64,000 bases of DNA from Pleurostoma richardsiae (lineage: Eukaryota; Ascomycota; Sordariomycetes; Calosphaeriales; Pleurostomataceae), in NCBI GenBank assembly GCA_030052745.1, contig JANBVO010000063.1, forward strand, positions 92,999 through 156,998, written 5' to 3'. Shown one piece after another: positions 1 to 64,000 of this stretch (positions are counted from its first letter, which is position 1; each line of letters starts with the position of its first letter). The position numbers were made by a program, and so were the translations under genes. The notes beneath the pieces are model-generated. The model searched no databases. It had not been told where the DNA came from and worked only from the letters and a program-made list of their open reading frames with translations.

Positions 1-1425
1 CAGTTCACTCAGTTGCTGAAGTCGAACATGTTTGACTTCAGACACAGAATCGCCCTCACAGATCTTCCAGCAACCTTCCGGGACGCTGTAGGAATTACTC
101 GCCGCCTCGGGGTCCGCTACCTGTGGATCGACTCACTCTGCATCCTGCAAGACAAGGATGACCTGTCAGACTGGCTCGTGGAAGCCTCCCTGATGAACAA
201 GGTCTACTCGCACTCCTACTGCAACATCTCAGCCTCGGCAGCCCTCGACAGTTCCAAGGGACTCTACAGCACCCGGGACCCCCGCGCCAGTGTGCGCTCC
301 CCCGTGGAGATCTGTGTCCGTGGTGTCCACCCGGAACGAGACATCGTAACTTGCAGCATCGTCGATATGAACTTCTGGGTAGACAACGTCTCCCGCTGCC
401 ACATCAACAAACGCGGCTGGGTCCTGCAGGAGCGGCTCCTCGCACCGCGCGTGCTGCACTTCGGCAAGCGGCAAACCTACTGGGAGTGCCGGGAGCACGA
501 TGCCGCGGAGGTGTACCCGGACGGGCTACCGGAGCTGTACCGACTGCTCGTGTACACCAACTTCAAGAGCTTTGACCCGGAGGTGTACAGCCGTAAGATG
601 AGGGGTCAGCTGCGTCAGGGGTACGACACGGGACACGCGCACTACCGCCGCTGGGCGGCCATCGTGCAGTCGTACTCTGAGACACTCATCACCAAGCCGG
701 CCGACAAGCTCATCGCGCTGTCGGGGGTCGCCAAGCTGTTCGAGGAACTGACGGGGGACACGTACGTTGCCGGCATGTGGCGACGGCACCTGGCCAGCGA
801 GCTGCTGTGGCACGTGGACGACGAGCAACAGGTCGACGGACGGCCGTCGGCGCGTCCGGCTGAATACAGGGCACCGTCGTGGTCGTGGGCATCCGTGGAC
901 GGAAGGACGACCGCCGGCACGACCACGGAGTCGGGGCTCCTCATCGAGGTCGTCGACGTGCATCTCGACCACGCCACGAGTGACACGACTGGTCTGTTGA
1001 CCGGCGGGTATCTGGATCTTCGATGCGGTCTGCTACCCTTCAAGATGGTCGTCCACTATATCGGGACGCTGCAGCTGCTGTTCATTGAGGTTAACGGCAA
1101 GCGGGTGAAGAGCAGCAGCTCGCCGGAGTGGGGGATCGGCCCGCTGGTCCACCTCGACGTGGGCCAGGACAACTTTGATGCCGAGAACGAGGCGCATTCG
1201 CTGTTTTGCGTGCCCGCGCAGGGTTCTACGCCCGGCGATGGGTACTCGTCCTTTCTACTGCTCGAGGTTGTGGATCGGCAGCAGGGGACGTTCCGGCGGA
1301 TTGGCCTGGCGATCACCAGGGAGGAAGACGAGATCGAGATGCTCCTGCCGGTGGCATCGGAGGACAGAGCCAACGTACCGTCAAGAGGTTTTACGAACGG
1401 GCTGCATGTTATTCGCATCCTGTAG
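1..1425 (+). CDS. HET-domain protein, 3' part (5' end outside window)
   Basis: The reading frame is open from base 1 and ends at a TAG at 1423-1425, so this is the C-terminal part of a larger protein of which about 474 residues are visible. It starts inside the HET (heterokaryon incompatibility) domain. The visible hallmarks are the block reading DLPATFRDAV, then GVRYLWIDSLCILQD, then VYSHSYCNISASAA, and the RGWVLQERLLAPRVLHF block. HET domains act in vegetative incompatibility, where contact between unlike strains triggers cell death; many paralogues have no assigned role. The N-terminal LSHRW-type motif must lie upstream of the window. The C-terminal half, with PAEYRAPSWSWASVDG followed by a variable region, is normal for this family. 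No intron is needed in the visible part. Family assignment is firm; its partner or allelic specificity cannot be read from sequence. Confidence 0.9.
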   Translation, partial: QFTQLLKSNMFDFRHRIALTDLPATFRDAVGITRRLGVRYLWIDSLCILQDKDDLSDWLVEASLMNKVYSHSYCNISASAALDSSKGLYSTRDPRASVRSPVEICVRGVHPERDIVTCSIVDMNFWVDNVSRCHINKRGWVLQERLLAPRVLHFGKRQTYWECREHDAAEVYPDGLPELYRLLVYTNFKSFDPEVYSRKMRGQLRQGYDTGHAHYRRWAAIVQSYSETLITKPADKLIALSGVAKLFEELTGDTYVAGMWRRHLASELLWHVDDEQQVDGRPSARPAEYRAPSWSWASVDGRTTAGTTTESGLLIEVVDVHLDHATSDTTGLLTGGYLDLRCGLLPFKMVVHYIGTLQLLFIEVNGKRVKSSSSPEWGIGPLVHLDVGQDNFDAENEAHSLFCVPAQGSTPGDGYSSFLLLEVVDRQQGTFRRIGLAITREEDEIEMLLPVASEDRANVPSRGFTNGLHVIRIL

Positions 1426-2190
1426 CATACGCTGATCGATGGATCTTTGCGTGTTATGGTGTGGCGCCTAGTAACGACGAGACCAGGAAGGCGCTGCGTC
1501 AAGCTGCTGAAGAGGGAGACTTCATGCCTGATCACATGCGGCAGAGTTACTTGCTGAGGTGGGACTCATGCCACGACACATATACCAAAATAAGGCCTAA
1601 GGTGAGTGTCTGTGGTGGCGGGTGCCAAACACACTTCAGGTCAAACCCGGACATGTGGTGGAATGGGATGGATGTGAACGTGGCCGATCGGAGGACAACA
1701 ATCAACAAGACGCGAGTTCAACTCCCGCACCGGAGGAAAAATACCTGATGCAGACAAGTTTTTCGGCGCCGCGCTCCCCTCGGATAGGCGAGGCGTGCGA
1801 GACTTTTGCTCCCCTTCTGCCCTTCCCTCCTTTTCCATTACTTCTTAGGTATCGAGTATAGAAAGAAGCTGTCTAGCGTCGAGTAGTTCGCCATCGGACA
1901 GCCACCAATTATCCCTCTACACTTATAGATGAGGTATTGTCTAGAAGAGAACCAATCCATGTAGGCAGCGGTAAGGAGTCACCCTCTTGTGTATTTTGAG
2001 CGGAGCATGTAGGAAGAGGATTACGCGTTGCTGATTGATATGTCATGACCGGCAGCATCTACGCATAATATGTACAAATCCACAGCTAGCAAGTCCATTA
2101 GTGCTGTGCCCTCAGTCGAGATTTCCGCGCCACAGGCCCGATGTTAACTCTCATTGTCTCCCAATTCGTGATGTCCATTTCGTCGCCTGC
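1426..2190. other. intergenic, no gene recognised
   Basis: This lies between the 3' end of the HET gene and the 3' end of the small secreted protein gene, which is on the opposite strand, so both terminators should be here. A short stretch near 1700-1740 resembles a tRNA T-arm but does not fold as a tRNA. Nothing else is supported. Confidence 0.5.
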
Positions 2191-2763
2191 TTAATCGGTG
2201 GTGGCATCAAAAGACAGGAAAGTCGACTCAAGCCCGGCAGCCTCCTCATCCTGTGCGATATTGTTCGCCAGCTTTTTCTCCTCCGTAGCTAGCTTTGCCG
2301 CTACGTCCTTGCCCTGGGCAGCTTGAGCCTGCAGCTTCAGGATCGTCGCCTCGAGCTTCAGGACCTTGTTCTTGATCTTGCCCCTCTGTTTCTCGCTGTC
2401 AGCCGCAGGCACCAAGGTTGGGGGCTTTACATGTGATGGTCGGGATGGTGGGACTGGACTCACCTGTAGGGCATCGGCCTCCTCGCCGTCGGCGGCCTCG
2501 ATAGCCGGGTTGAAAGCCTCGGTCTCGGCATCATTGGCGATCTGGTTCACGCCGTTGAGGAAATCCAGGTCGGCTTCCTCAACGGTAGTCAGATCATCGG
2601 GGAGGCCGGAGAGGACCTCAAGAGCCTCCGCCTCGGCGTTACCGGCGACACCGCCGCTGATTGAGAGCTCATCGTATGTCTTCGTGCTGAAGACCGCACG
2701 GGGGTGGAACGGCGCCGCGAGAGCAGCAGCCGCGAAGCTGACGGCAATGAGTGAAAACTTCAT
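2191..2763 (-). CDS. small secreted protein with coiled-coil C-terminus
   Basis: I chose the ATG at 2763 because it begins a clear signal peptide (MKFSLIAVSFAAAALAAP); the same frame is open further upstream but reads as 5' leader. The mature part has an acidic, alanine-rich middle and a C-terminal amphipathic stretch (RGKIKNKVLKLEATILKLQ and onward) with heptad-like leucines that should form a coiled coil. An intron is likely at 2386-2463 (78 nt): donor GTGAGT, branch CTGAC 16 nt before the acceptor AAACAG. It keeps the frame and joins ...EEADALQ to RGKIKNKV.... The reading frame would also stay open if the intron were retained. The protein would then be about 164 residues. I recall similar small secreted proteins of unknown function in Sordariomycetes. 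Secretion is inferred; no enzymatic motif is visible. Confidence 0.72.
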   Translation of the reverse strand: MKFSLIAVSFAAAALAAPFHPRAVFSTKTYDELSISGGVAGNAEAEALEVLSGLPDDLTTVEEADLDFLNGVNQIANDAETEAFNPAIEAADGEEADALQVSPVPPSRPSHVKPPTLVPAADSEKQRGKIKNKVLKLEATILKLQAQAAQGKDVAAKLATEEKKLANNIAQDEEAAGLESTFLSFDATTD

Positions 2764-3715
2764 CCTGAACAATGGGATGTAAAGAGGGATGATCGCGTTA
2801 GAAGGAGAGAGATTCGCGGAGGGCCGGCCCGGAAGGAATGAATTAGGTGGGAAGAGCACAGCACAGCACAGCTGTAGAGAAGACAAAAGAGAAGACAGGG
2901 GTTGAATCGAATGACGAGCAAGAATTGAGTGCATTCATGAGCGAAGAGAACCAAGGTTATATAGGAAGACCTGGGAGATCACGTCAATCCTACCATGATC
3001 AGACGAACCCTACCATTTTGACCCAGGGGCTGCAAACTGGCGATCATAAAACTCGCTTGTTAGTATCACTCTTCCTTTTGGAGAGTAGCTTCTGTGAAGA
3101 TGGCTTGGCTCTCTTCGTCATTCATGGTTGCGATGGCATCGGCATCGGCAAGCGAGGGCGGCTCGGCTCAAACCGATGGAACGGCCATTAGCCATGATGC
3201 AGACAGAGACAAGCAGGAGCAGGCTCCGTCGAGGTCAGGTTCGGCTGCACATTGTCACGACGGCACTTCTTGGCTAGTTCCAGGTTCGCCAAGTCTTCCC
3301 TCACATTGCTCCAGGGTAAGATTGCAGGCTTTGTTAGCGTCACTGGGAGCCTCCTTCCCTACCCAAAAGTCCGGATGGCGGCTTGGCTTGCTTCAGAACG
3401 GCGTCCACCTAAGGGTTGAGTGCTTGGCAGTCGTGAGAGAACAAGATAGCAGGAGACTGGTTCATAAAGATATTTCACAACCTTTTGTGACCATACCATG
3501 CTTCAGTATTGTCTTTGCTTCCTTCGCAGACAGCGCCTCGGCCAGCAGAAAACATGGTATTCCCTCAACACCAAGACCACTATCTCCGCAGATAACCACG
3601 CTTTGGTAATCCATCGCTACATCGGAGCCACGTAAAACTATTCAAATGCACCTGTTGATTGCTGCAACAATAACCCTGTAGTGGAAGACCTGGAAGGCAG
3701 TTTGTCATTTACGCC
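2764..3715. other. intergenic, promoter of the small secreted protein gene
   Basis: The region upstream of the secreted protein (reading leftwards from about 2950) holds its promoter and leader. An open frame at 3094-3609 on the plus strand has no recognisable domain and odd composition, and I do not call it a gene. No RNA gene or repeat is seen. Confidence 0.4.
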
Positions 3716-5777
3716 TCACGCCTTGCAAAGCCGAATTTTTGCAACGAGGTCTCTCTCACACTGCAGTGAATGCGCGTCGAAGGTGATATCAAGACAGGCC
3801 ACCACAAACTCCTTGTAAATTGTCCCGATGATGCTAGTAAGAACGAGGAACTCATTAGTACCATGTTTGTAATGTGATTAACTTGTTAATCATAAGAGCA
3901 ATGGCACTTATCGTACCTGTCTAGCTCGTTGGCTAGTTCTCTGATCCTTCTTGCCGCATCATCAGCCGGCATGTCGCCGATATTAGGCACACTGTTTTCC
4001 AGAGTCTCCCACCGTGCGATCTCCAATAACAAGCAGCCTAGGCTATAGAGATCGTGATGCGGCTCGTACTGTGAGGTTGGTTCCCGACGTCTACTTGGAT
4101 GCTGGTAATGATTGGAGCGGATATACGGCTGTCCGTCTCCGTCCTGCTCGTCGGCGCCACCCCCCTCCTCCTCGTCAAAAGACATATACCCGTCTTCGCT
4201 CGGCTCAGTGTAGGTAATACCTGTCTCTTCATCCAGCCGCCGCTCATTGCCGTGTATTTCTCTAGCATAATTGTCGTTGAAACCTGCAATCATAGGATGG
4301 TTCAGGTCGGCATCGAGCTCAGGGAAGAACCACACGATAGAGGATCGAATATTCCTGTAACGCTCCCAGGAAAATTAGCATGATGCCCTCGGTAGGTGTC
4401 AATTATTTATGTCTGAGGTGTGCAAGAAGAATCCTGATGAGCTTAACTTGTGCACATATGCGACCAGGTGCATGACGTGGACGGCGTCGGCCATCATTTG
4501 AGCGAGTTTGAACCGTAACCCCAGATCCCTTTTGCCCTGCTCCATTATTGATTCCAGGCTCTCTGGTTGGTGGTTTCTTGCAATAGAACCTTGGTTTGGA
4601 TGGGCTCCGAGATGACCAAAGTTCGAAGGAAGGGTGAGCAAATTGCCCACACGATTCTGCTTTTGGTCCCCGAGGACACCAAAGCTACCTGGAAGGAGTA
4701 TGGAATCCATCCCCAGTTTCCCAAGCAGATAGCTCGTCTTCACGGCCTCTTCTTCGGACCTGGGCACTCCGCGGCTGATCCATTCCACCAGTACCGTGTG
4801 CCATTCCTCGCCCTGCTTGATGCCAGCTATCGCAACTATCTCGTTTCCTTCACTGTCCTTCACTTTAGGATAGCGATCACGAATTCTCACATGTTGAGGT
4901 TGGAACCTTTTCACACCTTCAAGATCTCTTGCTGTGGGTTCCTGCCTTGACTTTGCCTTCAACGCCAGAAGAAGTTGCCTGTATTCGTCGCATCCTGGGC
5001 CAGGAGTGCTAGTTTCAAATTGCGCAGCTTTGACCAGCCTGTCTACGACCGTCTGGTCTTCCGGTAGACAAGATATTGCCAAGAGAATCGCCGTTCCACC
5101 AAGTCCGAGTCTGTATAGGTTGCCGTTGTATTCCTTGAGCAATTCAACGAGAGCCCTCCACCCTTTATCTTCATTTAAGACAAATTTGCAACCTCGAATT
5201 AACTCGAGGTTCTCTTCGCAATCTTTTTGGAAAGCTTTCATATCCTTGTCCTCAATGTGGTCGCCTGAGCGAAATCTCGACAAGGATGAAAGTCGTAGTG
5301 GCCGCTGGAAAAGCTATTAGTAAGGACATGGAAGCTTCTCGCTTGGAAATCTTTCAAAAAATGCCAGACCAGAAGCTCGTGTTTTCTGCTCAGTCCATAT
5401 CTCGATCTGAGAGACTTTGTGTCCAAAAAGACTTTACATATCGCCGTCAGTTGGCGATAAATACGCTTTGCCAATGCTTCGCTGATCCCAGACTGCTGAT
5501 TTTGGTCCCAACTCCTAACCCACTCATCGAATATCTGGAATGCGTCAGTACCTCACCACGGACACAGGCAATTTGGAAAAGCCGTATACAAAACTTTGCA
5601 GCTCAAGCCTTGCAGCAGCCTCTCCGCTCTTCTCTGCAGACTGAAACACGTCCTTCATGACACTATATCCACCTGTGTACCGTCAGCCACATGCTTACAA
5701 TACACTACAGCGAGGTTCTACCAACCCTGGCAGAGAGGCAGGAGCTTAATCGCTCCGGAAACAAGGCCGTCCGCCAT
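3716..5777 (-). CDS. HeLo-like N-terminal domain plus kinase-like domain protein
   Basis: A multi-exon gene. The start ATG at 5777 gives MADGLVSGAIKLLPLCQ, a typical opening of fungal HeLo/prion-inhibition-and-propagation proteins. Exon 1 is about 5726-5777, exon 2 5590-5672, and exon 3 runs from 5534 with FDEWVRSWDQ, AICKVFLDTKSLRSRYGL. A strong acceptor (TACTAAT then TTTTCCAG) opens exon 4 at 5304. Exon 4 carries RFRSGDHIEDKDMKAFQKDC and LLKEYNGNLYRLGLG, followed by a kinase-like C-terminal region. Near 4040 the motif YEPHHDLYSLGCLLLEI is the equivalent of the kinase DxxSLG helix. A last exon ending at 3716 reads IIGTIYKEFVVACLD, joined by an intron with donor GTACGA. I see no intact HRD or DFG motif, so this is probably a pseudokinase. 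HeLo domains in HET-S and relatives form membrane-active death effectors. Exon borders around 4336-4460 and the exon 3 donor are uncertain. Confidence 0.7.
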
Positions 5778-8128
5778 GAAGAAGGGGTACTGTTGTCTTA
5801 GTAAGATTATGATGATATAGAACTCGCCGTAAAATTTGAAGATTACGGTAGCTCTTAGAAAAATCGGACATTGACGAGATGGACAGCGTCTTCAAAGTGA
5901 ACCACCAAAAGGCTAGAATGCAGGGAAATGAGCCACAGCTGAGACATAAAGCCGCTCAAGCGATTTAGAATCCCAGCATTGGAGGTGGGAGATGCCGCCA
6001 TTATAGTCTCACGTCGCCCTCCGCCCCCAACCCCACCCTCCACAAGCTCTCGTCCCAAAATAGCTCTATGGAAATCCTCGGACTTATCTGCGGCCATGGG
6101 GAAGGCTGCAGGGAGAACGATTGGTCAGTGGCACTCCTTAGGGTCAGCATTAGACAGCCAAGACTGATTTGAGGGGTGGGGCGATAGCTATAGGAGTGAC
6201 GAGAGTTCCGCTCAGAAGTCAGATAAATTGTTAGAGGACAGATATCGATTCTGGAGACTGATAGATTAGCTTCTGTTCATTCTAGAGGATTTCGAAGCAG
6301 TCGGCCTCGTAGTTAGATAAAGGACTGGAAAGAGATCCGGGGACCATGTGGCTCTTGGATTGCCTGCTTGCCGTGAAGGGCTAACGGTCTCAAAACAACC
6401 CACTTGCATGAAGACATCACGATTCGCCTGTGTGGGAGCCCTCGTGGACGATTTCTCCCTATGATTAAATGACCAATGGTTACTATCGAGCAGCCTCGAG
6501 CTTGAGTCAGTCCTTGAATTCTTCCCGATCCTCGAACACAATGGCTGGTTCGGATCTTCTTGAAATCGCTCGCAGCCTGAACTATCTCTTTGGTGAGAGA
6601 CACCCGTGTAACTCGTTAGCTACTCTGAGCCTATCCTAGTATGCCGTGTACGAGTGGAATGGTAAATTATTACATACTTGACATGTCACATAGAGGCAGG
6701 CCTCGAGTGATGTTGGTAGATGTGCCACCCCTCTTCTCCGGCAAGAACACATCTGCACACTACTATAGGTCATGTTAAATGATGTAGCGAAAAGCAGAAG
6801 CCAATTAGCAATCGCCACGTCAATTGCACACCTCACATGCAACCACGGAAGATACTCAAAGCCGTAGCCGAGGTGGTCATCAAGAAGAGAACCGCAGCCT
6901 CCGAGGTGGTCGTGAGCAGGATGATTGCTAATTATGGATAGATTGTTGATTGAAGAGACGATTGAATTCGTTTCTTCTTCAATAGAATTCCAAAGTAGCT
7001 TCCAGCGCTGAAAGAGAGATCCAATACTATCTTACCTTTCTTATGGAGAAATATCCTATAATGAACAGCCGGCCGTGAGCCATCCTATGTCAAACCTTGT
7101 GAAGTGGGTGAAGACGGCATCCGTGCCGTATCGTATGGTTTACTGGTCTGGGCTTAGGCATTTTCCGCTCTCAGTTAGCTCATAGTTCGAACTTAAGGTC
7201 CATACCTCGTGTCGCCTTGATTGTGCTCGTCAGCATGTGATCCAAAAAAGCCGCTCTCCAGCATAATAATCTATACACTTTTGTCCCTGTGGCAAACGGT
7301 TAGTGGATGCCTAGCTAGAATTGACCGACAACCAGTCTCCATCGCCGATGAGCTCAGCTATCCACATTCATGCAGCTTCTCGGTGTGAGCTGCATTTTGC
7401 ATTTTGCATGCTGCGCTCATGGCAATTTCCGTCAAAGACTTCTCTTTGGTCAGCCCCCTGTTCGAACACTGTCTTGAGCCGCTTTAGCAGCCTCTGCCAC
7501 ATGGCGCAACTGGGTGGCGACCCATGTGGTTGGATCTCGGTTTGGCGTTTTGTGAGGGCACGCCGAACAAGGTGCATTAAGAGCCGGCCCCGTTGTCGCT
7601 AGCTCGGGGTCGGGACCGCATTCTCTCCTGGCTAGTGGTTCTTAGCGGCTGCCCTTATTCTCTCCGGGCAATCCCAGCGACGGCGTACTAGAGGAGCTAA
7701 GCTCCTCATGGCTGCAGCTGAGGCGGGTCGACGCGGAACAGAACGACCGCGGCTCTTCCACCAGCTTTAAAGAACACTATTGAGCTAGCTTGGAGCTGGA
7801 ATCAGTACTCTGCAACAAATAGTCCTGCTCTGTAGCGCCGATTCTCGAACGACGAGGCCATGCGGAAAGCTGCTTCACGATGGCGCTCGGAGATGCCGTC
7901 GAGGACGTTTGGGCGCGAACGTTTCGTGGCGTACGCGACTTGAAGGCTGTTGTAAGCTCCTAAATAACTATAATAATAGTATCGTGCTGCCGGTCGTTTC
8001 TGGCCTTTCTCTTCCGCTCGTTGACATTTGCTTTCGCTATTTTCACAGTCAATTGTGTTGCGTGGTATCCCTTCTACCGGCATTTCCTCTTCGTGCCTCG
8101 AGCACTTTGGCTCCGCTAGTCCGACACG
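5778..8128. other. 2.3-kb stretch without a recognised gene
   Basis: Only short open frames occur on either strand (for example 6266-6603 minus, 7321-7602 plus), and none shows a domain, a signal peptide or consistent splice signals. Parts (about 6640-7060) are more AT-rich than the flanks. The right end holds the promoter of the WSC gene and the left end the promoter of the kinase-like gene, since these two genes are divergent. Confidence 0.45.
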
Positions 8129-11100
8129 ATGGATTGTCATTCACTCTCTTTGAGGGGCATCTCTTCTGCCTTGTTGCTTTCTTCCTTGACTCTTGTTACA
8201 AATGCTTTACCTTCCGAGTTCCGTGCCCGGGCCGCAGCTGCTGCGAAGGCCAACGTGGGTGCGTACGGGTACATAGGATGCTACCAGGAGCCTACGAATA
8301 GCAGGGCTCTCTCGAGCCTCAGCGCCGACGATAGCATGACCTTGGAGCTATGTGCTTCAGTCGCTGCAGCTGCTTCTGCCACGTTCTTCGGTGTGGAATA
8401 TGGTCGTGAATGTTGGTAAGTCTCCCTTCGCCGCCGCCTCGTTGCGGATTGTGCTAACAAGGCGGCCATAGGTATGGAAGTTCGCTGAGCCAGGACTCGA
8501 CGGTGGCATCCAGCGCGACCGAGTGTTCCTTCTCTTGCCCGGGCGATGCCACAGAGCTCTGTGGCGCCGGCTCGCGCCTCAACTTGTACCAACTCGGCGC
8601 CAGCACAGCTACGACAAGCACGTCCTCTGCTGCTGGCGCTACGGCAACTGGAACCGGATATTTCTCCAAGAGATGGTTAGTTTCCACAAATGGTCATCAC
8701 AGTTATTGATGGCCCCAAGCTGACACGGGAATAGCTACAAAGATGATGCATCGACGAACGGTCGGACACTGCCGGAACTCTACGCGGACGATGGAATGAC
8801 AGTGGAGAAGTGCGCGGCTTATGCTGCGTCCAAGAGCTATACCTTCTTCGGCCTTGAATATGGTTCGTTGCCGGAGATTATCCATACATCACTAGCACAT
8901 CGCTGACTGTTGTTGCACAGGGAGAGAGTGCTGGATGGGAAACTCGCTGAACCCACTTGCTTCTCCCTCATCTGACGACGACACCTCAACTTGCGACATG
9001 CGTTGCGGAGGAGCCGCGACTGAGCTGTGCGGCGGCAGTTCGCGCATGAACCTTTACCAGTTTGGCACTCCTTCTTCAACCAGGCAAGTCGGGCCGCATA
9101 CCACCTCCCGCTTCCGCATTGACTGACATCTCCCATCCAGTTCTGTCGCGGCGAGCACTAGCTCTTCGTCGTCTGTCGCTCCCAGCACTACATCCAGCGC
9201 TGCGACTACATTGTCTGCTTCAACTCCAACTACAATAACCGAGCCTGTTTCCTTGGATCTCTCTGCTGCTATTCTAACAAGCGGCGAGCTGTACACCGAC
9301 AGGGACGGTGTCTATTACATGTAAGTTGCTCGTGGTAAAATGTGCGCGCTGTTTCTATAGATGTGGCAATGCTGACCTCCAGAAGTGAGCTCTTCCCAGA
9401 TGCACCCGGAAGCGCTGCTGCTGAGTTTCCTTCGGACGCACTGCCCAATATTACCCCTGGACAGCAGGTCTCCCTGGAGGTCGTCTACCAAGCCTTCCCC
9501 GTAATCCAGATGATCGCCAAACGGGACGAGGAGCTCGAGTGCACAATGACTATCGTGTTGGGCGGCACTGTGTTATGGTCGGGCACTCTACTTTCGAACG
9601 ATGGAGATTACACGACTGTCCAGGTCATCACTACATATCCATCAGGTGCGACAACCTTGGTTATCAACCAGGTTTGCGATAGTGACTCGACTGTGGCCCT
9701 CGATATCGACGGCGTCACTATCGGCCCCGCAGCTGCAGCCAGCTCTTCCTCCTCGGTCGCGTCGTCATCAATGCCACTGTCGACATCCTCATCTATCGTC
9801 CCGGAGTCAACGTCGTTGCCCCAGTCTACAACTGCCTCAGAAACAGTTTCACCTCCGGAGCTAATCAGCACCGACTTGCTGTCAACATCCGTGGAGCCTT
9901 CCTCGTCCGTGGCGACAAGCACGGACGCTCCCATCACGACCGCTGCCACGACCTCCACGATCTCGATTATGCCTTCGCCGTCGTCGTCTGTGGCGAACAC
10001 TGCAGCGACGTCCACCGCCATTCCTGTTACGTCGTCGTCTTCGCCCTCGACGTCCGCAGCGGCCACTGTCCCCACAATTGCGGCCCCTGCCTATACCGCC
10101 AGCACTTGCAGCTACCCTACCACTGGATCTCCTTACACTGCCGGGTGCACTCTGTCCGGTGCGCCGGTAGCCACCTCTGGCCTTCTCGCCGTCGCCACTG
10201 GAGTGCCACCTGCCTCTACGAGCACTGGCGATATGGGTCCTGCATATGAGGAGTGCGCTGGTCTCTGCGCGGAGACCGAAGACTGCAACAGCTGGGCTCT
10301 TGATCGAGGCAACTGGCCCACTGATCTGTCGGACTGGACCTGCTACTTGTATTCCGGGGGTGTGAGCCAGTACGCCGTGAGCTACAGCAGCACGTACAGG
10401 CAGATTGTCTGGTCGAGCAGGCTGTGCTATGACTGTAAAGCGGTCGTGGTCTCCTCGTCTTCGTCTTCGTCTTCTTCTGTAGTGCCTTCTTTCAGCAGCG
10501 CAACGACTCTGCAGACGACGACGAGCAGTGGCCCGTCATCCACTTCAGTGTCAGTATCGTCGACTGGCTCGCCAATGTCAACTACCGGCGCGTCCACTAC
10601 GACCGCCCCAGCGACGACCTCCGCAGCATCGGTGCCGACCTTCGCCGCGCCGGCCATCTCAGCGCGCAGCTGCTCCCACCCCAGCGGGCAGTGGTACACC
10701 AACGCGTGCACAATTTCCGGCTACGCTACTGCGACAACTGGCCTTCTGGCCGTCGCCACCGGTGTGACCGCGCCCGCCTCGGGCGTGTACGACGCCGACC
10801 CGGAATACATCTCGTGCGCGGCTGCATGTGCCGACGTCGAGGGCTGCACGGGCTACGCTCTCGACCGCGGCAACTGGCCCAGTGACACGAACGACTGGAC
10901 GTGCTACTTGTACGGCATCTCCATCCGGTCGTACCTCCTAAGCTCATCGAGCTCGTCGAAGTCCAACCCGATCGTGTGGATGGACGAGAAATGCTGGGCG
11001 TGCGATGCCGCGACCACCTTGAGCAGCAGTAGCAGCAGCGCCGTGCCGACGATGTCGTCAGTCGCGCTTACGACGAGCAGTGTGTCATTGCCGTCAACTA

Positions 11101-11438
11101 CTACCACCTCTGCGGCGACCACGACGTCTTCCTCTGTCACATGCACCCGTGACTCTACCCCGGCTGCCTCGCTCGACTGCGATATCCGAGGCTTCGCGCA
11201 GCCGACCGGGTACTCATCCGCTGTGCAGCTTGACACGGAGGCAGACTGCGCCGCGTACTGCTACAACCTGAACCTGGCGACGCCGGGCAGCTGCGCGAGC
11301 TACATGTGGGAGGCAGCAAGCGAGTGGTGCGGCGCCTGGGCCGTGGGCGCGTGGACCGCCATCGGCGACGACACGGCGGCTGGTCAGCGGTACAGGAACA
11401 ACACTATCGAGGATTACGGCTGCTGGAGTTGTTTGTAG
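8129..11438 (+). CDS. secreted WSC-domain protein with PAN-like repeats
   Basis: Six exons: 8129-8415, 8472-8675, 8735-8862, 8921-9083, 9141-9320, 9383-11438 (3018 nt, 1005 aa). All phases match. The fourth intron uses a GC donor (GCAAGT). The protein opens with a signal peptide (hydrophobic ISSALLLSSLTLVTNALP). Two WSC domains follow, at about residues 47-140 (IGCYQEP ... GVEYGRECWYG ... ATELCGAGSRLNLYQ) and 158-255 (RCYKDD ... GLEYGRECWMG ... CGGSSRMNLYQFG). Next comes a beta-rich region ending VALDIDGVTIGP. The rest is Ser/Thr-rich linkers, probably heavily O-glycosylated, separating two similar Cys-rich modules (both with LLAVATGV, ALDRGNWP and WTCYLY) and a third diverged one at the end. 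WSC domains bind carbohydrate and occur in wall sensors and secreted wall proteins. There is no transmembrane helix, so I infer an extracellular or wall-attached protein. Confidence 0.9.
9084..9140 (+). other. GC-AG intron in the WSC gene
   Basis: The junction reads ACCAG|GCAAGT ... CATCCAG|TTCTG. It has a GC donor with otherwise perfect consensus and a branch-like CTGAC. Removing it restores the reading frame (codon AG|T). GC-AG introns are a small minority in fungi. Confidence 0.8.
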
Positions 11439-11601
11439 ATTGCCTGAGGTCTAGGGGTCGTCCTCGATAATGTACGAATGACCCTTCTTATAAGTTTTGG
11501 AGTCCAATCGGAAAATAGGGTTGGGATGGAATAGTTCCACTTGCAGTTCTAGACCAAGGTCTCGAAATTATCCTTTCGGATGCTGTAATCTGTCCGCCAA
11601 C

Positions 11602-12222
11602 TCACTTCCTCGTCTTCACATCTCGTATCATAAAGCATTGCGCATACTTCCCCCCGAAGAACCTCAATGTCTCCAGCTCCCGGAAGCCATACCGCTCGTA
11701 TACGGGCTTTCCCTCCGGCGTGGCGTCTAGATAACTCTCCAGGCCTTCCTCGTCTGCCCTATCCGTGCCCCACCGGATGAGCATCCCGCCCGCCCCCTTG
11801 CCCTGATATCCCGCCCTCGTCGCGATCAGCTCCAGGTACCAGTGCGGGCGGCGTCCCATGATCTGCTCGTGAAGCTCCCACAGCTTGCCAAAGAACTCGG
11901 CTGCCACCTGCGGGTTGCCGTCCGCCGGCCAGGCGTCGAGGTCAGGGAGCGGCTGGAACGGCGCATCAGGCGCATTCCACTTAGCGAAGGCAACAGCGGT
12001 CGCGGGAGTCGTCGATGTGTCCTCCACGACTAGAAAGCGCGCTGTCGGGTCGTGGATCTCATCACCTAGAGACTTTTGCCAGAATTCATGTGCCTGCTTG
12101 GAGGAGGGCGGGAAGCATGTCTGCGTCGGGATGCTGGATCCGAAGGCGTCGAAGTAGATCTCGCACATCTGCGCGACGTCTTCTGGGCGGCCGGGCCGGA
12201 GATTGAATGACGGCGATGGCAT
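11602..12222 (-). CDS. GNAT-family N-acetyltransferase
   Basis: A single-exon protein of 206 residues. It begins with FNLRPGRPEDVAQMCEIYFDAF, the usual first strand and helix of the GNAT fold. Motif A is visible as YLELIATRAGYQGKGAGGML at about residues 128-147, with the acetyl-CoA pyrophosphate-binding signature Q-x-x-G-x-G/A (YQGKGAG). It continues with DATPEGKPVYERYGF, the motif B region common in fungal GNATs. Members transfer the acetyl group from acetyl-CoA to a primary amine. The substrate cannot be told from sequence: small-molecule detoxification and protein acetylation are both possible. The length is normal for the family and there is no signal peptide, so I infer a cytosolic enzyme. 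It is convergent with the WSC gene, with about 160 nt between the two stop codons. Confidence 0.9.
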   Translation of the reverse strand: MPSPSFNLRPGRPEDVAQMCEIYFDAFGSSIPTQTCFPPSSKQAHEFWQKSLGDEIHDPTARFLVVEDTSTTPATAVAFAKWNAPDAPFQPLPDLDAWPADGNPQVAAEFFGKLWELHEQIMGRRPHWYLELIATRAGYQGKGAGGMLIRWGTDRADEEGLESYLDATPEGKPVYERYGFRELETLRFFGGKYAQCFMIRDVKTRK

Positions 12223-13108
12223 AGTCAGTAAGCACGACTGGGAGACGCGCGTAGACCTTTGGAATATGTTGAGCTTTGCTATGTTGCTGGGGGTCTTTGG
12301 TGAATTTGATGATGAAGCGGAATCAAGCCATCATATACGGAGTAGAAAGCACGGCAACAAGCGCTAATCATGGAGTAGTACCCGGGGGTCGGCCCGGCAT
12401 TCTTCGTAAAACCCCACAGCGGTGTCACCGAAAGCCGGGGTTAGGCCGGCTGACATCCCGGTGTGAGTCAACCGGGGGAGAGTTAAAATGCATGTAAGCC
12501 TGCTAACGACGCCGCAAAGAATGAATCTGCTGTTGGCTTACACACCATTTTGTCTTCTCGGGGATGGCCGACTCGTTCCGTGAGTTAAACTTTCCATACT
12601 CTTCTCCTCCCCTGATCTCATCGTCCGTTCGCAACTATTACTACTGAAGCCACCCGGTGGGAGAGAATCCCGAGCGGCATCCATGCATGTCCAATACAGC
12701 TAAAGGATTATGCGACCGAGGCTCCTGGCTATGGCTCCATTCGGACAGGCACAAAGAGCCAAGCCCGAACAATGGACTCTCGACCAAGCAGTTGTTCGCT
12801 TGTTTGTGTTGTTTGAACTCGCTTTGAAAACAAGGACATTGACTGGCCAATGTTTGACCAACAAAAGCAATGTTCGACGTAACGGCTCTTTGTTCATTCG
12901 GTATATATATGGTCGAGCTGCTCTTGTCTCCTCAGATGTTGGAGTCTTAGAATCCAGATCAAGTCTAAGACTGGCTCTCGACTCTTCAGAACTCGAAAAT
13001 CGACAAAGTGCCGACACAGAAAGCTTCCTGCAACCTACAACGGTCTTATCATCAAGCTAAGCACATAGCAAAGGTAAGCTCCACGCAATCGCCCCACGAT
13101 CTAGAACG
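12223..13108. other. divergent promoter region
   Basis: This is the shared upstream region of the GNAT gene (minus) and the orphan gene at 13109 (plus). A TATA-like element (GTATATATATGG, about 12901) lies roughly 210 nt before the plus-strand start. A donor-like GGTAAG at about 13072 could begin a leader intron. No gene is seen. Confidence 0.4.
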
Positions 13109-14437
13109 ATGCAGTCTGCCCCTCAAGCCCAGGGGCGTGAAGCCGTCGACCGCTACCTCCGCAATGAGCCAGGTGCTCAGGAACACCTTACATCCGAGAT
13201 AATTGCCGCGCATAGCAGCGCACAATCTCGATTGAAGAAGAAGGAAGCTGCTCCTGTGTCGAAGTTCTTTTCTCGGTTCCGTCGACAGCCGCCGCCTGCT
13301 GCATACCCCCTTCCGAGCCCGTCCTTCCTTGCGGACCGAGGGCTCGGATCTTGCTCTCCAAAGGTCCTTCAGGTGAGTGAATCAAACAGAGCACTCCCGG
13401 AATTGAGTCAAGAGACCTCAGCTACGCTGAGGGATCCTGCTTCCGCTGAGGCGCACTCTCCTGGGGTCATGGCCGGACTCCCGAACTCGTCTCTTGACGC
13501 GGACCTTGACTTGTCCATGGTTGCAGGCAGCCAGGTTTCAACCCCAGTCCAAGACGAAGTGCGAGACGATCATAGAGCTACATCCGTACACGTGGAGACT
13601 ATTAGTCTGGCTCAGGCCCAGCCGGTGTCTCTCTTGCCCCCAAGCGAAGGAGCGCTGCCCCCTTTGGCGGTATCTCCCATGTCTTCCCTTCTAGCCCCGC
13701 CATCCGATGCATCAAATCCGGATAACAGAAGCCTGGGGCAGGGTTGTAAAGCTCTAGGAAAAACCGCGAGCCCTTCAACTATCGTGATGACTGCCCCAAT
13801 GGTTGTGTCTTCGGGTATGGCGCCTTCGCGGGTTGTCAAACTAGGGCCAGCGGCTCCTAGTCTGCCGAGTTTCCCGCAGACACAGCAGCCACAGCGTTCG
13901 CAGGAAGACCACACGGCCAATCATTGGGAGCCATCATCGCCCTCGTTGAAGTCGGTCATCCGGACTCATTCCAAGTTGTTGAAACATTCTTCGGGTAAGC
14001 GTGACACTCCTGATGGTACGCCGATCGTTCCCGCCCGGAACGGTCCAGTTTGGGATTCTCCATCAACGTCTCTGAAGTCATGGGTCCGTGAGAATTCCAC
14101 TCTGTTGCAGTCGAAGTCGACAGCTGAGCCAGCTCCTATTCCCCGTGTCCTGATGCAGTCTGACAATGGGCCACACATGCGACGCTGCGTGGACAACAAC
14201 CCGTACTCCCTGGCCCTGCAATACACCTATGACCCTGTAACCGGGCTTTTCGGGCGCATAATTCCGTCTTATGGCTGGGAGCAGCTGCCCGCCGACTGGT
14301 CGCGCATTCTCCCCACCAGTCCCCTGGATTACACCCGCGGCTGGGCGGTCTCGGGCTGCCACTTTTATGCTCGATACTATGACGTTCCCATTCAGGGGGA
14401 CGCAGAGTGCCACGGGCAGGTCGTGCAGCGATGCTGA
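13109..14437 (+). CDS. disordered orphan protein with a duplicated SLKS motif
   Basis: One open frame of 442 residues without recognisable homology. The N-terminus is charged (SRLKKKEAAPVSKFFSRFRRQ), and the middle 250 residues are rich in Ser, Pro and Ala and look disordered. A short motif occurs twice, near residues 272-287 (WEPSSPSLKSVIRTHS) and 314-329 (WDSPSTSLKSWVRENS), about 42 residues apart. The last 85 residues are more ordered and aromatic (YDPVTGLFGRIIPSYGW, then WAVSGCHFYARYYD). No signal peptide or membrane helix is present. The start ATG was chosen as the first in a long open frame preceded by a TATA-like box. A donor-like GGTGAGTG at about 13371 raises the possibility of an intron, but the frame stays open without it. 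Function unknown. Confidence 0.6.
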   Translation: MQSAPQAQGREAVDRYLRNEPGAQEHLTSEIIAAHSSAQSRLKKKEAAPVSKFFSRFRRQPPPAAYPLPSPSFLADRGLGSCSPKVLQVSESNRALPELSQETSATLRDPASAEAHSPGVMAGLPNSSLDADLDLSMVAGSQVSTPVQDEVRDDHRATSVHVETISLAQAQPVSLLPPSEGALPPLAVSPMSSLLAPPSDASNPDNRSLGQGCKALGKTASPSTIVMTAPMVVSSGMAPSRVVKLGPAAPSLPSFPQTQQPQRSQEDHTANHWEPSSPSLKSVIRTHSKLLKHSSGKRDTPDGTPIVPARNGPVWDSPSTSLKSWVRENSTLLQSKSTAEPAPIPRVLMQSDNGPHMRRCVDNNPYSLALQYTYDPVTGLFGRIIPSYGWEQLPADWSRILPTSPLDYTRGWAVSGCHFYARYYDVPIQGDAECHGQVVQRC

Positions 14438-14958
14438 ACCACGGGGTTTGAGATGTAACATCATCCGCGCTGGTTGGATGCTACGCGGGCGATGCAGGCC
14501 GGTCCTGCAGGAACCCTTTGATAGCTTACATAGGACAGAACATCCATGTCATTTCTTTATTCCAATTCACATGCCAGTCTTGTCACTGCAGCAGCTGCCA
14601 TTGGTAGAGGTAAGCCTCATTAAACTCTCGCGTTACTTTGATCGTTTGTGAATTGGACTGTGCCAACAGGACTCCTACGTTAGACCAAGTAGTTTTTTGA
14701 GTACTAGAATTTAGAATATGGACGTAACTAGGTCCGCGTTAGTAACGAACAAGCTTGTTCTTAGTGTTTAGAAGCCATCTCGTTGAATATATGGAAGACT
14801 ACTAAGTTCAACCACTCCATGTCTCCATGCCTACAGTCCCTCTTGGCTTCAGCACGCGATGACATGGAGGTAACTAACGCTGAGTCCTGCGCTGTCGAGA
14901 GCAGATTCTACTCCTCTTCGACTTGACATGATATTAAACGAAGGCCACTATGCAGAAT
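14438..14958. other. intergenic between convergent genes
   Basis: The 3' flank of the orphan gene and of the short-chain dehydrogenase gene. It is AT-richer, with no open frame of interest and no RNA gene seen. Confidence 0.4.
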
Positions 14959-15726
14959 CTAGCGCCTCTTAGAGTCGGGGAAGTCGACGTATCCCTTTCC
15001 AGCGACGAAGGTGGCAAACCACGGGATATCGGATTTCCCCTCCGCGAGCTCAAGGTAGAACTCCCCGGCCGCTTTGCCGGAAACTTCACGACCGACTGAA
15101 TTGCCATCCGCAGCCCGCTCATCGGCGAAGAAAAATCTGGCTCTTTGTCAGGAATCTCTCGATAAATTAGACAAAGGACGATGGACTCACTTGTACCCCT
15201 TGTCCTTGAACAGTGCCGAAGACACCCCGATCCAGTAGCTGGCGGCGCTCTTGCCCACCCCTAGTGTAACAAAGTTGGCGGCCGGAGCGGTCACGGCAGC
15301 TAGGCGGTTTCCTGTGTAGACGAATGCTTTCGGGAGAGACTTGTCTAGCCCCTCAAACCCAGCCACAGCCTCCCTTGCAGCGGCATATGGGCTCGAGTTC
15401 GCGACCGCGAGGTCCTTCTCCAGATCCTTCACCGGCACGGTGAGCGGATTTGTGGCGTCTGCAGCCGGTGACACGGCGGCAGCGTTGTAGACGACGACGT
15501 TCGGGCTGCTGCCCAGCTTCTCCTTGACTGAAGCGAAGATGGATGGAACACTGTCTGGCTTGGCCAGGTCGGCCTGGATGGTCGTGTAACCTTCCGGCGT
15601 GGTCTGGCCATCGGCGCTCCGGGATACGAGCACGACCTTGTAGCCGGCCGAGCTGAAGCTCTTCGCGACGCTGAGGCCAATATTCTTTCCAGAGCCGAGA
15701 ACGAGAAGGATCTTTGAAGCGCCCAT
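14959..15726 (-). CDS. short-chain dehydrogenase/reductase-like protein
   Basis: Two exons: 15191-15726 and 14959-15136, split by a 54-nt intron (15137-15190; donor GTGAGT, acceptor GCCAG). The product is about 237 residues. I chose the ATG at 15726 because it is followed directly by the Rossmann motif (KILLVLGSGKNIGLSVAKSF); an in-frame ATG 12 codons upstream only adds a short tail. The second strand VVLVSRS and the NAA motif (VVVYNAAAVSP) are clear. The catalytic Tyr-x-x-x-Lys of classical SDRs is not evident; the equivalent region reads VGKSAASYWIGVSSALFKDKGYKF. This suits the atypical SDR-like fungal proteins that keep the NAD(P) fold. The second exon supplies the last strands (FFFADERAADG ... 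YLELAEGKSDIPWFATF). The substrate is unknown and the cytosol is the probable location. Confidence 0.85.
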
Positions 15727-16706
15727 GATAGCTGTTTGCCGAGGTTGTAGAATAAGTGTCACTGTGTCAATGCAGGCTTACGGGCTGTGCTGGCTTGGGA
15801 CCCAATAAGTCAATTTCTTCTCTAAGCCTTGAGACATGCGCCGCCAGTTGCCAGGGGACTGGCTATATTTATCACTTCACACTCGACGACGAAGACTGCT
15901 TTGAAGATCTGCCGAAGCTTCCGTTTGCGCAGTGTATCCCGTCTCGCCATCTTAGGTGCTAGTTGCATAATTAATGCCGGCTGGTGGCTGACAAATCCGG
16001 CCCCGTTACGCAGCACTCTCTCAACTGACTGATGGCAGAGCGTGCAATGGCGTTATGATCCTATGCTTTCATTCGTGCCCGCTCGGCCTACTAGGGGAGG
16101 TGTCGAGGCATTCGGACATTCTGACGGGCGATGACACCAGATGCGACGCGTGAACCTACTCGCGATGCTAGATGTGAACAGGGCGCTCTTCATATTTCTA
16201 GTTCTTGCGTAACATATTCGGTCGAGCTCGTCATTATTATATTCATTACCGCCGTGCATCCTTTGCATCTCGCATTAGCAAAGGAATATCTAGTCATAGA
16301 GACGAGTCTGCTCATGTTTTCGATCATCTCATCGACGGGCGATACAATGAGAGTCTTTCCATGGCATCCCTGTCAGACAGTAACAACCAATCAAGTGCGC
16401 GCTGTCGTCGTCTACGCGGCTACAAGTGTCAGTTCCATGCAAATTATTGACGCCGGGATAGGTCTGAGCGAGTTTCTGCTGCAGAAAGTGCCCGTCACCT
16501 GAAAACGAATGGGGTCATTCTAGTAAAAAAGATGAATTGTTTCACAGTGATAGCTGCCGCGCACCGTAACTTGGGTCCGTCACGACGACCGTGCGGCGCT
16601 TCACCAGTTGTCGGTAGAGCAGGGAGATGTTATACAACGTCGAAACTTCCTCCGGGAACTCGATACCTAGTCCTGACAGGAACCCGCATACTAATGTCAG
16701 CCCACC
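15727..16706. other. intergenic, no gene recognised
   Basis: Short open frames on both strands (for example 16131-16502 plus) lack domains and splice support. The left part is the promoter of the SDR gene. Confidence 0.4.
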
Positions 16707-17418
16707 CTACTCATAATCCCGATAATCATAAGGCAAAACCTGAGATACAACCACGGCCACGGCCGCTCCGACGATCGACCATACGAACATCATGAATAGC
16801 CGGCTCCCTGTAGTCCGGCCAAGCATGACAGCAAACCACACGGCGAATACCATGGTCAGGAAAAAAGTCAACCATGGAAGCCAGGAGACCGCCTGACGCA
16901 CCGGTAACGCGATAGACAACGCCGCGAAAATGACAAAGGCAACACACCAGGCCACATTCGATCTCACGATCTCGGCCATGGCACCGAGCATGTCGGCGTC
17001 GTTCGCAGTCCCCGGCGGCGTGTCGAGGGCCATCTGGCTCCCGCGCAAGCGGTGGCGGATCTCGTCCTTGAGCTGGCTGTCGGTGAGCGTGTACGGGTCG
17101 ATGTCTGCCTCGGCGAAGTCCTGGCGCATGGCCTCGGCCAGTGCCAGCACGGATCTCCAGCCTCGCGGGACCTCCGGCCATCCGGGGATCGGCAGCTTCC
17201 GGCTCGCCTCGAGCCAGACGCACAACATGGCAATGCTCCACAGGAGGGAGAGGACCAGGACTATGTATAGCTGTATGAAGGAGAAACCCCATTGGTATTT
17301 CTGGATCGACATGTCTGTTAGTGGCTACTCTAGCATATTACTGTTTCAGCAAGCGGTACCTCAGGTTTAGGATGGGCTCACACCTGCCCTTAGTCCTGAT
17401 GTACTCCAGGCTGTATGA

Positions 17419-17421
17419 CTA
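17419..17421 (-). other. in-frame TAG 2 of the membrane protein gene
   Basis: Reads TCG AAC TAG TCA TAC on the minus strand. The downstream residues SYSLEYIRTKGR, and the next junction into KYQWGFSF, keep the frame. I see only a weak 3-bp pairing around it. Confidence 0.8.
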
Positions 17422-18183
17422 GTTCGACTCAATGTATGTAATCCCTGAGATGTTTGCAAATAGATACTGGCCGGTACGAGGGTCCTTCCAAGAAGCGCCA
17501 AAGGGGTCACCGACATTATCATAATCTGCTGGTCCCATATAAGAGCCAGATATGTTTAGTGTTGGGGCTGGAAGTGTAATAATATTGGGCCATACTGAGG
17601 TCGTATTTTTCAGGCCATAAAACCCATAATTTCGGACGTCTGCTCGTTGTGTTAGTATGAAACGTGCTGTGTGATTAATGATGGAACCTTGACAGCACGT
17701 ACAGCTGGACACGTTGGCGAGGTTCAAGTAGTTGGGGCTTTGGCTGGCCTCGCCGTCCACCACAAAATGAGAGCCTTCAGCGATGACCGGATCTGCGCCG
17801 TTTGTCAGTACTAGGTGAACGTTCTGAAGCACCGGAAGAAAGAAAGGCATACCTTCGTCCGTGCTGTACCTCTCCCACACGACGGCGAAGTCTTTGGGCC
17901 ACCCGATACGATCGCCGTCGTGGATTATGTATACCAGCGGCCTGAAGTTAGAGAAGGGGATGAGATTCCCATCCAAGTCCGGGATGAAGGCTTTGTTTGT
18001 CGACGCATATCCCGTCATTGCGCTCACGAGCGTGGGAAACATGAGGATGAACATTGTCGAGACGACAAGGAAGATTCGCATAGCTCTTGACTTCAAGCCC
18101 TGATGTTGGATAAAATCCTTGATCAGGCACCAGGCCGACAATAGACTAGGCTCATGCTGAAGTGCGACAATCCAGAAGGTCCT

Positions 18184-18186
18184 CTA
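18184..18186 (-). other. in-frame TAG 1 of the membrane protein gene
   Basis: Reads GTC ACG TAG AGG ACC on the minus strand, in a frame continuous on both sides (APVT, stop, RTFWIVALQHEP). In the RNA, the four bases GGUC just before and GACC just after can pair, which puts the UAG in an 8-nt loop (hairpin spanning 18178-18193). Confidence 0.8.
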
Positions 18187-18584
18187 CGTGACCGGAGCTG
18201 CCGTCATCGCCGTTGCGAAGTAGTCTGAAAAGACCCTCCATGACACATAAACGAGAGCTGACTGACCCAGACGGCCGACTGTCTGCAGGGTCACAATGTC
18301 AGCTGATTGACTGACCTAGAAAGTGGCCTTGTTCAGAGTCTTACAATGTCCCACATTATGTCAATCACTTTTGCAGCCGTGAAAGACAGGGACCCGAAGC
18401 CAAGTGTGATCTGGAAGAAGCCCGACGCAGACCAAAGGTTGTAAGATCCACTGATGGGTACAAGGGAGCCGTCTGGCTGGCAAGCAGCATCTTCATATCC
18501 AGACTTTTCGAGGATACCCTTCACGTCGGCTGCGAGGAATATGATCATACCCAAGAGAAAAGGAATCCAGATCGGCACAAGAAG

Positions 18585-18746
18585 CCTGACCCCAACTCCT
18601 CTCCAGCCAGCCGACTTCAGGTCGCTCCAGGCGTCTCGGCAGGATTCTTTCAATCCCGCGACTATGTCGGCCCCAACTCTTCTCCATCCAGCCAACTTAA
18701 CGTAAATCCTGGCGTCTCGGCAGAATCCTTTCAGTTTCGCGACGAT
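18585..18746 (-). repeat. 81-bp tandem duplication in coding sequence
   Basis: Residues 45-71 and 72-98 of the membrane protein repeat each other. Both copies read IVA-LK--CRDA near their start and AGWR-VG near their end. The unit is 27 codons, so the duplication keeps the frame. Confidence 0.75.
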
Positions 18747-18878
18747 GTTGCCACGCGAGGAGCGTGGTCTCCTCTCCCCGGCTGCAGGTTCCCAACTCAG
18801 GAAGGAAATCGCATCAGCAGACGGCGACTGCGGAGGATACGCCGTCTCATCCTGGGAATAGGGGCGGCCCTTGCCCAT

Positions 18879-19599
18879 TTCTGCTGAACAAGCCCAGTTG
18901 CAAACGCCACAGTTCGGGGGTGGGTAACTATTTCATCCACGCCCGAAGATGTCGTGTCATATTCTGTTCAGCATAGATAGTTCGGGATATCAAATTGGAC
19001 CGATGAGGATTTGACGAAACGCAAGAGAGATCAATAAATGGAAGAGGCATCGGAGTCTTGACTGGGAGGCATGAAACATTGACGCTGAGTCCGAGGCGCA
19101 GCGATCACGAACCCCCCCTTTTCTATTCGACAGATTAAGCGCCCTGGATCCTTCGACCTGCCCTCGACCGGTTTTTGGCACCCAACCATAAACGGTTATC
19201 CGTCCGCCTGTTATCTATCTGGTTGCTAATGTCCCCTGAGGGTCTACTGACTCAATGCCCCCTCTTGCCACGTTGATGACAAACTGACCTACTGAGTGAA
19301 GATTAACGAGCGACAGCGAGTCTTCGAAACGAAACCCTGACCTTTAGGGAACTCCGCAATATAACGGGTCCTCTCCTACCTGGTCCTGCATCAGACCTGT
19401 TCCTCTTCCTGTTCTATCGCAGCTATGTCCAGATATGCCGGGGCAGCAAGCGGTTCCCGACCGGGAGCTGAGGTGCAGATCAGCCTGGGTCGCTATAAAG
19501 GGCCAACAGCTCGCGATGCAGGGGTTGAGGCGGCACCTTGTCTCATGCTTATCCCTTCTTCGTTGCACACGCGTCCCCGAGTGAGCGGATACGGCATCA
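18879..19599. other. intergenic, no gene recognised
   Basis: Promoter side of the membrane protein gene, followed by sequence downstream of the dynamin fragment that I cannot align to a gene. The dynamin frame stays open to 19344 but stops resembling the family near 19600. Confidence 0.4.
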
Positions 19600-19880
19600 A
19601 TGTGAGCGTCAATGCCGAGCTGACTTCGGTTGAGAGCGACCCAAACTCCTTCAGAAAAGAAGGCCCTCTCAGCCGCATCACGCTCATGGTTTGTAGCATG
19701 TCGCGTATCGCAATCCCGGTTTCTAACGATGTGCCACCCGAGACGAAACTTAACGTCCGTGTTTTGGGCAAGCTTAAGATACGACTTTTCACTCTCAAAG
19801 CCTTCGTGCAAGGTATCTGTCTTGGTAATGAGGCCAAGTGTCCGGTCTCCGTCAGGATCCATAGAATACTGCGCCAACCC
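19600..19880 (-). pseudogene. fragment of a fungal dynamin-like GTPase
   Basis: On the minus strand the frame from 19880 reads DPDGDRTLGLITKTDTL, then DVKFRLGWHIVRNRD, then ERDAAERAFF and SQLGIDA. This is the G4 region (TKxD, here TKTD rather than the usual TKPD) and the following part of the GTPase domain of fungal dynamin-family proteins, some of which are related to Mx. The P-loop and the G2 and G3 motifs, which should lie upstream, are missing. Directly upstream of 19880 the sequence turns into an AT-rich island with a stop in frame. Downstream of about 19600 the similarity is lost although the frame continues. The fragment covers about 90 of the roughly 700-900 residues of a full-length member, so it is a remnant. 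Such genes are often multi-copy and lie near HET loci. Confidence 0.8.
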
Positions 19881-20240
19881 TAATACTTATATAAAGAACT
19901 TTATCGAAAGAGACCCTGTTCTAAGGAACTACAGCGACTTAAAGTGTAACAACGCTTCCTTCCTCTTAGGAGATAGTAACGAGGGTATTATAACTATAAT
20001 GTTTTAGATTATAGATTTAGGAATAATTAATTGGTTCTAAAGTGTTTTCGCATTAATTTTACCGTTTATGTAAGAGAGTATTTAAAAATAAGAACTCGAA
20101 TAATAATACGTTAGTACGTTAAATCAAAGTTAAGAGTATATACCAAATATTAAAGCCTAGAATTAGGGCTTTTTAATCTATTGAACGGTTTAAATAGATC
20201 TGTTTATTTAGTGATGTTTTCGCTGTTTAATTGCAGGTAG
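19881..20240. repeat. AT-rich island, possibly RIP-mutated repeat
   Basis: About 360 nt that are visibly AT-rich and TpA-rich with few CpA, unlike the GC-balanced flanks. This fits repeat-induced point mutation of a former mobile element. No transposase motif is left. The dynamin fragment breaks exactly at its left edge. Confidence 0.5.
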
Positions 20241-20932
20241 TTGAATTTAGGTGTGGTTGACTTGGGCTGCAGGGGGGCCAGACTTGCGTTTATTTATTTT
20301 AACTGTCTTTTATTGAACGAGGGCGTGCGAGTATATCAACGGAGGAAGCTCAGCTCACCGAAAACACCGGGGTGTTGCTGGCCAGGCGTTGGCATCCCGC
20401 CAGTCATAAAACAACAGCTTAACGGGAAAGTCGACCTCCGCCACCTGCAAAGGGCACCGAAAGCAAAATGAAGCTCGGCGACCTGTATTGTGCCGCAGTC
20501 TGTGCACACGGACTGTGGTATAGTAGTTCTATTTGTATGACTTAGTACCCGATCATAGTCTACGGTTAAAAGTGTGCTTTCTAGCATCTCTGTTCTTGAC
20601 ACGTGGGCTTACCAGAAGCCTAAAATGCGCCATGCTCTCAGGTTTCGGGGCTCTTTGCTGTCTCCTGCTGATTGCCTCACAGCTGCTTTACCACTCCGTA
20701 TCGCGATACGAAGCTCCTACTCGACCAGGAGTGCACACTGAGCCGAATTTTGCTCTATCTAAATGGTCGAACCCAATATGGCTACCCATTGTGATCCGTC
20801 TCCCAAGTCGGAAGATTCCCCTTTCCGACGGGCGCTCGAGCGATTCAAGGATAAACATCTTAAGGACTAGAGTCCTCCAGGAGGGCATGGAGCAGCACGA
20901 GAAGCTCATTGAGGTGTTTGTATAGGGCGTAT
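20241..20932. other. intergenic, 3' flank of the HET gene
   Basis: Normal base composition returns here. The plus-strand open frame 20533-20925 shows no domain, and I do not call it. Confidence 0.4.
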
Positions 20933-23431
20933 TTAAACAATCCGCAAAAGGCTGTCCCCTTCTTGCAAATACAACCGACGTTGCGCTGAGTTCTTCGCCG
21001 TGGCGCCATCAGCGGCTGGAGCCGGCAAGCGCCAGGGCCGCACAAGGTCTCTGGCAACGTTCAGTCGCCGCATTTCATTGCAGAAGCCAATGCGTCTGTA
21101 AACGCCTTCCTCTTCCTTGGCCGGTTCCAGGAGCAGGCCGGTTCCTTGGGATATGTTGTCGAGAGTGCCCCGAAAGAGGGGTAGGAAGAACAACTGCGGG
21201 TAGCGTTCGGAGAGAGACTCAACGTCCCATTCCTCTTCCTCTTCCTCGTCTCCATCTTCATCCTCGTCGTCTTCGCTACCTCCACTTTCGGAATTATCCT
21301 CAGAGCCAATCCCTTCGTTATCATCGTCGTCATAGTCATCTTCCTTCCCTAGCTGTTCCGAACCCTTCTCTTCTTCGCCATTCTGAGGACAGCACAAGTC
21401 CACCTCCACCCCCATCAACTGGTCATCCATGCCCTCCACTTGAACCCCGATCTCGCTATAAGCAAGTGCCTGCGAGCCCTTGACAAACTTGGCGGAGTAT
21501 ACACGGGCACGGCACAGGATGTAACCGCTCTCAAGCGCGCCGAAAAGGCCCTTACCGCGGTAGATCACCCCAGTATCGACGATTTCCACCTGGTGTGCGT
21601 CCTTGGCACCTGCAGTTGTGCCATAGAAGTCCACCATCCCGTCCGCGGATGCCCAAGACCAACTCGGCGCTATATAAGCCGTCCGTTGCCGGAATTGCTC
21701 CGGTCTCTGGACCTGCGCGAGGGGGCAGCTGTGTCCATGGTCCACGATCCCCCTGCGCCAGTGCAAACTATCAAGGAGACCCTCCTTCCAGTGCCCGGCG
21801 AGATAATGGCCCCCGTAGAGACGCTGGTAGGTCCGGGCAACCCCTGATATGGCAACCAGCCGGTCCTGGCCGTTCGTGAGGTTTAGGCGACTGTAGAGCT
21901 CTACGATCTTATGCCATGTAGTCCACGGCGAGAAGCGCAGCGTCGCGTTATCGCCATTTGGGCTGCCAATGAGAGCCGAGGATTTAGCAGCAAAGTCAGG
22001 AACTAAAGCGTCTCTCAGCACTGTCGCCGTCGGCTCCGCTCTCCCGATCTGTCCCCACTCCATCTCCTTCTGGGGGAGGCCAGACGGAAACACCTCGCAC
22101 GCCCTGTGCTCGTTACATTCCCACTGAAGCTGGTCGGGGGCGAAGTGCAGAATACGCGGCGCCAGCTGGTGCTCCTGAAATATCCAGCCGCGGGAAAATA
22201 TCTCTTGCTTGTCCACCCGCCGTGTCCAGAAGTCTTGGTCGAAGAGCACGAAGTCGCTGACCGATAGCGATCCGGGAGCATCGACGATTTTCCCATCCTG
22301 AAGTATTGAAAAGGCGGGCCTGATCCAGGCGGCCGTTATCCTCTCATGACTACTTGGCAAGCGACGCCGTGGATGAAAGAGGCCTCCCTCTTTGCATTCA
22401 TCGCCGGTTGCACAGATATTGCAAAACGACCGGGAGTACACGTCCGCCATGGTGACTGACTCGGCCAGCCAGTCTTCCTCGCTGTCCTGAATAATGCACA
22501 GAGAGTCAATCCAGATATATCGGATTCCAAGCCGTCGAGTGCACATGATGGCGTCTTGGAATACCCTGGATAGCGCTCCAAGATCAATACTGCGCTTCAG
22601 ACGCGCGAGATTCTCTTGCTTCAGTTGAAGGTATCTGGAGGCATCTGCCGACCATCGGTGGCTTAACGTCATGTATCGGCCCGAAGGAAGGATCTCAGCC
22701 GTCTCGATGACGCGAAGGGTGTTATCGGCGCCGTCGCCGACATAAATAAGCCTTGTCGGATAAGCCGCGCTGGCGTCGTCTGCATCTTCTCTTGGTCTAC
22801 CGCATCGAACGTGGTGTTCAGAGCAGTTCTTGAGCCAGGATCGTACATGCTTCACAGCTTGGGCAGAGAGCCATGGCTCCTTACAGTTGTAGAGTAGAGA
22901 AAGTGCATGAGCTTCATTCCATTCCGAACTAGCTGTTAGATGGAAGCTCGTTAGTTAATATTGCGTCCCGTATGTTCACTAGTACTGAAAGAGGGAGGGA
23001 GTTCGATGAAGTCGCTTACCAATTATGGGTTGCAGTGGCCACTCACCCCCTTGTGTGCAACTCTCCTTACCTCTGTCCGTCCGGACGACGCAGCTCCACT
23101 GCATAGAGACGCTATATAACGACTTCTCGATACTTCTTGAAGCCGCTTCCAGTTTTGATTTAGGAGATGTCATCCTGCTCTCGCCATTGTAGAAATGAAA
23201 CTGAAACTCTGCGGGTCCGACCGAAGTAACCGAGTCTATACTATGTATTCGATTGTGGAATGTAAAGTTATCGCTCACACTTGTGCAGATAAAACAGCCC
23301 AGGGCGACCGACTTCTTCAGGGTCTCGAGTGAATATGGTCTTTTTATCGTCGTGTTAGCCTCATCTTCCGGTAATATACCGATCATAGGTGGTTGTCCGC
23401 GGAAGACGCTCTGGCAAGTCTCACAGAGCAT
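20933..23431 (-). CDS. HET-domain protein with acidic insert
   Basis: Two exons: 23020-23431 and 20933-22932, joined across an 87-nt intron (donor GTAAGC, acceptor TAACAG). Together they give 803 residues. The start ATG at 23431 gives MLCETCQSVFRGQP, the usual Cys-containing opening of this HET subfamily (CxxC...), followed by GCFICTSV. The HET domain lies in exon 2: YMTLSHRWSADASRYLQL, VFQDAIMCTRRLGIRYIWIDSLCIIQDS, VYSRSFCNICATG, and further on SRGWIFQEHQLAPRILHF. The PSWSWASADG block closes the conserved part. Residues encoded by about 21220-21350 form a long run of Asp and Glu, unusual for the family. A role in vegetative incompatibility is inferred from the domain only. The first HET gene of this window (1-1425) is a distant paralogue. 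Confidence 0.9.
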
Positions 23432-24313
23432 TATGCAATTGTAAGCCAGAGGATAGACAAAGGGGGGTGATTTGACAACCAAGATTTCTTACAGTATGAC
23501 GTCGAGAATCCTCCCTTGAACAGGTCATGATCTGGGCAAGGTAACCAGTGTCTGGACCTCCGTCGCAGTCTGCCACCCCGCAGTATAGCATCAGCTGTCC
23601 ACGCATGCTAGTGTGATTTCTTGAGCGCAACTGCGGCCCAATCACACGGCACGAGCGTGACCCCGTCATACGACCCCTCACTAGGTAGGTGTCAGCTAAG
23701 TTCCCTGCAAGTGTCGTGGTCCTCAACCGATCCAAACGCGGCACCCTCCAACCCTGGCCGTTTAGGATCAGTGCTGGTCCACTCCGACGATAGGATGAGC
23801 CAGGGCTCTTGAAGGTGGGGGTTGAGAGCCCCGTCCATATCATAGAGAAATCTTGCAGGCAGCCTTGGGGGCGAAGCCAGCATTGTAACTGTGCGCTGCG
23901 CTCCCGTACCCTGCATGAGAGCAACGCCACGCCCATGAGCACGATGTCTCACACAGTGATTGAGATGTTGTTCCCGTACTGTCTCTTTGATGACAGGACC
24001 AACCGTTGAATTGTTAATTCTTGTACTTAGGCTTTCCACTCGAGGTGCAGGAATAGACGCACAAGCTTTTTAATCTGTAATTAACTGCAAAAGGCACCTA
24101 GAAAATGGGACCCCGGAAAGTCCAAGTTGCCTTTCTCTCAGCAACCTGCCTTTGTGAACATCTCGTCAAGAGGCAAGGTGCAGAATGCGAGTTCTAAAAT
24201 AATCGAAGAAGAAAAAGTCTACGTCCTCTCGATGTCCTTGAAAGCATTCTTTGCCTCAGATCATGGTTTTCTCGAATTTGAACTGCCCACGCATGCGAAG
24301 ACGCGTGGATAGT
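23432..24313. other. intergenic, HET gene promoter side
   Basis: Minus-strand open frames at 23421-24039 have some coding-like composition (for example LYDMDGALNPHLQEPWLILS) but match nothing I know. They could be the remnant of another gene. Nothing further is supported. Confidence 0.35.
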
Positions 24314-25329
24314 TCACTTTCGACAAACAGTCTCTACGCTGAATTGAGCTTCAACCACAACGCTTCGGTGATCGGAACTGTAGATCCTGTCGTCAAATCT
24401 GTTTGCTAGAACTGCCCAGCTCAAGAAGGACAGTCCGGTTGTGTCCTTGACAAAGAGATGATCAATCCGTCCGCCGTCAGTAGTGTCGGTGAAACCAGTA
24501 AAGGTTCGGTTGACATGCACATGGCCGTGCAGGAACTGCCCGGAAACCAGGTCTCTGGTGTCATACATGTTTCCGGGTGCGACAAGGTTCTTGTAGGCCT
24601 GATTGTCTGGTGTAATGTTGAGATCACCACCTAGGAAGACCGGAGTGACAAATTCACCCTCCGAGGTGCTGTTTTGCCAGTCGGTAGCGATGCGGCCCAG
24701 TAGCTTGGCGCTTTCTTCGCGCGCCGTCTGGCCGATGTGGTCGAAGTGAGTGCACATGAAGACGAAAGGCGCCTTGGTACGCCTATGCCGCAGTTGTGCC
24801 ACTGTGACAATCCGGTTGAGCGCAGCATCCCCTGCGTAATGCTGTCAGCGAATGATGTTCCGGGCATGTTGCTGGTGGAAAGAAAAAGCGAAGTCTCACA
24901 GCCTTTGGATGGTACATCTGGTGTCTCGCTCAGCCAGTAAGTCCTGTTCTGTTCGAGATCCCAGACAGATTGTCGGAAGAATATTGGAGAGAATTCGCCA
25001 GCGTTGACACCGTCATCACGACCCACACCGACGCGGGTCCATCCGGTACCCAAGTCGCTCTCTAGATCGAGAAGCTGTGTATGGAGGACCTCCTGGAAGC
25101 ACATCAAAGCTTCTGGACGGCCGGATGTCTCGAAATTGAGCGCCGAGTACACCTTCGGCCGCCGGACAGACCAGAGTTCCTCGCCTGTACCGGGGCTTTC
25201 GGTGGCCAGTCGGATGTTCCAAGTCAAGAGACGGACACCAACATTGACAAGTTTCGCGGTCAAGTTGTCGGCGAGCACACCATTAATGAGGCCGACCACG
25301 ACGAGCGAGATACACGAGGCAGATTTCAT
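24314..25329 (-). CDS. secreted endonuclease/exonuclease/phosphatase-family protein
   Basis: Two exons: 24900-25329 and 24314-24831, with a 68-nt intron (donor GTGAGA, acceptor CGCAG). They join as PSKG|WDAALNRIVT, the expected text of the family. The product is about 315 residues. It starts with a signal peptide (MKSASCISLVVVGLINGVLA). The EEP-fold signature is complete: LTWNIR (Asn), CFQEVL (catalytic Glu), FMCTHFDH, GDLNITPDN (Asp-x-Asn), and near the C-terminus SDHRSVVV (catalytic Asp-His). Relatives hydrolyse phosphodiester bonds in nucleic acids, sphingomyelin or inositol phosphates; the substrate here is not decidable. Its small size and single domain resemble secreted fungal DNase-I-like proteins. 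An extracellular location is inferred from the signal peptide. Confidence 0.9.
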
Positions 25330-26590
25330 CTTGGAAAATGCGGCAACGGGGAGTCGAGTCTATTGGAGGCGGTGGTGGTGGGACGTTGCGAACCCCTTTC
25401 TTGCTACTGTTCGTTTCGGCCCCTTATTTATACTCCTCGATGTAAGGAAGACTCCGAGTTCGCTTGAGACACTGTAAGACTGATGTGACAGCCCGTCGAG
25501 ACCGGCCCCATCTCCATCCATGTAAACACCGCATCTTGGCTTGGCTATTCATGTCTCGTCAGACACGTGTTTAGACTTCAACTCGAACAGTCTCTCACGT
25601 GCTGCTTGAAGTATTTCTGATTCGCACGCAGAACGTTGCGGATCAGTCTACTCCTCATATAATTCCAGTCGACAGAATCCTTAGTCGCTTGGCTGTGCTT
25701 GGCTGCTCAGCGAGGCAGCGACTTCTCTGTGGTACCTTATATTGATACCCAGGGAAGCCTGGTGGTCTTGATCCTCGTGATATGAACCTACAATTCTTCA
25801 ATAAATCAGTGCAGTCAATTAGCAAAATGCTTCGGTCACAGAAAACGTTGTGGAGGGTGGTTCCAGCCTGGGTGGTGACTGCTGGGCATCTTGGCAACCG
25901 GATACGAATGGGTTGGCTTTCCAAATACCGGAAAGACACTAATAACCCGACCAAAGAATGTCATGTAGGCTGGATCTATCTGCAAAATGTAAAAGTCGAG
26001 TCCTCTCATAATTGTCGTTCGTGGATTCAGACATCTCCGTTGTCGAAGCCCAAGATAAGTTGTGACTCCTGAATCTGTTAACAAGACATCCACTGACTTT
26101 CGCAATTTCGCAATTTCGGTTGCTTCCGGCTACTCCTCGTGATGCATTTACGATGGAGTAGAGCAGCTTGGAAGAAAATAGGACGTGGCATGGTGGCAGC
26201 TGCTTCTTAAGGTACTTTTGGGTGAGACACTTTCCTCCCTGCTGGCCAGCACGGTGTAGAGCGCACCGGCATGTCCACTCTTTGCTGTTATAAACACGGC
26301 GTCAAGAGGACATGCACAATAGTCAAGCGGCGTCCAATCGAAAATGCCGGTAGAAGTAGCGGTCGCCGAGTCCAAAGAGGCCCTCCGAGGGTGCAGACGG
26401 CCTGAAGAACAGCACGGCGGCTCGGTTAGTGTACCACTCGGTGGCGAGGACAGTAACGACAAGTTAGATGAGTTCGACGCCATTTAGACCGTATCATGGA
26501 GCATGCCAACGTTTCCCTGGTCGGTTCGAACCAGTGTGTCGGAGATCCTCCCGTCGGCATCGTCGCTATCGCTATTTCCCTCCTCGTCGG
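25330..26590. other. intergenic with weak remnants
   Basis: The left end is the promoter of the EEP gene. A minus-strand frame around 26148-26483 contains WTPLDYCACPLDAVFITAKSGHAGALYTV, which could be a worn ankyrin repeat, but the rest shows no repeat pattern. No intact gene. Confidence 0.3.
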
Positions 26591-26596
26591 CCGGTT

Positions 26597-26990
26597 CTAA
26601 CGACCTACTCGTGACGCGGGACCCGGGGGAGTCGTTCGAGAAGGTGTTGTCCTAGCCCGTCGCCGCCGCCGAGCTCGGCGCATCCGAGGCTGGGCAGAGG
26701 GCCTTTTGAGGGTATAGACACAGTCGATGACCCTGGTCATTCCGTCGCGGAAAACAGGGCTTGTGGCATGGCGGCAGCCCAGGCACCCCTGGCCCATGTG
26801 ATAGCCTGTGGGATAAGGTCAGCTTTTTCTTCCGTAGACTGAATATCAAAGATTGGAGACACGGGCTATATACCTGGCACTTCTTGGTACAGTACATGCC
26901 ACGGCTCACGAACCATGATGTTGGCAGAGAGGAAAGTCGAGAAGGGTGAACCAGAGGCGCGGGAAAGTCCTGCACCCAAGGTATGCTTCC
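26597..26990 (-). pseudogene. unrecognised gene remnant, two exons
   Basis: A coherent spliced frame is visible on the minus strand. Exon 26874 to about 26990 reads GLSRASGSPFSTFLSANIM, then VREPWHVLYQEVPG. A 68-nt intron (26806-26873; donor GTATAT, acceptor CCACAG) leads to YHMGQGCLGCRHATSPVFRD, then GMTRVIDCVYTLKR. After that the frame runs into Arg-rich, out-of-frame-looking sequence, while a neighbouring frame (about 26482-26652) reads like acidic coding sequence (EEGNSDSDDADGRISDTLV). This suggests a frameshift. No start codon is identified. I do not recognise the family. Confidence 0.35.
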
Positions 26991-27514
26991 TCCGGCCCAG
27001 ACGAGACTAGCTCGGCTCTCTGATCAACCGGATGCCCCCTCTGGGTTGTAAGTTGTAACTGCTGATACTCCGATACTGGCTAGGACTTGCGCTGGGGCTT
27101 AGACAAGTCCGGAACAAAAGAACCATGATGCAACTAAGTGGGCACTTCTTTTCCGGCGACGCCATCGCTCGTTTTGGGTGGACCGCGCGCTCTTCCGAAT
27201 CAGGAAATGCGCGCGCGGTACTCCCACCCCCGTCTAAGATCCGCCTCCCTTCGCCCTTGTCCTTGAGAAATACCTAATTGGGGAGAAGAAGAGACCTTCT
27301 CGGCTATAGTCCTTAGGAGACGTGTGCGGGAGTCGGGGTTTCTCATGGAAGGCGATGCAGTGAAGTAGTAGTAGTGCCGTATCTACCAAGTATAAGAGCA
27401 TCCTCGCGTGATTAGTCTCCCTCTTTCCTCCTATAACTCAGACAATTTTCTTCCGCTTCCTGCTCCCCACTCTGCTTTGTCCTGTCTTTGATCTACTACT
27501 ATTTTCGATCGATC
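26991..27514. other. promoter region of the NmrA-like gene
   Basis: No open frame of interest. The last 100 nt before the ATG at 27515 are pyrimidine-rich (CT tracts such as CTCCCTCTTTCCTCC), common in fungal core promoters. Confidence 0.5.
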
Positions 27515-28684
27515 ATGGATACTGTGGCAATTGCTGGAGGAACCGGCAAGCTTGGCTTGACCATCGCCGAAGTCTTAAATGACAACCCAAGGTACAAGGT
27601 ACTGATCTTGTCTCGCAAGGTGCGTATGAAGCGTGTGCCTACTTATTGCGGGAGTCTATCGAGATCAATGTAGGTGCACGATGCTTATCAACAACAGGCC
27701 GAAGAAGCTCACGGCCTCGATGTCCCCGTGCTAGCCGTGGACTATATGGACGTCGATGCCCTGGTCCATCTACTTGAAATAAACATGGTTCATACAGTGA
27801 TCTCCACGATCCAAGTGAATGGCCCGGGCGCTGGTGCCTCAGAGATCAACCTCGTGAAGGCTGCGTCCAGGTCCAGCCATACCCAGCGCTTCATCTCCAG
27901 CGACTGGTCGGTTCCCATGCCAGAGGATGGGTAGTATCCCCCTGTACCCCTGCCACCAAGTATATCATATGATTAAGAAGTAACTGTCCCGACTGACACC
28001 CCGGATTTTCTGCAGACGATTAGCCGTGCCCCAATTTGCACCTCGTGCCGCGACCATCAAGGAGCTCCAGACAACAGACCTTGAGTGGGCAACCGTCTAC
28101 AACGGGCAGTTCATGGACTACCTCGGCACTCCGCACATCAAGAGTCACATGGGCGTGTACGCTATCCACATCGACATGCACAACTGCGTGGCGGCCATCC
28201 CGGGTACCGGCAACGACCTGATATCTTTCACATACAGCGTCGATATTGCCCGCTTCGTTGAAGCTGCGCTAGGTATGTCGCGGTGGGAGAAGCAGATGTT
28301 CTGCTACGGCGATGTGCGCAGTTACAACGAGGTGCTAAAGCTGGCTGAGGAAGCTACAGGTGAGTGTTTTCGGGATGTTTGATGAAGATGTATAATCATA
28401 AGCCGGCAGTAAGCTCACAGCGCATGGGAATAGGTACCAAGTTCACCGTCACATACGATAGCATTGAAAAGCTAGAGAGAGGAGAGATGACAGAGCTCCC
28501 TTTCCATATTTCGATGTATTCCCACGTTCCCAAGTCAGCTTTGCAGGCCAGGTACGCTATGTTTGGTCTATTCTGCATTGAGGGTCTCATGCATTTACCC
28601 GAGGAGACGGCCTTAAACAAGTTGTTTCCTCACATCAGGACCAAGACCGTCAAAGAAGTGGTGAACGCTTGGGAGGGGAAGTAG
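27515..28684 (+). CDS. NmrA-like/isoflavone-reductase-like NAD(P)-binding protein
   Basis: Four exons: 27515-27619, 27674-27930, 28016-28359, 28434-28684. They total 957 nt, 318 residues, with all junctions in phase. The ATG at 27515 starts MDTVAIAGGTGKLGLTIAEVL, the glycine-rich NAD(P)-binding turn (GGTGKLG). Further family features are VISTIQVNG, RFISSDWSVP, and the central TDLEWATVYNGQFMDYLG, which matches the TxxxxGxFxDY stretch of fungal NmrA/PCBER-like proteins. The atypical SDR fold lacks the usual Tyr-Lys pair in many members, which then act as redox sensors or as reductases on phenylpropanoid-like substrates. It sits tail-to-tail with a Zn2Cys6 regulator, 76 nt apart. Enzyme or sensor role cannot be decided here. 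Cytosolic by absence of targeting signals. Confidence 0.88.
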
Positions 28685-28760
28685 CAGGTCTCAGAGATCC
28701 TGCATTGCGCCTTAGCATACTGGGTAGTTTGTATTGACAGATTGTTCGCACTGCGCTCCT

Positions 28761-30614
28761 TTAGACTAGCAATGCTGGTGATCCCATGACCCGTAAACAA
28801 GTCGCTATATCCCAGGTCTCGCCGTCTCGGGGGCCACGCATCATCCACACCGCTTCCATAATGCGCCTTGACTCATGAAGGGCGCTCAGTAGCTGCGGAT
28901 TGCCTGTCTCCGTGATAATTGCCACGAATTCTTCCTGTTCTGCGTCTCCCTGGGCAAGGCAGCCGGCGACGCAGACCGGCCAGGCGAAAGTATGCATCTG
29001 CGCAGCCGAATCAACATGACGCAGCAAAGACAGGATCTGTGCCACGTCCTGTCGTATTTGCGCATCCGACGGAATCCATCCGGAAACGACGACGGAGAGG
29101 TATATCCGTGCAGCGTGCGCCCAGATGCGTGTAGGTGCAGCCGAAAGCCTCTTGCCCGTGAGATGCAGGTTTGCATGGAAGTACGGTTGCAGAGGATCAA
29201 ATTTGCTACCGCTGATGTTGTCCCTATTGGAAATATGGAGCTGATCAGCTCTCAGCTTCGCGATACCAGTCTCCAAGGTCTTGAATATGCGACTTGCACG
29301 CTCCAGCAGCTCTGGCAGGAATGCACGGCCGGCCGATTCCATCTCCTTCTTCGCCGCGTCTAGAGCTGATATGTCGCCCACGGCAATCAACACCCAGTTC
29401 TCACAGCCCACGAAGGAGGATAGGTCCAGGGATGTGGCAACTTGGTCCGGCGCCAAGTCAGCGAGGAGGCGCGACTGATACGACCTCAACACTGGCGCCC
29501 GCTCCAGAGATGTACTGGCGACAATATCAATGTACAAAAGTGCCGCAGTAAAGAAGCGAAAGGCAGACTGGTTGGGATTCCAGAGAGGTCGTAGAACTCC
29601 CGGATAGGATGACGGGGGACCAGGCAATTGCTCCAATACACACTCAAGGCCCAGTTTCTCCGGGGAAAATTGGGAATATTGTTCGACCACGTCCTCGAAG
29701 ATCGCGAGCGCCGGCGTTAGGTGAGAAATCCAGTTGTTTGAGTTACCAATGAACAGTTCAAACATGAGCAAGTGGATTATCGACTGCATAATGCGTGCCT
29801 TGTTAAAGAGAGTCGTCCGCAATTCGGAGGCGGTGGTCTCCATCAGGTCTTTTCGTATCGTTTCGAAACACTTGTCCGCCTGCTTCACAGCCTGTGCCCA
29901 CATGACTGACTTGCAGACATACCTCTCCTCGGGGAAAACATCCTTGAGCGCAATAGTGAAGAAGTACGCGCTCAGGCTCAGAACTGAGGAGTACACAGTA
30001 GCGTTCTGTGATATGAAGGGCAGTAACCAAGCCCGGCTTGTACCCACGAGGGGAGGTCGATAAAAAGGAAACAGGAAGGGGAAGACGTAGTCTAGGTAAA
30101 TCATGATAGAGTCCGTTTCCCAGATATCCCCGATTGAATGAAGCGCCGCTAGTGTGCTAGCCGGCTTGAAGAGCGTTTCATTTTCGCGGTCCGGGGACGA
30201 GTCATCAGGAGGCGCCTGCCCAGCTTCGTTTACTGGCACGGCTTCACCTGATGGCTTATCGGCAGAAGACTTTTTCTCGGATGAAGGCGGCGTCGACCTT
30301 CCAAAGCGCACCTGAGTGCTCGACTTAGCCCGGACGCCTTCGAAGTCCCGTTGCGAGCTGACGATAAATGCCGAGGACGTTCTCGCGCGCCTCTCACGGC
30401 GACTGCTCACGCCGTCTCTGACCTGTGCCTTGATTGTCTTGGCCATTTGCCTCTCCCTCGCTGCCCCATCCATCCATTCTGGTTTAGACTCTCCGACATG
30501 GCAGGTGATCCCGAGTGCAGTACAGTTTCTGCACACGGGACAGGCTCCGTCGCATTTCTTCCTGCGGAGACGGCAGGTCCAACAGCCATCCCGTTCCTTT
30601 GCTCCCCTGGGCAT
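28761..30614 (-). CDS. Zn2Cys6 transcription factor with fungal-specific TF domain
   Basis: A single-exon protein of 617 residues. The Zn2Cys6 cluster is at residues 11-38 (CWTCRLRRKKCDGACPVC and following Cys), preceded by MPRGAKERDG. It is followed by a basic, Ser-rich linker and then a long helical region typical of the Fungal_trans_2 (PF11951) type: TLAALHSIGDIWETDSIMIYLDYVFPFLFPFY, LLMFELFIGNSNNWISHLTPALAIFEDV, and IYLSVVVSGWIPSDAQIRQDVAQIL. These proteins bind CGG-type DNA sites and act in the nucleus. Its close tail-to-tail placement with the NmrA-like gene suggests, but does not show, a regulatory link. The start ATG at 30614 was chosen because it is immediately before the zinc cluster. 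No intron is needed. Confidence 0.9.
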   Translation of the reverse strand: MPRGAKERDGCWTCRLRRKKCDGACPVCRNCTALGITCHVGESKPEWMDGAARERQMAKTIKAQVRDGVSSRRERRARTSSAFIVSSQRDFEGVRAKSSTQVRFGRSTPPSSEKKSSADKPSGEAVPVNEAGQAPPDDSSPDRENETLFKPASTLAALHSIGDIWETDSIMIYLDYVFPFLFPFYRPPLVGTSRAWLLPFISQNATVYSSVLSLSAYFFTIALKDVFPEERYVCKSVMWAQAVKQADKCFETIRKDLMETTASELRTTLFNKARIMQSIIHLLMFELFIGNSNNWISHLTPALAIFEDVVEQYSQFSPEKLGLECVLEQLPGPPSSYPGVLRPLWNPNQSAFRFFTAALLYIDIVASTSLERAPVLRSYQSRLLADLAPDQVATSLDLSSFVGCENWVLIAVGDISALDAAKKEMESAGRAFLPELLERASRIFKTLETGIAKLRADQLHISNRDNISGSKFDPLQPYFHANLHLTGKRLSAAPTRIWAHAARIYLSVVVSGWIPSDAQIRQDVAQILSLLRHVDSAAQMHTFAWPVCVAGCLAQGDAEQEEFVAIITETGNPQLLSALHESRRIMEAVWMMRGPRDGETWDIATCLRVMGSPALLV

Positions 30615-31614
30615 TTCGGAAGCCCGTTTCGAAGACTTGATTTATGTCACGACGTCGACAGAGGAAGGTATATTGCCGAGTTCAATGTCACGAGTTGAAA
30701 GATGCTAGGCATTTGATGCATTACCAGAGTCGGATACGCCGGTTCGGCACGGCGATTGAGATGGATCGCCTGCTGACTCAGCCTGAAAACGACTACAGCT
30801 GGACATAGCTGCTAAAGGCGCAGGAGCTTCAGCTTAGCTCGGTGTCTATACATAGTCTACACGACAGGGAGGCTAATTAGTGCGCAGTTCTTCTGGGGAG
30901 TATCACAATAAGCTGGCGGATTTTCCTGCACATACTCGAAGACGGTGTCATTATTGACTTGACGGGTTGAAGCTGCTTTGTCCACAAGGCATAATAAATA
31001 TCACCACTTTTCAACACTCATTCACGACAGGTCTAAAACAGGGTGAATCGGCACTAGGAGTGAATGATCAGAACACACAACTTGAGGGAAGTAATCACGA
31101 ATGTAGCTACCTTCTTCAAGCCCCTTCACGGCAGCTCGCTCATTGCGTAATGTACCTGGCTGCGTGCAAGCATGTCTTGTTATGACTTATGAGGCTTGAG
31201 CTCCGGACGTAGTTGCCGAGTCCGTTCACCCCTGAACCACCCAAAATAGCTGCTTGCCGGCCACGACGGGAACCAAGACGCTTCATTCTGGAAGCCCGAA
31301 CTCGCGGGGACTGACCTTCTCGTACTGACCCGCTCTGCCCCGTCCTATTCTGGGACTCTCATGACCATGTCTTCTAAGGCGCTTTCATCAAGCCGCACTC
31401 AACACTCCACTGCGGCTTGAACACCTTCCCATTCAGGGCTCAACCTGTGAGGGCAACTCATCAAATCCAGCCCATCGTAAGAAATTCTAAATTCCTTCAC
31501 TTCCTTCTCCCAAGTCTCCACCCACGTTTCTCCCAGAAACCTAGCCTTCACGATACACTCCGCACCTAGCTGCGTAGAGATTCGAGGACAGCTACACGCG
31601 TTACAACCGTCAAC
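30615..31614. other. divergent promoter region
   Basis: Separates the Zn2Cys6 gene (minus) from the F-box-like gene (plus). No conserved open frame, repeat or RNA gene is recognised. Confidence 0.45.
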
Positions 31615-33243
31615 ATGGACACCGGCTCTGACCAAGGCGGTAATGCTCCCACGCAGCCTTTTTCTCTCTCCGATGGAGGACGTGGGCGCGATGAGGGCCA
31701 CGCCGACGGCAATGGTGTCGAAACTAAGCTACTCGTTACGACGCTTTCGACCGCGACTGTCGCCGTGCCTATCCCCAAGGTTGCCATGCCTGTCCCTAGA
31801 GTTGCTATGCCTGCCCCGAGAAGCGCTATGCCCACCCGCAAGGTCGCCATGCCCACCATCGCCAGCGCCAGCAACCAGAACCATCCCGACAAGGACCTCG
31901 TCAATTCCGTCATCCGGGTCATTATCGACAATAGCACCGTGATGGATATGCGGACTCTCAAGAACCTGTCGCTGGTCAACAAGATCGTCCGACGTGCCGC
32001 TTCCAAGGCCTTGTTCCGAAACATGACTGTCAAGGCCAATGGCATCAAGACGGACTCGGACAAAATCACGTACATTCTTGAGCATGACCGCATCAAAAAA
32101 GCTGTCAGGTAGGCAAAGTAATGGGAAAGATGTGGAACCAGAAGCAGTACTGACTCTAAATCCACCAGAAATCTGCGACTCCTCTCCCCATGGGGCTGGC
32201 GAGGTCAAGAGCCCGTGGAGAGCGGTCGTGTTTTTCCATCTATTAAAGGGCTGGTCAACGCACTGCCGAACCTCACGACCCTGTCGTTAAGCGAGTTCAG
32301 TCGTGTCGGCACTTTCTTCAATCTCGAACGCTTTGCGAACGGCGGACCAGAGTTAGTTCTTCCCAGCGTCAAGACCCTCACTCTGCACCTTGCTGTGTAT
32401 AATAGAGTCGGCCCGATCGTTAAAGCGTGCCCAAACATCACGACACTGCGGATGAATTACAACGGCTTCACTCCCGACAGTAAGGGGATCGTGCTTGGTC
32501 CCCTCACCGGTGGAAACAGAAATGTCTCCGAGGTATGGGCCGCTATCAAGGAGCTTCGGTACGTCGAGAACCTGGAGTTACTCAAGTTTGGCTCGCAACG
32601 TACCAGCGCGTCAGGAACGCCCGACGTGGCCATGGTTGGATGGTACCCGTATGAAGTGCAAAGTAAGTGGAAGCACTTTCTAGAGGCACACCAGTCCCGC
32701 ACCCACCAAGCTCACATCTTCACAGCTATTTCGGAGTTCCTCCCTGGGCTCAAGCGACTTGCGCTCTACGGAAATATTCTCAACCACGCCGAGCTTTTCC
32801 TCGCTGTACGTAGAGGCACCCAGAATTTTCATTGCTTCTTGACAGACAAATAGTCTAACAACATGCCGCAGGACTTTGGCCCTGCATTCGCCTGCTTTAC
32901 GGATCTCGAAGAGGTTCTGATCACGATACAGGTCATGGCTGACTGGAAGCCCTTCTACACGCCCGAGGAAGGAACTGTCATACCTCGACCATGCAATCGC
33001 GAAGCAGAACAGAACCTGACTACTATGCTGGCCCATCACAAAAACGACCCCGTCCTTGCCTCGGTCCGGATCTTTGCGCAGTGCTTCAAGCTTGAGAAGC
33101 TATCGTATGTCTTCGAGGAGAAGGGAGCGACCTACGGGAGGCGCTATCCTGGTAGTGCGTCCGTCCAGCGCCTGAAGCTTTTCAGTAACCCCTACTTTGG
33201 TTTCTACATCTTTCCGGGACCCGCGACAATCTATTGGCTTTGA
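31615..33243 (+). CDS. F-box-like, leucine-rich protein with VAMP heptad repeat
   Basis: Four exons: 31615-32108, 32169-32662, 32726-32805, 32872-33243. They total 1440 nt, 479 residues, all in phase. After a polar start, residues about 52-79 contain four copies of a seven-residue proline repeat built around VAMP or SAMP. The next block, DLVNSVIRVIIDNSTVMDMR, then LKNLSLVNKIVRRAASKALF, is a degenerate F-box-like helix set. The rest has spaced leucine motifs (LPNLTTLSLSEFSRVG, LPSVKTLTLHLAVYN, CPNITTLRMNYNGF, LPGLKRLALYGN), the pattern of fungal F-box/LRR proteins. If the F-box works, the protein would recruit a target to an SCF ubiquitin ligase; the target is unknown. The third and fourth exons are supported by donors GTAAGT and GTACGT. 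Confidence 0.8.
31768..31857 (+). repeat. 21-bp imperfect coding repeat (VAMP heptads)
   Basis: About four tandem copies of a 21-nt unit encoding PKVAMPV, PRVAMPA, PRSAMPT, RKVAMPT. The third positions differ between copies, so the array is not very recent. Confidence 0.75.
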
Positions 33244-33810
33244 TTCGACGTTTTGTGCTCCGGTCTCTGCGCTGCCTACAGGGAGGGCCCAGGATGGAGG
33301 GCGGAAGGCAGAGGTATGGGTATTGGAGAGAAGTTCTCTGGGTCTTATGGTTTGGGATTAAATGTGCGTCTCGAAGGGCTCTGAACGCTTTTGACGAGGG
33401 CGGGCTCACTTTGCGGCGTAGAAAATAGGAACGAGAGATCAACGTTTCTGACCTATCCGTTTTCGTGATGCTCTCAATCAGTGACTAGCTACCTATACAT
33501 CCGCTCAACGGCGACCGATCGATCCTCTCTGCGTTCCAAACTTGCCTGATTCTGGGAACAAACATCATTTCCGAAAACGGCTTTAGAGACTAGACAAAAA
33601 TGCCGCTTCGCCAGAATGCAGTGGCAGGAGGAAAGGTATCCTGCGAACAACAGCTGATTAGGTACTCAAGAGCTAGATAAAGCTCGCGAAAATGGGAGAC
33701 AGAACAAACTCTTGAAAATGCGACCATGTGTGTTTATCTAATTAAGACAGACATAGAACGCTGAACAAAAAGTAGGAAAAGGGGGTGAAAACGCCAACTC
33801 GGCAAAAGAA
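33244..33810. other. intergenic, 3' flank of the F-box-like gene
   Basis: No gene recognised. It is moderately AT-rich towards the tRNA. Confidence 0.4.
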
Positions 33811-33819
33811 AAAAAAACT
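33810..33819 (-). terminator. Pol III oligo-T terminator of tRNA-Phe
   Basis: A run of T on the minus strand just downstream of the tRNA 3' end (a run of A on the plus strand near 33810-33818). Confidence 0.8.
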
Positions 33820-33823
33820 CTTT

Positions 33824-33932
33824 TGCGGTTTGTGTGGATCGAACACACGACCTCCAGATCTCAGAATATTCTGATTCAACCGAAGTTAATGGCTTCTTCA
33901 GTCTGGCGCTCTCCCAACTGAGCTAAACCCGC
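33824..33932 (-). tRNA. tRNA-Phe (GAA) with 36-nt intron
   Basis: The cloverleaf is clear: D arm GCTC...GAGC, anticodon arm CCAGA/TCTGG with loop CTGAAGA, T arm GTGTG/CACAC with loop TTCGATC, and discriminator A at 33824. The 36-nt intron follows position 37, directly 3' of the GAA anticodon plus one base, which is canonical for eukaryotic nuclear tRNA introns. It holds a TTC that can pair with the anticodon. The acceptor stem GCGGGTT/AAACCGC has a single G5-A68 mismatch. An oligo-T terminator follows. Confidence 0.95.
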
Positions 33933-34193
33933 AGACAGAGAAGCCGGCGTGAGCTAAACCCCTGCTGTTGAGGAGCCGGGCGCTTTAGCGACTTATGCGG
34001 GCATCTCGAGCGGTCACACCATGCAGTTCTACCATCAGGGCGGTGAATAGGGGCAGGAAGCGGCAGGCCAGACAGGGGCTGGGGCACAGGATGGACGGGG
34101 GCCTTGAAGGTCAATCTCCCGTCAACATCATTCGTTTCCCGCTACGATGGGTTGACAGTACTCTGCTCTACATTCTCAGCAAGTGCCGGCGTT

Positions 34194-37100
34194 CTAGAAC
34201 TCCTCCGGCCCAATGATCCTATTGTCCAGCATACGCCCCATGTGTGTCTTCTCAATGCCCTCGCAGTCGCGGCGGATCCTCATCATGAGGACCCGCAGGA
34301 ACTCCACCGGGCTGCTGTTCCCAAACCGGCGCCACGCGCTGTTGATGGTCCTAGCCGCATCGCCGACATCGCCCCTCTGCCACGACACGCCGATGAAGCT
34401 GCACACCTCCGCGTACTCTGTGAATGAGCCGACGTAGAGCTGCCCGGCGAACAGGTTCAGCTCGACGACGAGTGGCCGGGGTATGTGTGATGTCGGCTGC
34501 ACGGGCAGGGTGTACAGGTCCAGTTTGTCCAGGGCGCGGAATCCCAGGTTTGGCCGCGGCGCGTACAGGTGGAGCGCGACGGCGGTCGATGCTTTGATGG
34601 CTGGAAGCAGCTCGTTGGCTTCGTACGGACTGATGACGATCATATACTCGATAGTGGCGTTGTTCGTTCTGTCACCGTGGCGAGGACCCGTCAGGATCCA
34701 CTGCACCGGCCGCTGGTATGAGTCCAAAATATCTAGGGACTTGCTCTTCACGGTGCGGGCAAAGTCCTTCGTGACCAAGGGACCGCCGGGCAGCAGCTTG
34801 GTTAGATTGATGTGGTCCGCGGCGCTGGTGCCGGAGAGCGCCGTGAATGCGGGCATGCAGGCCGGAGACCCGGCAGGCAGCTTGCCAGTCGAGACGAAGT
34901 CTCGGATATCCGGGTGGATAGCGTGCTTGGCGGGTTCGGCCGGGTCTGGCCTCTGGACCTGGCGTTCCTGCTCGACTTCTGGCGAGAGTTCCCTCTCCTG
35001 CTCCTCTTGCAGCGTGGCCGAGAGCATTTGCAGACTGTCAAACTCGCGGCATCGCTGCGTGATTGGGTCGTCATCATCCGGTTTCCCACCATCGACTACA
35101 CTTATGTCCTCCAGCATCCCTGCTCCGTCTATCCTAGGACGGGGCCCGTACCTGACCTCGAGTGACTGGGCTTCCTCCTCAAGGAACTCCTCGGCCTGGC
35201 TCTTGGTCAACATGGTCTCGCTATCCGAGCGCGCCTCATCCCACAGCTGATGATGCTTCCGGTGTCGTCTGCCCTGCACTGCCCATAGCGGTATGTTCCG
35301 TCGAGCGTCCAGCCACGTCTCCGAGATCGCCCAAGCCAGGATATCCGCTACTCTAATTCCTGGTTTCCCTTGGTTGGAAAGCCCCTCGAGTCCTTCGATC
35401 TTTACTCTGATCTCTTCGGGGACACAGAATACCAGAGACTGTCCCTTCCCGAGTCTCCTCATTCTCATGCACGCTGTCTTCAGGTCAGACTCATGTCAAA
35501 TCAGCATCGTGAGTGGTCACGTACCCTGTATCAGTCTATCCTTTGTCAGATTGGCCCCCAGTGTCACGGCTGCTCGGTAGTCCTGTGGCAGCCTCAGATC
35601 CGTCCCTCTCGTGTGGGCTTCATCCAGGAATACGAGGCAGACGTCGAGCTGCGTGGCGAACGGCGATGTGTGCAGCGGCTCGACGCGCCCCTTTCGGTCA
35701 AGGACGCAGATGTGGTCATTGTCGTCAACGAAGACAGCTGCTTGCGTCTTGCGGTCGTCTGGGAGTTTCTCAAGCCACCGCCCCGCGACTCCGAAGTTGT
35801 CGAGCTCGAGGATCTGCGCACCCACATCCAGTATCACTCGTACTGGCGGCTCCATATCGACCACCATGTCCAGGAGTTTCTGCGCATCTGACAGCGGTAC
35901 ATCTGAGATATCACTGGGCTTCATCAGCGCGACCGAGTTCTCCGGGCGGAGGAGGTACTCCAAGACCAGGGCATTGGTGTGCTTCTGGTCCGGTAGATCC
36001 AGCTGCTCGACCGTCAGCGGGAGGACGTTGCGGGAGTCATTCGTGCCACTGAAGCCGGTAGTTGGGTGGCTCTTGAACTCTCCTATGTCCCATCCCGACG
36101 CCGAGAGCTTGTGCGGGAACTCCTTCATCTCCTTGGGGAAGACAATGTGCGCGAGGAAGTAGTCAATGACCGCTTTGCCGTGACACAGGCAGGGGAACAC
36201 TTCCTCGACGCACTGGAAGTGGTCCTGCATGTTGATGCCCCCAAGCTGCTGGAAGGCGAAAGGTAGGTTGTCTGCATCCCTCACCCAAGTCTGATACTCC
36301 AAGTCTGCCTGATCCGACTTGAGCAGATGATTGAATGCAAGGAACAGGTCGTCGTCTTTCAACCCGCCGTAGTAGTAGCTAAGCGACGTCAGGATGATGA
36401 CGACTTCCGGATGACTGAATTCGGACCGTGCACTAGGGTTGTCTTTGGCTCGATACGGGACGGCAAGCTTCGTCTGTGGCTGTCTGTTCAAGTCCAGACC
36501 ATAGTCCACTCTCCAACGCTTCTGGCCCAGTGCGAACGCCAACACCCCACCTGCGAGGAGGCCTCGAAGCAGGAGGAGACTGTTCCTCATCTCCGCTCCT
36601 GGGCCTAGAGGCCCTCTCCCCTCACCGCCATCCTCGTCTGATGCTCCGAGCTCGGGAGTCGTTATGAAGCGGTACATGGCTTGCCTAACCTCCTCCGGCT
36701 GCTGTGTGATCGGGAAACCACTCAGCCCGGAGCTGCAAATCCGGTTTGCGACCTCGGTCACGATCTTCGCCTCGGCGTCTGCTCGCAATATTCGTGTGCG
36801 TGGAAAGCTCCCCGCACGACCGGGGTATGTCTCGACCGAAGCGGGGAGCTCCTTCTTGACGGCCGGGATATAAGCCCTCAGTATGTCTAGTAGCTCCTGG
36901 ACGCATATCCATCGATTAGGGCTATGGTCAATGGGCCGCTGCATTCCCATGGTATACACGAGTTCGAACTTGACGCTGAAGTTCTCGTCACTCTCGTCGA
37001 TGATGTCCCTGGATGATTTGTTTAGGAAATCCAGCGACCTCTGTATCCGCTGGCTGACCGCCTGATGCTCCAATATCCGCCTCTCAACTGCCATGAGTTT

Positions 37101-40100
37101 AAAAGACAGCATATGCTCGGGCTGCAGCAGGAGCACGCCTCCGGTAGACATGCACTCTTGCAAGGTCTCCTGAATAATCATTGCCTCCTCGTTCCCAAGC
37201 TTGACGGAACGAGAGAACGGCATGTGGTACACCTGCCTGTCGAGCAGGCCACCCAACTTCGACACGAGCGTCTGGAACATCTGCTGTGCCTGCGGCTTCG
37301 CGACTATCACGCGGACGAGACGTTTGCCATCCGCGAGCGCGGCCGTTACAATGGGCACAATGACTGACGACTTGCCCTCGCCCATGTTGAGCTGCATCAG
37401 CGAGTTCTTGCCAAACGGAGGGGATCGCATGTTCCCTGCAATCTCCTCCTGTACTTCCCGGATGAGGATGCCGCTTTCTATCTCCAGGAGGAGAGACTCC
37501 GGGTAGTCACGCGGGCGCCAGTTTGTGTGTCCCCGGTTTTGCAGTTCGTTTATAAAGTTAGACTCGTTGCCGCAAGACGCGAGCAAGCGCTCCGCCTGCT
37601 GCAGCTTCGTGAGGGCGATGCCGTAGTGCACGATGCAGCTCTTCCAGTCTTCGGGCAGTGCCTGCCAGCGTCTCCGGGCGAGACATTGGAGGAAGAGTAC
37701 CGGCGACAGCCTCGGCAATTGGTAGAAGCCGGGCACAGTAGCGTCGCAGGGCACTGTGCCGGTCGCATCAATGCCGGCTGCTGCTCTCATCAAACTGACG
37801 AGTATTCCGTCGACATATGCGCGGCAGGATCGCAGATACTCCTTGAGACACACCTCCAGGCCTTGGTTAGGTGACTGCAAACTGAAACCCGCTGTCCGCC
37901 CTCTTAATGATGAGTAGCTGCTGTACAGATACCGCACATAGTCGTTCTCATAGAAAGACTGTGCTCTGGTTTCCAACCTTGCTATAAGCGTGGCGAGATG
38001 AGAAGTTTCCACAGCACCAGAAGTCGGTGTCAACAGTTCCACCAAGGTAGGCTCAGTGTTGGGCTGCAGAATGGGAGCAGGCCGAGAAAAAACACCGTCG
38101 ATACTGAGAAAGCCAGCCTTAGCGAGGCGCCAACTGCTTGGTGCCAACCGCGGAGGTATCACCTCAAAAGATCTTACGACCTTGGGTACAAGATCTGCGA
38201 GCTTATGGAGATACGCGGAGAAGCGGCGATTGTCATGCCAGATCTTGAAGAGTTTCGTCACATATTCCATGGCATCCTCCATGTCGATGTAGGTAAGGAA
38301 ACCGACAGAGTGGAGATCAGCAGGCTCATAGGGCGCCTCGCAAGGCCATTGCTCGCATATAGCTGACACCAGTCTCGTGACTGCGCGATCCTGATTTGTC
38401 TTGAAGGTGTGTTGCCGTCGATTATTGCAGGATTTCTTGGTTTCTCCTTCAATCTTCGGCATCTGTGCCTCCGGGCAGCGAGAAAACTGGTGGCATGCTG
38501 GCTCGATGGCGCCACGAAGCTCAGTCGACTTGACCAGGAAACCTTCGCTCGGTTTGAAGGGTCCATCTGCCGGGATAGTAATCTGCGACATCTCGGGGAC
38601 AGTCAGGAACGAAGCGAGAGTTTGGACGACAGTCATGTCCGGCCTCTCGGCAAAGGCTAACGTTGCGAGCCACATAACCAAGCTGAATCTGTTGAAGCGG
38701 TGTGCTTCGCTGCTCATCTGCTCATGGATACTGGTCCAGTAGTTCGTGATGAAGTCCGATGATGATTCCTGCAGCCATTTCGCATCGTAGCCAAAGTTGG
38801 CTGTCGTAAGCTGGTGACCAGAGAAGACGCTAGAGCTTGAGAGGAACCTGTAAATGTGTGCTGCGAGATCGGTAGGAATGCTAGAGAGGAGGGCAGACTG
38901 CCCCTCCAAGGTCATCTTCGAAATCGCGAAGGCGCGGTATCCTTCGATTGAGTCGCATCCGCGGTCCCGAGACTGGTATACGCTGTCGCAACCGGCGGTA
39001 TGACTCTCCGCGCCGAACCCTGAAATCCGAAAGGCGGACGATCGTATGTCATCTCGAAGCAGGAGATCCACATCGACATTATCCAACTTAGGAGGTTCGA
39101 CATACAATTCTGGGTGGAAGAACTGCGATCTAGACGCTTGTTTGAATATGTCCCTGACGGCAAGATAGATTCCGCCGTGCTGTGCCAGAAAGCCGAGTTC
39201 TCCGTCCCACGATACCGTTTGCATGACACGCTCGTTTTTGGGGTAATACAACCGTCCAGGGGTGAGTCGGGCAATGAATGCCAGCAGGTCAACGTTCTCT
39301 CCTGTCAGGCGCTGAAAGGATCTCACGGAGGCGGAGCCCAGGACCGACAGCGCCTCCTCGGTGCCCGTTCTCCGCGTGAGAGGATCAGGCAGACAGAATG
39401 AGGTTAGGGCATGCAGGTAGCATATCAGTAGCTTGCTCTGAAGGCTGCCATTGTCCACGAGTCTGCCGAGGGTTTCGTCGACCTCGTAAGCGTGCACCTT
39501 TGTAGCTTTCTTCTTGTCAGTGGTGACTCGGACATGACCGTTCGACTTTTCCCATGTGACCGTGCCGTCAGGGATGATGACGACGCGACGGATCCTGCCT
39601 TCATGCTTCCTATTGCTGAGCACGAGCTTGTTCCGAAGACCGACCAGGGTGCCGATGGATTGGTCTGCGTCAATGCACATGTCGCGGAACTGATGAGACT
39701 CAATGGAGGCTGCTCTTCGCTTAAGATGGAATTCGAGCCGGAGTCTAGGAAGATCAATGTTCAAACGCGAGCCTGATGCGTCCAGTATCATGTGTATCCA
39801 GAGACTGTCCTCCAGAGGAGAGAGAATGTCTGATAGCGTGTGCACAGTTTCGCTTCTGAGGGCGAGGAGAGATCTCCCTTCTTTCTCGAGTTTCCATCTG
39901 CCCGTTTGACACTTCGACAGCACCCAATTATGACTGCCAGGTCTCCAAGCGTGAATGAGCGGACGGAACTCTAGGCATTCATTCTTGATATCATACCAGT
40001 GTGCATGCTCTTCAACTAAGGTAGTAGGAAAGTGTCCTCGGAGGATTCTTGAAGGGACAAGCTCGTAGGTCGCATCGCCTTGAGTTGCCCGGACCAGAAA

Positions 40101-43100
40101 GTCCAGGCTATTGGAGTTCTCAGAATCATGTAGGGCGAAGTGGATAGTGTGTCCCGCATACTTCCTCTTACCGGAGAAGGACATTCCCGGAACGTCGGTA
40201 GGCATCACTTCAATCGTCGTGCGACCGAAGAGCTTCGCGTACATGGGGTGTTGTTCATAGCCGGCAGGGAGTCGGTCGAGAGGTGTACCGTTGACGAGGA
40301 GTTCACCCGTCAGGAGATTGAAATGGACTGCAAGAGGGTTCTCATCTGCCAAACCGAGGCTCTTGCTTACCATCCAATGGTTGTGTGTCTCGGACAGCTT
40401 CTTCCAAGTGCCACCAGGCCGGTACGCCGACCATGACTTGCCGATGGCATCATCGAGAGAAGAGCTCTGCCCTGTTATGACCCTGGCAGCTAGGAGGGCG
40501 TAGCTGCGATAACAAAAACGCTTCCACCGCCAGTGCAGGAGGGATACCAATAGATCTGCTGATGCCAAGGCCTTCTCACCCTCCTGGATGATAATGGAGC
40601 ATTGAAGGAAGGTCGAGGCCGCATTGGGACAGTCGAGCATCTCCTCGAGGAATTCTCCATCAACATCAAAAGAGCTTGCGCAAATCAGAGCAACTGAAAT
40701 CGATCGAGACTGCAAAGCGGCTCTTGCAGCATCCTCGGTAGTCTGTTGTGTCTTGTTTCTTAGAAGGTTAACCCAGTTGAGAGTGATCTGTCGAGCAGTG
40801 GTCAAGTAGTTTTGACAGCTATCCCTTATCTCTTTCGTCGAACTGAGTGACATCAACCGAGTCGCCACGGTGATGAACATGGCAAAAGCCTCTGAAGACT
40901 GCCAGTTCTCCTTCAGCCCTTCTGAAACTTCGATAATACCGTTGACAAGAGAACGGCCGAGGCGCGCGTCGTCGACTGCGGTATGGGCATCTCGTAGGAT
41001 GGTCCTGCTTGAACAAGGGCCCGCCTGATGTATGCACTGCAAGCCAGTGAACACCGTCTCAGTCTTCCTGAAGTCCACTGCTGGTGCATGGAGCTGTAGC
41101 AAGATGTTCTGCCACTGGATTCTGTGGCCCAGGGGCATGGAACAGAGCGCCTTGTACTCCTCCAACGACATATGGTCTGGGCACTCAGAGAGGCTGGCGA
41201 TCACCTCGTTCGGCGGTGGACCGTCGGGTGAATTCGCTGGACGAAAAGTGAACCTCTGGAGTCCACATGATCTTGCCGGGAGCTCGTAGGTGCAACGCTT
41301 GGGGATATCCTCAGTCTCGTCAATTTTATCGACAAAACATCCTTTCGCAGTGTCATAATAGTGGTAATTCAGGCCATTGTTGACGCAGACGCTGTCCACC
41401 GTTGCAGTAGCAATGTCTTTACCTCGGCGGTGTGTGCGTACATGAGGCTTGTTTTCGGACAACAGGATGATCCGTTGTTGTGACGACGACGAGGCAAACG
41501 AAGAGAGTCCGCTGTAGTATTGGAGCTGGTAGTGGCAGCGAGGCACGCAGTGCGATGCGTATTCCGATCCCAGCACATTGAGATGCAAAAAGACAGTGAC
41601 GTCTCGCCACTCTCTGAAACATTCGGGGACTTGAAGCTCGAAGGCAACTGACTGAGCTTGTCGTCTCTGTTCCGGGAGCGGCCACTCATGCACTTCGATG
41701 TTGATGTTATCAGCTTCTCGGATGCAACGGCATCGCTGACACCAAGGAACACACTCCCATTTGTAGATACCACCCACAAAGTTATATGTCCTTTCGCATT
41801 GAATCCCGCTAGCCTTGTTCACCAGGGAAGCGTATTGCGCCTGCTTGCAGCGGAGTTCAGCGATTTTCTGTTCTTTTTTACTGGCAGCAGCGGCCTCGAT
41901 CGTTATCAGAAGGTTTTGATGAGCCAGAGACTGATTGAAGTATCGCACGGAGAATGATAGTTTAGAGCCGAAGTCCTGAAGTATGCCTCGCACACCGTAT
42001 TTTGACCGTCTGGACCGTTGGATCAGATATTCTTCGATATCCAGGAGCTGTGTCATCTGAACCCGAGATGGCAGGACTAGACTTTCAAGCAAACCGACTG
42101 GGATTCCGTGGTCATAGTCCTGCAGCAACCGGCAAGCCTGGACGGCGAAGATATCACAAGCTTTCCAAAGCTCTAGAATGGTAAGGATCAGTATAGATAG
42201 CCCCTCCGGATTTCTGTGATAGTGAGATGCGGCGATTGTATGATAGTCTTTGATGAGTTCAGCCAGCTGTCCGCAGATGCCCGCCTCGCTTGTATGGCGG
42301 TCGGCCCAGCTGGGCAGGTATGTACGGACCCAGGTCTCAAATGCGGCCAGGTTAACAGTGACGTTACCAGTGCCTAGAGAAGCCGCGGAAGGAAGCATAT
42401 CCGGGTTGAATTTGGGCAAAGCAGGGCCCGGTTCAACGTCAATGGCTTCCTTTGAACTCGTCCTGCTTGTTAACCAGTAGATGTGCTGGTCCAGCTGGAC
42501 TAGACCCATCAATGCATCTTGCTTGAAGTCTAATTTCGCGAGGCCGGACAAAGACAAAGGAGGGTATTCATGGACCATGATATCTTCCCATCTTTGTCGA
42601 AGGACCGCATTTGTGTCAAGCATGACGGTGTGGATAAAATCAAGGGCTGGTGTGCAGACGGCCGAATCGAGCTTGTGGAGCCTCCGAGCGACTTTAGAAT
42701 TCATTGCTGACAAGAGGTCGCTTCCAAAGTCTGCTAAGCGGTGGCACATGTGGAGGATATCGGCCATAAGAAAGACCATGAATTCCTTGTAGAGATCTCC
42801 TGACAGCCCAGATCCAGCAGTCAGTCGAGTGAAGGTTAGCTGGAGGACGACACGGATCAGCAACCACATGGGCGACCTGCGCCATGGAAGAGGGCTGCTA
42901 CGCCAGAAAACTTCGTCACGAGTGTTTTTTGAGATGGTTGACACGTCGGCAGGCCCACCAAGAGCCATCAAGAAGCTCGCCAAGAGTTCGGTGATCATCT
43001 TCGGGTGATTGGTGTCGCGGGTCTCCTCATGCATCTGCTTCGCCTTCTTCACCTTGGGACGCGTACCAATTGCCTGTTGGTGGCTCATCCTGGCCAGCGC

Positions 43101-43670
43101 CGAACTCAAGGCGGCTTGGAAGTTCTCATCGCGGAATGTCGACTTGCTGACAGCTACTGCAGTTCCCGGAAATGACCGCCTAAGCCTCCCTTTCGTCGAA
43201 ACGACGGCCTGGTTGAGGGCAGAGACTTCGAAAGCCTCGATCTGGATGTATTCAGGCATCATGCTCATTATGATGCCTGCGTTTTGGGCGCGGACGTAAA
43301 GTGGTATGGAACCTCCTGTCTGCAGTTAGCGACACGGTAATTTGAGAGACGGGACAAGTGTGCTGATACCTTGCGCACTCAGGCCGACCAAAGCTCGCCT
43401 CAAGCTGTCTTCGCTAATTGAGAGAACATCATTAGATGCCTCGTGAACGAGGGGGATAGTGCCTATGATCGACATGACAGTTTCTAGGAGGCTGCGCCGG
43501 CTGACCGGGACATGATCTCGAAATTTCTCGAGACTGCGGTGAACAAGGCGGACAATCTCCGTTTCCTCCTTCGGCTTGAAGTCATCCTCGTGGGGAAGCT
43601 GTGGCGGCAAGAAGATATGGTTTACGGCGTAGGCCAGAGTGTCAGAGTTATCGATATTGCTTGCTGCCAT
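34194..43670 (-). CDS. giant DUF3638/DUF3645 protein (3123 aa)
   Basis: Three exons: 43370-43670, 35525-43315, 34194-35473. They total 9372 nt, 3123 residues, with introns of 54 and 51 nt. The N-terminus (AYAVNHIFLPPQLPHEDD) and GGSIPLYVRAQNAG are hallmarks of this conserved family of very large fungal and oomycete proteins. At about residues 2077-2085 the DUF3638 part has LNMGEGKSSVIVPIV, a Walker-A-like loop, followed by KRLVRVIVAKPQAQQMF. At about 2661-2670 the DUF3645 part has VFLDEAHTRGTDLRLP, a DEAH-type Walker B. The spacing and motif text resemble SF2/SecA-type ATPases, so an ATP-driven remodelling role is a reasonable inference; databases often label members ubiquitin-related hydrolases without proof. 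DDLFLAFNHLL and FPCLCHGKAVIDYFLAHIVF lie between the two. No signal peptide or membrane helix. Function in the cell is unknown. Confidence 0.93.
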
Positions 43671-44641
43671 GGTGAATGCGAGCGGGCGTGGTGTTGAAGG
43701 AGGTCTTTCAAGTCGTTTTTTGATGGAGCTCGAGAAAAAGTCCTAGCGAGCCCTCAATACTGCAAAGGTTATAAGAGCCGGCCGATCTGTTTTGCGAGGA
43801 AGGCTGTGGGCGGTGCTGTTGGTTGTTGGGTCAGGAAGTGAGCCCGGGAGTGGATGAACTTAATGGTGTCCGCCTTGCCGCCTAAGTATTCTCCCAGCTT
43901 CGTGGTAAATGATACGCTGCGGAGATACCTAGGTCTCTGAGGTACCTCTGGCTTTCAATAAGAGCAGGATACTTTCTTTTTTTGTTGGTTTCAGTCTTGT
44001 TGGCGTCAGTAGGCGGTAGGCCTCCTGCATAAGTCGGAATATCAGACCGCCACTTGTTAGCCGTCCTCATCAGGTTCATCACTCCTGGACAATCCTGGTA
44101 CAAGGTACAAACAATTGAATTTCCTAGATGCATTTGAAGAAGTCGAGGTGATAGGTAGTGCAAATGGTAGAGCATTGCGTGGAACAAGGCCAATAGTCTG
44201 AAAGCCTGCACGAGCATATAACATGTCTTAACTGAGGAAGTCGTGCACATATAGGCAAAGCACACCCTCCAAGATCTGTCAAATGTACATGACCTGAGTC
44301 ACGAGATTGTTAAATGGGAACCCTCGTCACCAAACAGACCAGAGCCACGTGTTCGGTAGAGACCATCCCAGTAGGACGTATACTCGGCTCCTGGTTGCGT
44401 GCCACGAAAGTCTCTAAACTGACTTGAGTTCTCAAATGCCTCCTTAGCTCCACATAAACAGGCCGTACCAGTCACTTCAAATGAACATTGAACGCTGATG
44501 CCTTCAAGTCTCAAGGGCCTTGTAAACACGCAACATGCCTTACAATGACAGGGTAATGCCCGTCGCCAATGGAACAATGATAATGAGATTAATGTTTATT
44601 GTTACGTTTCTCTTTCCAACAGTTGTAATTCTTCATACCTT
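43671..44641. other. intergenic, promoter of the giant gene
   Basis: Minus-strand open frames at 43882-44265 and 44299-44577 lack any recognisable domain, and I do not call them. No repeat or RNA gene is seen. Confidence 0.4.
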
Positions 44642-45777
44642 CTACTCCTCATCAGAGACGCGGAACACGTACTTGACGCCGTGGGCCTTCCCAGCTTTCA
44701 AGTTCGCCAGACCGGCCTCCACCGCCTCCAGCCCGCCCAGCACCTCCTGCGGCTGCGGCTTGAACCACCCGTCCTGCAGGCCCTTGGCGATATACCTGAA
44801 GTACACGAACCCGAAGTCCTTGTGGCCCTTATGCACGTCCGCCACGTACGTCAGCTTGTACACGACATGCTCAGGCAGCGCGTTCTCCCCCTCGACCGGC
44901 AGCACCGTCGTGATGACGCCACCCGGCGCTAGCACCTTGCCGATGGCCTGGTAGCTGCCGTGCTCGGAGGTGGCGTCGTACGCGTGCAGCAGCTTGCGGC
45001 CGCCCAGCGCCTTCTTGATGCCCTCGACGACGGCGTCGGCCCCGTCGCGGTAGTCGACGATGGTGTCGCCCTTGCTGCGGTCGATCAGCTTCTCGACGTG
45101 GTCCTGCGACGAGCCGGCCACGCAGATCAGCGGGTGGATGTTGCTGCGCCGGGCCAGCTGCAGCACGTATGAGCCGACCGCCGACGCGGCGCCGTAGACG
45201 ACAAGGGGGATCTCCTCGTTCGCCGGGGTCCAGGGCTGGGGGAGGCGGAGGCGCTCGTAGAGGCCGAGGGCGGCCGTCGCTACGGCGAGGGGGATGGCTG
45301 CAGCCGCTGCAGGTGCGCGTTAGCACAATTTTACGAGGCCCGAGCCATCCGAAGAGGGCCACCTACCTTCAAACGACGTGTTCTTGGGGATATGGAAGGT
45401 CGTGTGCTGCCACGCCAGGGCGTACTCGGCGTAGCTACCGCCGGGCGCAAACATCTCGTGGAAGGCCGCGACGCGGTCGCCGGGCTTGAACTCGGTCACA
45501 TTCTTGCCGACCTTGTGGACGATGCCGGCGATATCATCGCCCTGATTCGAGGATATGCTCTTCCACTCCGGGTACTTCCAGTCCTTCGGGTTCGAGCCGC
45601 TGACCACGACCTTGATGAGTACTTGGTCGTCCGACGGTTCCGGGACGGGAGAGTCGACGATCTTGACCTTCGGTCCTGTGCCTCTGGGTCAGTAACTACA
45701 CCAACAGTAACGACACCAGCACACAGGTAAGGGTAGATGTCAGGGTCCGTACCTGCAGAGACGATGGCTTCCTTCAT
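44642..45777 (-). CDS. zinc-independent medium-chain reductase (enoyl-reductase/ToxD-like)
   Basis: Three exons: 45753-45777, 45367-45675, 44642-45306. They total 999 nt, 332 residues. The first exon is only 25 nt and encodes MKEAIVSA. The protein has the GroES-like start (VLIKVVVSGSNPKDWKYPEW), GDDIAGIVHKVGKNVTEFKPGDRVAAF, and the NADPH-binding motif VYGAASAVGSYVLQLA of medium-chain dehydrogenase/reductases. It lacks the zinc ligands of alcohol dehydrogenases. It resembles the trans-acting enoyl reductases and quinone-reductase-like oxidoreductases of fungi, some of which serve polyketide pathways. There is no polyketide synthase in this window, so a role in general metabolism is as likely. 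The end YVFRVSDEE follows a Val/Gly-rich segment usual for the family. Confidence 0.9.
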
Positions 45778-46823
45778 TGTGTCGGTCTTCGGTCTGTCTT
45801 CTGGTCTGTCAACCTCGAGAGATCTTGAAGACGATGCTCCAGGAGAAGACGGCCGCCAGTCCCACCGTATATACCTCCTGACGGAGAGATCCAACAGCCC
45901 CATCCCCGATGATAAATCCAAGCACGCTATCTATTGCGTCACAAGCTCCAGAAGTGGATTCACGGGGCTACCACGTCGATGCCACGCAGATTCTAGCGGC
46001 GAAGGGTCCCCCTATCGAGGGCGCCGTCTCGACACTAGGGCGTTGGCATTGCCGCTTTTTAACTCTACCCCGGTGCTCGAATATTCTAGAGGGAGGCCCT
46101 GCGGAGCCCAGATTTGAAAGCAACTGCCGGCACCCCGCCTCGACCGGGACCTTGGTCGCCCGGCTAATGGGCTCCCAGGATAAATGATGCTCCCGGGACG
46201 GTCCCACTGCCAAGTTGGGCGCGGAGGCTTGACCGTCGCCAATGGGAGGAGGTGGTGGCTGGCGATCCGGATGGTCGGGGCTCTGCCCTGCCCGTCCATT
46301 GTCTCTCGCAGGAGCAGCTGTTCTTGGGGAAGGCCCCGAAAGCTCCTTTTGAACAGGGTACGATTGGTTAGAGATGCTGAGGCTGATTTGTAAGGTAACA
46401 GTTGAGAGGAGCCTGCCCGGCAAGTCAGCGGGCTGCATATGCATTCCAGACTTTATCACCGCATTGGGTTTAGCACAGTACTGGGGGAGGGCAGCCATCA
46501 TGCAAACGCCCTGGCAGCCCTGAATAGTACGACCACAGTGACGCCATCCCTCACACATGAACATCTGAACATCACAAAGTTCCTGACATCGGTACGAACA
46601 CTTCGCTCTAGCAATTGGGCATGTTTGTACGGGTCTTTCCTAGATCTAGGGATGGGGGTTTGCACTACCGGAGTCACCGGCGCAGGGGCCGTCAACCGGG
46701 CTCACTCGCGGGCCGCATTGTAAGCACCTTATAATGGCGTTAGTCGAAGCTGGAGAATGAGGTTAAAGGGAAGGTGAGAGGGAGTCGCAATGGGGTGAAA
46801 CAAAAAGGAAGGGCAAAAAATTG
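45778..46823. other. intergenic, no gene recognised
   Basis: Promoter of the reductase gene on the left; an unexplained GC-rich stretch at about 46060-46330. The open frame 45968-46564 (minus) has no domain and is antisense-like in composition. Confidence 0.4.
46815..46822 (-). terminator. Pol III oligo-T terminator of tRNA-Ala
   Basis: A TTTTTT run on the minus strand just past the tRNA 3' end. Confidence 0.75.
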
Positions 46824-46907
46824 TGGATACACCCGGGATCGAACCGGGGACCTTTCACATTCTCAAGGAGTTGCGAAGCGAAAATCATACCACTAGACCA
46901 TGCACCC
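46824..46907 (-). tRNA. tRNA-Ala (CGC) with 12-nt intron
   Basis: The acceptor stem is GGGTGCA/TGTATCC, with a G3-T70 wobble, the classic alanine identity element. The D arm begins GGTCTAGTGGTAT. The anticodon stem is TTCGC/GTGAA and the loop starts TTCGCA, so the anticodon is CGC. A 12-nt intron lies one base after the anticodon. The T arm is CCCGG/CCGGG with loop TTCGATC, and the discriminator is A (46824). The D-arm body resembles fungal tRNA-Pro, so the identity rests on CGC plus G3-U70. An oligo-T terminator follows. Confidence 0.88.
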
Positions 46908-47157
46908 AATTGATTGATATGTGTTATGTTACTAATACTGAGGAGTGTACGCACGTGGTCTGCCCCACTCCTCTACATCGATCTCAGCAGCGGCTTCGCC
47001 TCAATTGTTGCTATGGTAAGGAAGCTTGAAGCTGCTCGCCCTCAAGTAGCAATTTATCAGAAATAGCAAAATCTCGCCCTACTCTGCATACTTGCTAGTT
47101 TGCGTGTCCGTTGTCACTGTCAAGCGAAACAAATCTAGTGTGACCTGCTCGCCTGTC

Positions 47158-47960
47158 CTAATCTCGGCATCTGTACGTCACCCCCGCCCTCCTCTCTCTC
47201 GCGACGTCCCTGATCCACCGAGCCCTCTCCCTATCGGGCCAAAAGGTGTTGATGTTGTGATTTTCGCGCAAGGAAAGAAGCGATGGTCTAAGAATAGGGC
47301 CTCGTGGTGGCTCGCTGAGCTTGAATGCCAGGAGCGCGCCGTTCAAGGCCGGGACCAAATAGGCGACCTGCTCGCCGTTGATGTCCCTGAAGCAGCCCAC
47401 GGAGCCGTTATCGAGCCTATTACCATAGGTAACCCAGTAGTTGATCTGGTGGCACGAGATGTTGCATCGGGCATCGGGGGCATGCAGTGCCAGGGGCATG
47501 TTCAGCGTGGTGTGGTTTGACTCGTCTCCGGCTGATCTCCAGGCCGTCTTTGGACCGGCAGCTCAATCCTTCCAACGCCAGTGACTGGCATTGTACCGCC
47601 GAGGACTGTCATCGCGGTGCTTTCAGAGGCCGTGTAGGTTTTGAACCAGCCTAAGTCTCTGGCGGCACTGGTAGGAGGTTGACGTCTCGTCAGCGCTCTC
47701 CGCTACTGGTGCCATGTAGCCGATAGGTGACTTACACTATGTTCGAACCGCTCGAGAAGATCCAATCTGGACCAAGGCATGGCGCCTCTGGCTCCGGAAT
47801 GTTCTCTCTGATGTGCAATGCAGCGTGGTGGCTGTAATGCGATGACGAGAGATTCCGCTGACGATAGATATCTCGTCCGCGATAGCTAAGGTAGGAGTTC
47901 AACGCGAAGCGGCCCGCGAGAAAGTGAGAGAGAAAGCAAGAGAGATTCTAAGGTACACTA
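47158..47960 (-). pseudogene. protein with retrotransposon-protease-like beta-barrel domain, frameshifted
   Basis: On the minus strand the frame from about 47950 reads RFALNSYLSYRGRDIYRQ, HHAALHIRENIPEPEAPC, and LGPDWIFSSGSNIV. A short intron (donor GTAAGT at about 47736, acceptor CTACCAG) leads to AARDLGWFKTYTAS, GGTMPVTGVGRIELPV. This is the pattern of the TNT1-94/copia-type protease-like domain used in many single-copy fungal proteins. The expected continuation (NHTTLNMPLALHAPDARCNI, then LSEPPRGPILRPS, FWPDRERARW) is in the next frame, so there is a one-base shift between about 47525 and 47560. No clear start ATG is found upstream (a TAG lies in frame near 47957). It is either a pseudogene or has a sequence error. 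It is probably a domesticated element-derived protein, not an active transposon. Confidence 0.65.
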
Positions 47961-48388
47961 GATTGGAATTCACTTTGCTCAGCTATTGGGAAAGGGAAGA
48001 GCGTTTAGATACGGTACATGGCTGAACTTTCCGCTCGTGCTTCAAGTGCCTGCACGATCGAGATTCTTCGCCATACTTTTGAATCAATGAAGAAGGAATG
48101 GCCCAGCTTCACTGCCATCAAGCAGCGGCCATCTATGGGATAGGAGCTTGATTGTCTTATATAGGAGGAAGGTGCAATGGTTTTACGGCAATTGAGGTAC
48201 TTCACTTCTCGCCGTGTCTGCAGGTACTGTCGCGTCATTCATCGGCCTTGAGGATGAAGCTGCACGCCCAGAGATCACCAGCGGAGTCACGTCATCACTT
48301 TTTTCAAGCAGCAGATAAAAGAGTTGAAGCCGCTTTTGAGAAAGCAGCAGCTACCTCAGGTAGGTTGTATTTTATTCCCAACGTGCCC
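47961..48388. other. intergenic or lost 5' part of the neighbouring gene
   Basis: The minus-strand frame 48005-48238 (ending EARAESSAMYRI) could be an upstream exon of the frameshifted gene, but the only simple intron would be too short (about 35 nt). Not called. Confidence 0.3.
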
Positions 48389-49975
48389 CTACTCTCGGCC
48401 CCCCGGCGGCCTCGGAAACCTGCCCAGGATCCTCATCTCTGCCGACAGAACCTCCAATTGCGCCAGCTCCTCGCCCGGTGGTCCGTCGTTATCGCCCCGC
48501 CCTACCTCTGCCCCGGCTTTGGATGTCAATGGCCGCGTCTTACCCGAGAGCTCCCGCCCCGCTGCGGCCGTTGGCGCTGTGCGCGGCCGCGAGAAGTTGG
48601 TCGTTACCCTTGCCCGCGCAGCGCTACCGCTCCGCTTGCGGGCGTGGCCTAGTCCTGTTCCTCGTTCTCCCGGTGGTGGTGGCGACGCGTTCCGAGGTTC
48701 GACGGTCGGCTTCGGCACGAAGATGAAGGTAGAGTCGGTCATAGCGACTCCATACATCGACCAGCGCGCAAACTCTAAGTCAGAAGCACGAACCTCGACA
48801 GTCGCCCTCCGCGATGGTGCTGCTATTGAGCTCGCTGTTGAGGCGGACGAGCCCCGTTTGGTGATCAGGCTCCGCTTGTCGTCCTCCTCGGCTGGCGTGT
48901 CCCGGCCTGGAAGGTCTCGAATGCTCTCGCGTCTGGCGCGCGTATCCCAGGGCAGCTTCGGGCTAGGCAGCGCGGACCATCGCCGGATGATGGTTGGCGG
49001 TGGTACAGGAGGGAACATGCTGGACATCCGTGTCGGTAGAGGCTGGCTCCTCCCGCGGACGTGTGCGCGGGCCCGGGCGCGTTGCTCGAGGTCCTTCAGG
49101 GAGGCAAGCGTGACCTTGCCGTTTTGACCCGTGCCCTCATTCTTGAAGGAGGTGAATATGTCCGGCGTGGGAATAACACCCGTAGATTCCCCTGACTCTT
49201 CTGTGATCCTGCTCAGTCGAGTCGATTTTCGCCCCTCAATGGCTTTCTCCTTCTCTTCCCCGACAGATTCCCCTTCCAAACGGAAGCCAGGGCCGACTAA
49301 TACATCCGGTGACAACGGCTCGCGCCCGTGCGCGAACGAGTGCCTCGAGACACCTAGAGTCGCAAAGGGGCGGTCCGATGTCTCGATAGCAAATTGAATC
49401 GCGCATGAAGACAATCTGGAGACCATGATCAGCGACATGGCAGAAGCGAAAGAAGAGCAAAGAACCTACAGAGCCAACACGCTGACTAGCAAAGTAAGCC
49501 AAGGCACATTCTCCTGCAACCGCCGCGATGTATCTAGCCCAACCTTCCTAGAAACTATCGCAGTAGTGACAACCGAGGCGATCCATACCGGAATGGTCAG
49601 GCGTGCTAGGAGTAGTGCAAGCCCACACACTTGCTCTCCGTATATCCAAGGCGCTCCGTGCTCACGACGCGTATACGTTCTCCGGGCGGCGAAAAAGTGC
49701 AGCAAGACATAGAGCAAGCTCATGCAAGAAGCGACGAAGAGCAGCACTCGGCTGGGAAAATCGTTCGTGGTCTCGAGCTTGAATCTGACAATAAGAACAG
49801 ACAGCGCAACGCCCGAACCGGCAGAAAGGAAGAGGATGATGAGAGACAGGAGAGCCAAGGTCGGGAACCGTCGGTTGCGCCGCCGCCCGGCTACCTGCTT
49901 GGAGATCGTGCTGATGAGTGAGGCATGGCTGTTTATCGAGGCCCGGTCATCGGCCTTCAGTGCCATCAGAGCCAC
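48389..49975 (-). CDS. four-helix membrane protein with long disordered tail
   Basis: Two exons: 49470-49975 and 48389-49415, with a 54-nt intron (donor GTAGGT, acceptor CTCCAG). They total 1533 nt, 510 residues. The N-terminal 170 residues hold four predicted transmembrane segments: LALLSLIILFLSAGSGVALSVL, VLLFVASCMSLLYVLLHFFA, LALLLARLTIPVWIASVVTTAI, and WLTLLVSVLALLSSCAIQFA. The fourth is completed only by splicing, which supports the join. The remaining about 330 residues are Ser, Arg and Pro rich and probably cytosolic and disordered, with RFPRPPGGRE at the end. The topology recalls MARVEL-like fungal proteins, but no diagnostic motif is visible, so function is open. The opposite-strand frame at 48324-49127 is a GC-driven shadow. 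Confidence 0.75.
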
Positions 49976-51238
49976 ACGGGAGTCCAGCCCAGCAAGTGGG
50001 AAGAAGTAAACATTAGAGTCGAACGAAGTCGAAGAGCAATCAGAACGGAATGAACGGACAGCCAGTCAGCCAGCCGACAGACAACAACGATTGACCTGAA
50101 GCAGAATCTTGGCCGTTACCACCACAGCCGCAAGTTTTCTCTGCCCTCCGCGAAAGACCTAACTACCCTGACGCAAACCCGAAGGGTCTCGGCCATCCGG
50201 GCGCCCATAAGGTTATCTACCTTAGTCTGGGCTGCTCCGCCCAGGTGTCAAAACAAGCCCTGCGCCTCACGCTGTGACCCCATCGTGACAGAGGTTAGGG
50301 GCAGCCCCTTCATCTCCAGCTCGCTGATTCGTTGCAACGCAGCGCCCTTTATTCGGCAACAGTCATGCGGACAGCGTCGCATTTCTCGGAAGATTCGAGG
50401 CAGGCCAGGACAGATCCCTGCGCGGCCGCGGATCGTGGAACGCGCCGGGTTTCTGGTTGCTGAAACGGGGAACCGCTCGGGTCACCCCGCCCCACTCGGC
50501 GAAGGCATCGCTCTGTCCAGTGGCTGGCTCTGCTTCATGGAGCTATTTCCGGTATTGAGACACGAATGCGAGCCAAGCCGCTTTGGTAAGCTCCAGTGCT
50601 TTCTTCTTATTGTTTCGGAAACACAGCCCACTATGCGTGCTACCGAATGTGTGGTCTCCCTGTATGGGAGCGTTTGATGCCTGAGCTCGGCGAATCATCC
50701 CACGTCCTCCTCCGTGATGCAGTTACGCCGGCCTACTGTTTCTATGGCGTCTTGCCCATGAGTGGTGAACCGGCCTTCACCGGCTTCTTGTCCTGCTTCA
50801 CCTTGTTCCTCCACAGCAAACTTTGAATGCTCGATCGCAGAGTTCAACAGTCTTCCCTCTCGTGGTCCTACGACGAGACATCCTCTCCCATACAGCAACC
50901 GTGGCCAAACCCAAAGCTGGGTCCCGCGCTGTCGAAGGTTGCGAAGAGGTAAGTGCAAGCTCTTCTGAGGGTGAAGTATTTCCATAGTCCTGAAAGACAC
51001 CTGCGCCTTTTTGGTCCTGAACGTAGACGCATGCTACTGATCTTCAGGCCCGTGCCTCTTGTTCTGGTTGCAACAGGTAGACGGGCAGGCCGGCGCTCCG
51101 TCAGGGGCTACACCCACAGAGGCTAAAGTCTGGCCTAACCCATCAGCTCGGCTTCATGCAACCTGTATGCTAATGCCCTCCTCCTTAGGGTCGAAACATC
51201 CATCAGTCTTGCTGTCCATCATGGGATGGAATCCTAGC
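49976..51238. other. 1.26-kb intergenic stretch
   Basis: Promoter of the membrane protein gene on the left and 3' flank of the C2H2 gene on the right. No convincing gene, RNA or repeat. Confidence 0.4.
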
Positions 51239-53994
51239 TCAGCCATGTCCGCCGGCAAGGATCTCCCTGCAAGTCTTCAACCGCACGTGTGCCTCTTGCA
51301 GCAGCTCGGAGTGCGCTTCGCCGAGAATGTGCTGCAGTCCATCAAGCAGGTCCGGAAGCCCGTCACTCAGCACCGACAGGTCCGTTGATTCGTCTAGCTC
51401 CCTCAGATTGGCAACCTTTGTGAGATAGCTCACGATCCGTCGGTGGTTAGTAACAGGCTCAAACACACCGAGATGCACCCCGTGCGTGCCTGACACCCCG
51501 CCCAGAGCGCGAACATACGACCAGATGCTTAGGGCGGCGTAGTACATCGCCCAAGGCCGATGCGGGTCCGGTTCGCTGCGGCACGAGTACGTCTGCCGCT
51601 CAATAGGCGGGAGGCTTATGCCACCTTGAGCAGGCAGACCCGGCTGCTTGTTGCGGTCGCCGATACGACGCGGGTCGACGAGGACACGGTGCAGCAGGCG
51701 GAAGGCGTGGAGGATGGCGTGGCGCGTCGATGGAAGATGCGCCCACGCCTTCATGCGGGATATTACGTTGCCGTAGTCGCGCGTCGAGACCTTGCGGCCC
51801 AGGAGACGCTTAGCGCCAGCGTAGACCTGCAGGTCGACGATATCGATGTGGAGGCTGATGTGCGCGAGGTGATAGAGCAAGGCAGCACTCTGGATGGGAC
51901 CGTTGGCCGAGCCGCCGCGCTGGGTGGGGCTTTCGGATAGGGAGTCAAATGTCCCCTGGGCGCTGTCGAAGCTGTCCTTCCAGTCGTCAAAAGCGCGCAG
52001 GAGAGTATATCGCCAGGCACCCTGGGTCTCGGCGCTCGGCGCGGTGAGATCAAGCCACTTGAGGTGGGTCTCGCGGTGGGAGAGGTGCCAGCCGACACTG
52101 AGGAGACCGCTCATGATGATCATGCGGCCGAAGCTGTGGGTCTTGACTTCCTTCCCATGCAGGGCCCGCTTGAGGCCGTCCAGAAAGGAGATGGGCTTGA
52201 CGCCGTACATGCGGAGATTAGAGTCGAGGTGACGGACAACATCAGGCGAGGACGCCGTCCACAGGTTATCATCGCACGGAAGCGGGAGACGGATCTCGTG
52301 CGGCGCCATCTGGGCTTCGTGTCCAAACATTGCGGCGTGGATGATGTCCAGCATAAACGCGACGAAGACAACACGGTGCATGGCCTCAGTTTCCGCCCAC
52401 CGTATCCACCAGGTCCTCGAGTCCGAGGCGGCGCCCTGAGGGTGATCTCCTCCCACACCGAGCCCTTCCTCGGGCGGTGATTCACTTCCTGAGCGCCCAA
52501 TGAGAGGGCTTCCACGGCGCAGGAGGGTCAAGGTGGCCGAATGGTAGATGTGTGCGCGCTCGTGTAGGCGGCGCGAAGAGTACATCTTCTCATAGAACTC
52601 GAGAAGAAGCAGAGCTTGAGCAACCCAGAGCGCGACAGGTGGAGACGCTTCCTCGGCTGTCAGTATCTCCCACCGAATCCAGGTGATGATGACATCGGCA
52701 AATGATCCGTAGTCAGCGAGATTCCCTCTCATGTCCCGACTGCGAATAGATGCTGCGCCAAGAGCGACCATGACCATCAGCAGGAAGATCGGGCAGCGGT
52801 TGCAGGCGAACGTCGGCTGGTGCACAATGGGCACCCTGGGAGATACCTGTTCCCAGTACTCGTGCAAGCAGTCCCTCATCATCTCAAGATTCAAGCTGGG
52901 GATGTCTCCTGTGCTGTCATGGACCAGGTTCGACAGAAGAGGCTCGGCTTTAGGGCGGCGCATCCTGAAGGCTTGGAACCACTGCAAAATCACCTGCCGC
53001 TGCTCCTCGCTGAGGAGATCATCGCCGTCGATCAGTCTTGGGGGCGTGTCGAGTTGTGACCTGTTGGTCAGCGACTCGTAGTCGTAATGGATGTTGCTGT
53101 TGAAAGGTGACTCCAGTCCACCCTCGAGGAAGGGTAAGCTGGCAACGCTGAAGTCGCCATAGCTCCCCTGGGAATCAAACAGCCAGACAGCAAAGTTTTC
53201 ACGTGAAAGAGCTTCCTCGCTCTGGAAGGGCATGTTCGGGAATGCCATCACGCCGGGCTGGTTTGGGAAAGAAGGCGCCTCGTCTCGGGGCAAATATGTG
53301 GGCTTGGGACGCACGATGTTGCACGAGGCCATGTCCGGGACGGTAGCAGGCCAGCCCCCTGCCGCCTGAGGTACGCGAGAGGTCGGAACATTCGGTATGG
53401 ATGCCGACGTCTGCGTCGTGCTCGATTCGGGGGTGAGGAGGATGGCGGCATCGTGCGGGACGCTCGGCGAGTGGTGGGGGTACGCGGGAGCAGGGTCGAT
53501 GCGGCCAGGCGGCGAGAGGACTGCGCTGGAATTTGCTCCGACACGATCGCTGGGCGGATTGAAACTTGGCTGGCGGTTTCGTGGGACGTAGGAGTCGGAA
53601 TGGCGTTTCTTGTGACGCTGGAGGAGGTCGGCGCGCACAAAGCTCACTTGGCAGTCCGGCTCGTCACACCGGAAGATCTCCTTGGGGTTGTCTGCGCAAC
53701 GGTCAGCGAGGGGAAGACACCCAGCCCGGAGATGCCGGGATCGCACTCAAGCGACGACACGAGGGCTAGTGGTCAGCGCGGCATACGGTTCAATTGGTGC
53801 CTCTGCAGATGCTCGTGCCTCGAGTACACCTTGTCGCATCCCTGGTATTCGCACCGAAACCGACGAGGCGCGCCCCTCCGGCTGGCGCGTTTATAGAGTC
53901 CTCCGCTGCTGCTCGACAGATGCTCTGTACCATGCCGGCTCTGTGGCTTCTCGAAATGCTGGAGCTCGTGCGGCTCGTGCTGCTGTGCTGCCAT
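51239..53994 (-). CDS. C2H2 zinc-finger transcription factor with fungal TF domain
   Basis: Two exons: 53787-53994 and 51239-53691, with a 95-nt intron (donor GTATGC, acceptor GCGCAG). They total 2661 nt, 886 residues. The ATG at 53994 (MAAQQHEPHELQHFEK) is the only one in frame before the fingers; the frame is open upstream but has no ATG. Two fingers lie at the N-terminus: FRCEYQGCDKVYSRHEHLQRH, with the last His supplied across the splice (QLN|H), and FRCDEPDCQVSFVRADLLQRH followed by KKRH. A disordered Pro/Ser region follows, then a domain like PF04082: LLSEEQRQVILQWFQAFRMRRPK, RVPIVHQPTFACNRCPIFLLMVMVALGAASI, and YLTKVANLRELDES near the end. This combination is typical of nuclear regulators of carbon or secondary metabolism in fungi. 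Target genes are unknown. Confidence 0.88.
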
Positions 53995-55190
53995 CGAGTC
54001 GAGGCGTGCGTGGGGGGCATCCTTTGGCGCCGGCGTGTGGTCTCGGGATCCGTATGGCGCTTCTGGCGGTCGTCTCACACGACTACCCCTGCGGCAGCAA
54101 TTGCGCTGGACCCCGTTGTCTCGGTCGCTGTCGTCGTCGTCGTCAATGTTGCTGTCGGTATTCGAAACAGACTGAGGCGAGGAGCAGAGTTTCCCGGCGA
54201 AGGTAAAGGCGGCAGAATGCGCAGGCAGGGGGAGAGGGAGGGAGAACGTGGGGTTTGCCCCCCCGGTCCCCCACGCCCGAGACCTTGAGCCGTGGAATGA
54301 CCGAGAAGTGCTTATCAGAGGGAGCTCGAGGCGCTAACAGAACTTGGGGCATACAAGGCGTAAATGTGATAGGAAAAAGTTAGCTTCTGCTCCGTTCCGT
54401 GAAGTTCGCAGAATGCAACCCCCACCAAACCCGCATGTGGAGTTTGCGTGGGTGTCCTTTCCAAGTTTGGCAGCTAACGGAGGTACAAGATCCGGGTGCA
54501 GATCACGCGGGGAGATCATGTACACACCCAGTGGACTTGCTAAGGAACTGTTTGCGCCTCGTTTACGGAGGATCCTACCCAAAGAACTTTCTCGCCGCTT
54601 CTGATTGATCTGGCAATATGCAGTATATGTTTTACATATAAACGGACTTTATTATAGAGCCTCTCTCCTGGAAATTCTAAAGACTTAGGGGCTGTAGGTT
54701 ATCTGTACAGTGGGTTTTCTGGTTCAACCCCCCTGAAGTGGTAGTGGGAAATACTGTATGGCGAACTGTACTTACTACTACGCCGATTGGTCCAACTCTC
54801 GGAAGCGGTGAGACGGTTGTTCTAGTAGGGTACTCCGTACGTTGCATTTTCATGCCATCGGCCCATCATCCCGCTTGACGAGATCACGAACAACCCAACG
54901 ACAGTTGCAATGCTATAGACAGGGCTGAAAGGCCGTACGTGATACTGGTTTAGTTAATCTCATGCGTGATCTCAGGTTGACCAGGCACCTTCGACCGAAT
55001 ATGCTTTGATTTTTGTCTCGGTTCTGTCAGTGAGGCTTACGGCTATGCCGGTGGAGGTTGGAGACACCATGAGGAGTGAGAGATGCAAGAGATGCTGTTA
55101 TTACGCTGATATTAGCCGACCGCATTCTGCTCAAATGTCATCGATGCCAACAATGACGCTGTTCTCGATTTGTCTTCTAATCGTCTTATG
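53995..55190. other. C2H2 gene promoter and unassigned sequence
   Basis: The region next to the C2H2 start is GC-rich and contains a short GTC trinucleotide run (about 54127-54144). The rest (54600-55100) is AT-richer and without features I can name. Confidence 0.4.
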
Positions 55191-55870
55191 CCTCCTATCC
55201 CGGCATGGAAATTCGGCCTTGACAGTCCTCGCAGCTGTCCCAGGCGCCGTTCACGTAGATTCCGCAGTGATAGTACATGGCGCCGTCTGCGATGGACCGT
55301 ACGCACTCATCGCAGAACTTGACCGTCAGCGCGGCCCACCGAATGTTGTCCTCGGAGATGACGATAACTTCAAAGTCCTCGACGACCACCGACACCTTCT
55401 GCGACCCTTCAACGCCGTGTGCAGCTTCATTTACGTTGACGAGTATCACTTTTACTCGTTCTTCGCACAGCTGCTGGATGATCTACTTGCAGCTGGAGCT
55501 CAAAAACGTGATGGCCACCTTCGAACCGTGCACATCTACCACCCGCGTTCAGCAGCCTCTTGACGATCTTGCCGTGGCCGCTTTCCACTGTCGCAACAAC
55601 AGCAGAGCCGTAGTATCTGCCCTTGAGGTTTATGAGCCCCGGAGCTGAGCCAGTCGTTAACCACTACTTTGTAGCCATCGGCGCATGCTGCCTGGAGAGA
55701 TGTTCCGTACATCCCACCTACGGCATCGACAATTTGCACCCCCTTCTAAGAGTTGGCGATGCTGGAGTTGACGATATTGGAGTCGTCCAACAAACATGCC
55801 GACTGGGGCGCGTTGCCATATTTCCCCTCCCTGACTATTGACGTCCACTCCATGCTCGAGGATCATCTTA
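55190..55870 (-). pseudogene. decayed ankyrin-repeat gene with ZZ-type zinc-finger end
   Basis: On the minus strand, ankyrin repeat text appears in changing frames: KMILEHGVDVNSQGG; then in the next frame GKYGNAPQSACLLDDSNIV and DAVGGMYGTSLQAACADGYK; then in another frame YYGSAVVATVESGHGKIVKR with LLNAGG. A TAG also interrupts the second block. Near 55320-55200 a ZZ-type zinc finger is recognisable: KFCDECVRSIADGAMYYHC, then WDSCEDCQG, with one expected Cys changed (GIY for GIC). Ankyrin repeats followed by a ZZ domain are a known fungal arrangement. Several frame changes and lost residues make it a real pseudogene, unlike the TAG-interrupted but otherwise intact genes elsewhere in this window. 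Confidence 0.7.
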
Positions 55871-56352
55871 ATAACTTATCCCTATGCTCCTAATGCAGCA
55901 CATTGCAGGGTAGCGTGGTACATACATGCATCCAGGACGTCGACCTAGACCACGGAGTCGTACCCAATTCCCCCAAAGTCTGCCTCCCTTTCCTCTGAGC
56001 TCGTCCAGCAAGGACGGTACGCAACAGGAGTCTCCGTGAAATAACTCATTTTCGGCTCCTATAGACACCTTACAAGTAGGAAGCATATATTTCTCAGTTG
56101 GATTCTCTTAGTTGCTAATATATTTGTTTGATTAGTATTCTTTCACAATTTCACCCCGGAGGAGCGGGGTCTTCTACAGCTGGGCAATCTGTCAGATGAT
56201 TGTCCCTTGATCTTTTCCTAACACAATCACCATCAACCTATTGTGATCTTGGGTCGCACATGCCTCTGCCTATTCTTGAACTGCTTCGCGGAAGATCCAA
56301 TATCAGTTCTGTTTAATCCAAATTGAGACCTAGAAAGCTTTAGGTTTTCGCT
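55871..56352. other. intergenic, promoter of the fusion gene
   Basis: Possible further ankyrin remnants at its left end; the right end precedes the ATG at 56353. No other feature seen. Confidence 0.4.
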
Positions 56353-58684
56353 ATGACTTCGTCATTGAGGAGACCGTTGTACCGCAATGAGTCAGCCAAG
56401 TCATGGCGGGCCCCAACCGCGGCATCGCAAGATCTAGTCATTGCATTTCATCGGAGCCTTCCTGGCTATGCACCGACGAGATTCATCTCGCTAGATCAGG
56501 TTGCAAAGGACATAGGCGTCAAGGCGGTGTATCTTAAGGATGAGGGCCAGCGCCTCGGCCTCCCATCATTCAAGATCCTCGGGGCCTCGTGGGGAGCCTT
56601 CAGGGCAGTGACCAGCAAGCTCTCTCTCCCTGCGGATTCCAATCTTAGCACGGTCAAAGACGCTGTGAAAACTCGACCGGTGACACTCATGGCTGCGACA
56701 GATGGAAACCATGGCCGTGCTCTGGCCCGCATGGGAACCATCCTGGGCTTGCCGGTCGAGATCTTTGTCCCCCGTGGATTAGAACCTTCCACAGTGGAGT
56801 TTATCAAAGATGAGGGGGCTCATGTCACCGAAGTCGATGGTTCCTACGATGAGGCCGTCAAGGTTGCTTTCGACGCAGCCGAGGAGTCCCCAAACGGCAT
56901 CCTGGTACAAGATACCGCGTTCCCGGGCTACGAGCAGATAGCTGGTGTGAGTACACGTCAAGGCCCTTGAGGACAGCCGACGGTGCTAATGCTGTTTCGT
57001 GAAGTGGATTGTGGAGGGCTACGGGACCATGCTGCGCGAGGTCGATGAACAGCTGGGAGCTCGAACTCCCGACCTGGTTGTTGCTCCAGTCGGAGTCGGA
57101 TCATTTGCGCAATCCGTCGTATCTCACTTTAAAGCTCCTGAGAAGCATACTGCCGTGCTTACCGTGGAGCCCGATACAGCAGCTTGTCTCTACAAGAGCC
57201 TTGCCAAGGGCGAACGACTTGTCTTGGAGCACACCGTGCCTACTATCATGACTGGACTTGACTGCGGGACAGTAACGAGCCTTGGTTGGCCCCTTTTGAA
57301 GGCTGGTGTCGATGCAAGCACGTCAATCAGCGACTACGAGGCCCACGCAGCTTGCAAATATCTCGAAGCTTTCGGTGTTTCGGCTGGACCCTGTGGCGTA
57401 GCGCCGCTTGCAGCTCTTCAACGACTGTCTGACTCGGAAAGGGCCATGCTGGGTCTGAACGACAGCTCTGTGGTCGTGCTCTTCTGCACCGAGGGTCATA
57501 GAGAATATCAAGTTCCCAGGAGCGTTTCCTTCGATACAGCATCTGCACTTGCCCAGGCTCTTGTACGGATCAATTCTTCGATACCCGGCACCGGCAAAGT
57601 GCCCGGTCCTGGGGAGACCGATATTGCTAGATACGTCACGGCGTGGCTCGAACATCGAGACATTGATACACACTGGTTAGAGCCGACGGCCGGTCGCCCT
57701 TCGGTCATTGGTGTTGTCCGGGGAACCGGTGGCGGGAAGAGCTTGATGCTCAATGGCCACCTTGACACAGTGACAGTCGCCAGCTATAAAGGCGATGCCC
57801 TAAGTGGAGAGGTTCGAGATGGCAAGCTGTACGGTCGCGGATCAGCAGACATGAAAGGTGGTGTCGCAGCAATCCTCATTGCGGTAGCCGAGGCCAAGGA
57901 ACATCAGCTGAAGGGCGATGTCATCTTCACGGGAGTCGCTGATGAGGAAGACATGAGCATAGGTACTGAGCAAGTGCTTGAGGCAGGCTGGCGAGCCGAC
58001 GGTGCTATTGTCTGTGAGCCGACTCTTGAGGATCTCATCATCGCCCACAAAGGGTTCGTCTGGTTTGAGGTCACCGTCCACGGCCTTGCAGCCCATGGAT
58101 CCCGATTCGACCTTGGCGTGGACGCCATATCTCGCGCGGGCTATTTCCTCGTTGAGCTAGACAAGTACGCCCAACGCCTTATCAATGGGCCCAAACACCA
58201 ATCTCTAGGTCCGGGAAGTATCCACGCTTCCATCGTGAGAGGAGGAGAAGAGCCTGCATCCTACCCGGCCACCTGTACGATTACCATAGAAAGGCGGACC
58301 GTCGCGGGTGACACCCTCAAGCAGCTGAAGGGGGAGATGGAGGACCTCCTCAAAGCAGTAGCTAAGAACGTTGCGGACTTTTCTTATGATTTCAAAGTCA
58401 CATTCTCGCGCTCCGCGTTCGAGATATCTGCGGTCCACCCTCTTGTCGTCATGCTTAACGAGCAGGTGAAGCATGTGACAGGAGCGGAGGGAAGGATGCG
58501 TACCGAGGCCGCCTGGACAGACTGTGCACTGCTTTCTGACGCTGGCATCCCTGTTGTTATGTACGGGCCACATGGTGAGGGACTGCACGCAAAGGAAGAA
58601 TGGGTAGACCTGAAGTCGGTCGAGAGGGTTGCTTCGACTTTGACCGCGGTCTCTAGGGCGTTTTGTGGGCAAGATCCAGTCTGA
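56353..58684 (+). CDS. diaminopropionate ammonia-lyase-like / M20 peptidase fusion protein
   Basis: Two exons: 56353-56946 and 57005-58684, with a 58-nt intron. They total 757 residues. Residues about 1-390 are a fold-type II PLP enzyme closest to diaminopropionate ammonia-lyase: PSFKILGASWGAFRA with the probable Schiff-base Lys74, LMAATDGNHGRALAR (the N-GxHG substrate loop), APVGVGSFAQSVVSHF, and GLDCGTVTSLGWPLL. Residues about 400-757 are an M20 metallopeptidase of the ArgE/DapE/ACY1 type: NGHLDTV (His, Asp ligands, about 447), GRGSADMKGG (Asp ligand, about 480), DEEDMS (catalytic Glu, about 511), CEPT, and HAKEEWVD (His ligand, about 726). Both catalytic sets look complete. The stop is single and no break separates the halves, so a bifunctional enzyme is implied: deacylation of an N-acyl amino acid followed by, or channelled to, alpha,beta-elimination. 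The order and substrate are inference. Confidence 0.92.
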
Positions 58685-59807
58685 AAGCAATAGTTCTTAG
58701 AATGAATCTCTTGTTCCTTCACCGTCACGACCAGTTCGTCCTGCCGCAAGAGCACCGAGAACCTCTGGGTCAGCAGGCCCCGGACACTCCACTCCTTGTC
58801 CGACCACTTGGTGGGACCGAGGTCGAAGTCGTTCTCGACATCCGGCTGGTCGCTATTGCCTGACGTATCCAACGCGCTGTCGAATCCCTCATGCGCCAGA
58901 CTGAAGGCGTCAGATTCCGGATCTTTCTTGACAAGGAGTCGGACTAGATTCGCACCGAGTTCGAGTTGACCGCTTCGTATCTTCCTGTAGGTAGTCATGG
59001 CGAGCCCACCCTGGCCGTATGACGTCCCGGCCATGCAACAGGGAGCGGTCTGTGGATGATTGGGTGCCAGTCTGCAAGGGGGTTGAATCCGGCCCGTCAG
59101 AGGGGAGGAGAAGGAGTTGAGTTCTACGAGATAAGAGTGTCTTGCCTTAGGGACTACCTAACCCAACGCATAGATAGACCTGGTGCAGAGACCACCAACT
59201 CTACTGACCGACATAATCCAGCCCACCTAGTGTACTTCCCTGATGACCTAAGTACCTACATAATTAACTAGGTGGGTATTTGAGGCAAGTAAGGTACATA
59301 AGGTAGGTAAGTCGGTAGGTAGGTACCTAGGTAGGTACATACCGGGTAGCCAGCGGTCAGCTTTGGCAGTGGCATCTGTGCCCGCTCGGGTTGACGAGTC
59401 TGCCTGCCTACCTAGGTAGATACCTCCACCTTAAGTACCAAGAAACAGCCATGGTCGATGCGCGTACCTATTCCTGAGTTAGGTAAGGTACCTAAAGTAA
59501 GGTATTTCCACCACCCAAACCTGGGAAGCCACGGGCGCCCGTGTCTCCTACTCCGAAGCGGCAAGACCGGACAGGAACAGGTCGCCAATCCCCATCGAGC
59601 GCTTCCAAACACTGCGCGGGGATTCCATCTGCAGTGTCGAATAACGTCGGGGTCGACTTCATCGTTTGTCCAGGTTCGTCTGTCTACCGGAGCCACTGGC
59701 AGTGAATGAATGCCTGTCGCGCCCAGGGCCCGACACTCGATCCCGTATTATTCTCCTCCCGGCAACCCTGCCAGCATCCATACCAAATCAGCACATCGTC
59801 TCCGAAG
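58685..59807. other. intergenic with ACCTAGGT-type repeats
   Basis: No gene recognised. The minus-strand open frame 58384-59034 overlaps the fusion gene and is a shadow. The short repeat field is listed separately. Confidence 0.5.
59225..59505. repeat. degenerate TAGGTA/TACCTA repeat field
   Basis: Many copies of TAGGTA, GGTACCTA and CCTAGGTAGG on both strands, irregularly spaced, with several palindromes. Similar TACCTA-rich spacers are common between fungal genes. The function, if any, is unknown. Confidence 0.7.
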
Positions 59808-61349
59808 ATGGCAGCTCTTCCAGCTTTACCGGCCGCACTCATGTTCATGATCGCTGAGGATATCGAAGATGACGAAGACTTGGCTGCTCTGGCGAGAACA
59901 GGCGGGCCACTGAATGGTGCCGCAGAAGACGTTCTATACCGGAGAGATGCCACGTCGGCACACCCCTTCGCGCTATTCTGGGCTGCTGAGAATAATCGAC
60001 TTCGAACTCTACAGAAGGCGATCCAAGCAGGGGCTGATGTCAACATCATTTGGAATTTCAACCCGCCACCACCAAACGAGAATGTACTCGCGGCTCGTCG
60101 AGTTTTCGACTGGCATGACTTCACGCCGCTCGAGCTTGCGGTATACTAGGACCACCGCGAAATTCTGGATGCGCTGCATGCAGCAGGCGCGGCTCTCACC
60201 GCGCAGGGCAGACTCTGCCAATGCAGAGAGCAGATGGGAAGCATGAATCCAGATGAACTTGACGGAATGTATCCCATGACAGGTCCGCTACACCTGGCCA
60301 TCTGCCGAGGACATACCGCAGTAGCCATGTCGCTCCTTCAGTGGGGTGCCGCCACCCAGTTTCTCCCTCGCCAGGCCACCGCCCTTCATGACGCAGCCTT
60401 ATTGGGAAATATTCAACTAGTCAAGTTCATAGTTGGGACAGGGTACCAGCAAAACGTCGATCCCCCTGATGCAATCAACATGACTCCTTTCACCTATGCA
60501 ATGCGCCGGAGCCAGTGGGGAGTTGTCAACTACCTCCTAAAGCAAGGCGCTAACATCAACGTCAACTTTTTGCATCCCACCTCGAATGCGAATACTGCCC
60601 TGAGCTGTTGCTGCTACGCAGAGCGCTACGCCGATGCTCTCATCCTTCTCGACCTCGGTGCTGTCATCAACGCCAGCAATGGACCAACCGCCCCTCTGCT
60701 GGGGGCATGTCGGGAACCTTGGAGGCCGGGCAAATCGGACCGGGGCTGGACTGCGGTAAATCGCACACGCAAGAAGCTCCTGCAGAGACTATTTGCTGCT
60801 GGAGCCAACATGGAGGCCAGGGACATAAACAACGCCACCCCACTTATTTGTGCTGCTCAGTTTGGGGATCTCACTGCGTCGACACTCCTCATTTCAAGGG
60901 GAGCAAACCGCAATGCAGTGGATAACTACGGCCTCACGGCTTTTCAAGTCACATGCCTTCGCCAAGCGGACCCAGGCGCTGCTGAGCAGCAATTTCTCAT
61001 TGCGGATCTGCATCTGAGGCATGGCGCGGACCCTAACCGCACAATCCCGCACATGAATAATAGGCTCAACGTTTCCACCCTATACGGCGCCTTCGTCCTC
61101 GAGCGGTTTCTTTTCTGCGACTACTTGCTGAGGCACAACGCTCACTTCCAACGAGGGGAACAGAGGAATCTACTTTTACATTGCATTTTTCACCGTCTCC
61201 CAGAGTCTATGCTCTACCTGCTGAGACTTCACGACCGCTTCGGGTTAGCGCAGGTGAGGCCCTCGAATCTGGAGAAGCAAGGATGTCGGGAGCTGGCCTG
61301 GAACACGGACAATATAGATTTAATGAGTGCGGTAGACACGCTGCCTTGA
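59808..61349 (+). pseudogene. F-box-like/ankyrin-repeat protein interrupted by one in-frame TAG
   Basis: One frame of 514 codons runs from the ATG at 59808 to the TGA at 61347-61349, broken only by a TAG at 60147-60149 (codon 114). The start gives MAALPALPAALMFMIAEDIE, then LAALARTGGPLNGAAEDVLY, the F-box-like opening of a common fungal ankyrin subfamily, followed by ALFWAAENNRLRTLQKAIQ, AGADVN. Ankyrin repeats continue across and after the TAG: FTPLELAVY, stop, DHREILDALHAAGA; GPLHLAICRGHTAVAMSLLQ; TALHDAALLGNIQLVKFIV; TPLICAAQFGDLTASTLLI. No frameshift or other damage is present. Tryptophan would fit well at the stop (AVYWDHREI, like the YWGH of many ankyrin repeats). The TAG lies in the loop of a strong hairpin. 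I type it as a pseudogene only because of the stop; mRNA recoding is a serious alternative. Confidence 0.78.
60136..60160 (+). promoter_or_regulatory. hairpin presenting the in-frame TAG in its loop
   Basis: The bases TTGCGGT (60136-60142) and ACCGCGA (60154-60160) pair over 7 bp with one G-U wobble, leaving an 11-nt loop (60143-60153) that contains TAG at 60147-60149. Fungal A-to-I mRNA editing prefers UAG in hairpin loops, so this is a candidate editing substrate. The hairpin is seen; its use is inference. Confidence 0.6.
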
Positions 61350-61642
61350 CAGCACTCCGCCCAAGTGTGGAAGGCAAACAGAGAGCATCTATTGTCCTGT
61401 GATTCGAGCCGTTGGTCGTGGTACTCTCAGCAAGATCACGCATGTACGAGGGAGAGGGGTTTATTGTACGAGTATAGAGTAGTAGTATGGGCTATATCTG
61501 GCAGCCCTTCGAAGAATCACATCAAGAAGACGACGGCACCTTTGGACTCTGTGTAATTCGGTACTGTCGACGGAAATTGCTCTTGCGACAAGTCTTCAGT
61601 CCTATGTGCTGCTAGAAGCGGCCACTACCATCACCGTGACCG
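61350..61642. other. short intergenic between convergent genes
   Basis: 3' flanks of the ankyrin gene and the amidase gene. Nothing else seen. Confidence 0.5.
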
Positions 61643-63974
61643 TCAGAGGAACGCCACTTCGCCAGTCTGCACGGGCGATGTGACGCCCGCAGCTTCCAAC
61701 GCCGTCATCAGCTTCGACAACATCCAGTCCTGCGAAGAGAAGAGAAGCGTTAGAAATTTTACGTGCCATCCAGAGGCCGAAGCAGGTGAGGACGAAGAGG
61801 CAAGAAGAAAAAGAGAGGGAAAAAAATTTAAAAGCTTACGCAACCCCTTCCTGCTCCAATGGAGATGGACACTGGCAGTGTCTCGTTCACCCCCGTCAGC
61901 CGGCTCAGGTACTCCACCTGCCCGACCGGCACCGCGTAGTCCGGCAGGCCCGCGTACACCGCCGCGTGCGACACCTGCCAGTTGACAACCACGTTCGGCG
62001 CGCTCAGGTACGTGTCGCGGTAGGTCGGCGCGCCCTTCGCCCCCGTGGGGTACACGTAGATGGCCTCCGAGCACGTCCTGCCCCCGGCGTCGGCGGGGTT
62101 GACGGCCTCGCTCCACCAGCTGGTGAAGTTGGCCTTGATGGCGAGGGCCTCGCGGTACCGCGCCTCGGTGACGTTGTCGTTGCCGTAGGCGAAGGAGGCG
62201 CGCGCCTTGGGGTTCAGCGCGGGCGTGGCGGCGGAGTTCTTGTAGGCGGCCCAGTCGGCGAAGAAGGGGACCTGGAGGAGTTGAACTTGCTCGTACCATG
62301 CCACTGCGAGATAAGACTATGCGTGGTTGAGGGGCGTACAAGTCAGCCTGGAGAGGCGTCTTCGATCATCAACAGTGAAAAGAATCGGTGGCTTACCATG
62401 TTGGTGTAAACGAGCAGCTCCTGCTCGGGCACGGGGCTCTGAGCTCTCCAAAGTGCTGTTGGGTCCAGATCTGTGACATTAGCGGCAAGGAAGCCCGCGA
62501 GCTTCTCGATGAAGGCATTATAGACGGCTTGGGCCGCCGTGACGGTGACCGGAAATCCGCCGATCGTCGAGTTTGTGATGCGGTAGATCTTGCGAGGGAA
62601 GTCTGGGTAGCTCGTGTAGGTGTTTTTCCCATACCACGTGTGCAAGAAGGCCTCATGGTCGGCTGCGCTGCGAGTGAACACGCCGAGAGTATCGAGACTG
62701 GTCGAGACGGGGACGAGTCCGTCAGTGGTGATGCCGCCGTGGCTCTGGCGGGCACCAAAGACGCCGTTATACGCCGCCGGGACTGCTCGGATGTCAGTTC
62801 AAGGGAGTATCAGTAAGCCTCGCGGTCACACTCACATCGCATGCTTCCTGATGTGTCTGTCCCGATGGCGTAGTCGAGCCAGTCATAGCTTGCAATGGCC
62901 ACACCACTTCCTGCAGAAGAGGACGAAGGGTACTGCCATCCGTCACCGCGCGGGTTGAAAGGCGCCAGGACTTCGATCCTATGGCAACTCTTAGCATACG
63001 AAATACCACAAGTGCCTCTCCCGCGAGCCCGGCTTACCAGTCCGCAGTGGGGTTCTCCCCATTGGCGAATTGCGACGTCTTGGCCTTCCCAACAATGACT
63101 GCACCCGCGTCGATGAGCCGCCGTACGGACGGTGCGGACTCATTCCTCGGCGGGTATAGCTCGTAGTACGCCCTCGATGCGGCGCCAGTCTTGACTCCCT
63201 TGACGTGATAGATGTCCTTGACCGCCACGCGCACCCCAGACAGCGGCTTGCAAGAAGACTTGTGGAAGTACAGTCGCGAGGGGACCGGCACGGCGGCCTC
63301 AGCTTGGGCGGTGAAAGAAGATGCCGACACCTCCTCGAAGCTGTCGCCGTCGACCTGCACGAGACCGGTGGTGAAGGCACTCTGGGGGTCGTCGTAGAGG
63401 CGGTAGGCCTGGTAGACCGAGCCGTTGGTGCTGAAGAAGTAAGGGCCGGGCATCAACTTCGTAGACACAGGATACTGAGATGAAAGGAGAATAGTCCCGT
63501 TGCAGGTTTCTTCGAGGGTGCTCCCCTTGCTCGCCTGAACGTAGATGACTGCGAAGACTCATTGTCAGCAGGAAAATTTAGGAGCTGAGTCTTCACGGGC
63601 GCCAATTACGGTCTGTGAACAAGTCGGAGTAGACATCATCCTGCTCCTGGTACTCAGCAAGGCGCGCCGATAGGTCAATGGTCGACGTGTTCTGGCCGGT
63701 CGCAGCGACGACGGTGAAGGGCGTCAAGGGCGCAGATAGAACCGCGGCTGCGAGTCCCGAGATTTGTGCCTATAGAGCGTTAGTCGTCATGTCTATTCAA
63801 ATCGAGAGGGGGCAGTCTTCTCACGATCTCAATATGAGGCACATAATAGCGGATGCCCGACGGTGCGGTGAGTGTCGTTGCTGTGATCTCTCCCGCTACC
63901 GCTGCAGCAAGGCCTAGAAGAGCTAAAATGAATAGACACAAGTCTGGCCCCACTGCAGCCCAATGCCACCACAC
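61643..63974 (-). CDS. secreted amidase (amidase signature family)
   Basis: Seven exons fit from the ATG at 63974 to the TGA at 61643. The joins are [54 protein letters not shown] and GRGC|DWMLSK, all in phase with GTRAGY-like donors (one GTAATT). It starts with a hydrophobic signal sequence ([17 protein letters not shown]). The amidase-signature Ser-cisSer-Lys triad is visible: Lys in [12 protein letters not shown], the cis-Ser in [15 protein letters not shown], and the nucleophile region in GTDTSGSMR. The family hydrolyses carboxylic amides; secreted fungal members are uncharacterised for substrate. The N-terminal extension before the catalytic Lys (about 190 residues) is longer than in bacterial amidases but usual in this fungal subgroup. 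The fifth intron needs the ATAG acceptor, not the nearby CGCAG, to keep the frame. Confidence 0.9.
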
Positions 63975-64000
63975 CTGAATTCAACCACCTGCAATTAAAC

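What the first reader, a model, noticed from the sequence alone, without database searches (positions are those of the whole stretch)
59808..61349. In-frame TAG inside a hairpin loop in an otherwise intact ankyrin gene: candidate A-to-I edited codon
The 514-codon frame has a single defect, a TAG at codon 114, and the ankyrin pattern continues on both sides (TPLELAVY, stop, DHREILDAL). The TAG sits in an 11-nt loop closed by a 7-bp stem. Sordariomycetes are known to edit A to I in mRNA during sexual development, with preference for UAG in hairpin loops, turning UAG into UGG (Trp); the Fusarium PUK1 gene is the known case. Trp would suit this ankyrin position. The gene looks dead to standard annotation but may be live only in fruiting bodies.
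Basis: partly seen in the sequence, partly recalled or inferred. Interest (0 to 1): 0.9.

Follow-up and report, generated by a model that had tools for sequence, protein, structure and literature searches.

The report
Fungal ankyrin gene with edit-prone stop
A fungal gene is cut in two by a single stop codon that resembles the stops some fungi erase in their RNA during sexual reproduction, but without RNA data it could about as well be a freshly broken gene.

Summary
In detail: 59808-61349 is one frame with a single internal TAG (60147-60149) in an 11-nt loop on a 7-bp stem, and an ankyrin repeat runs across it. The genome is Pleurostoma richardsiae (Sordariomycetes; by contig-length match) and is very probably editing-competent: its PUK1-type kinase carries TAG TGG at a Trp-Trp site, the form published as edited in Neurospora NCU03242. 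It also has three DUF726 (Ame1-family) loci and 12 OTT_1508-deaminase matches. The window site fits 5 of 6 published base preferences; that plus a stem of 7 bp or more occurs at 7 of 1214 window TAGs. There is no RIP signature and no convincing intron. Against editing: Trp does not especially suit the column (11 of 419 database repeats, 0 of 80 others here, 0 of 119 alignments; Phe in the best paralogue), no orthologue covers the site, no RNA was available, and plain TAG-broken genes exist in this genome. Editing (0.42) and a young nonsense mutation (0.40) are about equally likely; only RNA can decide. If real, it is one more member of a known class (about 70 genes in Fusarium graminearum).

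The parts
59808..61349 (+). interrupted ankyrin-repeat gene, 514 codons including the final TGA
   Evidence: one search finds distant paralogues in the genome, best on C56 (34% over residues 98-367, plus 35% over 3-87)
59808..60149 (+). 5' piece, 113 codons and the TAG; F-box-like by eye, followed by a first ankyrin half-repeat
   Evidence: no Pfam match on its own; F-box is my reading by eye, not a tool result
60147..60149 (+). internal TAG; candidate edited A at 60148
   Evidence: neighbours -2 to +4 = C U A G G A C, 5 of 6 preferred
60136..60160 (+). predicted hairpin: 7-bp stem, 11-nt loop with the A in the middle
60150..61349 (+). 3' piece, 399 codons of ankyrin repeats and the final stop
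   Evidence: a metagenomic protein (P0002) is identical to residues 252-513

Best explanation
A lineage-specific ankyrin-repeat gene of Pleurostoma richardsiae whose internal TAG is a candidate premature-stop-correction site. In ordinary mycelium only a 113-residue fragment would be made. Where A-to-I mRNA editing is active (the Tad2-Tad3-Ame1 system of sexual tissue, or less likely an OTT_1508 deaminase) the A at 60148 in the hairpin loop would be deaminated, the codon read as Trp, and the 513-residue protein made. Shown: the frame, the single stop, the predicted hairpin, the base context, the Sordariomycete host, a PUK1-type TAG in the same genome. Inferred: editing competence, transcription, editing of this A, any function of the full protein.
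For: Single defect, with an ankyrin repeat spanning it. Context 5 of 6 preferred plus a stem of at least 7 bp at 7 of 1214 window TAGs (preferences from PMC9600606). Species is P. richardsiae, Sordariomycetes. Its PUK1-type kinase has GAC TAG TGG at the site published as edited in PUK1 and NCU03242; where the motif was found in relatives it is Trp-Trp in 49 of 49, and 18 of 120 listed relatives end exactly at one of the two codons. Three DUF726 loci, one with Met-Val near the published position. No RIP signature and no convincing intron.
Against: Trp is rare at this column and the best paralogue has Phe. No orthologue covers the site, so conservation of the stop is untested. The local fold is not more stable than shuffles. 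Ordinary genes broken by TAG exist in this genome, and the codon statistics of the 5' piece are not distinctive. No RNA data. The sexual state of this species is, as far as I recall, not known in culture.
Confidence: 0.42

Rival explanations
1. A recent ordinary nonsense mutation in a fast-evolving, dispensable ankyrin gene; hairpin and context are coincidence, and the intact remainder means only that the mutation is young.
For: Residues one base from TAG other than Trp make up 151 of 419 at this column, Trp 11. No orthologue found. The family turns over: only distant paralogues, and other TAG-broken genes such as the HET gene on C50, stopped at a position that is Gln in the HET consensus as I recall it, and broken again downstream. 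384 of 1214 TAGs lie in a hairpin loop by chance.
Against: No second break in 399 following codons; the combined context is uncommon (7 of 1214).
Confidence: 0.4
2. A sequencing or assembly error: the genome has a sense codon here.
For: The only near relative, P0002, starts at residue 232, so the base has one source.
Against: No other defect in the frame.
Confidence: 0.07
3. The stop lies in an unrecognised intron or an optional exonic intron that is spliced out.
For: 63 of 173 donor-acceptor pairs keep the frame; the best donor is GTATAC at 60141. Its 66-nt option (60141-60206) has a CTCAC that could serve as branch site under a looser pattern. Automated annotation often puts a false intron at such stops (PMC4817773, PMC11169179, passages).
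Against: The donor lacks the G at +5 that I saw by eye in six introns of other loci. The stricter branch pattern was absent from all nine GTATAC options listed. The intron would remove half of a repeat that the Pfam score and the C56 paralogue keep.
Confidence: 0.06
4. Two separate short proteins: the 5' fragment and a 3' protein begun at a downstream ATG.
For: 399 open codons follow the stop, with several ATGs.
Against: A repeat is split in the middle.
Confidence: 0.05

Closest known systems
PUK1-like premature-stop-correction (PSC) genes of Fusarium graminearum and Neurospora crassa (PMC4817773, PMC11156358)
   Same: One in-frame UAG, U at -1, purines at +1 and +3, hairpin loop, otherwise intact frame, Sordariomycete host that itself carries a PUK1-type TAG
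   Different: No RNA evidence, no orthologue with the same stop, and Trp is not the expected residue at the column; in PUK1 it is
CHE1 of Fusarium and OLD-ZAO of Neurospora (PMC11169179, PMC12754623)
   Same: UAG in a hairpin loop with U at -1, editing possible outside the sexual cycle; the genome has 12 OTT_1508-domain matches
   Different: The known targets are zinc-finger genes beside the deaminase (ZAO); here an ankyrin gene, and the one OTT_1508 match on the contig lies about 147 kb away
RIP-broken genes
   Same: RIP makes TAG out of Trp and Gln codons; an ankyrin array on C95 shows it
   Different: The window gene has indices opposite to RIP and no close copy

Membership tests
Fungal PSC A-to-I editing sites | In-frame UAG in an otherwise intact coding frame | tested here: met
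Fungal PSC A-to-I editing sites | Base preferences at -2 to +4 (U at -1, A/G at +1 and +3) | tested here: met
   5 of 6 positions; only C at +4 disfavoured
Fungal PSC A-to-I editing sites | A in a hairpin loop (62% of edited sites in F. graminearum, PMC9600606) | tested here: met
   weakens in longer contexts
Fungal PSC A-to-I editing sites | Host with the editing machinery | tested here: inconclusive
   Sordariomycete, PUK1-type TAG, three DUF726 loci; Met-Val signature off by one in spacing; Tad2 and Tad3 not searched; no activity data
Fungal PSC A-to-I editing sites | Trp expected at the codon from relatives | tested here: not met
   11 of 419, 0 of 80, 0 of 119; Phe in the best paralogue. 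Not strictly required of every PSC site, but it holds for PUK1
Fungal PSC A-to-I editing sites | A-to-G difference between DNA and RNA | not testable with these tools
   no RNA data
OLD-ZAO module | Target gene next to an OTT_1508 deaminase gene | tested here: not met
   12 matches in the genome, the one on this contig about 147 kb away
Ankyrin-repeat protein | Ankyrin repeats | tested here: met
   five Pfam ankyrin models above cut-off
F-box/ankyrin protein | N-terminal F-box | tested here: inconclusive
   looks F-box-like by eye; no Pfam match at E <= 0.001

The most novel reading that the evidence does not exclude
The gene is a stop-gated member of the ankyrin recognition repertoire that is switched on by editing outside the sexual cycle, for example by one of the many OTT_1508 deaminases of this species when a virus is present. 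That would extend the OLD-ZAO logic from a neighbouring transcription factor to distant ankyrin genes.
Probability: 0.06. Interest if true: 0.75.

Novelty: new member of a known kind. Interest (0 to 1): 0.4.

Why it matters
If edited, it adds a lineage-specific ankyrin gene, invisible to ordinary annotation, to the genes made only when RNA is edited, in a genus for which one search of the open library found no editing report. A by-product is a ready positive control, the PUK1-type TAG of the same genome, and other candidate stops, one of them (C84) at a column where Trp is the commonest residue.

Tried and rejected
RIP as the cause of the window TAG: rejected; the gene's indices run against RIP and there is no close copy. 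Intron: unlikely. An excess of TAG over TAA and TGA inside domains as proof of editing: dropped. Rows with stops are 6 of 104 HET matches, 6 of those listed out of 168 ankyrin matches, and many kinase matches with all three stops. The 12 such loci that I fetched (5, 7) were read by eye only: they mix introns ending in TAG (C67 and several kinases), broken genes (C50, C61), and unresolved single TAGs (C2, C74, C60). C95 is RIP. Orthologues: two protein searches, full length and residues 1-150 (each scored only the 8000 candidates sharing most words), gave one near relative that does not cover the stop. Codon statistics: the true frame scored highest of the six for the 3' piece but not for the 5' piece (0.063 against 0.081 in one reverse frame). 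A PDB search with a 21-residue piece gave nothing. No structure was predicted.

Papers: PMC11156358 parts 1-2 of 3; PMC12754623 part 1 of 3; PMC11087585, PMC4817773 and PMC9600606 passages; PMC11169179 abstract and passages; all others search listings only.

Full report
What is there. The frame 59808-61349 is open except for one TAG at 60147-60149. Ankyrin repeats lie on the 3' side and one repeat spans the stop: Pfam Ank rises from 66.1 bits for the 3' piece to 82.5 with the stop read as X, while the 5' piece alone has no match. Of three places in the window where a stop separates at least 110 from at least 390 open codons, this is the only TAG; the other two are TAA, one of which splits a DUF6606 domain and was not analysed further.

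How unusual is it? The local fold is no more stable than shuffled sequence (z = -0.10, 80 of 200 shuffles as good). Of 1214 TAGs on both strands of the window, 384 lie in a hairpin loop, 24 on a stem of at least 7 bp, and 19 also with a loop of at most 11 nt. By the published preferences at -2 to +4 (PMC9600606, passages), 239 of 1214 reach 5 of 6; 80 of these are in a hairpin loop and 7 of these on a stem of at least 7 bp, the window site being one of the 7. In F. graminearum 62% of edited sites lie in predicted hairpin loops (same paper). This is a real but modest peculiarity, picked after the fact. The PUK1-type site of this genome also reaches 5 of 6 but sits only in a 4-nt loop closed by one isolated pair; the C84 site reaches 4 of 6 and is not in a loop. 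The hairpin alone is therefore no sure mark.

Which organism, and can it edit? A protein search with the upstream part of a kinase gene on contig C1 returned a Pleurostoma richardsiae protein from a contig of 2,408,833 bases, exactly the length of C1. Pleurostoma belongs to Calosphaeriales, Sordariomycetes. The kinase gene reads YDGRCD, TAG, TGG, then SIGVILYE. PMC4817773 (passages) reports that in PUK1 two tandem UAG in the kinase domain become UGG UGG, and that N. crassa NCU03242 has UAG UGG at the same place, edited in perithecia. In the 120 relatives listed (of 1749 found), a motif open to any two residues matched 49, all Trp-Trp. A second sorting gave 54 with Trp-Trp, 13 ending exactly before the first of these codons, 5 exactly before the second, 22 whose sequence skips them, and 26 without the region. 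Among the last is the annotated P. richardsiae protein, whose gene model jumps over the stop. I take this gene as the PUK1 orthologue; that rests on the site and on its being an AGC/NDR kinase, not on a comparison with the Fusarium PUK1 sequence, which I did not have. The genome also has three loci of DUF726, the family of the editing activator Ame1 (PMC11087585, passages). One has Met-Val 88 residues before a candidate catalytic Asp, where the published numbering (MV500-501, D589) implies 89, so it is suggestive only. There are 12 matches to OTT_1508 deaminases, the family of the OLD editors of Neurospora (PMC12754623, part 1). Editing competence is very likely, but inferred; Tad2 and Tad3 were not searched.

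Does the codon look like a Trp codon? Not particularly. Among 419 repeats found by a motif in 120 database relatives the column is Asn 60, Glu 58, Ala 56, Ser 34 and Trp 11; among 80 other repeats in fetched loci of this genome Trp is 0. In 119 alignments of relatives across the site (two with a gap at the column) Trp is 0. The best paralogue, on C56, has Phe, codon TTC. Residues other than Trp that are one base from TAG make up 151 of 419. Trp would probably be tolerated, but nothing says that it was there before.

Other causes. RIP: the gene's indices (TA/AT 0.56; (CA+TG)/(AC+GT) 1.53; window means 0.71 and 1.20) are the opposite of RIP, and there is no close copy. Intron: 63 of 173 combinations keep the frame; the best donor, GTATAC, lacks the G at +5 that I saw by eye in six introns elsewhere, and the stricter branch pattern is absent from the nine GTATAC options listed, though a looser CTCAC lies in the 66-nt option. 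Error: cannot be excluded, because the only near relative, a 282-residue metagenomic protein, begins at residue 232; it differs at 4 positions, all in its first 20 residues, and is identical over the last 262.

Weighing. The species, the neighbours of the A, the hairpin and the otherwise intact frame favour editing. The column, the lack of orthologues, and ordinary TAG-broken genes in the same genome favour a plain mutation; an example is a HET gene on C50, stopped at a position that is Gln in the HET consensus as I recall it and broken again downstream. I put editing at 0.42 and a young nonsense mutation at 0.40; these are judgements, not computed odds. The finding is a fair candidate for a known class (PUK1 and another 70 genes in F. 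graminearum by PMC11156358; 69 by PMC4817773), not a new kind of system.

A side result. On C95 an ankyrin array has been hit by RIP: TA/AT 1.30 and (CA+TG)/(AC+GT) 0.49 in the array, against 0.66 and 1.21 upstream. Several repeats have TAG exactly where sister repeats have the Trp of GWTPL. RIP on the strand opposite TGG yields TAG, the one stop that A-to-I editing reads back as Trp. Whether the two processes meet in living genes is worth asking; in one search I saw only the listing, so I cannot say whether it is in print.

Noticed in passing
L093 (G000:C1:1791200-1793600), minus strand; stop also in L092: PUK1-type AGC/NDR kinase with TAG TGG at a Trp-Trp site; the public P. richardsiae gene model skips this stretch. 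A natural positive control for editing in this species.
   Followed up: yes
L012 and L021 (G000:C84, about 63400-67060), minus strand: Long ankyrin gene (1524-aa frame) with one TAG (SALH*AALHG) at a column where Trp is the commonest residue (109 of 593 database motif matches, 22 of 146 here). But a 90-nt in-frame intron GTTAGT...TAG would also remove it.
   Followed up: partly
L025 (G000:C95, about 19560-22760), minus strand: RIP-hit ankyrin array: TAGs stand where sister repeats have the Trp of GWTPL. RIP makes the very stop that A-to-I editing could read back as Trp.
   Followed up: partly
L091 (G000:C60:327400-328050): Kinase-like frame with one TAG (RSPES*ARARQNTPSDIFSF), 5 of 6 preferred neighbours; Trp at this place in relatives is recalled, not tested.
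   Followed up: no
G000:C97:5058-5258 and 11 further places: 12 matches to OTT_1508 deaminases in one genome, one on the window's own contig; whether zinc-finger genes with internal TAG lie beside them was not checked.
   Followed up: no
L015, L016, L017 (G000:C82, C2, C78): Three DUF726 (Ame1-family) loci; the C2 copy has Met-Val near the published Sordariomycete signature.
   Followed up: partly
L082 (G000:C50:22000-22900) and L084 (G000:C61:396500-397400), minus strand: HET-domain frames broken by TAG and by further stops: plain broken genes in the same genome.
   Followed up: partly
L081 (G000:C2:437300-438500) and L083 (G000:C74:156500-157500), minus strand: HET-domain frames with one TAG inside the domain match; intron, mutation or editing not resolved.
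   Followed up: no
window 43326, minus strand: A TAA separates two parts of a DUF6606 domain in a giant DUF3638/DUF6606 gene; an intron is possible but was not examined.
   Followed up: no
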